Assembly: GCF_008704495.1 (NCBI RefSeq)
Contig: NZ_CP023699.1
Location: 6,634,001 to 6,698,000, forward strand
DNA: 64,000 nt
Direction of reading: 5' to 3'
Origin: Streptomyces kanamyceticus
GTDB lineage: Bacteria; Actinomycetota; Actinomycetes; Streptomycetales; Streptomycetaceae
This document shows, one piece after another, positions 1 to 64,000 of this stretch. Under the pieces are notes generated by a model. The model was not told the DNA's origin and made no database searches. It worked only from the letters and a program-made list of their open reading frames with translations. Every line of letters starts with the position of its first letter. The first letter of the stretch is position 1. Made by a program: the position numbers and the translations under genes.

Positions 1-432
1 AAGACCATGCGGAACCTCCGGCACGACCCCGCCAGGCCCGGCGAGGCCCGGCACGGCGGCGACGAGATCCTCGCGCTGCTCGGCCGTCACCGATCAGTTC
101 TGGCCTGGGTCAACGGCCACAGCCACAAGAACGCCATCACGCCGCACCGGACCCCGCACGGCTCCTTCTGGGAGGTCTCCACGGCGTCCCACATCGACTT
201 TCCGCAGCTCGCGCGGGTGGTGGAGATCAGCGACAACCACGACGGCACGGTCTCCCTCTTCACCACGCTCATCGAATCCGCCGCCCCGCACCGCACGGAC
301 TTCGCCGATCTCTCCCAGACGGGACTGGCCGCGCTGTATCGCGAGCTGTCCTTCAACGCCCCTGGCGCGAAGCCGACGTTGGGCGGCGAGGCGGGGGACA
401 GGAACACGGAACTGATCCTCAAGAAGGGCTGA
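1..432 (+). CDS. metallophosphoesterase, C-terminal part (5' end outside window)
   Basis: The frame is open from the first base, so only the last 143 codons are present and the true start lies upstream. The segment carries a VNGHSHKN motif; GHxH is the last metal-binding block of calcineurin-like metallophosphoesterases, whose two histidines bind the dinuclear metal centre. The sequence after it (FWEVSTASHIDFPQ) resembles the C-terminus of the large actinobacterial metallophosphoesterases of the TIGR03767 type, which are often secreted. Substrate cannot be told. It ends 128 bp before the first serine hydrolase on the same strand, and no strong hairpin separates them. Confidence 0.72.
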   Translation, partial: KTMRNLRHDPARPGEARHGGDEILALLGRHRSVLAWVNGHSHKNAITPHRTPHGSFWEVSTASHIDFPQLARVVEISDNHDGTVSLFTTLIESAAPHRTDFADLSQTGLAALYRELSFNAPGAKPTLGGEAGDRNTELILKKG

Positions 433-560
433 ACGCGCGGGAACATCGAGGTTCCCGGCGATCGGCCGAAACTCGCTCAACCCGCACACCGCTGTCAACC
501 TCGGCACCGGGCGGCCCAGTCCCCTCTGGCGACCACGATCAACGGCGGAGGGGGCACCAA

Positions 561-1724
561 ATGGCAGTGCGAAGGAGCCGTGTGCTGGGGGCGGCGGCGA
601 TGGTGACGACGGCGATGGCGCTGGCGGCGGGGGCACTCGCCGCCCCGGCCTCCGCCGCGGCGCAGGGGGACCGGCACGAGGCGACCCGACGGGCGCTGGA
701 CGGCATCGTCGCGGAGGGCGTGCCGGGCGTGACCGCGCAGGTGCGCGACAAGTACGGCTCCTGGGACGCCGCTTCGGGCGTCGGGGACCTGAAGAGGGGC
801 ACGCCGCGCGGCGAGCACGACCGCTTCCGCGTGGGCAGCATCACCAAGACGTTCGTGGCGACCGTGCTGCTGCAACTCCAGGCGGAGGGGCGGATCGATC
901 TGGACGACGCGGTGGGCAAGTGGCTGCCGGGCGTCGTCGAGGGCCACGGGCACGACGGGGACCGGATCACGGTCCGCCAGCTCCTCAACCACACCAGCGG
1001 GATCTTCGACTACACCACCGACGAGGACTTCGCGAAGAAGGTGTTCAGCAAGGAGTTCTTCAAGCACCGCTACGACACCTGGACGCCCGAGCGGTTGGTG
1101 AAGCTCGCGATGCGCCACAAGCCGGACTTCGAGCCCGGCACGGAGTGGAAGTACTCCAACACCAACTACATCCTCGCCGGGATGATCATCAAGAAGGTGA
1201 CGGGGAACGCGTACGGCGACGAGATCAGGCGCCGCGTCATCAACCCCCTCCACCTGAACGCCACGACGGTCCCCGGCACCCGCGCCACCATGCCCCGGCC
1301 CAGCTCACGCGCCTACGGCAAGCTCCCCCTGGACCCCGAGGCCAAGGTGTACGACGTGACGGAGCTCAACCCGTCCATGGGGGGCTCCGCGGGCGAGATC
1401 ATCTCCGACTCCGCCGACCTGAACCGCTTCTACTCGGCGCTCCTCGGCGGCCGCCTGCTGCCCAAGGCGGAGCTCGCCGAGATGAAGACGGTGGTTCCCG
1501 TGGACGGGAGGGCCGGTGGCTACGGGCTCGGCATCTCCGAGGTCCAACTGCCCTGCGAGGGGATGCTCTGGGGCCACGACGGAGGCATTCACGGCTCGTC
1601 GTCCCTGGCGCTGACGACCCCGGACGGTCGCCACTCGATGGCGCTCAACATCAACGGCGACTGGGCGGGCGACGTAAGCCCCGCGGTGACGGCGGAGTTC
1701 TGTGGATCGGAGAAGAAGGCATGA
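561..1724 (+). CDS. secreted serine hydrolase (class C beta-lactamase / D-Ala-D-Ala carboxypeptidase family), copy 1
   Basis: A 387-residue exported penicillin-binding-like hydrolase. Residues 1-33 form a Sec signal peptide: basic start, Ala/Leu/Met core, Ala-x-Ala end. The catalytic triad of motifs is complete: SITK (Ser93-Lys96), YSN (Tyr198-Asn200) and HDG (His339-Gly341, the KTG equivalent of family S12). Members act outside the membrane on D-Ala-D-Ala or related amide/ester bonds; beta-lactamase, carboxypeptidase or esterase activity cannot be told apart here. The start has a GGAGGGGG ribosome site about 7 bases upstream. Its stop overlaps the start of the next, paralogous gene (ATGA), so the two are translationally coupled. 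Confidence 0.9.
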   Translation: MAVRRSRVLGAAAMVTTAMALAAGALAAPASAAAQGDRHEATRRALDGIVAEGVPGVTAQVRDKYGSWDAASGVGDLKRGTPRGEHDRFRVGSITKTFVATVLLQLQAEGRIDLDDAVGKWLPGVVEGHGHDGDRITVRQLLNHTSGIFDYTTDEDFAKKVFSKEFFKHRYDTWTPERLVKLAMRHKPDFEPGTEWKYSNTNYILAGMIIKKVTGNAYGDEIRRRVINPLHLNATTVPGTRATMPRPSSRAYGKLPLDPEAKVYDVTELNPSMGGSAGEIISDSADLNRFYSALLGGRLLPKAELAEMKTVVPVDGRAGGYGLGISEVQLPCEGMLWGHDGGIHGSSSLALTTPDGRHSMALNINGDWAGDVSPAVTAEFCGSEKKA

Positions 1725-2893
1725 TGCCGCGCAGAGGCATGACGGGCGCCGCGGCGGCGCTGACCGTGACGCTGGCGGCGGGCGCGCTCGCGGCCCCCGC
1801 GTCGGCCGCGACGCCGCGGCCCGGGCACGGCGACCACCGGCACGAGGCGACCCAGGGGGCGCTGGACGGCATCGTCGCGGAGGGCGTGCCCGGCGTGACC
1901 GCGCAGGTGCGCGACAAGTACGGCTCCTGGAACGCCGCTTCGGGCGTCGGCGACCTGAGACGGGGCACGCCGCGCGGCAAGCACGACAGCTTCCGGGTCG
2001 GCAGCATCACCAAGACGTTCGTGGCGACCGTGCTGCTGCAACTGCAGGCGGAGGGCCGGATCGATCTGGACGACACGGTGGGCAAGTGGCTGCCGGGCGT
2101 CGTCGAGGGGAACGAGCACGACGGGGACGCGATCACGGTCCGCCAGATCCTCAACCAGACCAGCGGGATCGCCGACTACTCCCGGGACGACGAGTTCTCC
2201 CGCAAGGTGTTCAGCACGGAGTTCTTCAAGCACCGCTACGACACCTGGACGCCCGAGCAGTTGGTGAAGCTCGCCATGCGCAACAAACGGGTCTTCGAGC
2301 CCGGCAAGGGCTGGGGCTACTCCAACACCAATTACGTCGTCGCCGGGATGATCATCAAGAAGGTGACGGGGAACGCGTACGGCGACGAGATCGAGCGGCG
2401 CGTCATCGAACCCCTCGACCTGAAGGCCACCATCGCCCCCGGCACCCGAGCCACCATGCCGCGGCCCAGCTCCCGTGCCTACGGCAAGCTCCCCCTGGAC
2501 CCCGAGGCCAAGACGTACGACGTGACGGAGCTCAACCCGTCCTTCGCGAGCTCCGCGGGCGAGGTCATCTCCGACTCCGCCGACCTGAACCGCTTCTACT
2601 CGGCGCTCCTCGGCGGCCGCCTGCTGCCCAAGGAGCAGCTCGCCGAGATGAAGGACACGGTCTCCCGGGGCGAGGACCGCGGCGGCAGGTACGGGCTCGG
2701 CCTCATCGAGCTGACACTGCCCTGCAAGGGGACGGTCAAGCGGACGGTCTGGGGCCACGACGGCGACCTCCACGGCTCGTCGAACCTGGCGGTGACGACC
2801 GAGGACGGCAGCCACTCGCTGGCGCTCAACATGAACGGCGACTGGGCGGGCGACGCCGACCCCGTGGCCGAGGCGGAGTTCTGCGGCAAGTAG
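1721..2893 (+). CDS. secreted serine hydrolase, copy 2 (tandem paralog)
   Basis: A 390-residue paralog of the preceding protein, nearly identical over long stretches such as the region around the SITK active site (Ser95-Lys98), YSN and HDG motifs. It has its own signal peptide (residues 1 to about 30). The chosen ATG overlaps the previous stop by four bases; a second ATG follows directly at 1724. The open frame extends upstream as a shadow across copy 1, but the signal peptide fixes the start. The coupled, near-identical pair indicates a recent tandem duplication, with differences mainly in the 'lid' region after the first motif and near the C-terminus, where substrate preference could have diverged. 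Confidence 0.9.
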   Translation: MMPRRGMTGAAAALTVTLAAGALAAPASAATPRPGHGDHRHEATQGALDGIVAEGVPGVTAQVRDKYGSWNAASGVGDLRRGTPRGKHDSFRVGSITKTFVATVLLQLQAEGRIDLDDTVGKWLPGVVEGNEHDGDAITVRQILNQTSGIADYSRDDEFSRKVFSTEFFKHRYDTWTPEQLVKLAMRNKRVFEPGKGWGYSNTNYVVAGMIIKKVTGNAYGDEIERRVIEPLDLKATIAPGTRATMPRPSSRAYGKLPLDPEAKTYDVTELNPSFASSAGEVISDSADLNRFYSALLGGRLLPKEQLAEMKDTVSRGEDRGGRYGLGLIELTLPCKGTVKRTVWGHDGDLHGSSNLAVTTEDGSHSLALNMNGDWAGDADPVAEAEFCGK

Positions 2894-2915
2894 ACCGAGG
2901 CGACCGAGGACATGC

Positions 2916-2956
2916 GAAGGGGCGGAACCCGTGGACCCACGGCGTTCCGCCCCTTC
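2916..2956. terminator. bidirectional hairpin terminator between convergent genes
   Basis: An inverted repeat pairs GAAGGGGCGGAAC (2916-2928) with GTTCCGCCCCTTC (2944-2956); an inner CCGTGG/CCACGG extends it with a one-base bulge. It sits between the serine hydrolase and the convergent endonuclease-like gene and could end both transcripts. Confidence 0.75.
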
Positions 2957-2998
2957 ACTCCCCTCCTGCGGTCCCGCGACCGCCGCACCGCGCCCGTG

Positions 2999-4054
2999 TC
3001 ATCTGGGCAGCACCACCACATACGCGGCCGGGTCCCGGTCGGTCGACGCCATCAGCGCCGTCCGTACGATCGTGGCCTGCTGCTCCAGGGAATCCCGCAG
3101 CTTCTTCGGGGTGATGTGGACGACGGTGATGCCGAGCCGCTCCAGATGCTCGCGCTTGCGCGCGTACTCGGACCACAGGGCGTCGTCGTCCTGCCTGAAG
3201 CCCTGGCGCGGCGCCCGGGTGTCCAGCTCCACGGCGACGGCCTGGTCGGGCCAGTAGGCGTCGACGCCGCCGAGGTGCGGGCCGCCGGGCAGCCGCAGGT
3301 CGACGTTCCACAGCGGGTCGGGGAGTCCGTACTCGGCGACCATTCGGTACAGCCGGTCCTCGGCGATGACGCGCCCTTCGGCGAGCAGGGAGTCGACGGC
3401 GTCCACGACGTGGGGCCGGGTGAGCAGCCGCGCGCGGTTCAACTCCCGCACGATCGCGGCCGGTTCGCAGTGCCCGCCGCGCACCGCCTCGGTGAGCAGT
3501 CGCCGCACCGCACCCGCCTCGGTGAGCTGGGCCACCGCGTCGGCGATGGCACGCGGCACCGGGGCGACGGGAACTCCCGTGATCTGCTGGGGAGTCGGCA
3601 TGCCGTGGCCGCGCACGAGCCGGGTGAACCCCACCGAACGCAGCCGCCGCGTGCGCGGCACGAGGACGTCGATGCGGTCGAGGGAGAGCAACGGGGGCGC
3701 GGACGCGAAGCGGTGCAGGGCGAGCGCCGCGAGACCCGTGATCATCGCGTCGGCGTACGCGGCGTGCGGCTCGCCCGCGCCGGGCTGCGCGGGCACGGCC
3801 CGCGCCACCCGGGCCGGGGGACGGCCCGCGTACAACAGGGCGCCGTGCAGACGCTCTTCGCTGGTGGGCGGTCCAGGGTGCAACAGGCAGACACCCGGCA
3901 GGAGTTGCTGCCAGGGGCCGCCGGGGCGGCAGTGGGCGCCCGCGTCGGCGGAGGAGATGCCGTGCGCGCCGAGCTGGGCGGTGCTCATGACGCGGAGCTG
4001 GACATCGGCGAGGTGCTGGAGGGGGAGGGGCGAGAGCGGGGTGTTGTGGTTCAT
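2999..4054 (-). CDS. DUF559/VSR-like endonuclease-fold protein
   Basis: A 351-residue cytoplasmic protein starting MNHNTPLSPL. The last about 100 residues have the pattern of the DUF559/very-short-patch-repair-like nuclease fold: a GVDAYWPDQAVAVELDT segment (the acidic residues of a PD-(D/E)xK core), then a basic helix (YARKREHLERLG) and a strand (ITVVHITPKKL). The N-terminal part resembles the winged-helix 'AbiEi antitoxin-like' leader found in many actinobacterial proteins of this type. Function is not established for the family; a role in DNA repair or toxin-antitoxin-like defence is possible. The open frame continues upstream, but this ATG is the first with a plausible protein beginning. 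Confidence 0.7.
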   Translation of the reverse strand: MNHNTPLSPLPLQHLADVQLRVMSTAQLGAHGISSADAGAHCRPGGPWQQLLPGVCLLHPGPPTSEERLHGALLYAGRPPARVARAVPAQPGAGEPHAAYADAMITGLAALALHRFASAPPLLSLDRIDVLVPRTRRLRSVGFTRLVRGHGMPTPQQITGVPVAPVPRAIADAVAQLTEAGAVRRLLTEAVRGGHCEPAAIVRELNRARLLTRPHVVDAVDSLLAEGRVIAEDRLYRMVAEYGLPDPLWNVDLRLPGGPHLGGVDAYWPDQAVAVELDTRAPRQGFRQDDDALWSEYARKREHLERLGITVVHITPKKLRDSLEQQATIVRTALMASTDRDPAAYVVVLPR

Positions 4055-4239
4055 GAAGCGGTCGTTCCCGCGACCGGTCCCCCAGCTAACCGCTGTTACA
4101 CGCCCGTCGACAAATCCGGACAAGCTCGCCCTAAAGTACGGATGTTCGACTGCCGATGAAACGGAACTTCGGCCGAACCGGAGACGACCCGCGGCCAGCG
4201 AGCCACGCGGGCCGCAGGCCGCCCCCGGACCAGCTCGGA

Positions 4240-6843
<2,604 letters not shown>

Positions 6844-6987
6844 GGGCGGCACTCCCTTGTGACTCGCATGACTCGTACGAATGTCTACGATCCTCGCATG
6901 TGCCGTCCGCGGCCGACATCCGGGAATGCCCCGATGCGCCACCGACGTTCTCCCGGCCAGATGCGAACGGATTCCCTAGGGAGAGAC

Positions 6988-7635
6988 ATGTCCGAGAACG
7001 GCAGCAAGACCCCCGTCGACTTCTGGTTCGATCCGCTGTGCCCCTGGGCGTGGATGACCTCGCGCTGGATGCTCGAGGTGGAGAAGGTCCGCGACGTGGA
7101 GGTCCGCTGGCACGTGATGAGCCTCGCCGTACTGAACGAGGACAAGCTCGACGAGCTGCCGGAGCAGTACGCCGAGAACATGCGTCCCGGCGGCAAGTCC
7201 TGGGGCCCGGTCCGGGTGGCCATCGCCGCGCGGGAGCTGCACGGCGAGGAGGTCCTCGGCAAGCTGTACACCGCGCTCGGCACGCGCATCCACAACCGCG
7301 GCCAGGGCGTGACCGACGAGAGCATCGCGGGCGCCCTCGCGGACGTGGGCCTGCCCGCCGACCTCATCGAGTACGCGCGCAAGGACACCTACGACGCCGA
7401 GCTGCGCGCCTCCCACAAGGAGGGCATCGACAAGGTCGGCCAGGACGTCGGCACGCCCGTCATCGCCGTCCCCGGCGCCGACGGCGAGCAGATCGCCTTC
7501 TTCGGCCCGGTCGTCACCCCGGCCCCCAAGGGCGAGGCCGCGGCGAAGCTCTGGGACGGCACACTGCTCGTGGCGTCCACGCCGGGCTTCTACGAGATCA
7601 AGCGGACGCGGACGGCAGGGCCCGACTTCGCGTGA
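6988..7635 (+). CDS. thioredoxin-fold (DsbA-like) mycothiol-dependent nitroreductase-family protein
   Basis: A 215-residue protein of the DsbA/FrnE fold, close to the actinobacterial Rv2466c family of mycothiol-dependent reductases. The active site reads FDPLCPWAW: Cys18 is present, but the second cysteine of the family's CPWC motif is Ala21, so this is a one-cysteine version. There is no signal peptide, which fits a cytosolic enzyme. The cis-Pro loop is visible as VGTPVIAV. The ATG follows AGGGAGA at good distance. It lies next to sodF, facing it, so a shared oxidative-stress context is likely. It may act by a monothiol (mycothiol-dependent) mechanism. Confidence 0.82.
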   Translation: MSENGSKTPVDFWFDPLCPWAWMTSRWMLEVEKVRDVEVRWHVMSLAVLNEDKLDELPEQYAENMRPGGKSWGPVRVAIAARELHGEEVLGKLYTALGTRIHNRGQGVTDESIAGALADVGLPADLIEYARKDTYDAELRASHKEGIDKVGQDVGTPVIAVPGADGEQIAFFGPVVTPAPKGEAAAKLWDGTLLVASTPGFYEIKRTRTAGPDFA

Positions 7636-7660
7636 CCCCGCTGCCGCGGCGAACGCACCG

Positions 7661-7697
7661 AAAGGCCCCCGTGAGTCATGTCCTCACGGGGGCCTTT
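7661..7697. terminator. perfect 15-bp hairpin between the convergent reductase and sodF genes
   Basis: AAAGGCCCCCGTGAG (7661-7675) pairs exactly with CTCACGGGGGCCTTT (7683-7697) around a 7-base loop. A-tracts and T-tracts flank both sides, so it can terminate transcription from either direction, and it would form the 3' end of sodF mRNA. Confidence 0.9.
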
Positions 7698-7790
7698 CCT
7701 CTATCCGCCTGCCTCAGCGAAGGTTGAGAAGACGATCACGAGGCGGGGCGTTCATCGGCTGTCACCGGGGGAGCGGACGACAGCCGTGGC
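7661..7790 (-). ncRNA. candidate s-SodF small RNA (sodF 3' UTR)
   Basis: The sodF 3' UTR is about 130 nt and ends in a strong terminator hairpin. In S. coelicolor a stable small RNA, s-SodF, is processed from this place and pairs with the 5' end of sodN mRNA, so Fe- and Ni-SOD are inversely controlled. Here the minus-strand segment at 7712-7730 reads TTCTCAACCTTCGCTGAGG and contains CCTTC, which could mask a GAAGG-type ribosome site. sodN is not in the window, so the pairing partner cannot be checked here. Confidence 0.5.
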
Positions 7791-8441
7791 TCACGGGGCG
7801 AGCAGCAGGCTGTTGACCCGCTCCTTCGCGGCCGCGTAACGCTTGGCCACGTCCTGCCAGTTGACGACCTGCCACATGGCCTCGATGAAGTCGACCTTCT
7901 GGTTCTTGTACTGCAGGTAGAAGGCGTGCTCCCAGGCGTCGAAGACCAGGACCGGCGTCGAACCCTGGCCGATGTTGCCCTGGTGGTCGTAGACCTGCTC
8001 GACGATGAGGCGGCCGCTGAGCGGCTCGTAGGCGAGCACACCCCAGCCGGAACCCTGCGTGGTCGCCGACGCCTTGGTCAGCTGGGCCTTGAACTTGGCG
8101 AAGGAGCCGAAGGACTCGGTGATCGCGTCCGCCAGGTCACCGACGCCGTCGGCGGCCAGCGGCTCGCCGCCGCCACCGTCCTTGGGGCTGTTCATGTTGT
8201 GCCAGTAAATGCTGTGCAGGATGTGGCCGGAGAGGTGGAAGGCCAGGTTCTTCTCCAGGCCGTTGATCGCGCCCCACGTTTCCTTGTCGCGCGCCTCCTC
8301 CAGCTGCTCAAGGGTGTCGTTCGCGCCCTTCACGTACGCCGCGTGGTGCTTGTCGTGGTGCAGCTCGACGATCTGGGGGTTGATGACCGGTTCGAGCGCC
8401 GCGTAGTCGTACGGAAGTTCAGGAAGCGTGTAAATGGCCAT
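7791..8441 (-). CDS. sodF: iron superoxide dismutase
   Basis: A 216-residue cytosolic Fe/Mn-type superoxide dismutase converting superoxide to oxygen and peroxide. The four metal ligands are recognisable: His28 (HHDKHH), His76 (LHSIYW), Asp168 and His172 (DAWEH). Length and sequence are those of Streptomyces Fe-SOD. The ATG has GGAGGG eight bases upstream. A Nur box lies about 65-80 bp upstream, so repression under nickel sufficiency is expected, with the Ni-SOD SodN taking over. Its 3' UTR probably yields a regulatory RNA. Confidence 0.96.
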
Positions 8442-8504
8442 GATCCGAGCCCTCCGACTGCTGCTCTGCTGTAGTGCGCTTAGTGCGCTGCGTTGCCCAA
8501 GTTA

Positions 8505-8521
8505 TTGCAACCCATTCGCAA
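8505..8521. promoter_or_regulatory. Nur box upstream of sodF
   Basis: The sequence TTGCAA-CCCAT-TCGCAA fits the published Streptomyces Nur consensus tTGCaa-N5-ttGCAA with one mismatch and exact spacing. A second half-like TTGCCC lies just upstream at 8493-8498. Nur is the nickel-responsive Fur-family repressor known to act on sodF. Confidence 0.75.
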
Positions 8522-8601
8522 GTGCAGGCTAGCAGCAGGAGGTACGCGAAGTTGATCAGCCCTTCGTCCTAGGTCCGCACGGGAATATCCACGGATGCGA
8601 C

Positions 8602-8631
8602 GGAGCCCCGGACCAGTTGGTCCGGGGCTCC
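8602..8631 (-). terminator. hairpin terminator of the first permease gene
   Basis: GGAGCCCCGGACCA and TGGTCCGGGGCTCC form a 14-bp inverted repeat (about 13 bp once a loop is allowed). It lies just beyond the 3' end of the permease gene, with a C/T-rich tract on one side. Confidence 0.75.
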
Positions 8632-8654
8632 TCCAGGTCGGGGGGGGGCGAGGG

Positions 8655-10082
8655 CTAGCCCGCCGCCCGCTTCTCCGCCACCTTCTGCCGCACGATCCCG
8701 ATCACGGCGAGCGCCAGCGTCAGCGCGCCGGTGGCGAGCAGCTGCTTGCGGGTGTCCGGCTGCTCCGTCATCAGGTAGAACACGTACGCCATCGCGGCAA
8801 GCGCCACCCAGGTCAGGAACGGGTACGCCCACATCTTGATGACCAGCTTCTCCGGCTCCTCGCGCTCCGTCCTGCGGCGCAGGATCAGCTGCGAGGCGGC
8901 GATGAAGATCCAGACGACCAGGATCATCGCGCCGATCATGTTGAGCAGCCAGGGGAAGACGTCGTCGGGGCGCCAGTAGCTGAGCAGCACGCAGACGAAG
9001 CCGAAGACCGAGGAGGCGAGCACCGCGAGGCGCGGCACGCCGCCCGAGACCTTGCCGAGCGCCTTGGGGCCCATGCCGCGCTCGATCAGCGAGTACGACA
9101 TGCGCGACGCGCCGTAGATGTTGGCGTTCATCGCGGAGAGCAGCGCGATCAGGACGATCACGTTCATGATCTCCCCGGCGCCGGGGATGCCGAGGTGGTT
9201 GAGCGTGGCGACGTACGGGCCCTTCGCGACGACCTCCTTGTCGTCCCACGGCAGCAGCGTGACGACGACCAGCATCGAGCCCACGTAGAAGAGGGCGATG
9301 CGCCACATCGCGGTGCGCACGGCCTTGGCGACGGACTTGACCGGGTTCTCGGACTCGGCGGCGGCGATCGTGACGGTCTCCAGACCGCCGTACGCGAAGA
9401 CCGACGCGAGGAGGCCGATGATCAGGCCGTCGGTGCCGTTCGGCATGAAGCCGCCGACGCCGGTGAGGTTGTCGGTACCGGGCGCCGACACGTCGGATCC
9501 CGGCAGGATGCCGAGGATCGCGAGGACGCCGATGCCGAGGAAGAGCGTGATGGCGCCGACCTTGAGCGCGGCGAACCAGAACTCGAACTCGCCGAAGTTC
9601 TTCACGGCCGTCAGGTTGGCGCCGCAGAACACCAGCATGAAGAGGGCGACCCAGGCCCACTCGGGGCTGTCCGGGAACCAGCCCACCATGATCTTCGCGG
9701 CGCCGATGCCCTCAAGACCGACGGCGACGCAGAGCAGGAACCAGAAGCCCCAGCCCGCGGTGAAGCCCGCCCAGGGGCCGATCGCCCGCTCGGCGTGCAC
9801 GGAGAAGGATCCTGACGCCGGGTTCGCCGCCGACATCTCGCCCAGCATGCGCATCACGAGCATGACGAGCGCGCCGGATATCGCGTAGGCGAGGACGATC
9901 GAGGGCCCGGCGGCCGCGATGCCCGCCCCGGAGCCGACGAAGAGGCCCGCCCCGATCACGCCGCCGAGGGCGATCATGGAGAGATGTCGCTGCTTGAGGC
10001 CGTGCACCAGGGGGGAGTCGGTCTTGGGTGCGTCGGGTGCTGCGTCGGGTGCTGGGTCCTGCGGGGTGGACGTCCGAGACAT
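8655..10082 (-). CDS. amino acid permease (APC superfamily, GABA-permease-like)
   Basis: A 475-residue inner-membrane transporter with about 12 membrane helices. The N-terminal block GLKQRHLSMIALGGVIGAGLFVGSG is the classical first-helix signature of the AAT family of the APC superfamily (proton-coupled uptake of amino acids or GABA). The 40-residue N-terminus is Pro/Asp-rich and cytosolic. It is strongly similar to the next gene and to the permease ending at 14032, so the window holds three paralogs. Substrate cannot be assigned. The ribosome site is weak (CAGGG). Confidence 0.9.
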   Translation of the reverse strand: MSRTSTPQDPAPDAAPDAPKTDSPLVHGLKQRHLSMIALGGVIGAGLFVGSGAGIAAAGPSIVLAYAISGALVMLVMRMLGEMSAANPASGSFSVHAERAIGPWAGFTAGWGFWFLLCVAVGLEGIGAAKIMVGWFPDSPEWAWVALFMLVFCGANLTAVKNFGEFEFWFAALKVGAITLFLGIGVLAILGILPGSDVSAPGTDNLTGVGGFMPNGTDGLIIGLLASVFAYGGLETVTIAAAESENPVKSVAKAVRTAMWRIALFYVGSMLVVVTLLPWDDKEVVAKGPYVATLNHLGIPGAGEIMNVIVLIALLSAMNANIYGASRMSYSLIERGMGPKALGKVSGGVPRLAVLASSVFGFVCVLLSYWRPDDVFPWLLNMIGAMILVVWIFIAASQLILRRRTEREEPEKLVIKMWAYPFLTWVALAAMAYVFYLMTEQPDTRKQLLATGALTLALAVIGIVRQKVAEKRAAG

Positions 10083-10228
10083 GGGCGTGCCCTGTTCAGT
10101 AGCCGAGACGGGGGAGCGAGCGGCCCACAGTCTGAGGTCCGGTACCGGTGACAGGGAACAGCTGACCGCTATACGGACACGACGCTCACACCTTGTGAAG
10201 CAATGGGCACGTCAAGTTCACGCGCGGT

Positions 10229-11668
10229 TCACAAATGCCTCGACGTGCGGTTCACGCGCCTCTGGCGCCACTCCCGCAGCCCCGCGATCGCGAGCACGAG
10301 CCCCGTCGCCCCCGCCGACCAGAGGAGCTGCGGCCGCGCCCCGTCGTCCGTCACCATCAGGCCGAGCACGACGGCCATCGCCGCGAGCGCCGCCCACGTC
10401 AGATACGGGAACGCCCACATCCGCAGGACGAGCCGCTCCGGCGCCTCGCGCTCGATGCGCCGACGGAGGCGCAGTTGGGAGATGGCGATCAGCGCCCAGA
10501 CGAACAGGAGCACCGCGCCGACCGAGTTGAGCATGTAGAGGAAGACGGAGTCGGGCCACTTCAGATTGAGCACGACCGACACGAAGCCGAAGGCCACCGA
10601 GGCGAGCACCGCGCGGCGCGGCACCCCGCCGCCCGACAGCTTGAGCAGGGACTTGGGGGCCTCGCCGCGCTCGGCGAGCGAGAAGATCATCCGGGAGGAG
10701 CCGTAGAGGTTGGCGTTGAGCGCCGAGAGCAGCGCCACGAACACCACGATGTTCATGATCGTCCCGGCGGACGGCACCCCGATCGAGTCGAGCACGGTGA
10801 CGTACGGACTGATGCCCGCCTTCTGCGCCGTCCACGGCAGCACCGTCACGATGATCAGCATCGACCCGACGTAGAAGAAGAGGATGCGGTAGACGGCGCT
10901 GCGCACCGCGCGGGCCACCGAACGCACCGGGTCGTCGGACTCGGCGGCGGCGATCGTGACGACCTCCAGGCCGCCGAACGCGAAGACGACGGCGAGCACT
11001 CCGGAGATCACGCCCGACCAGCCGTGCGGCAGGAAGCCCCCGTCGCCGGTGAGATGCGTGAAGCCGACCGGGTCCCCAGAGGAATTGGACCCAGCGGGCA
11101 GCACCCCGAAGACCGCGAGGAGGCCGAGCACCAGGAACGCGACGATCGCGCAGACCTTCAGGGTCGCGAACCAGAACTCGAACTCGCCGAAGTTCTTCAC
11201 CGCGGCCAGGTTGGCGCCGGTGAAGACCAGCATGAAGATCAGCACCCAGGCCCACTGGGGGACGCCGGGCGCCCACCCGTTGGCGATCTGCGCGGCCCCC
11301 GTCGCCTCCACGGCGAGCACGACCACGAGCAGGAACCAGTAGAGCCAGCCGACGCTGAACCCGGCCCAGCGGCCGAGCGCGCGCTCCGCGTGCACCGAGA
11401 AGGATCCTGACGCGGGCATCGCCGCGGACATCTCGCCGAGCATCCGCATCACGCACATCGCGAGCGCGCCCGCGATCAGGTACGACACGACGATGCCGGG
11501 CCCCGCGACCGCGATCCCGGCGCCCGAACCGACGAACAGCCCGGCCCCGATGACCCCGCCGAGCCCGAGCATGGTGAGGTGGCGCTGCTTGAGGCCGCCC
11601 GCGAGCGGTTCGTTCTCTTCCCCGAGGGGCGTGGCCGTGGCGGCCGCGACGGTTCCGGGCTCGTGCAT
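10229..11668 (-). CDS. amino acid permease (APC superfamily), paralog 2
   Basis: A 479-residue APC transporter starting MHEPGTVAAATATPLG. It has the GLKQRHLTMLGLGGVIGAGLF first-helix block and about 12 membrane helices. An in-frame upstream start would add 30 residues, but the chosen ATG gives the same N-terminal length as the neighbouring paralog. It lies 146 bp upstream of paralog 1 on the same strand and the two may be cotranscribed; I see no strong hairpin between them. The C-terminus ends in a short basic tail. Confidence 0.88.
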   Translation of the reverse strand: MHEPGTVAAATATPLGEENEPLAGGLKQRHLTMLGLGGVIGAGLFVGSGAGIAVAGPGIVVSYLIAGALAMCVMRMLGEMSAAMPASGSFSVHAERALGRWAGFSVGWLYWFLLVVVLAVEATGAAQIANGWAPGVPQWAWVLIFMLVFTGANLAAVKNFGEFEFWFATLKVCAIVAFLVLGLLAVFGVLPAGSNSSGDPVGFTHLTGDGGFLPHGWSGVISGVLAVVFAFGGLEVVTIAAAESDDPVRSVARAVRSAVYRILFFYVGSMLIIVTVLPWTAQKAGISPYVTVLDSIGVPSAGTIMNIVVFVALLSALNANLYGSSRMIFSLAERGEAPKSLLKLSGGGVPRRAVLASVAFGFVSVVLNLKWPDSVFLYMLNSVGAVLLFVWALIAISQLRLRRRIEREAPERLVLRMWAFPYLTWAALAAMAVVLGLMVTDDGARPQLLWSAGATGLVLAIAGLREWRQRRVNRTSRHL

Positions 11669-11941
11669 GGTGCTCAGTGCTGCTCTCGGGATCAGCAAAG
11701 CTCCGGCGAAGCTTTGGCGGGAACCTACAGTCTCCCCGGGCGGTCGCCCTTCGTGCAAAACGGGGCACCCACCCGCCGACCTCAGTGACGCGCATCACGC
11801 CCGGCGAGGTGTACAGAGGCTCCTTTGTGCAGAGCCCACCAAGGCCCCGCCCCTGGCTTGTCGGCCGGACACCGTGTCGCGCCGCGTCCGCCTGGGATAG
11901 CGTCGGCAGGTCCCACCTGCCCTCGTCCCAGCGGAGTCCCG

Positions 11942-12520
11942 ATGAGCATCGCCGCCGCCCATGTCCGCCCCGGCCAGGTCCTCGCCGACCTGCTCCCGTC
12001 GTCCCGCGTGAAGGACGCCGCCCTCGTGCTCGGCGGCGCCGCGCTCACCGGGATCGCCGCCCAGATCGCGGTGCCCGTGCCGGGCTCCCCGGTGCCGGTG
12101 ACCGGGCAGACCTTCGCCGCGCTGCTCGTGGGCACCGCGCTCGGCGCCCGCAGGGGCTTCCTCTCGCTCGCGGTGTACGCCCTCGTCGGCATGGCGGGCA
12201 TGCCGTGGTTCGCGGAGGCGGGCTCCGGCGTCGCCGCGCCGTCCCTCGGCTACGTCCTCGGCATGCTGCTCGCCGCCACCGTGGCCGGTTCGCTGGCCCG
12301 CCGCGGCGGTGACCGCTCCGTGCTGCGCACGGCGGGCACGATGGTGCTCGGCTCCGCGATCATCTACGCGGTCGGTGTCCCCTACCTGGCCGCCGCCACC
12401 GGCATGTCGATGACCCAGGCCGTCGCCGCGGGGCTCACCCCCTTCCTGATCGGCGACGCCCTGAAGGCCGCGCTCGCGATGGGCGCGCTGCCCACGGCGT
12501 GGAAGTTCCTCGACCGCTGA
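11942..12520 (+). CDS. bioY: biotin transporter BioY (ECF S-component)
   Basis: A 192-residue membrane protein with about six helices. It contains the BioY features PVPVTGQTFAALLVGTALG and RGFLSLAVYALVGMAGMPWFA. BioY is the biotin-binding S-component of an energy-coupling-factor transporter; some BioY proteins work alone and others use shared EcfAT, which is absent here. The ATG is preceded by CGGAG. A small palindrome CGACCGCT-G-AGCGGTCG overlaps the stop codon. The next gene converges on it, 20 bp away. I recognise no BirA or BioQ operator upstream. Confidence 0.9.
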   Translation: MSIAAAHVRPGQVLADLLPSSRVKDAALVLGGAALTGIAAQIAVPVPGSPVPVTGQTFAALLVGTALGARRGFLSLAVYALVGMAGMPWFAEAGSGVAAPSLGYVLGMLLAATVAGSLARRGGDRSVLRTAGTMVLGSAIIYAVGVPYLAAATGMSMTQAVAAGLTPFLIGDALKAALAMGALPTAWKFLDR

Positions 12521-12539
12521 GCGGTCGGACGCGCGGGCG

Positions 12540-13868
12540 TCAACTGACGTCGTAGTTCCGCCTGAAGAGGTTCGCCGGGTCGTACGTGGCCTTCAACTCG
12601 GCGAGCCTCTTCCGCGTTTCCGGGTCGTAGAGCCCGTCGGGCCGATCGCCGCCGCCGAAGGCGAAGTTGAGCGAGCGCCCGAGGGTCTGCGGCGCCACTA
12701 GTCCGAACGCCTGCGCGTGCACGGTCCGCGCGGCCGCGACGTCCGTGCCGTCGAGCGGCGACAGGATCCGGATCAGCCAGCCCGCGTCACGGAAGGGCAC
12801 CGCGTTCTGCGCGGGCCTCGCGAGCGCCCCGCCCAGCTGGTTGATCTGGACGACGTGCATCGCGTCCGCCGCGGGCCCCGTCAGGGCGAGGAGTTCACCG
12901 GCCGCCGCGACGTCCAGGCCGCTCAGGACCACGCTGTCCCCGTAGTACGCGTGCGGGAAGTCCGGGTCGCTGTGGATGGTGTGGCTCTCGGCGTACGGCA
13001 TCTCCCGCAGCGTGTCCGACACCGCGTCCCCGAGCTCCCGCAGCGGCGCCACCAGACGCTCGCCCTCGGCCGCCGTGCCGGTGAACGCGACCCGGACGGA
13101 GACGAGATAGCGGCCGCGCAGATGCGGCGGGAGCTGCGGCAGGTCCGGGTAGACGAGCGCCGAGAGGGACGAGGTCAGCTCGTCGGGCAGGGTCCGCGTC
13201 CACGCCTCGTAGCCGCGCAGCAGGGCGGCGGGGTCGCTCGCGCTCCCGTCGAACGCGATCGCCCCGCCGTACAGCCTGGCCACCGGCACCAGGTCGATCT
13301 CGAGATCCGTGACCACACCGAGGTTCGCGCCGCCGCCGAGGAGCCCCCAGAACAGCTCGGGTTCGCCGTCCGCCGTGACGTGGCGCGGGGTGCCGTCCGC
13401 GGTGACGACGTCGAGCGAGCGGACGTGGTCGGCCGCGTACCCGAACTCCCGGCCGAGGATGCCGAGTCCGCCGCCCAGCGTGTACGACACGGCGCCCACG
13501 CCCGGCGCCGAGCCGTTCAGCGGGGCGAGCCCGTGCGGCGCGGCGGCCTCGGCGACCTGCCCCCACCTGGCGCCCGCCCCGACGGTGACGGTGCGCGCCG
13601 CGGCGTCCACGCGCACGGAGTCCATCCGCCGCGTGCTGACGAGGACGCCGCCCTCGGAGGCCGCGGGCAGGCCGTGCCCGGTGGCCTGTACGCCGATGGG
13701 CAGGGCGTGCGCGGCGGCGTACGACACGGCGGCGACCACGTCGTCGGTGCTCCGCGCGCCGAACACGATCGCGGGCCGCGTCGCGAAACCGGTCTGGAAC
13801 CCGGCGATCTCCTCGTCGTACCCGGCGTCTCCCGGCCGGAAGACGAGTCGCTGTGCGGTGAAGTCCAC
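12540..13868 (-). CDS. FAD-binding oxidoreductase (berberine-bridge-enzyme type)
   Basis: A 442-residue flavoprotein with an N-terminal FAD-binding PCMH domain (about residues 30-205: RPAIVFGARSTDDVVAAVSYAAAH, GAGARWGQV, GVGAVSYTLGGGLGILGREFG) and a C-terminal BBE motif (LKATYDPANLFRRNYDV). Such oxidases act on sugars, alkaloids or polyketides. A bicovalent flavin is doubtful, since the usual Cys is replaced in the GAVSYTLGGG segment. The ATG has GGAGG six bases upstream. It stands alone between bioY and the third permease and its substrate is unknown. Confidence 0.87.
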   Translation of the reverse strand: MDFTAQRLVFRPGDAGYDEEIAGFQTGFATRPAIVFGARSTDDVVAAVSYAAAHALPIGVQATGHGLPAASEGGVLVSTRRMDSVRVDAAARTVTVGAGARWGQVAEAAAPHGLAPLNGSAPGVGAVSYTLGGGLGILGREFGYAADHVRSLDVVTADGTPRHVTADGEPELFWGLLGGGANLGVVTDLEIDLVPVARLYGGAIAFDGSASDPAALLRGYEAWTRTLPDELTSSLSALVYPDLPQLPPHLRGRYLVSVRVAFTGTAAEGERLVAPLRELGDAVSDTLREMPYAESHTIHSDPDFPHAYYGDSVVLSGLDVAAAGELLALTGPAADAMHVVQINQLGGALARPAQNAVPFRDAGWLIRILSPLDGTDVAAARTVHAQAFGLVAPQTLGRSLNFAFGGGDRPDGLYDPETRKRLAELKATYDPANLFRRNYDVS

Positions 13869-13966
13869 GGGAAGCCTCCGTTGTGCTGCGGTGCCTGACG
13901 TGGCGGAGCATCCCGCAATAACCTGACACCTGCCGTCAACTTTTCCGGCGCCCGCGCCCGGACACG

Positions 13967-14002
13967 ACGGCGCCCCCGCGGAGAACTCCGCGGGGGCGCC
14001 GT
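13967..14002 (-). terminator. 17-bp hairpin terminator after permease 3
   Basis: ACGGCGCCCCCGCGGAG pairs with CTCCGCGGGGGCGCCGT with only two bases between them. It follows the 3' end of the permease ending at 14032 and precedes the promoter region of the FAD oxidoreductase. Confidence 0.8.
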
Positions 14003-14031
14003 ACGAAGCCGTACGAAAAGGGTGCCGAGGG

Positions 14032-15498
14032 TCAGGCGTCGACCTGCTCCTGGACCTCGTCCCTGGGCCGGATCTTCTCCCGGACCAGGGAGAAGACGAC
14101 CACGAACGCGGCCGCGAGGAGCGAGAGCAGCACCTGCTTGCGCCCGGCCTCGTCGGTGAGCATGTAGACGAGCACGAACGAGATCATCGCGATCGTGACC
14201 CACGTCAGGTACGGGAAGAGCCACATCTTCACGACGAGCTTCTCCGGCTCCTCGCGCAGGATGATCCCGCGCATCCGCAGCTGCGTGAACGCGATCATCA
14301 GCCAGACGAACAGGGCCACCGCGCCCGAGGAGTTGAGCAGGAAGTCGAAGACGGTGTCCTTCCACTGGTAGTTGAACCAGACGGCGACGAAACCGAAGAC
14401 GACCGAGCCGAGGATCGCGGCCTGCGGCACGCCCCGCTTGTTGGTGCGCGCGAAGGCCTTGGGCGCGTCACCGCGCTGACCGAGCGAGAAGGCCATGCGG
14501 GAGGCGGTGTACAGGCCGGAGTTGAGGCAGGAGAGCACGGCGGTCAGCACGATGACGTTCATGACCTGACCGGCGTGCGGGATGCCGATCGAGTTCAGTG
14601 CGGCGACGTAGCTGCCGTCCTTGGCGATCGACTTGTCGTTCCACGGAAGGAGGGTGATGACGACGAAGATCGAGCCCAGGTAGAAGACGCCGATGCGCCA
14701 GATGACGCTGTTGGTCGCCTTGGTGACGGCGCGCTGCGGGTCCTCGGACTCACCGGCGGCCAGCGTCACGATCTCGGAGCCCATGAAGGAGAAGACGACC
14801 ATGAGCACACCCGTGAGGATGGCGCCCGCGCCCTTGGGCATGAAGCCGCCCGCGTCGGTGAGGTGCGCGAATCCGGCGCCGGGGTTGTCCGATCCGGGCA
14901 GCACGCCGAAGACGGCGAGCAGGCCGATGATCACGAAGCCGCCGATGGCGACGACCTTGATCCCGGCGAACCAGAACTCGAACTCGCCGTAGGAGCCCAC
15001 CGACACGAGGTTGGTGGCGGTGAGCACCACCATCACGATGAGCGCCCAGCCCCACTGCGGGACGGCGGGTATCCAGCCGTTGAGGATGACGGCACCCGCG
15101 GTGGCCTCCACCGCGAGCACGACGACCCAGAAGAACCAGTAGAGCCAGCCGATGGAGAAACCGGCCCAGCGGCCGAGCGCCTGGTCGGCATAGGTGGAGA
15201 AGGAGCCGGAGGTCGGCCGTGCGGCGGCCATCTCGCCGAGCATCCGCATCACGAGGACGACCATCGTGCCCACGAGGGCGTACGAGATGAGGATCGCGGG
15301 CCCCGCGGCGGCGATGCCGGAGCTGGAGCCGACGAAGAGCCCGGCGCCGATCACGCCGCCGATGGCGATCATCGAGAGGTGGCGGTTCTTGAGACCCGCT
15401 TGCAGGCCGTCACCGTTGTCACCGTTGTGGCCAGACTGCGGATCCCCAGGGGATGCGGTGCCGCTGTCTGCCTTCGCAAGGGAGGGTTGCGAGGTCAT
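14032..15498 (-). CDS. amino acid permease (APC superfamily), paralog 3
   Basis: A 488-residue, about 12-helix transporter with the GLKNRHLSMIAIGGVIGAGLFVGSS signature. The start MTSQPSLAKADSG was chosen because AAGGA lies eight bases upstream; the longer frame adds 13 codons with no ribosome site. It differs from the other two permeases at both ends but keeps the core (NGWIPAVPQWGWALIV, GEFEFWFAGIKV). It is a single-gene unit facing away from rpiB. A dyad, CCTGAAT-N12-ATTCAGG (15567-15592), lies about 70 bp upstream and may be an operator. Confidence 0.88.
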   Translation of the reverse strand: MTSQPSLAKADSGTASPGDPQSGHNGDNGDGLQAGLKNRHLSMIAIGGVIGAGLFVGSSSGIAAAGPAILISYALVGTMVVLVMRMLGEMAAARPTSGSFSTYADQALGRWAGFSIGWLYWFFWVVVLAVEATAGAVILNGWIPAVPQWGWALIVMVVLTATNLVSVGSYGEFEFWFAGIKVVAIGGFVIIGLLAVFGVLPGSDNPGAGFAHLTDAGGFMPKGAGAILTGVLMVVFSFMGSEIVTLAAGESEDPQRAVTKATNSVIWRIGVFYLGSIFVVITLLPWNDKSIAKDGSYVAALNSIGIPHAGQVMNVIVLTAVLSCLNSGLYTASRMAFSLGQRGDAPKAFARTNKRGVPQAAILGSVVFGFVAVWFNYQWKDTVFDFLLNSSGAVALFVWLMIAFTQLRMRGIILREEPEKLVVKMWLFPYLTWVTIAMISFVLVYMLTDEAGRKQVLLSLLAAAFVVVFSLVREKIRPRDEVQEQVDA

Positions 15499-15566
15499 TG
15501 ACGAATCCTTAAGTTCTCGGGTCTCGAGCCCCCGCATTCAAACTCAGGGGTGAACGGGACGGAAGT

Positions 15567-15592
15567 CCTGAATCCGGATCGTTGTATTCAGG
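15567..15592. promoter_or_regulatory. dyad in the permease/rpiB divergent region
   Basis: A perfect 7-bp inverted repeat, CCTGAAT and ATTCAGG, with a 12-base centre. It sits in the 205-bp region between the divergent permease and rpiB genes. It has the shape of a dimeric repressor site; the cognate regulator is unknown. Confidence 0.35.
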
Positions 15593-15703
15593 CCAATGGC
15601 CTGGACCAAGGTCAGCGCCCGAGACGTCACGTCGACATCTCGGCAAGATCAAGGTCCTGCCCGGTCGCGGCTACCCCCTCCGCGACGTGCCACACTCGGA
15701 CCC

Positions 15704-16189
15704 ATGCGCGTGTACCTCGGCTCGGATCATGCCGGCTACGAACTCAAGAACCACCTGGTCGAATGGCTCAAGAGCCACGGCCACGAGCCCGTCGACTGCG
15801 GGCCCCACATCTATGACGCCCAGGACGACTACCCGCCGTTCTGCCTGCGCGCCGCGGAGCGCACGGCCGCGGACCCGGAGGCCCTCGGCATCGTCATCGG
15901 CGGCTCCGGGAACGGCGAGCAGATCGCCGCGAACAAGGTCAAGGGCGTCCGCGCGGCGCTGGCCTGGAGCGAGCAGACCGCGGCGCTCGGCCGCGAGCAC
16001 AACGACGCGAACGTCGTCTCGATCGGTGGCCGCATGCACACGGAGGAGGAGGCGACCAAGTTCGTCGAGATCTTCCTGAGCACGCCGTACTCGGGCGAGG
16101 AGCGGCACACTCGCCGCATCGACATGCTGTCGGCTTATGAGGAGTCCGGGGAGCTGCCCCCGATCCCCGCGCACCACCCCCAGTCGTAA
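15704..16189 (+). CDS. rpiB: ribose-5-phosphate isomerase B
   Basis: A 161-residue RpiB-family isomerase interconverting ribose-5-phosphate and ribulose-5-phosphate in the pentose phosphate pathway. It begins MRVYLGSDHAGYELK, with the substrate-binding Asp8-His9. It carries GGSGNGEQIAANK, in which Ser68 and Glu72 replace the catalytic Cys/Thr of E. coli RpiB, as in the mycobacterial enzyme. No Shine-Dalgarno precedes the ATG, and a CACACT hexamer ends seven bases upstream, so the mRNA may be leaderless. Confidence 0.95.
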   Translation: MRVYLGSDHAGYELKNHLVEWLKSHGHEPVDCGPHIYDAQDDYPPFCLRAAERTAADPEALGIVIGGSGNGEQIAANKVKGVRAALAWSEQTAALGREHNDANVVSIGGRMHTEEEATKFVEIFLSTPYSGEERHTRRIDMLSAYEESGELPPIPAHHPQS

Positions 16190-16194
16190 CCCAC

Positions 16195-16240
16195 GGGGCT
16201 CCGCCCCGGACCCCGCTCCTCAAACGCCGGAGGGGCTGAA
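16195..16240 (+). repeat. dispersed Streptomyces intergenic repeat, family A, copy 1
   Basis: The element GGGGCTCCGCCCCGGACCCC followed by GCTCCTCAAACGCCGGAGGGGCTGA sits just after rpiB. A second, inverted copy lies at 24636-24680 after the ABC permease. Such elements are common at gene ends in Streptomyces genomes and contain small hairpins. Confidence 0.85.
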
Positions 16241-16254
16241 CATTCAGCCCCTCC
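16229..16254. terminator. hairpin between rpiB and the glycosylase gene
   Basis: GGAGGGGCTGAA and TTCAGCCCCTCC form a 12-bp inverted repeat with a very small loop, overlapping the end of the dispersed repeat. It probably ends rpiB transcription. Confidence 0.6.
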
Positions 16255-16276
16255 GCACTCATTCTCGGAGGGACCC

Positions 16277-17092
16277 TTGCCCGAGGGGCACACCATTCAT
16301 CGGCTCGCGCAGGACCACAGGGAACGGTTCGCGGGGAAGACGACGACGGTACGCAGCCCGCAGGGCAAGTTCAGCGACAGCGCCGCCCTCGTCGACGGCA
16401 GGTCGATGGAGACCGCCGAGGCCCACGGCAAGCACCTCTTCCTCGGGTTCGGCGAAGGGGGTGCCGAGTGGATCCACATCCACCTCGGCCTCTTCGGCAA
16501 GTACACCATCGGCGAGTGCCCCGCCCCGCCCCCCACGGACACCGTCCGCCTCCGCCTGCTCAACGAGGCGTACTACTCCGACCTGCGCGGCCCGACGACC
16601 TGCGCCCTCATCACGTACGACGAGAAGCGGGCGATACACGAGCGGCTCGGCCCGGATCCGCTGCGCGCGGCGGACGACCCGGACAAGGCGTACCAGCGGA
16701 TCTCCCGCAGTCGTACGACCGTCGCCGCGCTCCTGATGGACCAGAAGGTCATCGCGGGCGTCGGCAACGTCTACCGCGCCGAGGTCCTCTTCCGGCACGG
16801 CATCGATCCGTACACCCCGGGCAAGGACCTCACCCAGCGCCAGTGGGCGGCGATCTGGCAGGACCTCGTGGAGCTGATGCGCGAGGGCGTCCGCCTCAAC
16901 CGGATCGACACCGTCAGGCCCGAGCACACCCCCGAGGAGATGGGCCGCCCGCCGCGCGTCGACGATCACGGCGGCGAGGTGTACGTCTACCGCAGGGCGA
17001 ACCTGCCCTGCCACATCTGTGGCGGCGAGATCCGCACCGCCGACCTCGCCGCCCGCAACCTCTTCTGGTGCCCGACCTGCCAGCGCGCGTAA
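16277..17092 (+). CDS. Fpg/Nei-family DNA glycosylase (endonuclease VIII-like)
   Basis: A 271-residue bifunctional glycosylase/AP lyase for oxidised bases. The mature N-terminus is PEGHT, with the catalytic Pro2 and Glu3; PEGHTIHR is typical of actinobacterial Nei2 proteins. The helix-two-turn-helix segment (MDQKVIAGVGNVYRAEVLF) and a C-terminal zinc finger with CHIC and CPTC pairs are intact. The start is TTG, fixed by the Pro2 requirement and by GGAGGGA four bases upstream. It follows rpiB but is probably transcribed separately. Confidence 0.93.
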   Translation: MPEGHTIHRLAQDHRERFAGKTTTVRSPQGKFSDSAALVDGRSMETAEAHGKHLFLGFGEGGAEWIHIHLGLFGKYTIGECPAPPPTDTVRLRLLNEAYYSDLRGPTTCALITYDEKRAIHERLGPDPLRAADDPDKAYQRISRSRTTVAALLMDQKVIAGVGNVYRAEVLFRHGIDPYTPGKDLTQRQWAAIWQDLVELMREGVRLNRIDTVRPEHTPEEMGRPPRVDDHGGEVYVYRRANLPCHICGGEIRTADLAARNLFWCPTCQRA

Positions 17093-17106
17093 GGAGTGTC
17101 CCGTAA

Positions 17107-17148
17107 GGGGCGCGGGGAACAGCGCGCCCAGCCACGACGCACCCGCAG
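17107..17148 (+). repeat. dispersed intergenic repeat, family B (GGGGCGCGGGGAAC), copy 1
   Basis: A copy of the element GGGGCGCGGGGAACAGCGCG followed by CCCAGCCACGACGCACCCGCAG lies between the convergent glycosylase and Eis-like genes. Other copies are at 32295, 32374 (inverted), 44539, 44595, 48485 and 48581. Confidence 0.85.
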
Positions 17149-17174
17149 CAAAAGCCCCAGCTCAAAGCCCTCGG

Positions 17175-18404
17175 CTAGAAGCCATGCGGCAGCCACGGCG
17201 CACTGGCTGACCCGAAGGCCAGCGACGCCTCAGCCAACGCGCCGCCGCGCAACTCCCGCACCCGGCCCGCTCCCGCGAGCGAGACCAGGGAGGTGCCACC
17301 GAGGTAGGCCGCGGCCAACTCCCGTACGGAGAGCGCGAGATCGGCCGGGTCGTGGGTGCGCTCGCACGACGCGCCCTTGGCGTCACCCGTGAGGCGCCAA
17401 CGCCCCTCGTTCCAGGGACAGAAGGCGTCCGTCACCTCGAACACCACGTCGACGGGGGCCTGATAGGTGCGCGCCTCCAGAGCCGCGCCGACCTCCACGA
17501 GCCGCACGTGCAGCGAGTCCCGCACCGCGATGTCGCACCGGCGCACGTCCGAGACCAGCTGTAGCAGCGGGTCGTCCACCGGGCGGCTGCGCGCGACGAC
17601 CGACGACGTCAGGTCGATGTCGAAGAGGAACTGCCACAGCGCCGCGTACGCCGCGGGGTCGACGGCCTCCAGATCGCGCAGCAGGACCGTGCTCTTGGGC
17701 CCCTGCCACTCCCATTCGGGCTTGACGGCGAACCGCACGTACCCGACGAGCTCCCCGTCCTGCTCGGCGACCACGCACTGCAGCTGCGAGGCGCCGCCGC
17801 GGTCGGACGCCGGGTCGAGCAGGCCGAGCCGCTCCCAGCCGGGCTGCCGGGCGAGCAGCCCCGGACGCTCACCGACCCGGCGCGCGTACAGCGCCTCGCA
17901 CGCCTCGTGGACGTCGGTGGGCTTCGCGTACCGAAGGCGTACGTCCGCCGCCCCTGACGGCAGGGCGAGCCGCACCCGGGTCGTGTCGATGGTGGCCTTC
18001 AGCTGCTGGGTGGCCGCCCCGTACCCGAACCGGCCGTAGATCATCGGCTCCGACGCCGTGAGCACGGCGAGGGACTCGCCGCCCGCGCGCAGGCCGTCGA
18101 GCTGCCTGCGCATCATCGAGGTCATGATGCCGCGCCGCCGGTGCGTGGCCGCGACGCTGATCATGGTCACGCCCGCCGCGTCCACCAGGGCGCCGCCGGG
18201 CACGGAGAGCCGGAAGCTGAAAGCCGCCGCGGTCCCCACGCACGACGCCCCGTCCCACACGCCGAACGAGCGGTCGAGCTCGATCAGCTCGCGCCACAGC
18301 TTCTGTTCCTGGGGCGACTCGGGGACCCCGCCGAACGCGACGTCCAGCGCCCCGTACCACGTGTCCCAGTCGCCTTCGTCGAGCATCCGCACGTCTGTCG
18401 TCAT
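17175..18404 (-). CDS. Eis-like GNAT N-acetyltransferase
   Basis: A 409-residue protein with the Eis architecture: N-terminal GNAT domain, second GNAT-like domain and C-terminal SCP2-like domain. The acetyl-CoA loop is VAATHRRRGIMTSMMRR (about residues 84-100). Tyr123 in IYGRFGYG matches the general-acid Tyr of Eis, and the chain ends in Phe, whose carboxylate serves as general base in Eis. Family members acetylate aminoglycosides at several positions or other amines. The real substrate here is unknown. AGGGATGG precedes the ATG. Confidence 0.88.
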   Translation of the reverse strand: MTTDVRMLDEGDWDTWYGALDVAFGGVPESPQEQKLWRELIELDRSFGVWDGASCVGTAAAFSFRLSVPGGALVDAAGVTMISVAATHRRRGIMTSMMRRQLDGLRAGGESLAVLTASEPMIYGRFGYGAATQQLKATIDTTRVRLALPSGAADVRLRYAKPTDVHEACEALYARRVGERPGLLARQPGWERLGLLDPASDRGGASQLQCVVAEQDGELVGYVRFAVKPEWEWQGPKSTVLLRDLEAVDPAAYAALWQFLFDIDLTSSVVARSRPVDDPLLQLVSDVRRCDIAVRDSLHVRLVEVGAALEARTYQAPVDVVFEVTDAFCPWNEGRWRLTGDAKGASCERTHDPADLALSVRELAAAYLGGTSLVSLAGAGRVRELRGGALAEASLAFGSASAPWLPHGF

Positions 18405-18556
18405 ATGCCATCCCTACCAGCGCGGTACACACCGGTGCGACAGGATTTACCGAGTCCGAAAGTCGCGTTCGTGCCGGTTTCCGGCATGCCCCTGACGGGG
18501 GACAAGTGGGACCTCCCGTGCGAAGTGCCCGGCCCGCTGGATAGGGTCCACGAGCA

Positions 18557-19732
18557 ATGGCTGTAGGAGAGCAGGGGCGCGGACGACGCGAGCGTCGTGC
18601 GGAAGCCGAGACGTTCACGGCCCGGATGAAGAAACGGCTGCACCGGGCCCGCATCGGCCTGCGCAAATCCGGGGTCGACTACTTCCGCGGCGACGGCTCC
18701 GACTGGGTCGCCCTGGCCGGTCTGCTCCTGACCATCCCCGTGATCACCTGCTGCACGATCGTCAACAACGTGTGGTTCTCGCCCGCCGCGCTCGTCCTGC
18801 CGATCGTCGCGGGCGGCCTGCTGCTCCGCCCCGCCAGCCTGCTCGGCCTGTACGCGGCCTCCGCGGTGGCCCTGATCGTGGAGTCGGTGAAGCTGGGCCC
18901 GTACACGGAAGGGCCGTCCCGGGTCACCCCAGGCGTGGTCCTCGTGGTCGCGGCCTGCGGATTCTTCGGCCTGGTCATCGCCCAGTTCCGCAGCCGGGTC
19001 GGGGTGCCCTGGCGCGGCGGCGGCACCATGCTCTTCGACCTGCGCGAACGCATCCGCGTACAGAGCAAGCTGCCGAAGCTGCCGCGCGGCTGGCACCGCG
19101 AGATGGCGCTGCGCCCGGCCGGCGGCCAGTCCTTCTCCGGCGACTTCGTGGTCGCGGCCCGCACCAACGGAGGCCGCACCCTGGAGGTCGTCCTCACCGA
19201 CGTCTCCGGCAAGGGCATGGACGCGGGCTCCCGCGCCCTGCTCCTGTCCGGCGCCTTCGGCGGCCTGCTCGGCTCACTGCCCCCGCACGCCTTCCTGCCC
19301 GCAGCCAACGGCTACCTCCTTCGCCAGGACTGGGACGAGGGCTTCGCGACCTCCATCCACCTGGTCCTCGACCTGGAGACCGGCGACTACGAACTCTTCT
19401 CCGCGGGCCACCCGCCGGGCCTCCAGCTCAGCGCGGGCAGCGGCCGCTGGGAGGAGAAGGCGGGCCAGGGACCGCTCCTCGGCGTCTACGACGGAGCACA
19501 GTTCGACCCGGTCAAGGGCCTGCTGCGCCCCGGCGACGTCCTGATGCTCTTCACGGACGGCCTGGTGGAAACCTCCGACCGCGACATCGCCGAGGGCATG
19601 GACCGGCTGACGGGGGAGGCCGACCGGTATGTGGCCGGGGGCTTCCACGGCGCCGCCTGGCACCTGATCGAGGCGGTCGCGAAGGACGTGAACGACGACA
19701 GGGCGCTGCTGCTGATCTGCCGGGAGGCGTGA
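18557..19732 (+). CDS. membrane-anchored PP2C/SpoIIE-type protein phosphatase
   Basis: A 391-residue protein with a basic N-terminus, four membrane helices (about residues 50-145) and a cytosolic SpoIIE/PP2C domain (about 180-390). Metal-binding motifs are present: SGDF (Asp196), VSGKGMDAG (216-224), FTDGLVE and the final DVNDDRALLLI. Such phosphatases dephosphorylate anti-sigma-factor antagonists, which Streptomyces has in large number; no such partner lies nearby. A TAGGGT hexamer ends nine bases before the ATG and there is no ribosome site, so translation may be leaderless. Confidence 0.9.
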   Translation: MAVGEQGRGRRERRAEAETFTARMKKRLHRARIGLRKSGVDYFRGDGSDWVALAGLLLTIPVITCCTIVNNVWFSPAALVLPIVAGGLLLRPASLLGLYAASAVALIVESVKLGPYTEGPSRVTPGVVLVVAACGFFGLVIAQFRSRVGVPWRGGGTMLFDLRERIRVQSKLPKLPRGWHREMALRPAGGQSFSGDFVVAARTNGGRTLEVVLTDVSGKGMDAGSRALLLSGAFGGLLGSLPPHAFLPAANGYLLRQDWDEGFATSIHLVLDLETGDYELFSAGHPPGLQLSAGSGRWEEKAGQGPLLGVYDGAQFDPVKGLLRPGDVLMLFTDGLVETSDRDIAEGMDRLTGEADRYVAGGFHGAAWHLIEAVAKDVNDDRALLLICREA

Positions 19733-19740
19733 ACGCGGGC

Positions 19741-19773
19741 GAAGGGCGCGGACAGTCACTGCCCGCGCCCTTC
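19741..19773. terminator. hairpin between convergent phosphatase and antiporter genes
   Basis: GAAGGGCGCGG (19741-19751) pairs with CCGCGCCCTTC (19763-19773) across an 11-base loop. It is only 8 bp after the phosphatase stop and 12 bp after the antiporter stop, so it can serve both. Confidence 0.8.
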
Positions 19774-19785
19774 TGAAAGCTTCGC

Positions 19786-21054
19786 CTACGGCAGGTTGTT
19801 CGCCGAGGCGCGTTCGGCCTTCTCTGACCGGTCCGACGGGATCGATGTCCCTGGGGCCGATGTCCCTGCTGCCGGAGACAGACCAGGTCCCCCCGCCACC
19901 GCGAGGTCCCGGCCCCCCGGCAGGATCCGCGCCAGCCACTCCGACCGGCCCGCGGCCAGTGGTCCGAGGACCGCGAGCAGTAGTACGTAGCCCGCGATGA
20001 AGGGGGAGAGGCGCGAGTCGAGGCCCGCGCCCGCTGCCATCGTGGCGAGGATCAGGGCGAACTCGCCGCGGGCGAGCAGCGTCGTGGAGATGTTCGCCGC
20101 GGGGCCCGCGCCGAAGCCGTACACGCGTGCCGCGCCGAGTCCCGCGAGGACGTTCATCAGCAGGGTCAGCGCGACCGCCGCGAGGACCGGCCACAGGACG
20201 ACCGGCAGGTCGCCGGGGTCGATGGAGAGCCCGAAGGCGAAGAAGAAGATCGCGCCGAAGGCGTCGCGCAGCGGGTGCACCAGGGTGCGGATGCGGTCGC
20301 CGGACGCCGTGCTGCCGAGCATCAGGCCGACCATGAACGCGCCGATCGCGTCCGCGACCCCGAACCACTCGGAGACCCCGGCGACGAAGACCGCGACGCC
20401 GAGGAAGGAGATGACGAGCAACTCGTCGTCCTTGGTGTCGAAGAGCCGTCCGATGACCCGGGTGCCGAAGCGCGCCACGAGGGCCAGGAGCAGCAGGAAT
20501 CCGAAGGCCTTGCCGCCGTCCATCACGGCGGCGGAGAGGCTGTCCGCGCCGGACAGGATCGGCTGCAGCGCCGCGAGGTAGAGCGCGAGGAAGATGTCCT
20601 CGACCACGATGATGCCGAGGATCGGCTTGGTCTCGGGGTTGCCGAGCCTGCCGGTGTCGACGAGGACCTTCGTGACGATCGCGGAGGAGGAGATGCCCAG
20701 TACTCCGGCGAGGACCAGGGCCTCGGAGGTGCCCCAGCCGAGCGCGAATCCGAAGCCCAGGCCGGCGCCGACGTTCAGGGCGAGGTAGATGCCTCCGGCG
20801 ACGGCCATCTTGCGACCGCCCGTCTTGAGGTCGTCCATGTGGAACTCGAGGCCCAGGTAGAAGAGCAGCAGGACCAGGCCGAGCGCCGAGAGCATTTCCA
20901 GGTCGTGGGGGTCGGAGACCAGGACCACGCCGGGGGTGTGCGGGCCGAGGAGTATCCCGGCCAGGATGAAGAGGGGAATGGTGGGGAGACCGATGCGGCC
21001 GCCCAGGCGGGCGAGCACGGCGGCGGCGAGAAAAGCGCCGCCCATGGCTATCAA
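19786..21054 (-). CDS. cation/proton antiporter (CPA2, KefB-like)
   Basis: An about 422-residue, 12-helix Na+/H+ or K+/H+ exchanger. Typical segments are LPTIPLFILAGILLGPHTPG, ISSSAIVTKVLVDTGRLGNPET and ADAIGAFMVGLMLGST. It lacks the TrkA-N domain of KefB and ends in a 40-residue disordered tail. The start shown is TTG at 21054, which has a weak ribosome site. A perfect AGGAGG lies at 21082-21087, and nine bases after it the in-frame codon is ATC (21070-21072), giving six extra residues, so the real start may be non-canonical. Confidence 0.87.
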   Translation of the reverse strand: MIAMGGAFLAAAVLARLGGRIGLPTIPLFILAGILLGPHTPGVVLVSDPHDLEMLSALGLVLLLFYLGLEFHMDDLKTGGRKMAVAGGIYLALNVGAGLGFGFALGWGTSEALVLAGVLGISSSAIVTKVLVDTGRLGNPETKPILGIIVVEDIFLALYLAALQPILSGADSLSAAVMDGGKAFGFLLLLALVARFGTRVIGRLFDTKDDELLVISFLGVAVFVAGVSEWFGVADAIGAFMVGLMLGSTASGDRIRTLVHPLRDAFGAIFFFAFGLSIDPGDLPVVLWPVLAAVALTLLMNVLAGLGAARVYGFGAGPAANISTTLLARGEFALILATMAAGAGLDSRLSPFIAGYVLLLAVLGPLAAGRSEWLARILPGGRDLAVAGGPGLSPAAGTSAPGTSIPSDRSEKAERASANNLP

Positions 21055-21350
21055 GGTGTCTGCGTGTCCGATGGGCCCGTTCCTCCTGTTTGGTCGGTAC
21101 GAGTCGTCAGGGCATGTCGTCAGGGCATGAGAAATAGAGCAAAGGAAGCGTCAAGAACGCGTCAATACTTAGGTTACCAAACGATCTGATGGGCGACTTC
21201 TGAAGACGTGTGGTGGGGTTCTCCCCACCCCGGGTTCGCCAGCCGACCTCATGGTCAGCACCACCCCCGGATCCGTACGTTCGAGACATCGATCAGGGAC
21301 CCCAGCAGGGACACCGATCAGCGACGTACGAACGGAAGGCGGGCACAGCC
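21055..21350. promoter_or_regulatory. divergent promoter region, antiporter and ABC operon
   Basis: This 296-bp region separates divergent units and is richer in A/T than its surroundings around 21120-21190. It holds a 13-bp perfect tandem duplication, GTCGTCAGGGCAT (21103-21115 and 21116-21128). It also holds two direct GCGTCAA repeats 11 bp apart (21148-21154, 21159-21165), a spacing typical of OmpR/PhoP-type sites. Read on the minus strand, the repeats contain TTGACGC, which resembles a -35 box for the antiporter. Confidence 0.4.
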
Positions 21351-22181
21351 ATGGGGCTGCGACGGAAGAACCGGACCGAAGACGGCGCGGGGGCGGTACC
21401 GATGCCCGCCATGCCGACCACCCGGCCCGGTGACTGGGCCGTCGAACTGCGCGGTGTCCGCCGCCAGTACGGCCGGGGCTCCGGCGCCGTGCACGCCCTC
21501 GCGGGCATCGACCTGGCCCTGCCGCGCGGCAGCTTCACCGCCGTCATGGGCCCCTCCGGATCCGGCAAGTCCACCTTCCTGCAGTGCGCCGCGGGACTCG
21601 ACCGGCCGAGCTCGGGCACCGTCCACCTCGGCGGCACCGAGATCACCGGCATGAGCGAGAACAAGCTGACCGCGCTGCGCCGCACCCGCCTCGGCTTCGT
21701 CTTCCAGGCCTTCAACCTGCTGCCCTCGCTGACCGTCGAACAGAACGTCGTCCTGCCGATGCGCCTCGCGGGCCACCGCCCCGACCGCCGCAAGGCCGCC
21801 GAGATGCTCACCCGCGTCGGCCTCGGCGACAAGGGCCGCCGCCGTCCAGGACAGCTCTCCGGCGGCCAGCAGCAGCGCGTCGCCATCGCCCGCGCCCTGG
21901 TCACCGAGCCCGACGTGATCTTCGCCGACGAGCCGACGGGCGCCCTGGACACCACCACGGCCACCGAGGTGCTCGGCCTCCTTCGCTCCGCCGTCGACGG
22001 CATGGGCGCCACCGTCGTCATGGTCACCCACGACCCGTCCGCCGCGGCCTACGCCGACCGCGTCCTCTTCCTCGCCGACGGCTCCATCGTCGACCGCATC
22101 GAGGGCGGCTCCGCCCAGCAGATCGCGGGCCGCATGACGACGCTGACCGCCGCCCCGGCCTACGCGAGGGCGGCGGCGTAA
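21351..22181 (+). CDS. ABC transporter ATP-binding protein (MacB/LolD-type)
   Basis: A 276-residue ATPase. The Walker A motif is GPSGSGKST (67-75), the Q-loop is in [15 protein letters not shown], the signature is LSGGQQQR (169-176) and Walker B is VIFADEP (189-195) with ALD after it. The [11 protein letters not shown] type goes with FtsX-like permeases, i.e. efflux or lipoprotein/antibiotic-resistance exporters. The start has GGAAGG eleven bases upstream; the frame is open further upstream without coding character. Its TAA overlaps the ATG of the permease gene by one base, so the two form an operon. Confidence 0.93.
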
Positions 22182-24634
22182 TGGCCTACACACCCAACGG
22201 TCTGGCCCGCGCGGCCGTCCGCTTCAAGCCCGCCGCGTTCGCCGGTACGTTCGTCGCGCTCATGATGGCCTCGCTGATCGTGGCCGCCTGCGGCATCCTC
22301 CTGGAGACGGGCCTGCGCGCCTCCGTGCCGACCGAGCGCTACGCGGGCGCCCCCGTGGTGGCCGCCGCCGACCAGTCGGTCCACTTCGTCACCGGCAGCG
22401 GCGACAGCAGGTCCGAGAGCGACACGCCGCTGCCCGACCGGGCGCGGATCGACGACTCCCTGGTGGCCAAGGCCGCCTCGGTGCCCGGCGCGCGCACCGC
22501 CGTCGCCGACGTCACCTTCCCCGTGCGGTCCGGCGACAAGAACGTCACCGCGCACGGCTGGGGCTCCACCGCCTTCACCGGCGAGAAGCTCGCCTCGGGC
22601 CGGGCGCCCGGACCCGGCGAGGTCGTCCTCGCCGCACCCGGCGCCTCGGTCGGCGAGCGCACCACGCTCACCACGGCGGCAGGACCGCGCGACTTCCGCG
22701 TGTCCGGCACCGTCGAGGCCGGGCGGGGCGCCGCCACCGCCTGGTTCACCGACTCCGACGCCGTACGCGTCTCCGGACACCCGGGGAAGATCGACGCCAT
22801 CGCCGTCCTGCCCAAGGCGGGCGTCTCCGCCGACACCCTCAAGTCCCAGGTCGCGCACGCGGTCGGCAGCAAGGCCGACGTCCACACCGGCGACGACCGC
22901 AGCGCCGCCGAGGGCTCGGAGCTCGCCTACGCCAAGGAAATGCTCACCGGCCTCGGCGGCTCCTTCGGCGGCATCGCCGCCCTGACCGCCGTGTTCACCG
23001 CGGCCGGCACCGTCGCGCTCTCGGTGGGCCAGCGCGCCCGCGAGTACGCGCTCCTGCGGGCCATCGGCACCACCCCGCGCCAGATCCGCCGCACCATCGC
23101 CACCGAGACCCTGCTCGTCGCGCCGCTCGCCGGAGCGGTCGGCGTGCTGCCCGGAATCGCCCTGGCCCGTTGGTGGTTCGGGCAGCTGAAGGAGAAGGGC
23201 GCGATCCCCGAGGCCGTCGACCTCTCCATCTCCGCCATCCCGCTCGGCACCGCCGTCGGCGTCGCCCTGCTCACCGCGCTCGGCGCCGGATACATGGCGG
23301 CCCGCCGCCCCTCCCGCATCAAGCCGGGCCAGGCGCTCAGCGAGGCCTCCGTGGAGCGGGCCGGGCTCGGCTGGATCCGCACGCCGCTCGGCATCGCCGC
23401 CGCGGCTGGCGGCACGGTCTTCGCCGGGTTCGCCGCGAGCAACACCGGCGACGACGCGGCGAACGCGGCGCTCGGCGTCGTCATGCTCTTCATGCTCGCC
23501 GTGGCCCTGCTCGGCCCGCTGGTGGCCCGCGGCTGCGCCACCCTGTTCGGCCTCCCGCTGCGCGGCGCGGGCGCCTCCGCCTCGCTCGCGGCCGCCAACT
23601 CCCGCAGCAACTCCCGCCGGATGGCCTCCGCGATCACCCCCATCGTGCTCGCCATGGCCTTCTCCTCCGTCCTCGTGTTCATGCACACCAGCCAGGAGCG
23701 GGTCGCCGCCGACCAGCAGCGCGCGGGCATCACGGCGGACCACATCATCAGCTCCGACGGCGGCCTCGCCCCCGGCGCGGTGCGCCGGGCGGCCGCGGCG
23801 GACGGGGTCACCTCGGCCGTCGGACTGCTCAAGACGTCCGTGCTCGTCCCGGTCGGCTCGGGCGGCGACCGCTGGCTGCAGTCGGCCGCCACCCAGGGCA
23901 TCACGGGCTCGGCCGCCGACCTCGCCAAGGTCCAGGACCTGAAGGTCGAGACGGGCACCGTGCGGCTCGGCAAGGGCGAGATCGCCGTCGACGCCTCGCT
24001 CGCCCGCTCCGCCCACGTCGGGACCGGCGACCGCCTGGACCTGCGCCTGCCCGACGGCACCAAGGCATCGCCGAAGATCGTGGCGACGTACGGCCGCGGG
24101 CTCGGCCTCTCCCAGGTGACGATGTCCGCCACCGACCTGAAGCCGCACGTCACCTCGTCGTTCGCCACCGAGATCTGGACCAGGGGCGGCTCCGCGCAGG
24201 CGCTCTCCGGCCTCGGCACCCTCAAGGACCGCGAGGGCTACGCCACCGCCAAGTCCCTGGACAACGAGCTCAACGCCTGGGCGAACACCACGATGGCGGC
24301 CGTACTCGGCGGCTTCGCGGCCATCGCCGCGGTCAACACCCTGGTGATGACGGTCCTCGACCGCCGCCGCGAACTGGGCACGCTGCGCCTGATCGGCTCC
24401 ACGCGCGGCCAGGTGCTGCGGATGATCCGCTGGGAGGCGCTGATCGTCACCGTCGCGGGCATCGTCATCGGCTCGGGCATCGCCCTGGCCACGCTCATCC
24501 CGATGATGAAGGGCCTGACCGGCGAATCCCCGTACATCCCGCCGCTGGTCTACGGCTCGTTCGTGGCCGCGATCCTCGGCCTGGGCCTGGCGTCGGCGAC
24601 GATCCCGGCACGGGCGGCGCTGAGGGCCACGTGA
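22181..24634 (+). CDS. FtsX-like ABC transporter permease
   Basis: An 817-residue permease with two FtsX repeats. There is an N-terminal helix, an extracytoplasmic domain (about 40-240), three helices around residues 260-380, a second anchored extracytoplasmic domain (about 490-690) and three C-terminal helices (ending PARAALRAT). The cytosolic coupling motif REYALLRAIGTTPRQIRR recurs as RRELGTLRLIGSTRGQVLR in the second half. Together with the ATPase it probably exports a peptide, lipid or drug, or works as a mechanotransmitter. It is followed by dispersed repeat A. Confidence 0.92.
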   Translation: MAYTPNGLARAAVRFKPAAFAGTFVALMMASLIVAACGILLETGLRASVPTERYAGAPVVAAADQSVHFVTGSGDSRSESDTPLPDRARIDDSLVAKAASVPGARTAVADVTFPVRSGDKNVTAHGWGSTAFTGEKLASGRAPGPGEVVLAAPGASVGERTTLTTAAGPRDFRVSGTVEAGRGAATAWFTDSDAVRVSGHPGKIDAIAVLPKAGVSADTLKSQVAHAVGSKADVHTGDDRSAAEGSELAYAKEMLTGLGGSFGGIAALTAVFTAAGTVALSVGQRAREYALLRAIGTTPRQIRRTIATETLLVAPLAGAVGVLPGIALARWWFGQLKEKGAIPEAVDLSISAIPLGTAVGVALLTALGAGYMAARRPSRIKPGQALSEASVERAGLGWIRTPLGIAAAAGGTVFAGFAASNTGDDAANAALGVVMLFMLAVALLGPLVARGCATLFGLPLRGAGASASLAAANSRSNSRRMASAITPIVLAMAFSSVLVFMHTSQERVAADQQRAGITADHIISSDGGLAPGAVRRAAAADGVTSAVGLLKTSVLVPVGSGGDRWLQSAATQGITGSAADLAKVQDLKVETGTVRLGKGEIAVDASLARSAHVGTGDRLDLRLPDGTKASPKIVATYGRGLGLSQVTMSATDLKPHVTSSFATEIWTRGGSAQALSGLGTLKDREGYATAKSLDNELNAWANTTMAAVLGGFAAIAAVNTLVMTVLDRRRELGTLRLIGSTRGQVLRMIRWEALIVTVAGIVIGSGIALATLIPMMKGLTGESPYIPPLVYGSFVAAILGLGLASATIPARAALRAT

Positions 24635-24635
24635 T

Positions 24636-24680
24636 TCAGCCCCTCCGGCGTTTGAGGAGCGGGGTCCGGGGCGGAGCCCC
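24636..24680 (-). repeat. dispersed intergenic repeat, family A, copy 2 (inverted)
   Basis: The reverse complement of the element at 16195-16240, starting at the 3' end of the permease gene. The inner GGGGTCCGGGGCGGAGCCCC folds as a hairpin and may end the ABC transcript. Confidence 0.85.
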
Positions 24681-24720
24681 GGTTTCGGGAAGGGGCGGGG
24701 TGGGGGAAAGAATCCTCCCC

Positions 24721-25185
24721 ATGAACCCCGCCCCCGTCCTCCCGCTCGCCGAAGTGGAAGCCCTGGCACGACGAGCCCACGCCGCCCAGACGGACAAGGC
24801 GGGCCGCCCCTACGCCGAACACCTCCAGGCCGTGGCCGACGGAGTCCGCGCCCGCGGCGGCGACGAGGAACAGATCGCCGCGGCCTGGCTGCACGACGCG
24901 GTCGAGGACGACGCCCTCTCGGAGCAGTGGCTGGCGCGGGCCGCGCTGACCCCTCGTACGAAGGCCATCGTCCTGGCCCTCACCAAGCGCGCGGGCGAGC
25001 CCAAGGAGGCGTACGCCGAGCGCATCCTGGCCACGGAGGGGGCCCGCCTCGTCAAGGAGGCGGACCTGGCACACAACGCGGACCCCGCCCGGCTCGCGGT
25101 CCTCGACGCGACGACAAGGGCGCGCCTGACGGAGAAGTACACCGTCATGCGCGCCCTGTTGGGGATCCGAGGGCCCCTCGGCTAG
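24721..25185 (+). CDS. small HD-domain hydrolase, MESH1/SpoT-hydrolase-like
   Basis: A 154-residue stand-alone HD protein. Its order of motifs follows the (p)ppGpp hydrolase domain of RelA/SpoT and MESH1: a YAEHLQAV block with His34, AAWLHDAVED with His58-Asp59 and Glu62-Asp63, and VKEADLAHNAD with Asp115 and Asn119. A manganese-dependent small alarmone hydrolase is the most specific guess; a generic metal-dependent phosphohydrolase is the safer one. No synthetase domain is attached. GGGGGAAAG precedes the ATG. It is a single gene, convergent with the acyltransferase gene 6 bp away. Confidence 0.8.
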   Translation: MNPAPVLPLAEVEALARRAHAAQTDKAGRPYAEHLQAVADGVRARGGDEEQIAAAWLHDAVEDDALSEQWLARAALTPRTKAIVLALTKRAGEPKEAYAERILATEGARLVKEADLAHNADPARLAVLDATTRARLTEKYTVMRALLGIRGPLG

Positions 25186-25191
25186 AAGGGC

Positions 25192-26388
25192 CTAGGAGGA
25201 CTTGGCCCGCTCCCTGGCGAGCTGTGCCGCGTCCCGTTTGAAGGCCCACTCCATCTTGGGCTCCATCGCGAAGCGGAACATCCGCTGCACCGGAGGAGTG
25301 CAGAGCAGCGTCACCACGGTCGCCGCGACCACGGTCACGAAGATCTCACCGGCCGGCTTGTGCAGCCACGCGTACTCCTCGAACCAGCCCCCGAAGCGCG
25401 AGCCCTTGGCGAGGAAGCCGTGCAGCAGGTAGCCGTAGAGCGTGCCCGCGCCGAGGACCGTGAACCACATCTTGCGGCGCGGCACCCACGCGAAGAAGCA
25501 CGCGGTGAGGATGACCGAGCAGCCGAAGAGCGCCAGCGTCATCATGACGCCGATCCACCAGGGGAAGCCCAACTCCTGTGCGCTGTCCCTGCGGTAGAAC
25601 CACACGGAGGACATCCGGGGGGCCGCCCAGTAGGCGAGCAGCAGGGCGCACGCGAAGACGGGCACGGACAGGATCCGCACCTCGCGGCGGCGCACCAACT
25701 GGAAGTGCTCGGGCTTCATGCACAGACCGAGCACGAAGAACGGCAGGAACTGCAGGACGCGCTGCAGGTCGAGGTCGTCGCCGATGTCCGGCGAGATCAC
25801 GGCGAGCGTCGCCACGGCGAGGGCGAGCGGCACCGGCCAGCGCACCAGTTTCCACAGCGGCACGGTGAGCCGCCACACGAAGAGCGCGACCAGGAACCAG
25901 GTGAGGTACCAGGGGTCGAGCAGGCTGATTGGCTGTGTCGGGTCGTCATCGGCCCACCGCTTGAAGAACGTGTACGCCACTTCGAAGATGACGTACGGCA
26001 CGGCGACACCGGTCACGAGCCTCTTGAGGCGGTCGGGCCGCATGTCGAAACTGCGGGAGAAATAGCCGGAGATCACGATGAACGCCGGCATGTGGAAGGT
26101 GTAGACGGTCATGTACAGCGCCTCGGCGGTGCGGCTGTGATCCGTCAGCGGTTCCCACGAGTGGGCCATCGCCACGAGGACGATCGCCAGGTATTTGGCG
26201 TTGTCGAAGAACGCGTCGCGCTGCTTGGCGGGTTTCGGCGCGCCCTTGGCGGTGCCGTCGGCCGGGGTGGGGGGAGCGGTCGCGGCCTGCGGGGTCGGAT
26301 GGGCGCGGGGAGTGGGGACTCCGGACGCCGGCGCCTGGACCGGGGGGAGCGGCGTCCGGTGTCCGTGCGGATGCACCGAGTTGGTCAC
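25192..26388 (-). CDS. membrane acyltransferase (acyltransferase-3 family)
   Basis: A 398-residue protein. A Pro/Ala-rich disordered N-terminus of about 55 residues is followed by about ten membrane helices. The start of the first helix, FFDNAKYLAIVLVAMAHSWEPL, contains the conserved family His, and YMTVYTFHMPAFIVISGYF is the typical second block. Such enzymes O-acetylate or acylate polysaccharides and macrolide-type products. The neighbours give no hint of substrate. The start is the first ATG; the long low-complexity N-terminus could be partly untranslated. Confidence 0.85.
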   Translation of the reverse strand: MTNSVHPHGHRTPLPPVQAPASGVPTPRAHPTPQAATAPPTPADGTAKGAPKPAKQRDAFFDNAKYLAIVLVAMAHSWEPLTDHSRTAEALYMTVYTFHMPAFIVISGYFSRSFDMRPDRLKRLVTGVAVPYVIFEVAYTFFKRWADDDPTQPISLLDPWYLTWFLVALFVWRLTVPLWKLVRWPVPLALAVATLAVISPDIGDDLDLQRVLQFLPFFVLGLCMKPEHFQLVRRREVRILSVPVFACALLLAYWAAPRMSSVWFYRRDSAQELGFPWWIGVMMTLALFGCSVILTACFFAWVPRRKMWFTVLGAGTLYGYLLHGFLAKGSRFGGWFEEYAWLHKPAGEIFVTVVAATVVTLLCTPPVQRMFRFAMEPKMEWAFKRDAAQLARERAKSS

Positions 26389-26989
26389 AGGCCCTCCCGC
26401 CGATGACTCGGTGAGACGATCCGGGACCGCACTGCGCCTGCGGGGGTGGTGGCAGCGTGGAACATCTGAGGCACCCTAGCGGCGCGGCGGTGTATTCGTA
26501 AAACCCTCGTCACTTCTCTCAACTCAATCCACCTGGGAATCCCGCATATCAGGTCTGGCTATCACCTCCGGGTACCCAGGAATCACTGAGAGTCGACAAA
26601 GAGATGTGGCCGTATCTTGTCCCGTACGTCACAACTCATCCGGTTTAAATGGTGCATAACACCCTCGGGCGACTCTGGTGAAATGTCCGTATCGTCGGAG
26701 AATTCAAGGCCCGAGATGTGCGCGCGGCAACAATTCGAATTTCCTGCGAACGTGGTGTGTGGCGATGGAAACGATCAAGCCGAAATTGTGGCCCCCGGAA
26801 CCCACCGAATTGCCGCACGGCGACGCTCCGCTCCCGCGCCCCCTGGGCACCCCCGCGTGCGCGCCCCGCGAAGCGGTGGCCGACGATGTGTCACCGGCCG
26901 CATACCGGCGGCGTGTTGGTGGCACGATGGTCTCGGCGGGGGTGTGCGGGGTCGTACCCCCCGGGCCGGGAGAGCGACCGACCTAGGGT
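26389..26989. other. 600-bp intergenic region with an AT-richer core
   Basis: Between the acyltransferase start and the small membrane protein there is a stretch (about 26490-26720) clearly less GC-rich than the rest of the window. It probably carries promoters for both flanking genes. No tRNA, clear riboswitch or strong hairpin is visible. A weak small frame (26765-26986) lies in the second part. Confidence 0.5.
26765..26986 (+). CDS. possible small hypothetical protein (73 aa)
   Basis: A 73-residue frame starting METIKPKLWPPEPTELPHGD. It is Pro/Arg-rich with no membrane helix. Third codon positions are mostly G or C, in favour of coding, but no convincing ribosome site precedes the ATG, and other frames over the same stretch are also open. 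It ends four bases before the GTG of the small membrane protein, as coupled genes would. I do not recognise it. Confidence 0.28.
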   Translation: METIKPKLWPPEPTELPHGDAPLPRPLGTPACAPREAVADDVSPAAYRRRVGGTMVSAGVCGVVPPGPGERPT

Positions 26990-27193
26990 GTGATCAGTGT
27001 GGCCATTTCGCTGTCAGTGGTACTGCTGTTGGCGATCATCCTTGTGGTGCTCATGCGCAGTGGATCACTCAAGGCGGGCCCCGCGATCGTCGCGGTGCTC
27101 TTCGGCTTCTTCCTTGCCTCCACCGGGATGGCGCCATCCATAAACAGGTTCCTGAACGAACTGGCGCAGACCATCAACTCGATCAGCTTCTGA
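26990..27193 (+). CDS. small two-helix membrane protein
   Basis: A 67-residue protein, almost entirely two hydrophobic helices (SLSVVLLLAIILVVLM and AIVAVLFGFFLASTGM) joined by a short RSGSLKAGP turn, with a polar tail NRFLNELAQTINSISF. The GTG at 26990 is used here; a GTG at 26999 would give 64 residues and has AGGGTG at better distance. The clean sequence and codon use indicate a real gene. The function is unknown. It converges on the encapsulin operon. Confidence 0.75.
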   Translation: MISVAISLSVVLLLAIILVVLMRSGSLKAGPAIVAVLFGFFLASTGMAPSINRFLNELAQTINSISF

Positions 27194-27241
27194 GGCCCTT
27201 GGGGGAGGACGGTCGGCGCGCCCTGCCCCCAAGGGTGTTGC

Positions 27242-28648
27242 TCAGGACGCCTGTTGGAGCCCGCGCAGCGAGGCCACCAGGCGGTCCACGTCCTCCGACG
27301 TGTTGTAGAGCGAGAGCGAGGCGCGCGCCGCCGATTCCAGGCCGTAGTGCGCGAGCGCGGGCTGCGCGCAGTGGTGTCCCGCGCGGACCGCGATGCCGTC
27401 GCGGTCCAGCCAGTCGGCGACCGTCGCCGGGTCGTGCCCCGCGAGCGTGAAGGTCAGCACCGCGATCCGCTCGGGCGCCGCCCCGATCAGGGAGAGGCCG
27501 GGCACGGTGGCCATGGCCTGCTCGGCGTACGCCATGAGCGCGTTCTCGTACGCCGTGACGGCCTCCCTGTCGAAGGACGTCAGCCAGTTCAGCGCGGCGA
27601 GCAGCCCCACCACCCCGGAGATGTGCCCGGTCCCCGCCTCCAGGAGGTGCGGTGGCGGCGCGAACGTCGTCCGGTCGAAGGAGACGGACTCGATCATGTT
27701 GCCGCCGCCCTGCCACGGTTTCATCGCCGCCATCACCTCAGGGCGTGCGTACAGGGCGCCGATGCCCGTCGGGCCGAACAGCTTGTGCCCGGAGAAGGCG
27801 TAGAAGTCCGCGCCCAAGTCCTGTACGTCGACGGGCATGTGGGCGACCGCCTGCGCGCCGTCCACCAGGACCTTGGCGTCGTAGCGGTGCGCGAGCGCGG
27901 CCATCTCCTTGACCGGCGGGACGGTGCCGAGGACGTTCGACGCGTGGCTGATCGCGACGATCCTGGTCCGGTAGGAGAGCAGGTCGGCGTACGCGGCCTG
28001 GTCGATCTGCCCCGCTTCGTCCAGCGGCACGGGGACCACCCGGGCGCGCGTCTCCTTGGCGATCAACTGCCAGGGGACGATGTCCGAGTGGTGCTCGAGG
28101 ACCGGCACGAGGATGTCGTCCCCTGGCCCGAGGTTCGCCCGGCCCCAGCTCTGGGCCACCAGGTTGATCGCCTCGGTGGTGCCGCGCACGAAGGCGACGG
28201 TCTCGGGCCCCTCGGCCCCCAGGAACGAGGCGACCGCCGCGCGCCCCGCCTCGTACATCTCCGTCGCCTCGCGGGCCATGGTGTGGGCGCCGCGGTGGAT
28301 GTTGGAGTTGGCGACGCCGTAGTAGGCGGTGAGGGCCTCGATCACCTGGCGCGGCTTCTGCGTGGTGGCGGCGTTGTCGAGCCAGACGAGCGGCTGCCCG
28401 TTCACCAAGCGGTGCAGGATCGGGAAGTCCCTGCGGGCCGCCTCGGGGGAGAAGGCGCCGGGCGGCGAGAGGGCGGGCAGGGCGGGTTCGGCGGGAGCGA
28501 CGGGCTCCGCGGGAACCGTTGTGGGCACCGGGGCTTGGAGTGCGGCGGGTGCTGCCGGTGTCGCCTGTGCCGCCTGTGCCGTCGTCGGCACGGCCTCGGT
28601 GAGCGCCGTCAGCCCGGGGCCGAAACCCTGAACGTCAGGAATAGTCAT
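27242..28648 (-). CDS. cysteine desulfurase, family 2 encapsulin cargo (SufS-like)
   Basis: A 468-residue PLP enzyme that takes sulfur from L-cysteine. A disordered Ala/Pro-rich extension (residues 1 to about 68) precedes the SufS-like fold; in encapsulated desulfurases such an N-terminus carries the cargo-loading signal. Visible sites are VWLDNAATTQKP (88-99), His186 in LEHHSDI, Asp263 in LVDGAQAV, the PLP lysine Lys289 in SGHK, and the persulfide Cys427 in RAGHHCAQP. The start lies inside the shell gene (14-bp overlap), so the two are translationally coupled. No suf genes are adjacent, which argues against a housekeeping Fe-S role. Confidence 0.92.
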   Translation of the reverse strand: MTIPDVQGFGPGLTALTEAVPTTAQAAQATPAAPAALQAPVPTTVPAEPVAPAEPALPALSPPGAFSPEAARRDFPILHRLVNGQPLVWLDNAATTQKPRQVIEALTAYYGVANSNIHRGAHTMAREATEMYEAGRAAVASFLGAEGPETVAFVRGTTEAINLVAQSWGRANLGPGDDILVPVLEHHSDIVPWQLIAKETRARVVPVPLDEAGQIDQAAYADLLSYRTRIVAISHASNVLGTVPPVKEMAALAHRYDAKVLVDGAQAVAHMPVDVQDLGADFYAFSGHKLFGPTGIGALYARPEVMAAMKPWQGGGNMIESVSFDRTTFAPPPHLLEAGTGHISGVVGLLAALNWLTSFDREAVTAYENALMAYAEQAMATVPGLSLIGAAPERIAVLTFTLAGHDPATVADWLDRDGIAVRAGHHCAQPALAHYGLESAARASLSLYNTSEDVDRLVASLRGLQQAS

Positions 28649-30023
28649 GGTAGTTGGCCACCTCGACGTTCTGGAGGACGGCGATGGCGTCCTCCACCAG
28701 GACCGCGGTGTTGAAGTACGCCGTCATCAGGTACGACGTGATGCCCTTGTTGTCGACGCCCATGTTCCGCATCGACAGGCCCGGCTCGGCCTCGTCGGCG
28801 ACCTCGGCGGGCCGCAGCCCGACCACGCCCTGCTCGGCCTCGCCCATCCGCATCAGGAGGATCTCGGTGGTGCCCGTGTGGAGGCCGCCGCCGTTGGTGA
28901 ACCGCACCTTGTCCGACGGAAGCAGCGGCACTCCGCGCCAGGTGAGCAGCGGGCTGCCGAACCGGTTGTCGATCACCGGGGGCACGCCCCGGCGCGTACA
29001 TTCGCGGCCGAACGCGGCGATCGCCTTCGGGTGCGCGAGGAAGTAGCCGGGCTGCTTCCAGACCTTGGCGAGCAGCTCGTCCAGGTCGTCGGGGGTGGGC
29101 GCGCCGGTCCGCGCCTGCACGCGCTGGCCGGGGGAGACGTTGTGGAACAGGCCGAACTCGGGGTGGTTCAGGAGCGCGGACTCCTGCCGCTCGCGCAGCG
29201 CGGCGATGGTCAGGTTCGCCTGCGCGCGCGTCTGGTCGATGGGTCCGTTGTAGAGGTCGGCGACGCGGGTGTGCACGCGCAGCACGGTCTGGGCGAGCGT
29301 CATGTGGTACTCACGGGGCGCGGCCTCGTAGTCGACGTACGTCCCCGGCAGATCGACCTCCCCGACGTGCCCCGACGAGCAGTCCACCGGGACCTCGCAG
29401 CCCGCCATCGCGGCGTCGCTCGCGTTGAACGCCGCGAGCTCGGCGCCCAGCGCCTGGTCACGGTCCGCGAGTGCCGCGAGAGCGCTGCGCTCGGCACAGA
29501 GCGCCGTGCCCCGGGTGAGCGCCTGGACGCGGTACGGCATCGGCTCGGACCTGCTCCACGCGCCGAGGTCGAAGAACTGCCCGTCCCCGACCACCTCGAG
29601 CAGCGCGTCCTCGCCGTACCGCCCGGTCACCCGCTTCTCGGCGCGCCCCTGGACGATGACCCAGAGCCGGTCCGCGGCGTCGCCCTCCTGCACGATGACC
29701 TGCCCGGCCTCGAAGGACACCTCGGTGAAGGCGTCGGCGAGCTCGGCGAGCAGGGCGTCGTCGGCCTCGCACAGGTACGGCACCTCGCGTAAGTCCCCGG
29801 CGACGACGCGGGGACTGCCGTTGTCGTCGTAGGTGCTGATGCGGTCGTCGCCGAGGACGAAGGTGCGGCGCCGGTTCACGCGGTACACACCGGAGTCGAG
29901 GTCCACCCAGGGCAGGGCGCGCAGCAGGTACCGGGGCGTGATGCCGCGCATCTGCGGGACGGTCTTGGTGGCGGTCGCCAGTTGCCGTGCGGCATCCGGG
30001 CTGAGAGCGAGTCGGTCGGTCAT
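28635..30023 (-). CDS. family 2B encapsulin shell protein with cyclic-nucleotide-binding-like domain
   Basis: A 462-residue self-assembling shell protein of the HK97-like encapsulin superfamily. An N-terminal arm (MTDRLALSPDAARQLA, residues 1-80) is followed by a Crp-type cNMP-binding-like domain (about 83-195: EAGQVIVQEGDAADRLWVIVQG) and then the HK97 P- and A-domain region (about 215-462), ending NVEVANYHDYS. The canonical FGE and R-S/T-A phosphate-binding residues of Crp are not recognisable, so nucleotide binding is uncertain. The ATG is preceded by GGAGG, five bases away; longer in-frame starts lack one. It is the first gene of a two-gene operon with its desulfurase cargo. Confidence 0.9.
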   Translation of the reverse strand: MTDRLALSPDAARQLATATKTVPQMRGITPRYLLRALPWVDLDSGVYRVNRRRTFVLGDDRISTYDDNGSPRVVAGDLREVPYLCEADDALLAELADAFTEVSFEAGQVIVQEGDAADRLWVIVQGRAEKRVTGRYGEDALLEVVGDGQFFDLGAWSRSEPMPYRVQALTRGTALCAERSALAALADRDQALGAELAAFNASDAAMAGCEVPVDCSSGHVGEVDLPGTYVDYEAAPREYHMTLAQTVLRVHTRVADLYNGPIDQTRAQANLTIAALRERQESALLNHPEFGLFHNVSPGQRVQARTGAPTPDDLDELLAKVWKQPGYFLAHPKAIAAFGRECTRRGVPPVIDNRFGSPLLTWRGVPLLPSDKVRFTNGGGLHTGTTEILLMRMGEAEQGVVGLRPAEVADEAEPGLSMRNMGVDNKGITSYLMTAYFNTAVLVEDAIAVLQNVEVANYHDYS

Positions 30024-30290
30024 CGGAACCTCCGGGGGGCCGTGCGGACGGCTGGAGAGGACGGGTGAAGGGGACCGATCGTCCGGTCGGCGCGTCCCGG
30101 ACCACAAGGGGTCCCGTGACGGCCTTGGCATAGGCCAGGCGCAAAACCGCCGCACGGGGAACGGGCCCGCCCCCACTGAGCGGCCAGGCAGCCGATCCGG
30201 CTCCGGCGCCACCCGCCCCCACCGGCCGGTATCCGACCCGATACGTCCCTGAGGGTGGGCTATGCGCCCCTGAAAGATCCCGTTATGGCC

Positions 30291-30381
30291 GGACCGGGGA
30301 AGGGGCCCGGGAAGGGATCCGGGAAGGGATCCGGGAAGGGACCGGGAAGGGACCGGGAAGGCCCGGGAAGGCCCGGGAACG
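30291..30381. repeat. G/A-rich tandem repeat upstream of the encapsulin operon
   Basis: About seven imperfect 10-12-bp units of the kind CCGGGAAGGGAT / CCGGGAAGGGA / CCGGGAAGG, running up to the tRNA-Gly terminator. One strand is almost free of T, so it could form triplex or quadruplex-like structure. A frame through it encodes GKGPGKGSGKGS-like residues but overlaps the tRNA and is not a gene. Confidence 0.85.
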
Positions 30382-30383
30382 CG

Positions 30384-30418
30384 AAGAACCCCAGACCCTG
30401 GAGGGCTGGGGTTCTTCG
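30384..30418 (-). terminator. terminator of tRNA-Gly
   Basis: AAGAACCCCAG and CTGGGGTTCTT form an 11-bp stem (with inner CCCT/AGGG) immediately beyond the tRNA 3' end. It fits a factor-independent terminator. Confidence 0.8.
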
Positions 30419-30423
30419 TTCAG

Positions 30424-30494
30424 AGCGGGCGACGGGAATCGAACCCGCGTAGCTAGTTTGGAAGACTAGGGCTCTACCATTGAGCTACGCCCGC
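30424..30494 (-). tRNA. tRNA-Gly (anticodon TCC)
   Basis: A 71-nt cloverleaf on the minus strand. The acceptor stem GCGGGCG pairs with CGCCCGC, the D-arm is AGCTCAATGGTAGAGC, the anticodon loop is CTTCCAA with TCC, and the T-arm is GCGGGTTCGATTCCCGT. The discriminator is T, as usual for tRNA-Gly, and CCA is not encoded. It decodes GGA and GGG. Confidence 0.96.
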
Positions 30495-30648
30495 ACGGTT
30501 CGCGCCACGGCCGGAGCCGCGGTACGACAGGCATCGTAGCGGGTCGACGGGGCTTGTCGCACACCCCCTTCACCATCCCCCCTCGTACGGTCCCCGTTTA
30601 TCCGGGAGCCGCACTGCCTGCGGGCATGTACCCTACGTGTCGCACCGA

Positions 30649-30725
30649 CGGGGTGTGGCGCAGCTTGGTAGCGCGTCCGCTTTGGGAGCGGAAGGCCGTG
30701 GGTTCAAATCCCGCCACCCCGACCA
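30649..30725 (+). tRNA. tRNA-Pro (anticodon TGG)
   Basis: A 77-nt cloverleaf with acceptor CGGGGTG/CACCCCG, D-arm GCGCAGCTTGGTAGCGC, anticodon loop TTTGGGA with TGG, T-arm GTGGGTTCAAATCCCGC, discriminator A and an encoded CCA end. The C1-G72 pair and A73 are hallmarks of tRNA-Pro. Confidence 0.96.
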
Positions 30726-30778
30726 CCTTGCATCTCTCCGCGTTTCTCTCCACAAGATCGCATTGTGGCTCGACTCCC

Positions 30779-30799
30779 GCTTGCCGTTACTATGCAAGC
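30779..30799. promoter_or_regulatory. tig promoter region with a dyad over the -10
   Basis: The inverted repeat GCTTGC-N9-GCAAGC spans a TACTAT hexamer (30788-30793). A TTGTGG at 30763-30768 could be the -35, with a long 19-bp spacer. The dyad could be an operator for heat-shock or growth control of tig; no known box matches it. Confidence 0.35.
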
Positions 30800-30862
30800 T
30801 GTGTGCCCGTGTGTCTCTCAACCGGGCAGTCCCAAGAAGTCAGCCCCCAAGGAGACCGAACC

Positions 30863-32224
30863 GTGAAGAGCGCCGTGGAGACCCTGAACCCGACCCGGGT
30901 TCGGCTCACTGTCGAGGTGCCCTTCGAGGAGCTCAAGGACAGCCTCGACGCGGCCTACAAGAAGATCAACCAGCAGGTCACGGTGAAGGGCTTCCGTAAG
31001 GGCAAGATCCCGAACCGGGTCATCGACCAGCGGTTCGGTCGCGGCGCCGTCCTCGAAGAGGCCGTCAACGACGCGCTCCCGAAGTTCTACACCGAGGCCG
31101 TGAACGAGGCCGAGCTCAACGTCCTGGGCCAGCCCGAGGTGGACATCACCGAGCTGAAGGACAACGAGACCCTCAACTTCACCGCTGAGGTCGACATCCG
31201 TCCCGCGATCGAGATCCCGGACTACTCCGGCATCGAGGTCGAGGTCGACGCGGTCGAGGTCAGCGACGAAGACGTCGACAAGGCCGTCGAGGAGCTGCGC
31301 GAGCGCTTCGCCTCCACGTCCCCGGTCGAGCGTGCCGCCGAGGACGCCGACGTCGTGACGATCGACCTCGAGGCCAAGGTCGACGGCGAGGTCCTGGAGG
31401 ACGGCGTCGCGTCCGGCGTCTCCTACACGATCGGCTCCGGCGAGCTCCTCGAGGGCATCGACGAGGCCGTGAAGGGCCTGGAGGCCGGTGGCGAGGCCAC
31501 CTTCACCTCCGAGCTCAAGGGCGGTTCCGCGCAGGGCAAGGAGGCCGAGGTCACCGTCAAGGTCACCCAGGTCGCCGCCCGTGAACTCCCGTCCCTGGAC
31601 GACGACTTCGCGCAGCTCGCCTCCGAGTTCGACACCCTCGACGAGCTCAAGGCCGACAGCCGCAAGCGCCTCGAGAACATGAAGCAGTACGACCAGGCGA
31701 CGCAGGCCCAGGAGCGCGTCCTGGAGAAGCTGCTCGAGCTGGTCGAGGTCCCCGTCCCCGAGAAGCTCCTCGCGGACGAGATCCAGACCCGCACGCACAA
31801 CCTCGAGCACCACCAGCTCGGCCAGATGGGCCTCGACCTGGACAAGTACCTGGAGATCCAGGGCAAGTCCCGCGAGGAGTTCGACGCCGAGACCAAGGAG
31901 CAGGCCGAGAAGGGCATCAAGACGCAGTTCGTCCTGGACGAGCTCGTCAACAAGGAGAAGCTGAACGTGAACCAGGAGGAGCTCACCGAGCACCTCATGC
32001 GTCGCGCGCAGTCCTCCAACATGTCCCCCGACCAGTTCGCCCAGGCCGTCGTCGAAGGCGGCCAGGTCCCGATGCTGGTCGGCGAGGTCGCCCGCGGCAA
32101 GGCCCTCGCGGTCGTCGTCGAGGCGGCGACGGTCAAGGACACGAACGGCGAGGTCGTGGACCTCGACGACGAGGACGAGACGGACGAGACGGCTGCCGCC
32201 GAGGGCGAGCAGACCGAGGCGTAA
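30863..32224 (+). CDS. tig: trigger factor (ribosome-bound chaperone and prolyl isomerase)
   Basis: A 453-residue three-domain chaperone that binds nascent chains at the ribosome. The N-terminal ribosome-binding domain has the signature [17 protein letters not shown] (about residues 43-59). The FKBP-like PPIase domain is at about 160-245 and the helical substrate-binding domain at about 250-430. An acidic tail of about 25 residues ([17 protein letters not shown]) is typical of actinobacterial forms. The GTG start has AAGGAG eight bases upstream. It precedes clpP1, the usual bacterial order tig-clpP-clpX. Confidence 0.97.
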
Positions 32225-32244
32225 TCGCTTCCGCTGTACATGAG

Positions 32245-32284
32245 CGACGGGCCCCTGGGACTTGACTGTCCCAGGGGCCCGTCG
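32245..32284 (+). terminator. 17-bp hairpin terminator after tig
   Basis: CGACGGGCCCCTGGGAC (32245-32261) and GTCCCAGGGGCCCGTCG (32268-32284) pair perfectly around a 6-base loop. There is no T-run, as is common in Streptomyces. Confidence 0.88.
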
Positions 32285-32294
32285 TGCCCCGTAA

Positions 32295-32340
32295 GGGGCG
32301 CGGGGAACTGCGCGCTCAGCCCGCGACGGGCCGCACCCGC
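32295..32340 (+). repeat. dispersed intergenic repeat, family B, copy 2
   Basis: The element GGGGCGCGGGGAACTGCGCG followed by a CCCGCGACGGGCCGCACCCGC variant of the tail. It faces the inverted copy at 32374-32410, so the pair could fold into a long hairpin behind tig. Confidence 0.85.
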
Positions 32341-32373
32341 CCTGGGACCGCACCCGGCAGACGCGCCTGCGGC

Positions 32374-32410
32374 TTGTGGGGGTTGCTCGCGCAGTTCCCC
32401 GCGTCCCTTA
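32374..32410 (-). repeat. dispersed intergenic repeat, family B, copy 3 (inverted)
   Basis: A minus-strand copy, read on the plus strand as GGTTGCTCGCGCAGTTCCCC then GCGTCCCTTA. With copy 2 it frames the tig-clpP1 spacer. Confidence 0.8.
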
Positions 32411-32454
32411 CGGGGCGCAGTCACCCGCCCGCTCAGGCCGAGCGCAGCGACCTG

Positions 32455-32468
32455 CGCTCACAGCGAAC
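32455..32468. promoter_or_regulatory. ClgR-like box upstream of clpP1
   Basis: CGCTCACAGCGAAC fits the core CGCYNANRGCGWWS of the actinobacterial ClgR activator site. It lies about 40 bp before a TAGGGT (-10-like) at 32508-32513. ClgR is known to activate clpP1P2 in Streptomyces. Confidence 0.6.
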
Positions 32469-32634
32469 AGTTCCCTCTGCGGGATTCCCCGGAGGACCCC
32501 GCGCGTTAGGGTCCATGAATACGAGGGCAGGGGAGTCCCCGAAGCCGCCCCGGAGCGGTGAGCACGCGGGGCCCCAGGCCTTACGAGAAGACGTGAGACG
32601 GCCCGGCGCCGTCGTAAGACGAGCAGGTGGATAC

Positions 32635-33252
32635 GTGACGAATCTGATGCCCTCCGCCGCCGGCGACCCCTCCATCGGTGGTGGCCTCGGCGACCAGGTC
32701 TACAACCGGCTGCTCGGCGAGCGGATCATCTTCCTCGGCCAGCCGGTCGACGACGACATTGCCAACAAGATCACCGCACAGCTGCTGCTCCTTGCCGCCG
32801 AGCCGGACAAGGACATCTTCCTGTACATCAACAGCCCCGGCGGATCGATCACGGCCGGCATGGCGGTGTACGACACCATGCAGTACATCAAGAACGACGT
32901 CGTGACGATCGCGATGGGCATGGCCGCCTCCATGGGCCAGTTCCTGCTCAGCGCCGGTACGCCCGGCAAGCGCTTCGCGCTGCCGAACGCCGAGATCCTG
33001 ATCCACCAGCCCTCCGCGGGCCTGGCGGGCTCCGCGTCGGACATCAAGATCCACGCCGAGCGGCTGCTCCACACCAAGAAGCGGATGGCGGAGCTCACGG
33101 CTCACCACACCGGTCAGTCCGTCGAGCAGATCACCCGCGACTCGGACCGTGACCGCTGGTTCGACCCGCAGGAGGCCAAGGAGTACGGCCTCATCGACGA
33201 CATCATGTCCAGCGCCGCCGGCATGCCGGGCGGGGGCGGCACGGGCGCCTGA
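32635..33252 (+). CDS. clpP1: ATP-dependent Clp protease proteolytic subunit ClpP1
   Basis: A 205-residue serine peptidase of family S14, forming the proteolytic barrel with ClpP2. The catalytic triad is Ser99 (GMAASMGQF), His124 (ILIHQP) and Asp173 (SDRDRW). The GTG at 32635 ([10 protein letters not shown]) was chosen because AGGTGG lies four bases upstream and it matches Streptomyces ClpP1 starts; ATG 32647 is an alternative. A Gly-rich C-terminal tail (PGGGGTGA) follows. It is the first gene of clpP1-clpP2 and probably activated by ClgR. Confidence 0.97.
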
Positions 33253-33314
33253 GGCACCCCCTCAGCGCCCGCAAGCCGACACCTCAGCCCACGCTCCTCA
33301 GGAGACCAAGAGAG

Positions 33315-34019
33315 ATGAACAACTTCCCCGGCAGTGGCCTCTACGAGCGCCCCGAGGCCGCCTACGGCCAGGCCGCGCAGGCCGAGTTCACCGGCGCCCG
33401 CGCCGAGTCCCGCTACATCATCCCGCGCTTCGTCGAGCGCACCTCGCAGGGCGTGCGCGAGTACGACCCGTACGCGAAGCTCTTCGAGGAGCGCGTGATC
33501 TTCCTCGGCGTGCAGATCGACGACGCGTCCGCCAACGACGTCATGGCGCAGCTCCTGTGCCTGGAGTCGATGGACCCGGACCGTGACATCTCGATCTACA
33601 TCAACAGCCCGGGCGGCTCGTTCACGGCCCTCACGGCCATCTACGACACGATTCAGTTCGTGAAGCCCGACGTGTCGACGGTCTGCATGGGCCAGGCCGC
33701 CTCCGCCGCCGCCGTGCTCCTCGCGGCGGGTACGCCGGGCAAGCGCATGGCGCTGCCGAACGCCCGCGTGCTGATCCACCAGCCCTACAGCGAGACCGGC
33801 CGCGGCCAGGTCTCCGACCTGGAGATCGCCGCCAACGAGATCCTCCGGATGCGTGCGCAGCTGGAAGACATGCTGGCCAAGCACTCCACGACGCCGATCG
33901 AGAAGATCCGCGACGACATCGAGCGCGACAAGATCCTCACGGCCGAGGACGCACTCGCGTACGGCCTCATCGACCAGATCATCTCCACCCGGAAGATGAA
34001 CAATGCCTCGGTGGCCTGA
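33315..34019 (+). CDS. clpP2: ATP-dependent Clp protease proteolytic subunit ClpP2
   Basis: A 234-residue paralog of ClpP1 with a longer N-terminus ([19 protein letters not shown]), part of which is probably a propeptide. The triad is Ser130 (GQAASAAAV), His155 (VLIHQP) and Asp205 (ERDK). Actinobacterial ClpP1 and ClpP2 make a mixed tetradecamer, and in the related mycobacterial system it is active only as the heteromer. It lies 62 bp after clpP1 in the same operon. ClpX follows after a structured spacer. Confidence 0.97.
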
Positions 34020-34043
34020 CACGGCGCTGTAGCATCTGCCGCT

Positions 34044-34114
34044 CCTTGGCATGGTTCGCGGAAGGTTCTCGTGGGCTCGACTCAGAGCCCGCGTCCAAGT
34101 GAACCGTGCCAAGG
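34044..34114. other. large nested hairpin in the clpP2-clpX spacer
   Basis: CCTTGGCATGGTTC (34044-34057) can pair as RNA with GAACCGTGCCAAGG (34101-34114), with one G-U pair. Inside it, GGGCTC (34073-34078) pairs with GAGCCC (34085-34090). The structure may partly terminate clpP operon transcripts or control clpX. Confidence 0.6.
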
Positions 34115-34207
34115 GGGGCCCGAACGGGGGGCCCGGCAAGGTACCGTCGGATAGAGGCACCAGGAGCCGCTGAACGTGGCGTCTCCCAGGCGAAGGGGAA
34201 GCACCTC

Positions 34208-35494
34208 GTGGCACGCATCGGTGACGGCGGCGATCTGCTCAAGTGCTCGTTCTGCGGAAAGAGTCAGAAGCAGGTCAAGAAGCTCATCGCAGGCCCCGGT
34301 GTGTACATCTGCGATGAGTGCATCGACCTCTGTAACGAGATCATCGAGGAAGAGCTCGCGGAGACGAGCGAGGTGCGCTGGGAGGAACTTCCCAAGCCTC
34401 GCGAGATCTACGAATTCCTTGAGGGCTACGTCGTGGGCCAGGAGCCCGCGAAGAAGGCCCTCTCGGTAGCGGTGTACAACCACTACAAGCGGGTCCAGGC
34501 CGGAGAGAACGGCGGCGCACAGGGCCGTGACGACGCGATCGAACTCGCCAAGTCCAACATCCTGTTGCTCGGCCCGACGGGATCCGGCAAGACGCTCCTC
34601 GCGCAGACGCTGGCGCGCATGCTGAACGTCCCGTTCGCCATCGCGGACGCGACGGCGCTGACGGAGGCGGGTTACGTCGGCGAGGACGTCGAGAACATCC
34701 TGCTCAAGCTGATCCAGGCGGCCGACTACGACGTCAAGAAGGCCGAGACCGGGATCATCTACATCGACGAGATCGACAAGGTGGCTCGCAAGAGCGAGAA
34801 CCCCTCGATCACGCGCGACGTCTCGGGTGAGGGCGTCCAGCAGGCCCTGCTGAAGATCCTGGAGGGCACCACCGCCTCCGTACCGCCGCAGGGCGGCCGC
34901 AAGCACCCGCACCAGGAGTTCATCCAGATCGACACGACGAACGTGCTGTTCATCGTGGGCGGTGCCTTCGCGGGCCTCGAGAAGATCATCGAATCCCGCG
35001 CGGGCGCCAAGGGCATCGGCTTCGGCGCCACCATCCGCTCGAAGCGCGAGATGGAGGAGAAGGACCAGTTCGAGGACATCATGCCGGAGGACCTGGTGAA
35101 GTTCGGGATGATCCCCGAGTTCATCGGCCGCCTCCCCGTGATCACCTCGGTCCACAACCTCGACCGTGAGGCCCTGCTCCAGATCCTGGTCGAGCCGCGC
35201 AACGCCCTGGTGAAGCAGTACCAGCGCCTGTTCGAACTGGACGGCGTGGAGCTGGACTTCGAGCGCGAGGCCCTGGAGGCCATCGCGGACCAGGCCATCC
35301 TCCGCCAGACCGGCGCGCGCGGCCTGCGCGCCATCATGGAGGAGGTCCTGCAGTCGGTGATGTACGAGGTGCCGTCCCGCAAGGACGTCGCCCGCGTGGT
35401 CATCACCGCGGACGTCGTCCGCTCGAACGTGAACCCGACGCTGGTGCCGCGCGAGGCGCGGGGCCCGGGTTCGGGGGAGCAGAAGTCCGCGTAG
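34208..35494 (+). CDS. clpX: Clp protease ATP-binding subunit ClpX
   Basis: A 428-residue AAA+ unfoldase that feeds substrates to ClpP1P2. An N-terminal zinc-binding domain holds Cys13, Cys16, Cys35 and Cys38. Walker A is GPTGSGKT (122-129), Walker B is IIYIDEID (183-190), and the ClpP-binding loop is in the [11 protein letters not shown] region. GTG at 34208 ([13 protein letters not shown]) follows GGGGAAG at six bases; the frame extends upstream only through non-conserved sequence. It ends in a perfect 17-bp terminator. Confidence 0.97.
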
Positions 35495-35517
35495 GCGGCG
35501 CCCTGTTGCGTACGTGA

Positions 35518-35557
35518 GAAGGGGGCGCCCGGCGATCACTCGCCGGGCGCCCCCTTC
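35518..35557. terminator. 17-bp bidirectional terminator after clpX
   Basis: GAAGGGGGCGCCCGGCG (35518-35534) and CGCCGGGCGCCCCCTTC (35541-35557) pair perfectly with a 6-base loop. It lies between clpX and the convergent repeat-protein gene and can end both. Confidence 0.92.
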
Positions 35558-35570
35558 GTCGTGTCCGGTG

Positions 35571-36629
35571 TCAGAGCTTGACGCGCGTCTCGTCGCGGAC
35601 CTTGAGCGTGGTGGCCGAAGCGTCCTTCAGCGAGGGGGCCTTGCCCGCCATGGCGTCCGCGATCGCGATGGAGACCACCACGGCGACCGTGCTCTTGTCG
35701 CCCCAGATGCAGACCGGCATCCGCATCTCCTTGGGGGCGCCCGCGGCCGGGTTCTCGTTGGTGACCACGGATTCCTGGCACTTGAGGACGGCCTTGTCCG
35801 TGCTGAAGTCCTGGGGGCTGCCGGTCAGTTCGCCGGTCTCCGAGCTGTTCCCCTTGGAGTCCTTCTTGATCTTGGCGAACATGGCGTCGACGATCTTCTC
35901 GGGGTCGGAGACCTCTCCGTAGACACCCATGAACTGCAGGGCCTTCGCCGACAGGGGGTTGCTCTTGTCGCCCGCCTGGTATGCGGAGTCGATGTCCTGG
36001 GGATCCTTCATCCCGGCCTGCTCGGCGGCCGCCAGGTCGCTGGAGTTGAAGCCGCCGGTGGAGCTGGAGTCCTTCTTGTACTCGGTGAGCAGCGTCGCGG
36101 GCGTCGTGAGCTTGTGCGGGCCGTCGTCCTTGATGCCGCCGTCCGCGACGTTGGAGGAGCCGCCCTTCTTGCCGTCGCCCTTGTCGTCGTCGCCGCCCGC
36201 GAAGACGAAGTAGCCGCCGACCGCTGCCGCCGCGACCACGGCGGCGACCGCGATGATGATGCCGGTCTTCTTGCTGCCGCCGCCCGGGGGCGGGACCTGC
36301 CCGAAGGGAACCTGCCCGTAGGGGCCCTGCGGGGGCTGGCCGTACGGGCCCTGGGGCGGCTGCTGCCCGTAGGGGCCGGGCTGCTGGGGCTGGCTGTAGC
36401 CGCCCTGCTGCGGGGCCTGCTGCGGGTAGCCGTAGCCGGGCTGGGGCGGCTGCTGCGGGTAGCCGTAGCCGGGCTGCGGGGCCTGGGGCGGCTGCCCGTA
36501 GGGTCCTGGCTGCTGGGGAGGCTGCCCGCCGCCGTAGGGGCCTGGCTGCTGCGGAGGCTGCCCGCCGCCGTAAGGACCGGGCTGGGGCGGCTGCTGCCCG
36601 CCGTACGGGCCCGGCTGGTTGTGGCTCAT
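35571..36629 (-). CDS. single-pass membrane protein with Pro/Gln/Gly/Tyr-rich N-terminus, copy 1
   Basis: A 352-residue protein. About 125 residues of PGPYGGQQPPQ-type repeats are cytosolic and intrinsically disordered. One helix follows (KKTGIIIAVAAVVAAAAVGGYFVFAGG), then an exported domain of about 190 residues beginning PHKLTTPATLLTEYKK. The exported part contains paired Cys (KCQES and MPVCIWGD), possibly a disulfide. No enzyme motif is seen; the architecture is common in Streptomyces and of unknown role. GGAGGGG precedes the ATG. It is the last of three tandem paralogs. Confidence 0.85.
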   Translation of the reverse strand: MSHNQPGPYGGQQPPQPGPYGGGQPPQQPGPYGGGQPPQQPGPYGQPPQAPQPGYGYPQQPPQPGYGYPQQAPQQGGYSQPQQPGPYGQQPPQGPYGQPPQGPYGQVPFGQVPPPGGGSKKTGIIIAVAAVVAAAAVGGYFVFAGGDDDKGDGKKGGSSNVADGGIKDDGPHKLTTPATLLTEYKKDSSSTGGFNSSDLAAAEQAGMKDPQDIDSAYQAGDKSNPLSAKALQFMGVYGEVSDPEKIVDAMFAKIKKDSKGNSSETGELTGSPQDFSTDKAVLKCQESVVTNENPAAGAPKEMRMPVCIWGDKSTVAVVVSIAIADAMAGKAPSLKDASATTLKVRDETRVKL

Positions 36630-36679
36630 GGCGTGGGTTCCCCTCCGAAACGCTGATGTGTTGCCGACATCCTGACGCA

Positions 36680-36707
36680 GGGGCCCCGGTCAGCCGACCG
36701 GGGCCCC
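36680..36707 (-). terminator. hairpin terminator after copy 2
   Basis: GGGGCCCCGGTC and GACCGGGGCCCC form a 12-bp stem with a 4-base loop between copy 2 and copy 1, so the two copies are probably separate transcripts. Confidence 0.8.
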
Positions 36708-36736
36708 TCACTTCGACGCCGTGCCACCGCGCGGCG

Positions 36737-37789
36737 TCAGAGCTTGACGCGCACTTCCCCGCGGAACTTGGCCGTGGTGCCCGCGGCCTCGTCGAGGTCG
36801 ACGGAGGCGCCGGACACGGCGCTCGCCACGTCCGTGGCGACGACGTAGCCGATGGTGCTGTGGTCGCCCCAGATGCAGGTCGCCGCGGACATCGCCTTCG
36901 ACCCGCCGGCCCCGGAGGTGGATCCGGTGGTGCCCGCGCCGCCGCCCAGGGCGACCTTCATCTCCTGGCACTTCAGGACGGCGCCGTCGAGCCCCGCGGG
37001 CTTGTACTCCTTCGGCTCGCCGACCAGCGTGACGTCTTGGCCGCCGCTGGCGCCCGCCGACGACTCGTTCTTCTCCTTGGCGTTGGTGAACATGTGGTCC
37101 ACGACGCCTTCGGGGTCCTCGATGTCGCCGTAGACGCCGCCGAAGTTCAGGATCTTCTGCGCCATCGGGTTCTCTTCGCCGCCCGACTTGTACGCGGCCG
37201 ACACGTCCTTGGGGTTCTTCACCCCGGCGGCCTCGGCCTTGTCGAGGTCGACGCTGTTCGTGCCGCCGGACTGGCTCGGGTCCGTCTTGTACTCGCCGAG
37301 CACGTTCGCGGGCGTCGTGAGCTTGTGCGGGCCGTCGTCCTTGATGCCGCCGCTGTCGCCCCCGGCGACGTTGGAGGAGCCGCCCTTCTTGCCGCCCTTG
37401 TCGTCGTCGCCGCCCGCGAAGACGAAGTAGCCGCCGACCGCGGCGGCCACGACCACGGCGGCGACCGCGATGATGATGCCGGTCTTCTTGCTGCCGCCGC
37501 CCGGGGGCGGGGGCGGGACCTGCCCGTAGGGGGCCTGCGGCTGCTGGCCGTACGGCCCCTGGGGCTGCTGCCCGTACGGGGGCTGCGGCTGCTGCCCGTA
37601 GGGGCCAGGCTGCTGGGGCTGGCTGTAGCCGCCCTGCGGCGGCGCCTGCTGCGGGTAGCCGTAGCCGGGCTGGGGGGCCTGGGGCGGCTGGCCGTAGGGG
37701 CCAGGCTGCTGGGGAGGCTGCCCGCCGCCGTAAGGACCGGGCTGCTGCGGCTGCTGCCCGTCGTACGGGCCCGGCTGGTTGTAGCTCAT
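36737..37789 (-). CDS. single-pass membrane protein with Pro/Gln/Gly/Tyr-rich N-terminus, copy 2
   Basis: A 350-residue paralog of copy 1: repeat-rich N-terminus (MSYNQPGPYDG, then QPGPYGQQP-type units), helix KKTGIIIAVAAVVVAAAVGGYFVFAGG, and an exported domain with PHKLTTPANVLGEYK. The Cys pair KCQEM and ATCIWGD is conserved. The ATG follows GGAGGG; the frame extends 49 codons upstream but those have no homology with the other copies. The helix and linker are almost identical to copy 1 while the exported domains have diverged more. Confidence 0.85.
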   Translation of the reverse strand: MSYNQPGPYDGQQPQQPGPYGGGQPPQQPGPYGQPPQAPQPGYGYPQQAPPQGGYSQPQQPGPYGQQPQPPYGQQPQGPYGQQPQAPYGQVPPPPPGGGSKKTGIIIAVAAVVVAAAVGGYFVFAGGDDDKGGKKGGSSNVAGGDSGGIKDDGPHKLTTPANVLGEYKTDPSQSGGTNSVDLDKAEAAGVKNPKDVSAAYKSGGEENPMAQKILNFGGVYGDIEDPEGVVDHMFTNAKEKNESSAGASGGQDVTLVGEPKEYKPAGLDGAVLKCQEMKVALGGGAGTTGSTSGAGGSKAMSAATCIWGDHSTIGYVVATDVASAVSGASVDLDEAAGTTAKFRGEVRVKL

Positions 37790-37913
37790 TACTGGGGTTC
37801 CCTCCCGATGCTTATGTGTTCCGAACATCCTCGCGGACGCGAGTGCGGGGTTGCGCGGTCGGACCGGATCGATGCCTAGTTGTTGATGTGCTGTGCCAGA
37901 GGGCGGACGTACG

Positions 37914-37946
37914 AAGGCCCGGGGCGGGCGGACCACCCCGGGCCTT
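37914..37946 (-). terminator. hairpin terminator after copy 3
   Basis: AAGGCCCGGGG and CCCCGGGCCTT pair over 11 bp with an 11-base loop, 18 bp after the copy 3 stop. Confidence 0.75.
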
Positions 37947-37964
37947 TCCTCCGCGTATGGGCCG

Positions 37965-38966
37965 TTACGCCTTGACCCGCGCCGCCTTGCGCAGGTCGGC
38001 CGCGAACCCGGCGACGTCGTCCGTGGCCATGCCGCCGCCCTTCGCCATCGCCGCCATGTCGACGCCGAAGACGATGCCGTAGGTGCTGTGGTCGGCCCAG
38101 ATGCAGATCGGCAGCTTCTGCTCCTTGCCTCCTTGCTCGAAGCTGGCGCTCTGGCACTTCATGACGGCGTTGTCGAGGCCGTCGGGCTCGACGGTCTCGG
38201 GGCTGCCGACGAGCTTGATGTCGTCGGAGCCGCCCGCGCCGTCGCCCGACTGCTTCTTCGAGTTCTCGTCGGCCTTGGCGAACCCGTCGTCGACGGACTT
38301 CTCCGGGTCGGCGATGTCCCCGTACATCCCCTGGAAGCTCATCTGCTTCCCCTTGAGGGCCGCACCGGACTCGTAGGAGGCCGCCACGTTCTGCGGGTTC
38401 TTGATGCCGATGGCCTCGGCGTTCTTCTTGTCGCCGGAGCCCAGCGGGCCGTCGTCGGGCGAGCTGGCGTCGTCGCCCTTCTTGAACTCGCCGACCGAGG
38501 CGGGCGGCACCAGCTTGTGCGCGCCGTCGTCCTCGATCGACGTCGAGTCGCCGCCGAAGAGGAAGTACGCGCCGACGCCGAGCGCCGCGACCACCGCGAC
38601 CGCGCCGATGATGATGCCGGTCTTCTTCTTGCCCCCGCCCTGCGCCGGAGGGGGCGGGACCTGCCCGTAAGGGGCCTGGGGCTGCCCGTACGGGGCCTGC
38701 GGGGCCTGTCCGTACGGACCCTGGGGCGGCTGCTGCCCGTAGGGGCCGGGCTGCTGGGGCTGGCTGTAGCCGTCCTGCGGAGGGGGCCCGGGCGGCTGCT
38801 GGGGGAACCCGTAGCCGGGCTGGGGCTGCTGGGGCTGCTGCGGCTGCCCGTAGGGTCCTGGCTGCTGCGGGGGCTGCTGCGGGGGCTGCTGCGGGGGCTG
38901 CTGCCCGTACGGTCCCGGCTGCTGCGGCTGTTGGCCGTCGTACGGTCCCGGCTGGTTGTGGCTCAT
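37965..38966 (-). CDS. single-pass membrane protein with Pro/Gln/Gly/Tyr-rich N-terminus, copy 3
   Basis: A 333-residue member of the same family, the most diverged of the three. The N-terminus has PQQPPQQPPQQ and GQAPQAPYGQ runs, the helix is KKKTGIIIGAVAVVAALGVGAYFLFGG, and the exported domain has KCQSASFE and LPICIWADHSTYG. GGAGGGGG precedes the ATG. The IWGDHST/IWADHST-like motif shared by the copies may mark the functional site of the exported domain. It is divergent from valS with about 136 bp between. Confidence 0.85.
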   Translation of the reverse strand: MSHNQPGPYDGQQPQQPGPYGQQPPQQPPQQPPQQPGPYGQPQQPQQPQPGYGFPQQPPGPPPQDGYSQPQQPGPYGQQPPQGPYGQAPQAPYGQPQAPYGQVPPPPAQGGGKKKTGIIIGAVAVVAALGVGAYFLFGGDSTSIEDDGAHKLVPPASVGEFKKGDDASSPDDGPLGSGDKKNAEAIGIKNPQNVAASYESGAALKGKQMSFQGMYGDIADPEKSVDDGFAKADENSKKQSGDGAGGSDDIKLVGSPETVEPDGLDNAVMKCQSASFEQGGKEQKLPICIWADHSTYGIVFGVDMAAMAKGGGMATDDVAGFAADLRKAARVKA

Positions 38967-39090
38967 GGCGTGGGTCCCCCTCCGAACGCTGACGTGTCCC
39001 GGACATCCTGAACGACGTCGCGGCGCCGTGGGGGCCCCGGAGGTAAGCGATATCGAAGATTCCGGTTTCGGGACCGCTCCCCGACCCCTC

Positions 39091-39105
39091 TAAACTGGCC
39101 GCGTG
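39091..39105 (+). promoter_or_regulatory. leaderless promoter of valS
   Basis: A TAAACT (-10) hexamer at 39091-39096 is followed by GGCCGC and then the GTG start codon. With the usual distance, transcription would begin at or within a base or two of the GTG; no ribosome site is present. Confidence 0.6.
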
Positions 39106-41727
39106 ACCGAGAACGCTCAGCAGCAGCCCCCAGCGACCACTCCCGAACTGCCGACCCAGTACGCGCCGGCCGAGGTAGAGGGGCCGCTGTACGAGCGCTG
39201 GGTAGAACGGGGCTACTTCTCCGCCGACGAGAAGAGCGAGAAGCCGCCGTACACCGTCGTCATCCCGCCGCCGAACGTGACCGGCGCGCTGCACCTGGGC
39301 CACGCCTTCGAGCACACGCTGATCGACGCCCTCACCCGCCGCAAGCGCATGCAGGGCCACGAGACGCTCTGGCAGCCCGGCATGGACCACGCGGGCATCG
39401 CCACGCAGAACGTGGTCGAGCGCGAGCTCGCCAAGGAGGGCAAGTCCCGCCACGACCTGGGCCGCGAGGCGTTCATCGAGCGCGTCTGGCAGTGGAAGGG
39501 CGAGTCCGGCGGCCAGATCTCCGGACAGATGCGCCGCCTGGGCGACGGCGTCGACTGGGAGCGCGAGCGCTTCACCATGGACGAGGGCCTCTCGCAGGCC
39601 GTCCAGACGATCTTCAAGAAGCTCTACGACGACGAGCTGATCTACCGCGCCGAGCGCATCATCAACTGGTGCCCGCGCTGTCTGACGGCGATCTCGGACA
39701 TCGAGGTCGAGTACCAGGACGACGACGGCGAGCTGGTCTCCCTGAAGTACGGCGACGGGGACGAGACCGTCGTGGTCGCCACCACCCGCGCCGAGACGAT
39801 GCTCGGTGACACCGCGATCGCCGTCCACCCCGACGACGAGCGCTACAAGCACCTGGTCGGCAAGCTGATCAAGCTGCCGCTGACCGACCGCTCCATCCCG
39901 GTCGTCGCGGACGAGCACGTCGACCCCGAGTTCGGCACCGGCTGCGTCAAGGTGACCCCGGCGCACGACCCGAACGACTTCGAGATCGGCCAGCGCCACA
40001 ACCTGCCGAACGTCGCCGTCATGGACGAGCACGCGGTCATCACGGTGCCCGGACCCTTCCAGGGCCTGGACCGCCTGGAGGCCCGCTCCGCGATCGTCGG
40101 CGCGCTGCGCGCCGAGGGCCGCATCGTCGCCGAGAAGCGCCCCTACTCGCACTCGGTCGGCCACTGCTCGCGCTGCAAGACCACCATCGAGCCGCGCCTC
40201 TCGATGCAGTGGTGGGTCAAGGTCGGCCCGCTCGCGCAGGCCGCCGGTGACGCGGTCCGCGACGGCAAGGTCAAGATCCACCCGCAGGAGATGGAGAAGC
40301 GGTACTTCGACTGGGTCGACAACCTCCACGACTGGTGCATCTCGCGCCAGCTCTGGTGGGGCCACCGCATCCCCGTCTGGTACGGCCCGAACGGCGAGGT
40401 CGTCTGCGTCGGCCCGGACGACGAGGCCCCGACCGGCGAGGGCTGGTACCAGGACAACGACGTGCTCGACACGTGGTTCTCGTCGGGCCTGTGGCCGTTC
40501 TCCACCCTCGGCTGGCCCGAGCAGACCGAATCGCTCGCGAAGTTCTACCCGAACTCCGTGCTGGTCACCGGCTACGACATCCTCTTCTTCTGGGTCGCCC
40601 GGATGATGATGTTCGGCCTGTACGCGATGGACGGCACCCCGCCGTTCCACACGATCGTGCTGCACGGCATGGTCCGCGACCAGTTCGGCAAGAAGATGTC
40701 GAAGTCCTTCGGGAACGCGGTCAACCCCATCGACTGGATGGACAAGTACGGTTCGGACGCCCTGCGCTTCACGCTCGCCCGCGGCGCCAACCCCGGCACC
40801 GACGTGCCGATCGGCGAGGACTGGGTCCAGGGCTCGCGCAACTTCGCGAACAAGATCTGGAACGCCACGCGCTTCGCGATGATGAACGGCGCCACGATCG
40901 AGGGCGACCTGCCCCCGGTCGAGGAGCAGTCGGCCACGGACCGCTGGGTCCTGTCCCGCCTCAACGCCACGGTCGCCGAAGTCGACGCGCTCTACGACGA
41001 CTTCCAGTTCGCCAAGCTCTCCGACGCCCTCTTCCACTTCGCGTGGGACGAGGTCTTCGACTGGTACGTCGAGCTGTCCAAGACGACGTTCATGGCGGGC
41101 GGCGACGGCGCGAAGGTCTCGGCCCGCGTCCTGGGCGAGGTCCTCGACGTCACGCTGCGACTGCTCCACCCGATCGTCCCGTTCGTGACGGAGACGCTCT
41201 GGACCGCGCTGACCGGCCGCGAGTCGCTCGTCATCGCCGAGTGGCCTTCCGACAGCGGCTTCCGCGACACGGCCGCCGAGCAGGAGATCGAGACCCTCCA
41301 GCAGGTCATCACCGAGGTCCGCCGCTTCCGCGCCGACCAGGGCCTGCAGCCGGGCCAGAAGGTCCCGGCCCGCCTCACCCTGGACGGCACGGCGCTCGCC
41401 CCGCACGAGGCCGCCATCCGCCAGCTGCTCCGCCTCCAGCCGGAGGGCGACGCCTTCACGGCGACGGCGACGCTGCCGGTCTCGGGCGCCACGGTCGCGC
41501 TCGACCTGTCCGGCACGATCGACGTCGCGGCCGAGCGCAAGCGCCTGGCCAAGGACTTGGCAGCCGCCGAGAAGGAGAAGGCACAGGCCGAGGCGAAGCT
41601 GGGCAACGAGGCGTTCCTGGCGAAGGCCCCGGACAACGTGGTCGACAAGATCCGCGGCCGCCTTACCAAGGCGGAAGCCGACATCGCCCGGCTGCAGGCG
41701 CAGCTGGAGGCGCTGCCCGCCGCGTAA
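39103..41727 (+). CDS. valS: valine--tRNA ligase
   Basis: An 874-residue class I aminoacyl-tRNA synthetase charging tRNA-Val. HIGH-type HLGH is at residues 64-67 and KMSKS at 531-535. The CP1 editing domain lies between them, with [17 protein letters not shown] clearly visible. The C-terminal coiled-coil arm ([23 protein letters not shown]) is intact. The GTG start is set by leaderless-type promoter spacing. It is a single gene, ended by a perfect 16-bp terminator. Confidence 0.97.
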
Positions 41728-41750
41728 TGCCTGATGGGCACAGGTAGTTG

Positions 41751-41787
41751 AAGGCTCCCGGGACCGTGCTTCGGTCCCGGGAGCCTT
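41751..41787. terminator. 16-bp hairpin terminator after valS
   Basis: AAGGCTCCCGGGACCG (41751-41766) and CGGTCCCGGGAGCCTT (41772-41787) pair perfectly around TGCTT. It also lies 24 bp beyond the 3' end of the convergent glycosyltransferase gene. Confidence 0.92.
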
Positions 41788-41810
41788 CGCCGTTCTACGC
41801 CTCCGTGGTG

Positions 41811-43160
41811 CTACGCCTCCGTGGCGACCGGCCCCGTCCCCACGGCCTCCGCGTTGCGCCGCGTCTTGGCCCAGCCGTTCTTGCCCCGGAGCACGCGCAG
41901 CAGCCCGCGGGTCGCGACGACGAACACGTGGTAGGCGTACAGCCACAGCGCGAAGCCCCACAACAGGCCCGCGAGCCAGGAGCGTTCGGGCGCGAAGTCC
42001 CTGCGGTAGACCGGGCCCCACAGCGCGAACGGCAGGATCGAGAGCAGGCACAGGACGAGCACCAGCGGCCAGACGCCCACCGCCGAGTCCAGCGGGGTGC
42101 GGCCGAACGCGAGGGCGGCCACGAGCAGCACCGTCAGGGCCAGGCTCGCGACGTGCGCGAGGGGCTGCATGAAGGTGTAGAGCGTCTCGACGACGCCGCG
42201 TCCCGAGTAGTGGCGCGAGCCGACGATGCGCGGCGCGTACCGCACGCACTGCAGATTCCCCTGCGCCCAGCGGGTGCGCTGCGTCAGGAAGCGGCGGGCG
42301 TGCGGCAGGCCCTCCTGGGAGACGTACGTGTCGGCGATGTGGGCCACCTTGTAGCCGCCGAGGATCATGTGCAGGCCCAGTTCGTAGTCCTCCAGGAGCG
42401 CGTCGCGCTGCCAGGGGCGGCGCTCGGCCGCGGCGATCCGGTCGAGGGCGGTGAGCCGGGTGAACTGCCCGTTGCCGCCGAGGCCGACGGATCCCGTGCG
42501 GCCGCGCAGCAGCTGCATGCCCGCGTTGGAGACCGCGAACTCCATGTCCTGCATGCGGACCAGGAGCCGGGCCAGGAAGTTGAGGAGCCGCCCGCGCTCG
42601 GGCAGCGGGCGCGGCTCGTCGACGTTCCGCATCCGCACGCTGACCTGTACGCCGCCCGTCTCGGGGTCGCCGAATCCGGCGGGCCCGCTGACCGCGTCGA
42701 GGGCGCCGGGGGCGAGGTGCCCGTCGGCGTCCACGACGCACACGACGACCAGGGAGCGGTCGGCCTCGGCGGGCAGGAAGTCGTCGAGTTCGGCGTAGGC
42801 GGCGTTGAGGGCCGCGCCCTTGCCGATCCGGGCGTCGGGCAGGCGGCGCGAGACCAGGTGGACGCGGACGTCGTCCTCGGCGAGCGCGGCGACCACGGAG
42901 GCCGTGCGGTCCTCGCTCGCGTCGTCGACGACCCACACGTGCGCGGCGGGGAAGTCGGTGCGCAGCCGGTGCACGGTGGCGCCGACGACGGTCTCCTCGT
43001 CCCGGCAGGGCACGAAGAAGTGCCAGTCGAAGGCCCCGGAGTCACCGGCCTCGTGGGCGGGCCGCCGCAGATAGGCGTGGCGGGCGCCCGCCCAGTAGAG
43101 GAGGAAACAGCCGAGGAGGACGAAGGGGAAGAGGAAGAGGAGCCGGTCGGGCGTCAGCAT
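41811..43160 (-). CDS. processive family 2 glycosyltransferase
   Basis: A 449-residue membrane enzyme. An N-terminal helix (residues 1-25) is followed by a GT-A domain with VVDDASED, VVDADG, LLEDYELG and QRTRWAQG, i.e. the D, DxD, ED and Q(x)xRW motifs of polysaccharide synthases, and then by four C-terminal helices. This pattern fits cellulose/chitin/hyaluronan-type synthases making an extracellular polysaccharide or glycolipid. It lies 37 bp after the UDP-GlcNAc 2-epimerase gene on the same strand, so a ManNAc- or GlcNAc-containing polymer is plausible. Confidence 0.9.
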   Translation of the reverse strand: MLTPDRLLFLFPFVLLGCFLLYWAGARHAYLRRPAHEAGDSGAFDWHFFVPCRDEETVVGATVHRLRTDFPAAHVWVVDDASEDRTASVVAALAEDDVRVHLVSRRLPDARIGKGAALNAAYAELDDFLPAEADRSLVVVCVVDADGHLAPGALDAVSGPAGFGDPETGGVQVSVRMRNVDEPRPLPERGRLLNFLARLLVRMQDMEFAVSNAGMQLLRGRTGSVGLGGNGQFTRLTALDRIAAAERRPWQRDALLEDYELGLHMILGGYKVAHIADTYVSQEGLPHARRFLTQRTRWAQGNLQCVRYAPRIVGSRHYSGRGVVETLYTFMQPLAHVASLALTVLLVAALAFGRTPLDSAVGVWPLVLVLCLLSILPFALWGPVYRRDFAPERSWLAGLLWGFALWLYAYHVFVVATRGLLRVLRGKNGWAKTRRNAEAVGTGPVATEA

Positions 43161-43197
43161 GGAAGTCCTGAGCGTGGTGGGGGGAGGGCGGCGGTGG

Positions 43198-44400
43198 TCA
43201 GGCCGCTGCGGGGAGCGCGGTGGCGGCCGTGGCGCCGCGGGCCACCAGGTCCGTCAGGAGCGCGACGATGCGCTCCGCGGCCGTGGCGTCGCCGAAGGGG
43301 CTGGGGACGGCGGCGAGGCGGCGCAGCCCGGCCGGGCCTTCGGCGAGCCTGCGCCGCGCGGCCTCGCCGACCTCGGGTCCTGGGGAGACCAGGTCGGCGA
43401 AGCCCGCGGCCATGGCCTCGGGGCGCTCGGTGGACCGGCGTACGACGACCAGCGGCCGACCGAGGACGGTGACCTCCTCCTGCACGCCGCCGGAGTCGGA
43501 GACGAGCAGAGCGGCGTGCCGGGCGAGCGCGAGGAACTCGCCGTACCCGATGGGCGGCAGGAGCGTGAGCGGGGCGAGCAGCCCGTCGAGCCCGGCGGCC
43601 TCGGCGCGGGCGCGGGTGCGCGGGTGCAGCGGGACGAGCACGGGCAGCCGCTCGGCGAGCGCGGCCAGTTCGGTCAGGACGGACCGCAGCGCCGCCGGGT
43701 CGTCGGTGTTCTCGGGGCGGTGCACGGTGGCCAGGACGTACGCGTCCAGGGTGATGCCGTGCGAGTCGAGCAGCGCGGCACGCTCGGTGGGGCCGGGCAG
43801 CGCGTCGGCGACGGCGGCCACGACGGTGTTGCCGGTGACGGCGATGCGCTCGGCGGGGATCGACTCGGCGAGCAGGTTGGCGCGGTTGTCCTCGGTGGCC
43901 GCGCACAGCACGTCGGAGAGCTGGTCGATCAGGACGCGGTTGTGCTCCTCGGGCATCGCGCGGTCGTGGCTGCGCAGGCCCGCCTCGATGTGGACGAGCG
44001 GGATGTCGCGGGCGTTGGCGGCGAGCGCGCCGGACAGCGCCGCGTTGGTGTCGCCCTGGACGACGACGGCGCGCGGCGGCCTGGCGGCGAACTCCTCGTC
44101 GAGCTGGGCGAGCGCGGCGGAGATCTGCACGGCACGCGCCTGCCCGCCGACCCCGCCGAGCAGCGTGGGCGCGGGCAGCCCGAGCTCGGCGAGGAAGCGC
44201 CCCGAGAGGGAGTCGTCGTAGTGCTGCCCGGTGTGGATCAGCCGCGCCGCGTCCCCGAGCAGCCGAACGAGCGGCGCCAGCTTGACCAGCTCGGGCCGGG
44301 TACCGAGAACGACGGCGACGCTGCCCGCGGGGAGCTGGTGGGCGGCGGGGGCGGTGACGGGGGCGAACACGCGGGGGCACTCCAGGGGAAAAGGGGGCAT
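43198..44400 (-). CDS. wecB: UDP-N-acetylglucosamine 2-epimerase (non-hydrolysing)
   Basis: A 400-residue GT-B-fold enzyme converting UDP-GlcNAc to UDP-ManNAc. It shows GTRPELVKLAPLV near the N-terminus, QGDTNAALSGALAA, HIEAGLRS with MPEEHNRVLID, TVHRPENTD, LPPIGYGEF and SDSGGVQEEV, all family hallmarks. The first 25 residues are not conserved and the start could be later. It forms an operon with the glycosyltransferase. Such enzymes supply precursors for wall teichoic acid linkage units or capsule. Confidence 0.92.
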   Translation of the reverse strand: MPPFPLECPRVFAPVTAPAAHQLPAGSVAVVLGTRPELVKLAPLVRLLGDAARLIHTGQHYDDSLSGRFLAELGLPAPTLLGGVGGQARAVQISAALAQLDEEFAARPPRAVVVQGDTNAALSGALAANARDIPLVHIEAGLRSHDRAMPEEHNRVLIDQLSDVLCAATEDNRANLLAESIPAERIAVTGNTVVAAVADALPGPTERAALLDSHGITLDAYVLATVHRPENTDDPAALRSVLTELAALAERLPVLVPLHPRTRARAEAAGLDGLLAPLTLLPPIGYGEFLALARHAALLVSDSGGVQEEVTVLGRPLVVVRRSTERPEAMAAGFADLVSPGPEVGEAARRRLAEGPAGLRRLAAVPSPFGDATAAERIVALLTDLVARGATAATALPAAA

Positions 44401-44538
44401 AGCGGCTTATGTCCTGGAGAGTGCGGGGGGATGGTTGCGCTCCCGGATCGCAGTCGGTTGCGCGACGGTTGCGAATGCGCGGGGCACGGGGTTCGGGACC
44501 TTGGGCAGGGACTTTCGTCCTCGCGGGGGTACGTGGTT

Positions 44539-44640
44539 GGGGGCGCGGGGAACTGCGCGATCCACGGACGTTCCGGGCAGGGCCGGGTAGCTCAGGGGCG
44601 CGGGGAACTGCGCGACAAGCCCCCACCGGCCCGCAGCGGA
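44539..44640 (+). repeat. dispersed intergenic repeat, family B, two tandem copies (4 and 5)
   Basis: Two copies of GGGGCGCGGGGAACTGCGCG, at 44539-44560 and 44595-44615, are separated by a short spacer and followed by a CCCACCGGCCCGCAGCGGA tail. They lie between the response-regulator 3' end and the epimerase start. Confidence 0.85.
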
Positions 44641-44662
44641 ACACAACCGGCCCGCAAGGGCA

Positions 44663-45349
44663 CTAGTGGGGCCCCCGATACCGATACCCCAGCCCCCGCA
44701 CGGACTCCAGAGGATCCTCCGCCCCCGAGGCCTCGGGAACCGCCAAGCGCCGCCGCAACCGAAGCACGGCGAACTTCACCCGCTCCCGCCCCGCCCCGTC
44801 CGGCGAATCCCACACCAGATCGAGCAGCTGCTCCGTCGTGACGACCCGCCCCCGGTTGCGTACGAGCACCTGAAGCAGCCGGTACTCGATGTCGCTGAGC
44901 CGGATCTCGCGCCCCTGCCAGACGGCGGAGCGCCGCTCGGGCACCATCCGCAGGCCCGATTCCACGTAGTCGCCGCGCCACTGCTCTGGCCTGCTGCGCC
45001 GCAGCAGCGCCTCGACGCGGGCGAGCAGCTCCTGGGAGTCGAAGGGCTTGATCAGGTAGTCGTCGGCGCCCGCGCGCAGCCCCCGCACCCGCTCGGCGGG
45101 GCTGGTGCGGCCGGAGAGGATGAGGACCGGCAGGTCGGTCATGTCCCGGGTGCGGTCCAGGACCTCCCAGCCGTCGAGCCCGGGCAGCATCAGGTCGAGG
45201 ACCATCAGGGCGGGCCGCTCGGCGAAGAGCAGCCGCAGTGCCGCGTGCCCGTCGTCGGCGAGCACCGTCTCGTACCCGGCCTGCCCCAGTACGGCGCGCA
45301 GCGCGATGCCGAGGTCGGGGTCGTCCTCGACGACGAGGAGACAGCTCAT
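44663..45349 (-). CDS. OmpR-family response regulator
   Basis: A 228-residue regulator. The receiver domain holds the acidic pair Asp9-Asp10, phospho-acceptor Asp52 and Lys101. The winged-helix domain (about 130-225) has LSDIEYRLLQVLVRNRGRVVTTEQLLDLVW and ends VRGLGYRYRGPH. Its ATG overlaps the kinase stop by four bases (ATGA), so kinase and regulator are translationally coupled. The stimulus and targets are unknown; the neighbouring polysaccharide genes are one candidate. Confidence 0.94.
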   Translation of the reverse strand: MSCLLVVEDDPDLGIALRAVLGQAGYETVLADDGHAALRLLFAERPALMVLDLMLPGLDGWEVLDRTRDMTDLPVLILSGRTSPAERVRGLRAGADDYLIKPFDSQELLARVEALLRRSRPEQWRGDYVESGLRMVPERRSAVWQGREIRLSDIEYRLLQVLVRNRGRVVTTEQLLDLVWDSPDGAGRERVKFAVLRLRRRLAVPEASGAEDPLESVRGLGYRYRGPH

Positions 45350-46482
45350 TCGTGTCCGGGGGGTCCGGGGCTCCGGGTGGGGAGCCTGAGCACCACGGTC
45401 GTTCCCTCGCCCGCCGCGCCGTGCAGGGCGATCTGCCCGTCGTGCAGCCGCACGGTGTCGCGGACGGTGGCGAGCCCGAGCCCGGTGCCCGGGTAGCCGC
45501 CGCGGCGGGCGTTGGGGGCGCGGACGAACTCGGTGAAGACCTCTTCCTGGAACTCCTTGGGGATGCCGATGCCGGTGTCGGCGACGGCGATCTCCCAGCC
45601 GCTGCCGTCCGGCTCGGCGTAGGGATGGGCGGAGACGGTGACGGTGCCGCCGGGTGGGGTGAACTTCACGGCGTTGTCGAGCAGCGCGGCCAGCGCGTTC
45701 TCCAGCTGGCCGCGGTCGGCGTAGGCGGGCGGGCCCGCCTCGTGGTCGTGGGCGAGGAAGATCTCCGCGGCCTCCGCGCGCGGCAGCAGTTCGCCCGTGA
45801 GGCGCCCGAGGAGCCGGGCCATGTCCACGCGCGCGTACGTCGTCTGCCCGTGGGCGCCCGCCGTCGTCGAGGCGTGCAGGAGCCCGTCGACCATCTCCTG
45901 CATCCGGTGCGCGTTGCGCTGGATGGTGTCCAGGTAGGTGCTCTGGGTGGGGGAGAGCGGACCGGCCGACGGCGGTGTGAGCAGTTCGCAGAAGCTGAGG
46001 ATCGTGGCGAGCGGGGTGCGCAGCTCGTGCGAGGCGCGGGCGGTGAACTCGGCGCGTTCGCGGGCGAGTTCCCCCAGGGTGTGGACGTGCCGCCGCAGGT
46101 CGTTCTCGCGGCGGCGCTGGTCGGTGACGTCCCAGACGAGCCAGAGGACGCCGACGTGTTCGCCGTCCACGTCGATCGCTCTGCGGCTGGTCCTGGTGAC
46201 CCGGCCGTCGAGGAACCGGAACTCGGCCGTCCGGGGGAAGTGGCGCCGGTTGAGCTGGCGCAGGGCGGTGCTGCCCGAGGGCAGCTGCTCCGCGACGGCG
46301 TCGGCGAGCGGCCCGATCGGCGCGCCCGGTGAGGTGTCGACGTCCTGCAGCCGGGCCAGCTCGATGAGCCGCTGGTTGACGGCGACCACCCGGTTGTCCG
46401 AGCCGACCAGGAGCGCCCCCTCGGGCACCGCCATGAGCAGGGCTTCGGCGACCCGCGAGGTCAGCCTCAGGTTCCGGGGCAC
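45346..46482 (-). CDS. PAS-containing sensor histidine kinase (no membrane segment)
   Basis: A 378-residue kinase. A PAS/PAC domain (about residues 10-125: ALLVGSDNRVVAVNQRLIELA, with the PAC end VWDVTDQRRREN) precedes HisKA with ASHELRTPL and a HATPase domain with LLDNAVKF, DTGIGIP and GTGLGLA. No transmembrane helix is visible, so it is cytosolic or works through the upstream membrane protein. GTG 46482 was chosen because it follows the stop of that gene by 10 bp and has AGGG eight bases before it; the frame runs further upstream only as a shadow. Confidence 0.88.
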   Translation of the reverse strand: MPRNLRLTSRVAEALLMAVPEGALLVGSDNRVVAVNQRLIELARLQDVDTSPGAPIGPLADAVAEQLPSGSTALRQLNRRHFPRTAEFRFLDGRVTRTSRRAIDVDGEHVGVLWLVWDVTDQRRRENDLRRHVHTLGELARERAEFTARASHELRTPLATILSFCELLTPPSAGPLSPTQSTYLDTIQRNAHRMQEMVDGLLHASTTAGAHGQTTYARVDMARLLGRLTGELLPRAEAAEIFLAHDHEAGPPAYADRGQLENALAALLDNAVKFTPPGGTVTVSAHPYAEPDGSGWEIAVADTGIGIPKEFQEEVFTEFVRAPNARRGGYPGTGLGLATVRDTVRLHDGQIALHGAAGEGTTVVLRLPTRSPGPPGHE

Positions 46483-46492
46483 GGGCGCGGCC

Positions 46493-47131
46493 CTATCGGA
46501 CCGGGTCCGCGACGGTCTCGGCGGCCTGCGCCGGGACCGGGCGGCCGAGCGGTCCCTGCGCGGCGGGAGGCGGCGGTGCGAAGGCGAGCCCGAGCCGCTC
46601 CAGCTCGGCGGCGGCCAGCGCGTCCAGGGTCTCCGGGTCACCGTGCCGCCAGCCCCAGGCGAGGCTGCCCGGCGTCGCGTCAGGGATCTCCGACGCGGTC
46701 AGGGCGACCTCGTCGAGCGGCCTGAGCAGCGAGCGCAGGGCGAGCAGTTCACGGCCGTCGTCACAGGTGGCGAGGTCCCTCGCGGCGCCCGCCTGCCGGA
46801 TCCAGCGCAGCCGCCGGGGCAGCCAGAGGACGAGGACGAGCGCGACGGGTACGACGAAGAGGGCGACGGCGCCGACGGCCACCGCGCTCCTGACGGCCAC
46901 CGGGTCCATCGCGTCGACGGCACCCGCCACGCGTCGCAGCGCGGTGTCGGCGCGCCCGCCGATCAGGGGCAGCGGCCTGCTGTGCTCCTTGAGGGCGCGG
47001 GGGAGTGCGAGCAGACAGGCCAGCCGGTACGCGATGACCGCGGCGGTGGCCCACAGCGCGGTCCACAGGAGCACACCGGCGTCACCGGCGAGCTGATGGG
47101 TCCGCCTGGCGGAGTTCTGGGCATACCACAT
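46493..47131 (-). CDS. two-helix membrane protein, first gene of the two-component operon
   Basis: A 212-residue protein starting MWYAQNSARRTHQL. Two hydrophobic helices (about 18-43 and 83-107: GAVALFVVPVALVLVLWLP) flank an external loop of about 40 residues. The cytosolic C-terminal half of about 100 residues contains ALRSLLRPLDEVALTASEIPD. No known domain is recognised. It lies 10 bp before the PAS kinase start, which suggests it is a membrane sensor or accessory partner of that soluble kinase. It is divergent from the NarL-type kinase. Confidence 0.72.
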   Translation of the reverse strand: MWYAQNSARRTHQLAGDAGVLLWTALWATAAVIAYRLACLLALPRALKEHSRPLPLIGGRADTALRRVAGAVDAMDPVAVRSAVAVGAVALFVVPVALVLVLWLPRRLRWIRQAGAARDLATCDDGRELLALRSLLRPLDEVALTASEIPDATPGSLAWGWRHGDPETLDALAAAELERLGLAFAPPPPAAQGPLGRPVPAQAAETVADPVR

Positions 47132-47278
47132 GGTCCGATTTGACCCCCGGTGCGGCCCCGTGCCGGTCAGCCGCGCCGTACGTACGCCCGTTGTGGCGAT
47201 GCCCGGCCAAAGCGGAGCAGTGCCGCAAATCACCAAATCCAGGACGTTGGTCCGGTGAAACGGGCCGAAAGACCTTGG

Positions 47279-48451
47279 ATGATGGAAGACATGCGCAACC
47301 TGCCCGTCGCCCAGGCGATCCGCCAGGCGACGGCAACGGCCGGTCGCCTCGCGGGGCGCTGGGCGCAGGCGCCGCGCGCGCTCGACGTGCTCACGGCCCT
47401 GAGCGCGTTCGCCCTGATGAGCCTGGACGTGCCGGGCCTCGCCGAGGCGGACAACTCGCTGAACGGGCCGCTCGCCGCCCTGGCCCTCGCGGTCGGCGCG
47501 GCCTCGCTGCTCATGCGGCGCGGGGCGCCCTGGCTGACGTACCTCGTCTCGCTGTTCTTCCTCGGCTGGCTGCACGAGCTGACGCTCGCGCAGTTCGCGC
47601 TCTACTCCCTGGGCCGCTACCGGGGCCGTCGCGCGGGGGCGCTCGGCGTCATCGGGTACGTGGCGTTCGCCTACGTGATGTTCAACCAGCCCGGCTGGCC
47701 CGCGCACCGCGGGGACACGCTCAGCTCGTTCCTCAGCCTGGTCGTCCCGATCGGCGTGCTCGCGGCGGGCGTGGGCGTCGCGGCGAACCGGCGGGACCTG
47801 GTGCACGCGCTTGAGGCGCAGCGCGCGGAGACCGACACGCTGCACGCCGTCCAGCAGGAGCGCGCCCGCATCGCGCGCGACGTGCACGACTTCGTCGGGC
47901 GCGAACTGACGCTGCTCAGCGTGCGCTCGCAGGTCCTCGCGCGCCGGGCCGCGGACGGGCCCTTCGAGGACGGCTTCGAGGAACTCTCGGAGACGGCGCG
48001 CAGCGCGCACCGCATGCTCAACGAGATCATCGTGCAGCGCGGCTGCGACGGCAGCCCCACGCCCGGGCTCGACGCGCTCCCCGACCTCGCCGAGCGCAGC
48101 GGCCGGGCGGGCAGCCCCGTGGAACTCCTGATCGACGGCGCGGCCCACCGCCTCTCACCGCTGCGCCAGGCCGCGGTGCACCGCGTGGTCCAGGAGTGCC
48201 TGACCAACGCCGCCAAGCACGCACCCGGCCAGCCCGTCTCCGTCCGCGTGGAGGTCTCGGGCGGCCACCTGGCCATCACGGTCCGCAACGCCCTGCCCGC
48301 GACGGCCCCCACGTCCACACCGGTCTCCGCGGGCACGGGCACGACGGGCATGGCGGAGCGGATCCGCGCGGTGGGCGGAATGTTCTCGGCGGGCGCACGC
48401 GCGGGCACGTACGAGGTATGGGCCCGCCTACCGGCAGGCGAACTGACCTGA
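47279..48451 (+). CDS. NarL-type sensor histidine kinase (HisKA_3), no adjacent regulator
   Basis: An about 390-residue kinase. Five or six membrane helices (about residues 25-160) are followed by a short coiled linker, HisKA_3 with ERARIARDVHDFVGREL, an N-box VVQECLTNAAKHAPG and a C-terminal GTTGMAERIRAVGG segment. Asp and Phe replace residues of the usual ELHD-VVGH block but the phospho-His is kept. The exact start is uncertain: GTG 47255 and ATG 47279, 47282 and 47291 are in frame. No NarL-type response regulator is next to it, so it is an orphan kinase here. Confidence 0.85.
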   Translation: MMEDMRNLPVAQAIRQATATAGRLAGRWAQAPRALDVLTALSAFALMSLDVPGLAEADNSLNGPLAALALAVGAASLLMRRGAPWLTYLVSLFFLGWLHELTLAQFALYSLGRYRGRRAGALGVIGYVAFAYVMFNQPGWPAHRGDTLSSFLSLVVPIGVLAAGVGVAANRRDLVHALEAQRAETDTLHAVQQERARIARDVHDFVGRELTLLSVRSQVLARRAADGPFEDGFEELSETARSAHRMLNEIIVQRGCDGSPTPGLDALPDLAERSGRAGSPVELLIDGAAHRLSPLRQAAVHRVVQECLTNAAKHAPGQPVSVRVEVSGGHLAITVRNALPATAPTSTPVSAGTGTTGMAERIRAVGGMFSAGARAGTYEVWARLPAGELT

Positions 48452-48484
48452 CGCACCCCCCCCGGGCCGAGGTCGGGCCCCGTA

Positions 48485-48526
48485 GGGGCGCGGGGAACTG
48501 CGCGCCCAGCCACGACGAACCCGCAG
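48485..48526 (+). repeat. dispersed intergenic repeat, family B, copy 6
   Basis: GGGGCGCGGGGAACTGCGCG followed by CCCAGCCACGACGAACCCGC, about 34 bp after the orphan kinase. Confidence 0.87.
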
Positions 48527-48580
48527 ACGCACGGGGAACGGCGCGATCTCCTGAACGTCCGGGCCGGGACGGCTGGGCCA

Positions 48581-48632
48581 GGGGCGCGGGGAACTGCGCG
48601 CCCAGCCACAACGAACCCGCAGAAGCCCCACG
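48581..48632 (+). repeat. dispersed intergenic repeat, family B, copy 7
   Basis: A near-exact second copy of the element at 48485, in the same orientation, just before the convergent Mbl-like gene. The 54 bp between the copies include a partial ACGGGGAACGGCGCGATC remnant. Confidence 0.87.
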
Positions 48633-48664
48633 ACAGCCCCATGCCAGCCAAGCCAGCGCAGCGC

Positions 48665-49681
48665 CTACGCCGCGGACATCACCCGCTCCAACCCATCAAA
48701 GTCCTCAACACACTTCCCGCACCCCATCGCCACGCTGTCCAGCGGATCCTCGGCCACGAACACGGGGATCCCGGTGGCGGAGGCCAGCCGCAGGTCCAGC
48801 CCCGGAAGCAACGCACCCCCGCCCGTCAGGACGATCCCGTGCTCCATGATGTCGCCGGACAGCTCCGGCGGGCACTCCTCCAGGGTCGTCTTCACGGCCG
48901 CGATGATCTGCTCGACGGGCTCGTCGAGCGCGGTCCGCACCTCACGTGCCGTCAGGTCGAGCGTCTTCGGCAGCCCGCCCACCTTCTCCCGGCCCCGCAC
49001 GGTGAACGTCCGCATCTCCAGGGCGTCCTCGCCCGGCACCGGCCACGCCGACCCGATGCCGACCTTGATGTCCTCGGCGGTGCGCTCGCCGATGAGCAGC
49101 GCGTGCTCCTTGCGGACGAAGTCGGTGATGGCCGCGTCGAGCCGGTCGCCGCCCACCCGCAGCGACTGGGCCGTGACGATGCCACCCAGGGAGATCACCG
49201 CGACCTCCGTCGTGCCGCCGCCGATGTCGACGACCATCGACCCGCGGGGCTCGGCGACGGGCAGGCCCGCGCCGATCGCCGCCGCCATCGGCTCCTCGAC
49301 CAGGTGCACGGCCCGCGCCCCGGCCCGCTGCGAGGCGTGCACGATCGCGCGCCGCTCGACGGGCGTGACGCCGCTCGGTACGCAGACGACCATGCGCGTA
49401 CGGGGGCGGCGGCCAGGCACGGCCTTGCGCACGAAGTGCCGGATCAGCTCCTCGGCGGCTTCGTAGTCACTGATCACGCCGTCGCGCAGCGGGCGGATGG
49501 CGGTGATGGACCCGGGCGTCCGCCCGATGGTCTCCTTGGCCTCCGCCCCCACGGCGAGCACCCCGCTCTTGCCGCCCTTGTCCGCCCGTACGGCGACCAC
49601 CGACGGCTCGTTGAGCACGATCCCCTTGCCGCGCACATAGAGGAGGGTGTTCGCAGTGCCGAGGTCGATACCTATGTCCAT
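48665..49681 (-). CDS. MreB/Mbl-like bacterial actin (second copy)
   Basis: A 338-residue actin-family cytoskeletal ATPase beginning [18 protein letters not shown]. It has the phosphate-1 loop DLGTANT, the phosphate-2 block [18 protein letters not shown] and the adenosine motif [15 protein letters not shown]. It is clearly similar to MreB at 52617 but lacks the N-terminal MSFIGRDM extension and is more diverged, like the Mbl-type paralog of Streptomyces. It may assist spore-wall synthesis. The ribosome site is weak. It is divergent from folC. Confidence 0.93.
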   Translation of the reverse strand: MDIGIDLGTANTLLYVRGKGIVLNEPSVVAVRADKGGKSGVLAVGAEAKETIGRTPGSITAIRPLRDGVISDYEAAEELIRHFVRKAVPGRRPRTRMVVCVPSGVTPVERRAIVHASQRAGARAVHLVEEPMAAAIGAGLPVAEPRGSMVVDIGGGTTEVAVISLGGIVTAQSLRVGGDRLDAAITDFVRKEHALLIGERTAEDIKVGIGSAWPVPGEDALEMRTFTVRGREKVGGLPKTLDLTAREVRTALDEPVEQIIAAVKTTLEECPPELSGDIMEHGIVLTGGGALLPGLDLRLASATGIPVFVAEDPLDSVAMGCGKCVEDFDGLERVMSAA

Positions 49682-49812
49682 GATCGCCAAGTTTGCCCGG
49701 TGGCCTCCCGAAGCGGAGGGACCAAGGTCCCGAAACGGGCGGGGCGAAGGTCCCGACGAAGGTCCCGGACCGCGAGGGGGCGGTCCGAGCCGCGAGTGTC
49801 GGTGCCGCTCCG

Positions 49813-49828
49813 TAGACTGGCGTACGTG
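49813..49828 (+). promoter_or_regulatory. leaderless promoter of folC
   Basis: TAGACT (49813-49818) stands seven bases before the GTG start at 49826, with no ribosome site between. The layout equals that at valS. Confidence 0.55.
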
Positions 49829-51367
49829 AGTGACCTCCCCCCGCGCGACGACGACCGCAATCCGACCGACCCCACCGACGACGCCGACTCCGCCGACGCC
49901 TTCGAGGACATCGTCGAAGCCGAGACGGACCGAGACCCCGACCTCGCGGTGATCGAGGCGGGCAGCCGCACCCTGCGCACCCAGGCGGGTCCGCCGCAGG
50001 GCGACATCCCCGCGCGCCCCACCGACCCGGAGGTGGACAGGGCGCTGCGCGAGGTCGAGGCGGAGCTCGCGGACCGCTGGGGCGAGACGAAGCTGGAGCC
50101 GTCCGTCAGCCGCATCGCCGCGCTGATGGACGTGCTCGGCGAGCCCCAGCGCGCGTACCCCTCGATCCACATCACGGGGACGAACGGCAAGACGTCCACG
50201 GCCCGCATGATCGAGGCGCTGTTCGCCGCCTTCGACCTGCGCACCGGCCGTTACACCTCGCCCCACGTCCAGTCGATCACCGAGCGCATCAGCCTGGACG
50301 GCGCCCCCATCGAGGCCGAGCGCTTCGTGGAGACGTACAACGACATCAAGCCGTACGTGGAGATGGTCGACTCCCAGCAGGAGTACCGCCTCTCCTTCTT
50401 CGAGGTGCTCACGGGCATGGCGTACGCGGCCTTCGCGGACGCCCCCGTGGACGTGGCCGTCGTCGAGGTCGGCATGGGCGGCAGCTGGGACGCGACGAAC
50501 GTGATCGACGGCTCGGTCGCCGTCGTCACCCCCATCGACCTGGACCACACGGACCGCCTGGGCTCCACGCCCGGCGAGATCGCCACCGAGAAGTCCGGCA
50601 TCATCAAGCCGGACGCGACGGTGATCATGGCCCAGCAGCCGGTGGACGCCGCGCAGGTGCTCCTGAAGAAGGCCGTCGAGGTCGACGCGACGGTCGCCCG
50701 CGAGGGCCTCGAGTTCGGCGTGGTGGCCCGTCAGGTCGCGGTCGGCGGCCAGCTCCTGACGCTGCGCGGCCTCGGCGGGGAGTACGAAGAGGTCTTCCTG
50801 CCGCTGCACGGCGAGCACATGGCGCACAACGCGGCGGTGGCGCTCGCCGCGGTCGAGGCGTTCTTCGGCATCGGCTCGCAGCACGCGCGGCCGCTGGACA
50901 TCGAGACCATCCGCAAGGCGTTCGCCACGGTCACCTCGCCGGGCCGCCTGGAGGTCGTGCGCCGCTCGCCGACCATCGTCCTGGACGCCGCGCACAACCC
51001 CGCGGGCGCCCGCGCCACCGCCGCCGCGATCAGCGAGGTCTTCGACTTCAGCAACCTGATCGGCGTGGTCGGCGCGAGCGAGGGCAAGGACATGAAGGGG
51101 CTGCTCGAAGCCTTCGAGCCGATCTTCGCCGAGGTCGTCATCACGCAGAACACCAGCCACCGCGCGATGGACGCGGACACGCTGGCCGCGCTCGCCGTCG
51201 AGGTCTTCGGCGACGACCGCGTCCAGGTCGAGCCGCGCCTGCCGGACGCCCTGGAGGCGGCGATCACCCTCGCCGAGGAAGAGGGCGAGTACGCGGGCGG
51301 CGGCGTCCTGGTCACCGGCTCCGTCATCACGGTCGGCGAGGCCCGACTGCTCCTGGGGAGGGGCTGA
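49826..51367 (+). CDS. folC: bifunctional folylpolyglutamate synthase / dihydrofolate synthase
   Basis: A 513-residue Mur-ligase-like enzyme adding glutamate to folates. A disordered acidic N-terminus of about 75 residues (DDADSADAFEDIVEAETD) is an actinobacterial addition. The P-loop GTNGKTSTARMIEALF, GMGGSWDATNVID, the DLDHTDRLG block and the HNPAGARA region are all present. The GTG at 49826 fits a leaderless promoter. The DUF4233 membrane-protein gene follows after 5 bp, so the two are cotranscribed. Confidence 0.95.
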   Translation: MSDLPPRDDDRNPTDPTDDADSADAFEDIVEAETDRDPDLAVIEAGSRTLRTQAGPPQGDIPARPTDPEVDRALREVEAELADRWGETKLEPSVSRIAALMDVLGEPQRAYPSIHITGTNGKTSTARMIEALFAAFDLRTGRYTSPHVQSITERISLDGAPIEAERFVETYNDIKPYVEMVDSQQEYRLSFFEVLTGMAYAAFADAPVDVAVVEVGMGGSWDATNVIDGSVAVVTPIDLDHTDRLGSTPGEIATEKSGIIKPDATVIMAQQPVDAAQVLLKKAVEVDATVAREGLEFGVVARQVAVGGQLLTLRGLGGEYEEVFLPLHGEHMAHNAAVALAAVEAFFGIGSQHARPLDIETIRKAFATVTSPGRLEVVRRSPTIVLDAAHNPAGARATAAAISEVFDFSNLIGVVGASEGKDMKGLLEAFEPIFAEVVITQNTSHRAMDADTLAALAVEVFGDDRVQVEPRLPDALEAAITLAEEEGEYAGGGVLVTGSVITVGEARLLLGRG

Positions 51368-51372
51368 CACCT

Positions 51373-51717
51373 GTGCGTACGCTCTGCGCTTCGACGCTGA
51401 TCGGCGAGTTCTTCATCATCGGCTTCGCCGGTCTGGTCGCCATGAAGGACCCGGACCTGACCATGGGCACGGTCTGGACGGTCAGCGGCATCGCGATGCT
51501 CCTGTGCGTGCTGCTGTGCGGCGTGATCACCCGGCCCGGCGGGGTACAGCTCGGCTGGGCCCTGCAGATCGCGCTGATCGCGAGCGGGTTCGTGGTGCCG
51601 ACGATGTTCTTCATGGGGGCGGTGTTCGCCGCCCTGTGGTGGGCGTCGGTGCACTTCGGGCGCAAGATCGACGAGGCGAAGGCCAGGTTCGCCGCACAGG
51701 CTGCGGAGACTGCTTGA
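51373..51717 (+). CDS. DUF4233 membrane protein
   Basis: A 114-residue protein with four short helices (LIGEFFIIGFAGLVAM, TVWTVSGIAMLLCVLLCG, GWALQIALIASGFVVP, FFMGAVFAALWWASV) and a basic C-terminal tail. This family sits between folC and ndk throughout the actinomycetes and has no known function. The GTG start lies five bases after the folC stop, so it is translated from the folC message. Confidence 0.88.
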   Translation: MRTLCASTLIGEFFIIGFAGLVAMKDPDLTMGTVWTVSGIAMLLCVLLCGVITRPGGVQLGWALQIALIASGFVVPTMFFMGAVFAALWWASVHFGRKIDEAKARFAAQAAETA

Positions 51718-51754
51718 CGCCGCGGTTCCGGCTGGTCGGCACGGGGGGGCTGTG

Positions 51755-51802
51755 CCCACCCTTCCCCAAGCTCTCGACTCCGCTCGAGCAGGGGAGGCCC
51801 CA
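51755..51802 (+). repeat. dispersed Streptomyces repeat, family C (CCTTCCCCAAGCTCTCG)
   Basis: CCCACCCTTCCCCAAGCTCT followed by CGACTCCGCTCGAGCAGGGG and AGGCCCC. I recognise this as a widely dispersed Streptomyces intergenic element containing a CTCGA-centred dyad. It lies between the DUF4233 gene and ndk. Confidence 0.8.
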
Positions 51803-51899
51803 CACGCCCCGCGGAACATCTGCCCACAGCAGGTCGGTATCGTGCGGCCCATCCCTCGTGATCTCGTAAAGATCTTAAGAACACCTCTTGGAGCCGCAC

Positions 51900-52313
51900 A
51901 TGAGCCAGCGCACCCTCGTTCTCCTCAAGCCCGACGCCGTTCGTCGTGGTCTGGTCGGCGAGATCATCGGCCGGATCGAGCGCAAGGCGGGCTGGACGAT
52001 CTCCGCGCTGGAGCTGCGTTCGCTGGACCAGGACACCCTGGAGCAGCACTACGGCGAGCACAAGGGCAAGCCTTTCTACGAGCCGCTGGTCGCCTTCATG
52101 TCGTCCGGCCCCGTCGTCGCCCTCGTCGTCGAGGGCGAGCGGGTCATCGAGGGCGTGCGCGCGCTCGCCGGTCCGACCGATCCGATCGCCGCGGCGCCCG
52201 GTTCGATCCGCGGTGACTTCGGCTCCATCGTCCGGGAGAACCTGATCCACGCCTCGGACTCCGAGGAGTCCGCCGAGCGCGAGCTCAAGATCTTCTTCCC
52301 GGGTGTCGCGTAA
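51900..52313 (+). CDS. ndk: nucleoside diphosphate kinase
   Basis: A 137-residue enzyme equalising nucleoside triphosphate pools. It has the complete family pattern: RTLVLLKPDAVRRGLVGEII, GSIRGDFG and the phospho-His in the NLIHASDS motif. The ATG follows GGAG six bases upstream. The preceding 180 bp contain repeat C and probably its own promoter. A hairpin terminator (52366-52394) follows. Confidence 0.97.
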   Translation: MSQRTLVLLKPDAVRRGLVGEIIGRIERKAGWTISALELRSLDQDTLEQHYGEHKGKPFYEPLVAFMSSGPVVALVVEGERVIEGVRALAGPTDPIAAAPGSIRGDFGSIVRENLIHASDSEESAERELKIFFPGVA

Positions 52314-52365
52314 CCAGCTCGTATCGTCCACTGACACCGCGTCAGCGGCGCGCCGCCTCGACCAG

Positions 52366-52394
52366 GGACGGCCGGAGGAATTCGGCCGTCCTTT
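52366..52394 (+). terminator. ndk terminator
   Basis: GGACGGCCG and CGGCCGTCC form a 9-bp stem with an 8-base loop followed by TTT, 53 bp beyond the ndk stop. Confidence 0.8.
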
Positions 52395-52616
52395 GGCATA
52401 TGCACCCCAATTGGGGGAACCCGTGCCTCTGATGGCACGTCTCCAAGGGCGGGGCGGTACATCATCTGCTGACAATGGCGAAGACCCTCGCGCCGTCTTC
52501 GCGCGGCCGAGACTACGATGGAAGCCTCCACCGCCACACAGCACCCACCTCGCCTACCTAAAAAGCCCTTACACGCTCCACTAGGGAAGGCCAGACGCAT
52601 CCTCATGGGGAACAAC
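52395..52616 (+). promoter_or_regulatory. mreB leader and promoter region
   Basis: This stretch holds a 12-bp perfect palindrome, CCCCAATTGGGG (52405-52416), and a TACGAT hexamer near 52514 that could be a -10. A/T-rich sequence CCTAAAAAGCCCTTACACG precedes the start codon. In Streptomyces mreB is transcribed from several developmentally controlled promoters, and this length allows for that. Confidence 0.45.
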
Positions 52617-53636
<1,020 letters not shown>

Positions 53637-53674
53637 TCACGCGCGGATGACCTGACGCGAACACCCTTGACAGG

Positions 53675-53714
53675 GGTCCGCCGTACGAGTGCCTGCCACC
53701 TCGTGCGGCGGATC
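53675..53714 (+). terminator. attenuator-like hairpin between mreB and mreC
   Basis: GGTCCGCCGTACGAG (53675-53689) pairs, with two G-U pairs, with CTCGTGCGGCGGATC (53700-53714) around a 10-base loop. A TTGATATATAGG stretch just after it is unusually A/T-rich and may be a promoter for mreC. Confidence 0.55.
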
Positions 53715-53807
53715 GTTGATATATAGGCAAGGCAGAGGGATTCCCCAGACCCCCCGTGGGACGCGCAGATCTCACGGAATCCGATTGAGGAAGGCACGCC
53801 GCCGCAC

Positions 53808-54761
53808 GTGAGGGACACACGAGAGAGCCGGCTGCTCCTGGTGCTGCTGGTAGCCATCGCGTTCGCATTGATCACGGTGGACATCCGCGGCGGCGAGGAC
53901 TCACCGGTCGACGGTGCCCGCCAGGCCGCCGCCACCGTCTTCGGCCCGGTCGAGGAGGGTGTCTCCTCCGCCGTCGACCCGGTCGGCAACGCGATCGGCG
54001 CGGTCCGTGACTCCGGCGAGCGCCACAACCGCATCGCCGAACTGGAGCGCCAGAACGCCGCGTTGAAGGCGAAGCTCGGCAGCGACGACCGCAACCGCAG
54101 CCGCGTGCGGCAGCTCGACAGCATGCTGAAGAAGGCGGGCGCCGGACAGTACGGCATCAAGGGCGCGGAGGTCATCGGCATAGGAGCGGCCCAGGGCTTC
54201 TCCTGGACCGTCACCATCGACGCCGGCGCCAACGACGGACTCAAGCGTGACATGACCGTACTGAACGGCGAGGGCCTCGTCGGCCGCGTCACCACGGTCG
54301 GCCCCGACACCGCGACCGTCCTGCTCGCCAACGACCCCGACTTCACCGTCGGCACCCGCATGGAGAAGACCGACGAGCTCGGCTTCGCCACCGGACAGGG
54401 CGACCGCCCGCTCTCCGTCCAGCTGCTCAACGGCAAGGCCAAGGTCAAGAAGGGCGACCGCTTCGTCACCTTCGGCTCGCAGAAGGACAAGCCGTTCGTG
54501 CCCGGCGTACCGGTCGGCGAGGTCGTCCGCGTCGACCCCTCCGGCGGCGACCTCACCCGCAACGTCTACGTGAAGCCGTACGTCGGGTTCACCAAGCTCG
54601 ACATCGTCGGCGTCGTCGTCCAGGCACCCCGCGAGGACCCGCGGGACACGGTCCTGCCGCCCAAGCCCGCGAAGCCCAAGCCGACCCCGACGGTCACGGT
54701 CACGGCCACCCCGCCGGGCAAGCCCGAGGGCGAAGCCGCCGACAACGGCAACGAGCAGTAG
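53808..54761 (+). CDS. mreC: rod-shape-determining protein MreC
   Basis: A 317-residue bitopic protein. There is a basic start, one helix (LLLVLLVAIAFALITV, about 9-24), a periplasmic-side coiled coil (about 75-110: NRIAELERQNAALKAKLG), two beta-barrel lobes (about 120-270) and a Pro/Thr/Lys-rich tail (PKPTPTVTVTATPPGKPEGE). It links MreB with PBP2 and RodA. The GTG start is 171 bp after mreB; GAGGAAGG lies 13 bases upstream. Confidence 0.95.
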   Translation: MRDTRESRLLLVLLVAIAFALITVDIRGGEDSPVDGARQAAATVFGPVEEGVSSAVDPVGNAIGAVRDSGERHNRIAELERQNAALKAKLGSDDRNRSRVRQLDSMLKKAGAGQYGIKGAEVIGIGAAQGFSWTVTIDAGANDGLKRDMTVLNGEGLVGRVTTVGPDTATVLLANDPDFTVGTRMEKTDELGFATGQGDRPLSVQLLNGKAKVKKGDRFVTFGSQKDKPFVPGVPVGEVVRVDPSGGDLTRNVYVKPYVGFTKLDIVGVVVQAPREDPRDTVLPPKPAKPKPTPTVTVTATPPGKPEGEAADNGNEQ

Positions 54762-54773
54762 GAGACCGGACCC

Positions 54774-55445
54774 ATGCGCTTCAACCGAATCCTGCTCGCC
54801 ACCACCCTGGTCGTCGTCGCCCTGGTCATCCAGGTCACCGTCCTCGCCCGGCTCCAGCTGCCCGGCGCGGTCCCGGACCTGGTGCTGCTCACCGTCCTCG
54901 GCCTCGCCCTGGTCTACGGCCACGTCGGCGGCGCCCTGGTCGGCTTCGGCGCCGGACTGCTCTGCGACCTGGCACCACCGGCCGACCACGCGGCGGGGCG
55001 GTACGCGCTCGTGCTCTGCGTCATCGGCTATCTCGCGGGCCTCGCCAAGCCCGAGACCGGACGGCTGCGCTCCGCGAGCGGCCCGCTCGTCGTGGTCGTC
55101 GGCGCCGCCATCGGATCGACGCTGCTGTACGCGGGCGTGGGCGCCCTCGTCGGCGACACCGCGGCGCGCCACGTGGGCCTGGGCGGGCTGCTCTTCACCG
55201 CCGCGCTCTACGACCTGCTGCTCGCGCCGTTCACGGTGCCGCTGATCATCGCCCTGGCCCGGCGCGCGGAGAACGACCCACTGGGCGAGGGCTCCCCGGC
55301 CAACAAGGCCGCCGACGTCTCCGCGGGATGGCTCTCGTCCGGCACCGGACTGCGCATCGGCAACCAGCGCGGCGGCCTGCGGGCCAAGGCGGCCAAGGCA
55401 CGCGTCGCACGCGCCGGACGCATCAAGGGGGTCAAGCGCCTGTGA
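54774..55445 (+). CDS. mreD: rod-shape-determining protein MreD
   Basis: A 223-residue membrane protein with about five helices (LLATTLVVVALVIQVTVLARL first) and a basic C-terminal tail ending AGRIKGVKRL. The segment LVYGHVGGALVGFGAGLLCDLAPPADHAAGRYALV matches the MreD core. It lies 12 bp after mreC and belongs to the same transcript. The tail is longer than in rod-shaped model bacteria, as usual in Streptomyces. Confidence 0.94.
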   Translation: MRFNRILLATTLVVVALVIQVTVLARLQLPGAVPDLVLLTVLGLALVYGHVGGALVGFGAGLLCDLAPPADHAAGRYALVLCVIGYLAGLAKPETGRLRSASGPLVVVVGAAIGSTLLYAGVGALVGDTAARHVGLGGLLFTAALYDLLLAPFTVPLIIALARRAENDPLGEGSPANKAADVSAGWLSSGTGLRIGNQRGGLRAKAAKARVARAGRIKGVKRL

Positions 55446-55521
55446 GGTCGCAGCACTTCGCCGACCGCACCGCCGACCGCACCGGGGGACCGGCCACGGC
55501 CCACACCAGGGGAGGGGAGAA

Positions 55522-57696
55522 GTGACCAACATTCCGGAGACCGGCCGGACCCCACGGGTCCAGATCCGTCTCGTCGTCATCCAGATCCTCGTCGTATCCC
55601 TCCTGCTCACCCTCGGCGGCCGCCTCTGGTACCTCCAGATCCGCAACGGCGACGAGTACGCCAAGGAAGCCTCCGGCAACCACGTCCAGCAGGTCGTCCA
55701 GCCCGCCGTGCGCGGCTCGATCCTGGACGCGCGCGGCGTGCCGATCGCCGACAACCAGACCCGCCTCGTCGTCTCCGCGTCCCGCACGGACCTGATGAAG
55801 ATGAAGGACGACGGCAAGGCGGTCCTCGCCAAACTCGCCGACGTGCTCGGCATGAGCCCCAAGGACGTCGGCGACAAGGTCCGCCTCTGCGACGCCAAGA
55901 CCCCGCAGCCCTGCTGGAACGGCTCGCCCTACCAGCCGATCCCGATCACCGACGAGGCGACGCCCAAGCAGGCCCTGCAGATCCGCGAGCGCTCCGAGGA
56001 CTTCCCCGGCATCACCGCCGAGCCCACCGCGGTGCGCCGCTACGCCGCCCCCGGCAAGTCCAACACCGCGCAGGTCCTCGGCTACCTCTCGCCGGTCACC
56101 GACGACGAGATCAACAAGGCCAAGGACAGCGCATCGCCCTACCTCCGCTCCGACCAGGTGGGCCGCTCCGGTCTTGAGCGGACCTACGACAAGCAGCTGC
56201 GCGGCAAGGCGGGCGTCACCCGCTACGAGGTGGACAACCTCGGCCGCGTCATCGGCAAGGCCAAGTCCGACAAGGCCGAGCCCGGCGCGAACGTGGTCAC
56301 GAGCATCGACGCGCGCGTGCAGGCCGTCTCCGAGTACTGGCTCAACGACGCGATGAAGAAGGCCCGCCACGAGTTCGACAAGAACACCGGCGAGAACTAC
56401 AAGGCCGACGCGGGCGCCGTCGTCGTCATGGAGAACAAGACCGGACGGATCGTCTCCATGGCGTCCAACCCGGCGTACGACCCGAACGCCTGGGTCGGCG
56501 GCATCTCCGGCAAGGACTACGCCAAGCTCACCGGCAAGAAGTCGAACTACCCGCTCCTGAACCGCGCGATCCAGGGCCAGGCGGCACCGGGCTCGATCTT
56601 CAAGGTCATCCCGACGACCGCCGCGGTCAACGCGGGCTACGGGTTCAACGGCAGCTACCCGTGCCCCAGTTCGTACTCCATCGGCGGCCAGACCTTCAAG
56701 AACTTCGAGTCCAAGGGCCACGGCAACATCACCCTCGGCCAGGCCCTGGAAGTCTCCTGCGACACCGTCTTCTACAAGCTCAGCCACGACCAGTGGGCCA
56801 AGGACGGCGGCAACAAGCCGAAGAAGGACGCCAAGGACTGGTTCTACAAGACCGCCCACCAGTTCGGCCTCGGCAAGGAGACCGGCGTCGACCTGCCCAA
56901 CGAGGTCACCGGACGCGTCCCGGACCGCCAGTGGAAGAAGGACTACTGGAAGGCCAACAAGGACGGCTGGTGCAAGCAGGGCAAGAAGAGCGGCGACTAC
57001 ACCGAGCGGATCGCGTACGAGAACTGCCTCGAAGGCATGAAGATGCGTGCCGGTGACTCGGTCAACTACTCGATCGGCCAGGGCGACACCCTCGTCACCC
57101 CGATCCAGATGGCCACGATCTACTCGGCCATCGCCAACGGCGGCACGCTCTACAACCCCACCGTCGGCAAGGCGATCATCAGCGCCGACGGCAAGCAGGT
57201 CCAGGAGATCGCGCCCAAGTCGCACGGCAAGCTGCCGATGAACGCCGCGCTGCAGAAGGACATAGACGGTGCCCTCGCGGACGTCGCGACGCGCGGCACC
57301 GCCGCCTGGCGCTTCGGCGGCTGGCCCCAGGACAAGATCCCGATGCACGCCAAGACCGGTACCGCCGAGGTCTACGGCAAGCAGACCACCTCGTGGTTCG
57401 CGACGTACACCAAGGACTACTCGATCATCATGACGATCTCCCAGGGCGGTACGGGTTCCGGCGCCTCTGGACCCGCCGTCCGCAAGATCTACGACGCGAT
57501 CTACGGCCTGGACGACAGCGGCAAGCAGGACCCGAAGAAGGCCCTCCTGCCCCAGCCGCAGAAGAGCCTGCCGAAGATCGAGACCGACGGCTCCATCGAC
57601 TCCCCCAAGCTCAAGCCGTACAAGCCCGAGGCCCCCAAGCCCCCGGCCGGACAGCAGGAACTGGCCGGCGCCCCGAACAGCTGGAGGCGGGACTGA
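55522..57696 (+). CDS. mrdA: class B penicillin-binding protein 2 (transpeptidase)
   Basis: A 724-residue membrane-anchored transpeptidase partner of RodA. One helix (about 15-36) is followed by the pedestal domain and the penicillin-binding domain. The active site has Ser358-Ile-Phe-Lys361, Ser513-Val-Asn515 and Lys611-Thr-Gly613. The C-terminus is Pro/Lys-rich (KPYKPEAPKPPAGQQ). The GTG start has AGGGGAG just upstream. Its TGA overlaps the rodA ATG by one base, so the pair is coupled. It crosslinks peptidoglycan during lateral or spore-wall synthesis. Confidence 0.96.
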   Translation: MTNIPETGRTPRVQIRLVVIQILVVSLLLTLGGRLWYLQIRNGDEYAKEASGNHVQQVVQPAVRGSILDARGVPIADNQTRLVVSASRTDLMKMKDDGKAVLAKLADVLGMSPKDVGDKVRLCDAKTPQPCWNGSPYQPIPITDEATPKQALQIRERSEDFPGITAEPTAVRRYAAPGKSNTAQVLGYLSPVTDDEINKAKDSASPYLRSDQVGRSGLERTYDKQLRGKAGVTRYEVDNLGRVIGKAKSDKAEPGANVVTSIDARVQAVSEYWLNDAMKKARHEFDKNTGENYKADAGAVVVMENKTGRIVSMASNPAYDPNAWVGGISGKDYAKLTGKKSNYPLLNRAIQGQAAPGSIFKVIPTTAAVNAGYGFNGSYPCPSSYSIGGQTFKNFESKGHGNITLGQALEVSCDTVFYKLSHDQWAKDGGNKPKKDAKDWFYKTAHQFGLGKETGVDLPNEVTGRVPDRQWKKDYWKANKDGWCKQGKKSGDYTERIAYENCLEGMKMRAGDSVNYSIGQGDTLVTPIQMATIYSAIANGGTLYNPTVGKAIISADGKQVQEIAPKSHGKLPMNAALQKDIDGALADVATRGTAAWRFGGWPQDKIPMHAKTGTAEVYGKQTTSWFATYTKDYSIIMTISQGGTGSGASGPAVRKIYDAIYGLDDSGKQDPKKALLPQPQKSLPKIETDGSIDSPKLKPYKPEAPKPPAGQQELAGAPNSWRRD

Positions 57697-58889
57697 TGAC
57701 CGGCAGTGGCTTCTCCGTCTCCGGGTACGGACCCGAACGCTCCAGCATGTCGCGGCTCTTCGCCCGCGACTCGATGGTGCGCAGGCTCGACTGGCCCATG
57801 CTGCTCGCCGCCCTCGCGCTCTCCGGGATCGGCGCCGCGCTCGTCTACTCCGCGACCCGCAACCGCACCGAGCTGGTCGGCGACGACCCGTACGCCTTCC
57901 TGATCAAGCACGTCATCAACGTCGGCATCGGCCTCGCCCTGATGACCGCCACGATCTGGCTCGGCCACCGCACGCTGCGCACCGCCGTGCCGATCCTCTA
58001 CGGCGTCTCGGTCTTCCTGGTCCTGCTCGTCCTGACCCCGCTCGGCGCGACCATCAACGGCGCCCACGCGTGGATCGTGATCGCGGGCCAATCGCTCCAG
58101 CCCTCCGAGTTCTGCAAGATCACGATCATCCTGGGCATGGCGATGCTGCTCGCCGCCCGGGTCGACGCGGGCGACAGGGAACACCCCGACCACCGCACGG
58201 TCGTCCAGGCCCTGGGCCTCGCCGCAGTCCCCGTCATGATCGTCATGCTGATGCCCGACCTCGGCTCGGTCATGGTGATGGCGATGATCGTGCTCGGCGT
58301 CCTGCTGGCCTCCGGCGCCTCCAACCGCTGGGTCTTCGGCCTGCTCGGCGCGGGCGTCGCCGGTGGCGTCGCCATATGGCAGCTCGGCGTCCTGGACGAC
58401 TACCAGATCGCCCGCTTCGCCGCCTTCGCCAACCCCGCGCTCGACCCCGCGGGCGTCGGCTACAACACCAACCAGGCCCGCATCGCGATCGGCTCCGGCG
58501 GCCTCACCGGCACCGGCCTCACCCACGGCTCCCAGACCACCGGACAGTTCGTCCCCGAGCAGCAGACGGACTTCGTCTTCACGGTCGCGGGCGAGGAGCT
58601 CGGCTTCGTCGGCGCGGGCGCCATCCTGCTCCTGCTCGGCGTCGTCCTGTGGCGCGCCTGCCGCATCGCGCGCGAGACCACCGAGCTCTACGGCACGATC
58701 GTCGCCGCGGGCATCATCGCCTGGTTCGCCTTCCAGGCCTTCGAGAACATCGGCATGACGCTCGGCATCATGCCGGTCGCGGGCCTCCCGCTGCCCTTCG
58801 TGTCGTACGGAGGCACGTCGATGTTCGCGGTCTGGGTGGCCGTCGGACTGCTCCAGTCGATCAAGGTGCAGCGGCCGATGTCCGCGTAG
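57696..58889 (+). CDS. rodA: RodA/SEDS peptidoglycan polymerase
   Basis: A 397-residue SEDS glycosyltransferase with ten membrane helices that polymerises lipid II. Family hallmarks are INGAHAWIVIAGQSLQPSEFCKI, the large loop QQTDFVFTVAGEELGFVGA and GLPLPFVSYGGTSM. The catalytic-type Asp in the QTDFVF block is kept. The N-terminus has about 35 cytosolic residues. It corresponds by position to S. coelicolor sfr. The following CYTH/CHAD gene starts 50 bp later with its own promoter. Confidence 0.96.
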   Translation: MTGSGFSVSGYGPERSSMSRLFARDSMVRRLDWPMLLAALALSGIGAALVYSATRNRTELVGDDPYAFLIKHVINVGIGLALMTATIWLGHRTLRTAVPILYGVSVFLVLLVLTPLGATINGAHAWIVIAGQSLQPSEFCKITIILGMAMLLAARVDAGDREHPDHRTVVQALGLAAVPVMIVMLMPDLGSVMVMAMIVLGVLLASGASNRWVFGLLGAGVAGGVAIWQLGVLDDYQIARFAAFANPALDPAGVGYNTNQARIAIGSGGLTGTGLTHGSQTTGQFVPEQQTDFVFTVAGEELGFVGAGAILLLLGVVLWRACRIARETTELYGTIVAAGIIAWFAFQAFENIGMTLGIMPVAGLPLPFVSYGGTSMFAVWVAVGLLQSIKVQRPMSA

Positions 58890-58926
58890 CGCTGCCGGGG
58901 GACTGCCCAGTTCCGCCTTTCGCGTC

Positions 58927-58941
58927 TAAATTCGGTTCATG
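58927..58941 (+). promoter_or_regulatory. leaderless promoter of the CYTH/CHAD gene
   Basis: TAAATT (58927-58932) is followed by CGGTTC and the ATG at 58939, and no ribosome site precedes the start. The arrangement mirrors valS and folC. Confidence 0.5.
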
Positions 58942-60561
58942 GCGGAGACGAAGCGCGAGATCGAGCGGAAGTACGACGTCGGGGCGGCTGCCGAACTGCC
59001 CGACCTGTCCGGCGTCGCCGGAGTCGCGGACGTCGTCGACAAGGGCGTCGTCGAACTGGACGCCGTCTACTGGGACACCCCCGACCAGCGCCTCGCCGCC
59101 GCCTCGATCACCCTGCGCCGCCGCACCGGCGGCGCCGACGCGGGCTGGCACCTCAAGCTCCCGGTGTCGCTCGCCGAGGGCGTACGGGACGAGGTCAGGG
59201 CACCGCTCTCGGGCGCCGTGCCGCGCGCCCTGCTCGGCCTGGTGCGCTCCAGGGTGCGCGAGGCCGAACTCGTCCCCGTCGTACGGCTGTTGTCGGCCAG
59301 GAACCTGCGCCACCTCGTCGACGCGGACGGCGCCCTGCTCGCCGAGGTCAGCATCGACGGCGTACGGGCCGAACGGCTCACCGGGGGCGGCGGCGCCACC
59401 ACCGCGTGGTCCGAGGTCGAGGTGGAACTGGCGGACGACGGCGACCCCGCGCTCCTCGACAAGGTCGAGAAGAAACTGAAGAAGGCGGGCGTACGACGCT
59501 CCGCCGCCTCCTCGAAGCTCGGCAGGGCGCTGGCGGAGACCGCGCCGAAGAAGCAGCGCGGGCCCGAGAAGGCCCCGCCCGAGGGAGCGGTCAGGCGCGG
59601 GAAGAAGGCAGGCAAGGCCGAGGCCGTCGCCGACGCGGTGCGCGGATGCGTCGGCGAGGGGCCGGGGACCGCCGCCGACCACGTCCTGGCCTACCTCGGC
59701 GCCCAGCGCGACGCCCTCGTCTCCCTCGACCCGGCCGTCCGCCGCGACCTGCCCGACTCCGTGCACCAGATGCGGGTCGCCACGCGGCGGATGCGCAGCG
59801 CCTTCAAGACGTACCGCAAGATCCTCGACCGCACCGTCACCGACCCGGTGGGCGAGGAACTCCAGTGGCTCGCGGGCGAGTTGGGCGTCGACCGCGACCA
59901 GGAAGTGCTCACCGAGCGGCTCACCGCCCGCATCGACGCGCTGCCCAGGACGCTCCTCCTCGGGCCTGTGCGCGGCCGCCTCCGCATCTGGACCGTCGCC
60001 CGCCGCACCGGATCCCGGCGCAGGACCGTCGCCGTGCTCGACGGCAAGCGGTACCTGGCGCTCCTGGACACCGTCGACGCGCTGCTCGCCGCGCCCCCGC
60101 TGCGCGACGCCGCCACCGCCGCGCCTTCCGACGCCCTGCCCAAAGCGCTGCTCAAGGACTACGCGCGCCTCGCGACCCGCGTCGAGCACGCCCTGGAACA
60201 GCCGCCGGGCGCGGCGCGCGACCTCGCGATGCACGACGCCCGCAAGGCCGCCAAGCGCGCCAGGTACGCGGGCGAGGCGGCGACCCCGGCCCTCGGCAAG
60301 CCCGCCAAGCGGTTCGCCGGGCGGATGAAGTCGGTACAGACGGTGCTCGGCGACCACCAGGACAGCGTGCTCGCGCGCGAGGCCCTGCGAACACTCGCGA
60401 TCCAGGCGCATCTGGCCGGGGAGACGGCGTTCACCTGGGGTCTTCTGTACGGACAGGAGGAGGCGGCGGGGGCGGACCGGGAGGGGGAGTTGCCGGGGGT
60501 GTGGGCCAGGGCTGCCGGGGAGAAGGTGCGGGCGGCGCTTCGTGACGGAACGAGCGGCTGA
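58939..60561 (+). CDS. CYTH and CHAD domain protein
   Basis: A 540-residue cytosolic protein. The N-terminal CYTH domain (about 1-195) has the ExExK motif Glu7-Ile-Glu9-Arg-Lys11 and binds triphosphates in its tunnel. A basic linker (about 200-225, RGKKAGKAEAV) leads to the helical CHAD domain (about 235-525) with VHQMRVATRRMRSAFKTYRKI and MHDARKAAKRARYAGEA. CHAD domains bind inorganic polyphosphate through their conserved His, Arg and Lys residues; many CYTH domains hydrolyse tripolyphosphate. A role in polyphosphate metabolism is therefore likely. Confidence 0.92.
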   Translation: MAETKREIERKYDVGAAAELPDLSGVAGVADVVDKGVVELDAVYWDTPDQRLAAASITLRRRTGGADAGWHLKLPVSLAEGVRDEVRAPLSGAVPRALLGLVRSRVREAELVPVVRLLSARNLRHLVDADGALLAEVSIDGVRAERLTGGGGATTAWSEVEVELADDGDPALLDKVEKKLKKAGVRRSAASSKLGRALAETAPKKQRGPEKAPPEGAVRRGKKAGKAEAVADAVRGCVGEGPGTAADHVLAYLGAQRDALVSLDPAVRRDLPDSVHQMRVATRRMRSAFKTYRKILDRTVTDPVGEELQWLAGELGVDRDQEVLTERLTARIDALPRTLLLGPVRGRLRIWTVARRTGSRRRTVAVLDGKRYLALLDTVDALLAAPPLRDAATAAPSDALPKALLKDYARLATRVEHALEQPPGAARDLAMHDARKAAKRARYAGEAATPALGKPAKRFAGRMKSVQTVLGDHQDSVLAREALRTLAIQAHLAGETAFTWGLLYGQEEAAGADREGELPGVWARAAGEKVRAALRDGTSG

Positions 60562-60579
60562 TCGTTCCATCTGATGCAC

Positions 60580-60669
60580 GGCTTCCCCGCTGGCGCGGGG
60601 GTGATCCGACGGAATCGACCGGCATGTCGACGTCTCTCATGTGCTCCCCGCATCTGCGGGGGTTTCCGA
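60580..60669 (+). CRISPR. two-repeat, one-spacer type I-E CRISPR relic
   Basis: Two 29-base repeat-like units, 60580-60608 and 60641-60669, flank a spacer of exactly 32 bases (60609-60640). Unit 1 is GGCTTCCCCGC-TGGC-GCGGGG-GTGATCCG; unit 2 is GTGCTCCCCGC-ATCT-GCGGGG-GTTTCCGA. Both have the 7-bp stem and the 29/32 layout of type I-E arrays (the E. coli repeat starts GTGTTCCCCGC and ends ACCG). The loop and 3' end differ, as in decayed arrays. No cas genes are in the window. Confidence 0.65.
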
Positions 60670-60742
60670 TCACTGTGTGAGGGGTGGCCCCGGCCACGTT
60701 AGGCTTGAGGGTCACCCCTGCCAGCTCACGAAGGTTCGCGAG

Positions 60743-62665
60743 ATGCCTGCCGAGTCCGTTTTTCCTCAGCTTGAGGCACTGCTCCCGCATGTGCAGAAGC
60801 CGATCCAATACGTCGGCGGTGAGCTGAACTCGACCGTCAAGCCGTGGGACTCCTGCGACGTCCGCTGGGCGCTCATGTACCCGGACGCCTACGAGGTCGG
60901 GCTGCCCAATCAGGGCGTCATGATCCTTTACGAGGTGCTCAACGAGCGTGAGGGCGTCCTCGCCGAGCGCACCTACAGCGTGTGGCCCGACCTGGAGGCC
61001 CTGATGCGCGAGCACCAGGTCCCGCAGTTCACCGTCGACTCGCACCGCCCCGTCGGCGAGTTCGACGTCTTCGGGCTCAGCTTCTCCACGGAGCTCGGGT
61101 ACACGAACATGCTCACCGCCCTCGACCTCGCGGGCATCCCGCTGGAGTCGAAGGACCGCTCCATCGACGACCCGATCGTGCTCGCCGGAGGCCACGCCGC
61201 CTTCAACCCCGAGCCGATCGCCCAGTTCATCGACTGCGTGGTCATCGGCGACGGCGAGCAGGCCGTGCTCGACATGACGGCGATCATCCGCGAGTGGAAG
61301 GCCGAGGGCCGCCCCGGCGGCCGCGAGGAGGTCCTCTTCCGGCTCGCGCGGACCGGTTCGGTCTACGTCCCGGCGTTCTACGACGTCGAGTACCTCCCCG
61401 ACGGCCGCATCGGCCGCGTCGTGCCGAACAAGTCCGGTGTCCCGTGGCGCGTGTCCAAGCACACCGTCATGGACCTCGACGAGTGGCCCTACCCCAAGCA
61501 GCCCCTCGTGCCGCTCGCGGAGACCGTCCACGAGCGCATGTCCGTAGAGATCTTCCGCGGCTGCACCCGCGGCTGCCGTTTCTGCCAGGCCGGCATGATC
61601 ACGCGCCCCGTGCGGGAGCGAAGCATCACCGGCATCGGCGACATGGTGGACCGAGGTCTCAAGGCGACCGGCTTCGAGGAAGTCGGCCTGCTCTCGCTCT
61701 CCTCCGCGGATCACACCGAGATCGCCGACGTCGCCAAGGGCCTCGCCGACCGGTACGAGGAGGACAAGATCGGCCTGTCCCTCCCCTCGACCCGCGTGGA
61801 CGCCTTCAACATCGACCTCGCGAACGAGCTGACCAGGAACGGCCGTCGGTCGGGTCTGACGTTCGCCCCCGAGGGCGGCAGCGAGCGGATGCGGAAGGTC
61901 ATCAACAAGATGGTCTCCGAAGAGGACCTCATCCGCACCGTCGCGACCGCGTACGGCAACGGCTGGCGACAGGTCAAGCTGTACTTCATGCTCGGCCTGC
62001 CCACCGAGACCGACGAGGACGTCCTGCAGATCGCGGACATGGCGGCGAACGTCATCGCCAAGGGCCGCGAGGTCGCGGGCAACGACATCCGCTGCACCGT
62101 CTCCATCGGCGGCTTCGTGCCCAAGCCGCACACGCCGTTCCAGTGGGCCCCGCAGCTCTCCTCCGAGGAGACGGACGCCCGCCTCGCCAAGCTCCGCGAC
62201 AAGATCCGCGGCGACAAGAAGTACGGCCGCTCGATCGGCTTCCGCTACCACGACGGCAAGCCCGGCATCGTCGAGGGCCTGCTCTCGCGCGGCGACCGCC
62301 GTATCGGCGCCGTCATCCGCGCCGTCTACGAGGACGGCGGCCGCTTCGACGGCTGGCGCGAGTACTTCTCGTACGAGCGCTGGATGCGCTGCGCCGAGAA
62401 GACGCTGCCCGAGGTGGGCGTCGACGTCGACTGGTACACCACGCGCGAGCGTACGTACGAAGAGGTCCTGCCCTGGGACCACCTGGACTCCGGTCTCGAC
62501 AAGGACTGGCTCTGGGACGACTGGCAGGACTCGCTCGACGAGACCGAGGTCGAGGACTGCCGCTGGACCCCCTGCTTCGACTGCGGCGTCTGCCCGCAGA
62601 TGCAGACCGAGATCCAGATCGGCCCGACCGGCAAGAAGCTCCTGCCGCTCACGGTCGTGAAGTAA
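60743..62665 (+). CDS. B12-binding radical SAM protein (TIGR03960 type)
   Basis: A 640-residue radical S-adenosylmethionine enzyme. An N-terminal cobalamin-binding-like domain (about 20-230: LMYPDAYEVGLPNQGVMILYEVLN, GGHAAFNPEPIAQFID) precedes the radical SAM barrel with the cluster motif Cys274-x3-Cys278-x2-Cys281 (RGCTRGCRFC). A C-terminal Cys cluster (CRWTPCFDCGVCPQ) follows. The product is unknown; in actinobacteria the family is linked with a DUF2344 partner. The ATG at 60743 has GAAGG nine bases upstream; the long frame starting in the CRISPR relic is not the real start. Confidence 0.92.
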   Translation: MPAESVFPQLEALLPHVQKPIQYVGGELNSTVKPWDSCDVRWALMYPDAYEVGLPNQGVMILYEVLNEREGVLAERTYSVWPDLEALMREHQVPQFTVDSHRPVGEFDVFGLSFSTELGYTNMLTALDLAGIPLESKDRSIDDPIVLAGGHAAFNPEPIAQFIDCVVIGDGEQAVLDMTAIIREWKAEGRPGGREEVLFRLARTGSVYVPAFYDVEYLPDGRIGRVVPNKSGVPWRVSKHTVMDLDEWPYPKQPLVPLAETVHERMSVEIFRGCTRGCRFCQAGMITRPVRERSITGIGDMVDRGLKATGFEEVGLLSLSSADHTEIADVAKGLADRYEEDKIGLSLPSTRVDAFNIDLANELTRNGRRSGLTFAPEGGSERMRKVINKMVSEEDLIRTVATAYGNGWRQVKLYFMLGLPTETDEDVLQIADMAANVIAKGREVAGNDIRCTVSIGGFVPKPHTPFQWAPQLSSEETDARLAKLRDKIRGDKKYGRSIGFRYHDGKPGIVEGLLSRGDRRIGAVIRAVYEDGGRFDGWREYFSYERWMRCAEKTLPEVGVDVDWYTTRERTYEEVLPWDHLDSGLDKDWLWDDWQDSLDETEVEDCRWTPCFDCGVCPQMQTEIQIGPTGKKLLPLTVVK

Positions 62666-62680
62666 CCGAGACACCTGACA

Positions 62681-63226
62681 GTGCCTCAACTCGCCCCGCC
62701 CTCGGGCCTGGTGCACCGCTCCTTCATCGCCGCGATGGAGGAGTTCCGGGCCGAGGGGCGCGGCGGGCCCGACGACGACACGACGCTCGGCCGCACCCTG
62801 TGCGACTACGGCGGGCGGTGGCAGGACCCCGGCGTCTTCGCGTCGTACGTCGCCGAGGTCCGCTCCGCCGCCTACCCCGCCGAGCCGCTCGGCGTGCCCG
62901 TCACCACCCTCTGGTACTCGGAAGGCGCCGACTACCTCGGCCGCATCTCCGTCCGCCACAGCGTCGCCACGCGCTTCCTGCGCGAGTACGGCGGCCACAT
63001 CGGCTACGACGTACGCCCCACCGCCCGCCGCCGCGGCCACGCCACCGAGATGCTCCGCGCCTCGCTGCCGTACGCGGCCGGTCTCGGCCTGGAATCCGTC
63101 CTGGTGACCTGCGACACCGACAACATCGGGTCCCGCAAGGTGATCGAGGCCGCGGGCGGTGCCTTCGAGGACGAGCGCGCCGGGAAACTGCGCTACTGGA
63201 TCCGAACCGACGCCGCACGCGTCTAG
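62681..63226 (+). CDS. GNAT-family N-acetyltransferase
   Basis: A 181-residue acetyltransferase. The acetyl-CoA-binding motif A is HIGYDVRPTARRRGHATEMLRASL (about 107-130), followed by VLVTCDTDNIGSRKVIEAAGGAFE, the typical end of the fold. The substrate is unknown. The GTG start lies 15 bp after the radical SAM gene, so they are probably cotranscribed. It may acetylate ribosomal or small-molecule amines. Confidence 0.85.
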   Translation: MPQLAPPSGLVHRSFIAAMEEFRAEGRGGPDDDTTLGRTLCDYGGRWQDPGVFASYVAEVRSAAYPAEPLGVPVTTLWYSEGADYLGRISVRHSVATRFLREYGGHIGYDVRPTARRRGHATEMLRASLPYAAGLGLESVLVTCDTDNIGSRKVIEAAGGAFEDERAGKLRYWIRTDAARV

Positions 63227-63232
63227 GACGAC

Positions 63233-64000
63233 ATGGACCTGGAAAAACGGCCCGCTCCGCAGGTGGACCTGGAGAAGCGACCTGCTCGGCAGGGAGAGCA
63301 GCCCCCGCCGCCCTCCGCACCGCCGGGGGCCGACGGCTGTCTCGCCGTCGCCATCCGCATCCCGGTACGGATCGTGGTGCTCGTCCTCGTCGTCCCGGTG
63401 CGCCTCGTCTGGGACGCGCTCGCCGTGTGCGGCCGCTTCGTGTACTTCAAGGCCCTGCGCCCGGTCGGGCGTGGCATCGGCGCGGTCCTGACGTGGCTGT
63501 TGAAGGCCGTGTTCGTGTGGCCGTGGGTGGGTCTTTGGCGGTACGTGGTGGTGCCGGTCGGTGTGGGGCTCGCGTGGCTCGGGCGGGTGCTGGTCGTGGT
63601 GCCTGCCGTGTGGCTGTACGCGCGCGTGCTGACGCCGATCGGGCACGGCATCGCGTGGCTGGCCCGAGGGATCGGCGCCGGAATCGCCGCCGTGGCGTTC
63701 GGCATCGGCGCGGCCTGCGCATGGCTGTGGCGCACCCTCGTCGTGACCCCCGCGATGTGGCTGTACGCGCGCGTGCTGACGCCCATCGGACACGGCATCG
63801 CCTGGCTCGCCCGGGTGATCGGCGCCGGCGCCACGGCTGCCGGGCGTGGCATCGGCGCGGTCCTGACATGGCTGTTGAAGGCCGTGTTCGTGTGGCCGTG
63901 GGTGGGTCTTTGGCGGTACGTGGTGGTGCCGGTGGGTGTGGGGCTCGCGTGGCTCGGGCGGGTGCTGGTCGTGGTGCCCGCGGTGTGGCTGTACGCGCGC
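63233..64000 (+). CDS. Trp/Val-rich repeat membrane protein (3' end outside window)
   Basis: A frame open from ATG 63233 to the last base of the window (256 codons). It begins with two VDLEKRPA-like units (MDLEKRPAPQVDLEKRPARQ), then a Pro-rich linker, then membrane-embedded repeats rich in Trp, Val and Gly (AVWLYARVLTPIGHGIAWLAR, VFVWPWVGLWRYVVVPVGVG). A 159-bp unit recurs 375 bp apart, and an inner unit of about 60 bp recurs 147 bp apart. It starts 6 bp after the GNAT gene. No known family is recognised; the length and topology of the full protein cannot be seen. Confidence 0.75.
   Translation, partial: MDLEKRPAPQVDLEKRPARQGEQPPPPSAPPGADGCLAVAIRIPVRIVVLVLVVPVRLVWDALAVCGRFVYFKALRPVGRGIGAVLTWLLKAVFVWPWVGLWRYVVVPVGVGLAWLGRVLVVVPAVWLYARVLTPIGHGIAWLARGIGAGIAAVAFGIGAACAWLWRTLVVTPAMWLYARVLTPIGHGIAWLARVIGAGATAAGRGIGAVLTWLLKAVFVWPWVGLWRYVVVPVGVGLAWLGRVLVVVPAVWLYAR
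63467..63625 (+). repeat. intragenic direct repeat, unit 1
   Basis: 159 bp that recur at 63842-64000 with only a handful of third-position differences, encoding GRGIGAVLTWLLKAVFVWPW and following residues. Confidence 0.9.
63842..64000 (+). repeat. intragenic direct repeat, unit 2 (may continue beyond window)
   Basis: Second copy of the 63467-63625 unit, offset by exactly 375 bp (125 codons), so the reading frame is kept. It reaches the window end. Confidence 0.9.

Follow-up and report, generated by a model that had tools for sequence, protein, structure and literature searches.

The two genes at positions 27242..30023 of the window, as the whole 64,000-nucleotide stretch of Streptomyces kanamyceticus DNA analyzed here is called, are best read as encoding a desulfurase nanocompartment in which the docking of the enzyme has been remodelled, a reading that we consider somewhat probable. 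Tentatively, we further propose that a Streptomyces desulfurase-encapsulin lineage has lost both halves of the docking arrangement, with the shell, its pore, the enzyme and the gene overlap still under selection. This would imply either that a second, motif-free way of loading has evolved, or that the compartment works without enclosing its desulfurase.

Gene Organization and Family Assignment

Both genes, like all features described below, lie on the reverse strand, with the open reading frames, ends and 14-bp overlap that the first-pass annotation had given for them. The upstream gene encodes a 462-aa shell protein (28635..30023), identified by its open reading frame, profile matches and matches to solved structures, and the downstream gene a 468-aa SufS-like cysteine desulfurase (CD; 27242..28648), identified by its open reading frame and profile matches. 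In the overlap (28635..28648), the shell end YHDYS-stop is read in another frame as the CD start MTIPD.

The shell passes the NCBIfam model for family 2B shells, NF041163, with a score of 631.2 (cut-off 400). Its HK97/SrpI-like core at residues 209–456 (28656..29399) matches the Pfam domain PF19307 with 356.7 bits (cut-off 22.8), and an inserted cNMP-binding-like domain at residues 102–189 (29457..29720) matches PF00027 with 58.9 bits (cut-off 27.5). At the level of sequence these scores bear out the earlier assignment to the family 2B shells with an inserted cNMP-like domain, and the protein is accordingly classed as a family 2B encapsulin shell, its self-assembly being predicted. The best match among solved structures, 9bhu (414 bits), aligns over the arm, the inserted domain and the core, with SrpI (6x8m) scoring lower at 342.7 bits. 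The family 2A shell model NF041162 is also passed (398.1, cut-off 380); the class of family 2A CD encapsulins was nonetheless rejected for this locus, as the window shell carries the cNMP-like domain and family 2A has none.

The CD passes the SufS model TIGR01979 (512, cut-off 475.1), and the earlier proposal of a desulfurase in one operon with the shell was right. The NCBIfam model for family 2A cargo, NF041166, is not passed (623 against a cut-off of 800), the first 222 model positions being unmatched. The active-site lysine, cysteine and histidine columns are invariant in a 22-row CD alignment; by the roles of these residues in SufS, C427 (27368..27370, in RAGHHCAQ) is the presumed catalytic cysteine and K289 (27782..27784, in SGHK) the presumed PLP lysine. 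No suf or isc genes adjoin the pair, as had been noted before, and the genome has its own suf cluster about 1 Mb away at 7.674–7.682 Mb, with sufB (incomplete in the segment retrieved), sufD, sufC, sufS and sufU. A search of positions 26900–30800 with Rfam returned two tRNAs and no other match.

Origin and Distribution of the Shell–Desulfurase Pair

In the CD tree, which has 22 SufS rows out of 29 as its outgroup, a single clade (support 100) joins all the encapsulin-linked CDs used, apart from that outgroup, and the phylogeny thus supports a descent of the window CD from the encapsulin-cargo lineage and not from housekeeping SufS. A constraint that forces all 2B CDs into one group was rejected (p-AU 0.0186), because the planctomycete CD joins those of family 2A. 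The shell-core tree has a branch, with support values of 100/99, that sets family 2A and every CD-linked 2B shell apart from the remaining 2B shells; this careful tree was built from 48 rows, with a random draw for the rest and with the long branches L194 and L147_1 omitted, and a quick one from 78 rows with both of these included. Uniting the actinobacterial CD-linked 2B shells in one clade gave a p-AU of 0.445, which leaves both options in the shell tree. As a whole, the CD-linked 2B shells take up an intermediate position between family 2A and the remaining 2B shells, and possibly they mark one switch of cargo.

Two further characters follow this division. The 62 shell–CD pairs collected were reduced to 58 distinct ones, and the five-fold pore segment ECTRRGVPP (shell residues 341–349, 28977..29003, mapped onto SrpI 189–197) is identical in all 43 distinct shells of the window clade. 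Its RGVPP portion recurs in 9/11 family 2A shells and in 5/5 of the other CD-linked 2B shells; it is missing from all 103 distinct 2B shells that lack a linked CD, a class defined by there being no CD in the retrieved stretch (a flank of about 3.5 kb at named loci, less for some). The YHDY-type shell end is distributed likewise, being present in 42/43 window-clade shells, 11/11 family 2A shells and 5/5 other CD-linked 2B shells, and in 0/103 of the other 2B shells. A simpler history of the family 2 encapsulins is thereby suggested, in which the shell end with its overlap and the pore unite the 2A and 2B desulfurase systems, and one branch parts both from those 2B shells that have no desulfurase linked to them. 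It has to be noted that the conservation of the RGVPP segment could alternatively reflect a role in assembly and not in cysteine passage.

A search for the pair across Streptomyces, as had been recommended, found shells of at least 76% identity in 24 of 245 other Streptomyces genomes; a further genome has a shell of 61%, and the remaining matches listed are at most 50% identical. The CD follows the shell in 23 of the 24 genomes with a close ortholog, and the remaining locus lies at a contig end. Laboratory species with the pair include S. noursei and S. lydicus. A class-wide search matched 99 of 345 genomes; among 30 class-wide loci, a CD was found within a short flank only in the window and in one more Streptomyces.

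Absence of the Proposed Cargo-Docking Elements

In family 2A, docking has been ascribed to SrpI F262 on the basis of weak cryo-EM density reported in one paper, as given in the accessible part of its text (PMC8049743), with Y273 as a second proposed residue. Mapping onto SrpI places shell N420 (28764..28766) at the F262 position, which is asparagine in 42/42 window-clade pairs versus phenylalanine in 11/11 family 2A pairs; F262 is also present in the majority of 2B shells that lack a linked CD (93/105 rows). The second residue is retained as Y431 (28731..28733), with tyrosine in 41/42 pairs and histidine in one, so that the SrpI-type docking site is incomplete in the window clade. At SrpI position 280, N438 (28710..28712) is asparagine in 41/42 pairs and threonine in one, compared with serine in 11/11 family 2A and 5/5 other CD-linked 2B pairs.

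The enzyme side is similarly altered. The CD domain is preceded by 64–65 residues (65 at 28454..28648), which are Ala/Pro-rich, as the first-pass annotation had described them, and slightly fewer than its estimate of about 68. Over the 42 distinct window-clade pairs the extension ranges from 8 to 193 residues; it has 27 residues or fewer in 12 of them, only 8 in one ortholog and about 100 in that of S. lydicus. The two published family 2A loading motifs, LARLANEFFS and AASPYYFLDG (PYYFL), were scored and occur in 10/11 and 8/11 of the 2A cargos, respectively, and in 0/42 window-clade pairs. The motif expressions, built from these two, were loosened once the 2A rows had been inspected, and four further rows led to the addition of RYWL, so that the counts for family 2A and the other 2B pairs are partly a matter of construction, which does not apply to the 0/42. 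Nor did any three-residue pattern in the 42 extensions, with the first five residues omitted, rise above shuffled sequences (best 21/42; shuffles mean 18.0, maximum 23). The extension is therefore not a known loading signal, and its use as evidence of encapsulation is not supported, given its reduction to as few as 8 residues and its lack of motifs and recurrent patterns. The start MT[TI][PA][DE] was also rejected as an independently conserved CD motif, as it is forced by the overlapping shell end YHDY[SA]-TGA and therefore offers no independent evidence of docking.

Taken in order, the desulfurase systems form a natural series: family 2A, which has the motifs as well as F262; a planctomycete 2B pair, a single case, in which both persist; four actinobacterial pairs with an RYWL remnant only; and the window clade with none. 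With this series, the role of the 2B desulfurase shell and the mode of cargo entry are reduced to a small set of tests.

Conservation and Selection of the Cassette

The 14-bp overlap is kept in 42/42 distinct window-clade pairs and in 8/11 family 2A pairs, and the two-gene cassette is probably translationally coupled. Both genes are under purifying selection: pooled over 12 pairs, dN/dS is 0.16 for the shell core, 0.18 for the catalytic domain, 0.30 for the inserted domain and 0.52 for the extension, the latter from aligned codons only. The pair is kept together at differing chromosomal places. A larger conserved operon was rejected, no neighbor family being common to more than 5 of 26 loci with a home-made gene caller, as was a tRNA-linked element as a rule, with a tRNA within 3 kb at 2/26 loci and weak flanking direct repeats (72% over 29 nt).

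Upstream of the shell lies a promoter-like element, CTTGTGG-N19-ACGATCGG (30075..30108). Of the 43 distinct regions upstream of window-clade shells, 33 contain its relaxed form, TTG[TC]G[GA]-N(16-22)-ACGAT (mean 0.0 and maximum 1 in 200 when shuffled), as against 0/119 other shell rows. The strict string is present once in the S. kanamyceticus genome and in 13/246 genomes. Three of these have it at the cassette and ten at other sites, and G194, one of the ten, is itself a cassette genome; this spread looks like chance, and the element was rejected as the mark of a regulon.

Proposed Mechanism and Alternative Readings

In the model that we favor, the cassette would produce an icosahedral shell with a cNMP-like domain, and along with it a dedicated CD of the encapsulin-cargo lineage. 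Cysteine would enter via the family 2A-type five-fold pore, and the CD would release its sulfur as persulfide, within or at the shell, where the sulfur could then be held or passed on. The ancestral tether, a disordered N-terminus whose LARLANEFFS and PYYFL motifs docked near F262, would have been dismantled on both partners in the Streptomyces clade, and any remaining loading would go through a remodelled site engaging the folded CD domain or else the N-terminal start MT[TI][PA][DE], perhaps against shell Y431, N420 and N438.

The joint absence of the loading motifs and of F262 is also the picture expected from lost encapsulation, and the main rival reading is that the CD of the window clade is no longer enclosed, the operon being kept for stoichiometry or another joint role, such as CD action at the outer shell face, or a different cargo occupying the shell. 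The extension, as short as 8 residues and with a dN/dS of 0.52 over the codons that align, fits such an escape as well. The invariance of the overlap and of the pore segment, the strong constraint on the shell core and the persistence of the pair at differing chromosomal places all speak against it, and we regard it as rather unlikely. A different route to encapsulation, in which the Ala/Pro/Thr/Gly-rich extension loads the CD by its bulk properties and needs no motif, draws on a composition close to that of the 2A extensions (Pro 0.20 vs 0.18, Ala 0.19 vs 0.17); it is set against extensions of 27 residues or fewer in over a quarter of the pairs, one of them with 8, and an aromatic content of 0.018 vs 0.049 in family 2A, and appears improbable.

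The inserted domain raises a further reading, compatible with the others: its ligand would not be a cyclic nucleotide, and by binding it the domain would tune the pore or the assembly. The glutamate and arginine of FGExAL..PRxA, the canonical phosphate-cassette residues of CRP-type cNMP domains, are replaced in the window (FFDLGAW..PMPYRV), and a cNMP-responsive domain of the CRP type was rejected because of their loss. The planctomycete shell has its cassette intact and is a candidate for binding cAMP or cGMP. A family 2B inserted domain binds no cyclic nucleotide according to the accessible text of PMC12407261, which cites other work. The suggestion of the first-pass annotation that pores or assembly respond to a ligand through this domain is weakened on both grounds. 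The pocket segment is conserved across the clade in its non-canonical form, GDGQFFDLxAWTR..MPYRVxALT, and the domain is itself constrained; with the canonical residues lost, we hold gating by a ligand to be unlikely.

Relation to Known Systems

The window pair belongs to a kind already catalogued, the family 2B/CD operon, in which an inserted-domain 2B shell stands beside a CD and of which 199 were listed in 2021 (PMC8346489, from the text accessible to us). In that accessible text, the absent loading motifs, the absent F262 and the shared overlap are not mentioned. The family 2A system SrpI/CyD of Synechococcus elongatus, as far as the accessible part of PMC8049743 describes it, resembles the window in its shell–desulfurase pair, in Y273 and in a CD of the same clade, and most sampled 2A pairs also share the overlap, the shell end and the RGVPP segment. 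Family 2A differs in its lack of the inserted domain, in a long cargo N-terminus with loading motifs and in its F262. The storage of sulfur by desulfurase encapsulins is a cited statement in the accessible part of PMC12407261. Housekeeping SufS is of the same enzyme family as the window CD but falls in a separate clade and has its own, distant cluster.

The 2B shells of other cargo types (9bhu, grouped here by its architecture, 9bje and 9bix) carry the inserted domain at the same position and are about 45–50% identical to the window shell; 9bje and 9bix match the loop motifs of S. lydicus Enc1/Enc2 in the accessible text of PMC12407261. Unlike the window shell, those 2B shells that lack a linked CD show neither RGVPP nor the YHDY end (103/103) and stand on the opposite side of the 100/99 branch. 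Prenyl-synthase-like genes adjoin many of these shells.

Gene pair and genomic context

The shell gene (462 aa; 28635-30023, minus strand) and the SufS-like cysteine desulfurase gene (468 aa; 27242-28648, minus strand) were delimited by ORF reading, and their ends agree with the first-pass annotation, which had described them as a pair overlapping by 14 bp. The shell passes the NCBIfam model for family 2B encapsulins, which have an inserted cNMP-like domain (631.2 bits, cut-off 400), and also exceeds the cut-off for family 2A, the SrpI type without that domain (398.1 versus 380); two more distant desulfurase-linked shells (L061 and L058) likewise pass both models. The pair is a member of the 2B/desulfurase kind, of which PMC8346489 catalogues 199 operons.

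Two further 2B shells of this genome (L059 and L060, at 3.50-3.52 and 9.10-9.12 Mb) pass the 2B model alone, scoring 361.8 and 358.6 against the 2A cut-off of 380. One neighbours what we take, from ORF reading, to be a polyprenyl-synthase-like gene, and the other adjoins a presumed 2-methylisoborneol-synthase-like gene and a methyltransferase; these differing neighbours suggest that the strain's three 2B shells each have a likely cargo type of their own. The genome's own suf cluster lies ~1 Mb from the pair and includes sufD, sufC, sufS and sufU together with sufB, which the stretch covers in part.

A search of 246 Streptomyces genomes, counting that of the window itself, showed that 25 carry a shell of at least 76% identity and one more a shell at 61%; the remaining matches, among those listed, reach at most 50%, and 6 of the 246 lack a match at E 1e-30. 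The search for the same pair across the genus, proposed in the first-pass annotation, found both genes together in 23 of the 24 other close-ortholog genomes, the desulfurase directly following the shell, while the one remaining genome has a contig that breaks off shortly past the shell. No neighbouring gene family is common to more than 5 of 26 loci. The window pair is flanked by a small hydrophobic ORF (ending at ~27193), a relative of which is present in 61/61 genomes, and by a tRNA-Gly at 30423, with 3.2 kb between them. At 29 relatives' loci, the tRNA-Gly was found in 15 (13 at 48-193 bp, two at 520 and 630 bp); at the other 14 the sequence covered shows no tRNA, and in one of these that sequence stops 60 bp on. 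This short spacing in 13 loci and the lack of a nearby tRNA in 14 indicate that the site at 27193-30423 may be variable. Two genomes (G035 and G060) have the tRNA close at this locus and carry the pair elsewhere. The pair is thus a two-gene unit residing at differing places. A window-type pair also occurs in Streptomyces lydicus NRRL ISP-5461 (L079), a species that is also the source of the published two-component 2B shell. At another locus (L048:11178-12332, minus strand), a second desulfurase-like match of 31% identity lies ~1.1 kb upstream of the ortholog's shell.

Phylogeny of enzyme and shell

In a tree of desulfurase catalytic domains rooted with 22 actinobacterial SufS, the 30 encapsulin-linked enzymes used (14 of the 45 rows of the window clade, the Streptomyces clade to which this pair belongs; 5 other 2B; and 11 2A) form one clade (support 100). 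Within it the planctomycete 2B enzyme groups with 2A (95), and those 2B enzymes that are actinobacterial make up the other side (95). In a 48-row shell-core tree excluding the inserted domain, 2A and the planctomycete shell are set apart from the remaining shells (100/97), and the other 2B shells are split from all desulfurase-linked shells, 2A and 2B alike (100/99), a split that recurs in a quick 78-row shell tree (99). A single switch in desulfurase linkage, plus the inserted domain being gained or lost once, would account for all rows except L194 (G263:C12); on a shell tree without a root, the direction, from 2A to 2B or the reverse, would have to be inferred. L194 is a shell without the cNMP-like domain and with no desulfurase in its stretch, placed by the 78-row tree on a long branch among the other 2B shells; classed by presence of the inserted domain, it would be called 2A.

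Cargo-loading features and probable encapsulation

The loading motifs, proposed docking residues (F262 and Y273 of SrpI) and pore residues (G194 and P196) were taken from PMC8049743, and the residues were placed by alignment to the SrpI structure 6x8m, in 58 distinct pairs (11 2A, 5 other 2B-desulfurase and 42 window clade). Among 2A cargos, motif 1 (LARLANEFFS) occurs in 10/11 and motif 2 (AASPYYFLDG/PYYFL) in 8/11, with F262 and Ser at position 280 in 11/11 shells and gene overlaps of -14 in 8/11, -4 in two and +73 in one. In the other 2B-desulfurase pairs, motif 1 and F262 are each present in 1/5, the planctomycete (the rest having P, P, A and H at 262), motif 2 or its remnant RYWL and Ser280 in 5/5, and the overlap is -14 in 2/5, the others being -4, -8 and +3. 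Compared with the studied 2A systems, the window clade departs in the very N-terminal feature that the first-pass annotation had used as evidence of encapsulation: motif 1 and motif 2 are each found in 0/42 desulfurases. In its shells Asn replaces F262 in 42/42 (N420 in the window shell), position 280 is Asn in 41/42 and Thr in one, and Y273 is kept in 41/42. F262 is present in 93/105 other 2B rows and hence is not special to desulfurase shells, so that by losing it the window clade differs from the whole family. Motif 1 was lost in parallel, but as one event suffices for that on the desulfurase tree, the coincidence is suggestive rather than statistical.

No further signal emerged from the extension. 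It ranges from 8 to 193 residues over 42 pairs, the shortest being MTTPDVPG (L039), where the overlapping ATG is the sole start codon of the open frame; a feature shared by every ortholog can therefore reside only in this short peptide or within the folded domain. Three-residue patterns with gaps of at most 2 did not rise above shuffled sequences (best 21/42; 100 shuffles of the extensions, mean 18.0, maximum 23). Other features are kept: the -14 overlap in 42/42 window-clade pairs, the RGVPP pore in 43/43 window-clade, 5/5 other 2B-desulfurase and 9/11 2A shells and in 0/103 other 2B (the exact string ECTRRGVPP in 5/11 distinct 2A shells), and the YHDY-type shell end in 42/43, 5/5, 11/11 and 0/103. 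Descent and the retained pore and overlap thus make encapsulation likely as judged from sequence.

Pooled over 12 close pairs, in which some genomes appear twice, the HK97 core has a dN/dS of 0.16 and the desulfurase catalytic domain one of 0.18. The inserted domain stands at 0.30 and the extension at 0.52, a value that covers alignable codons alone, with indels hidden. Lys, Cys and His columns, which we presume to be the active site, are unchanged across 22 aligned desulfurases.

The inserted cNMP-like domain

The window clade has a conserved cassette, GDGQFFDLxAWTR..MPYRV, from which the canonical Glu and Arg are missing. In the planctomycete shell the cassette reads FGEIAL..GPRTANV, which we take to be the canonical cNMP form, with both residues, and this shell scores best against PF00027 among six shells (76.4; others 46.9-61.3). 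In PMC12407261, citing other work, one 2B inserted domain is reported not to bind cyclic nucleotide. With that report and the canonical Glu and Arg gone, the ligand-responsive shell suggested in the first-pass annotation is unlikely in its cyclic-nucleotide form for the window clade. The planctomycete pair (L119, Planctomycetia MAG CSMAG_2820; shell and desulfurase at 810-2231 and 2238-4664) is a basal 2B desulfurase system, whose enzyme has an N-terminus of 407 residues with both 2A-type loading motifs and whose shell keeps F262; of this set, that shell would be the best candidate for cyclic-nucleotide binding. In a further 2B shell (L187, G406:C36), the N-terminal and core matches lie ~300 bp apart, perhaps through an insertion or frameshift.

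Upstream element and expression

Of 43 distinct upstream regions in the window clade, 33 contain a two-box element, TTG[TC]G[GA]-N18/19-ACGAT, with a spacing of 18 in 18 regions and 19 in 15; ACGAT stands at variable distances (35 to 126) before the start. The element was found in 0/119 other shell rows, counting the second shells of two-shell operons. ACGAT is missing in 4/43 upstream regions, L039 with its 8-residue extension being one of the four. The element looks like a promoter, and the gene overlap suggests that shell and desulfurase may be translationally coupled. Between the shell promoter region and the tRNA-Gly lies a short tandem repeat of 12-nt units (GGGAAGGGATCC-like; 30291-30357).
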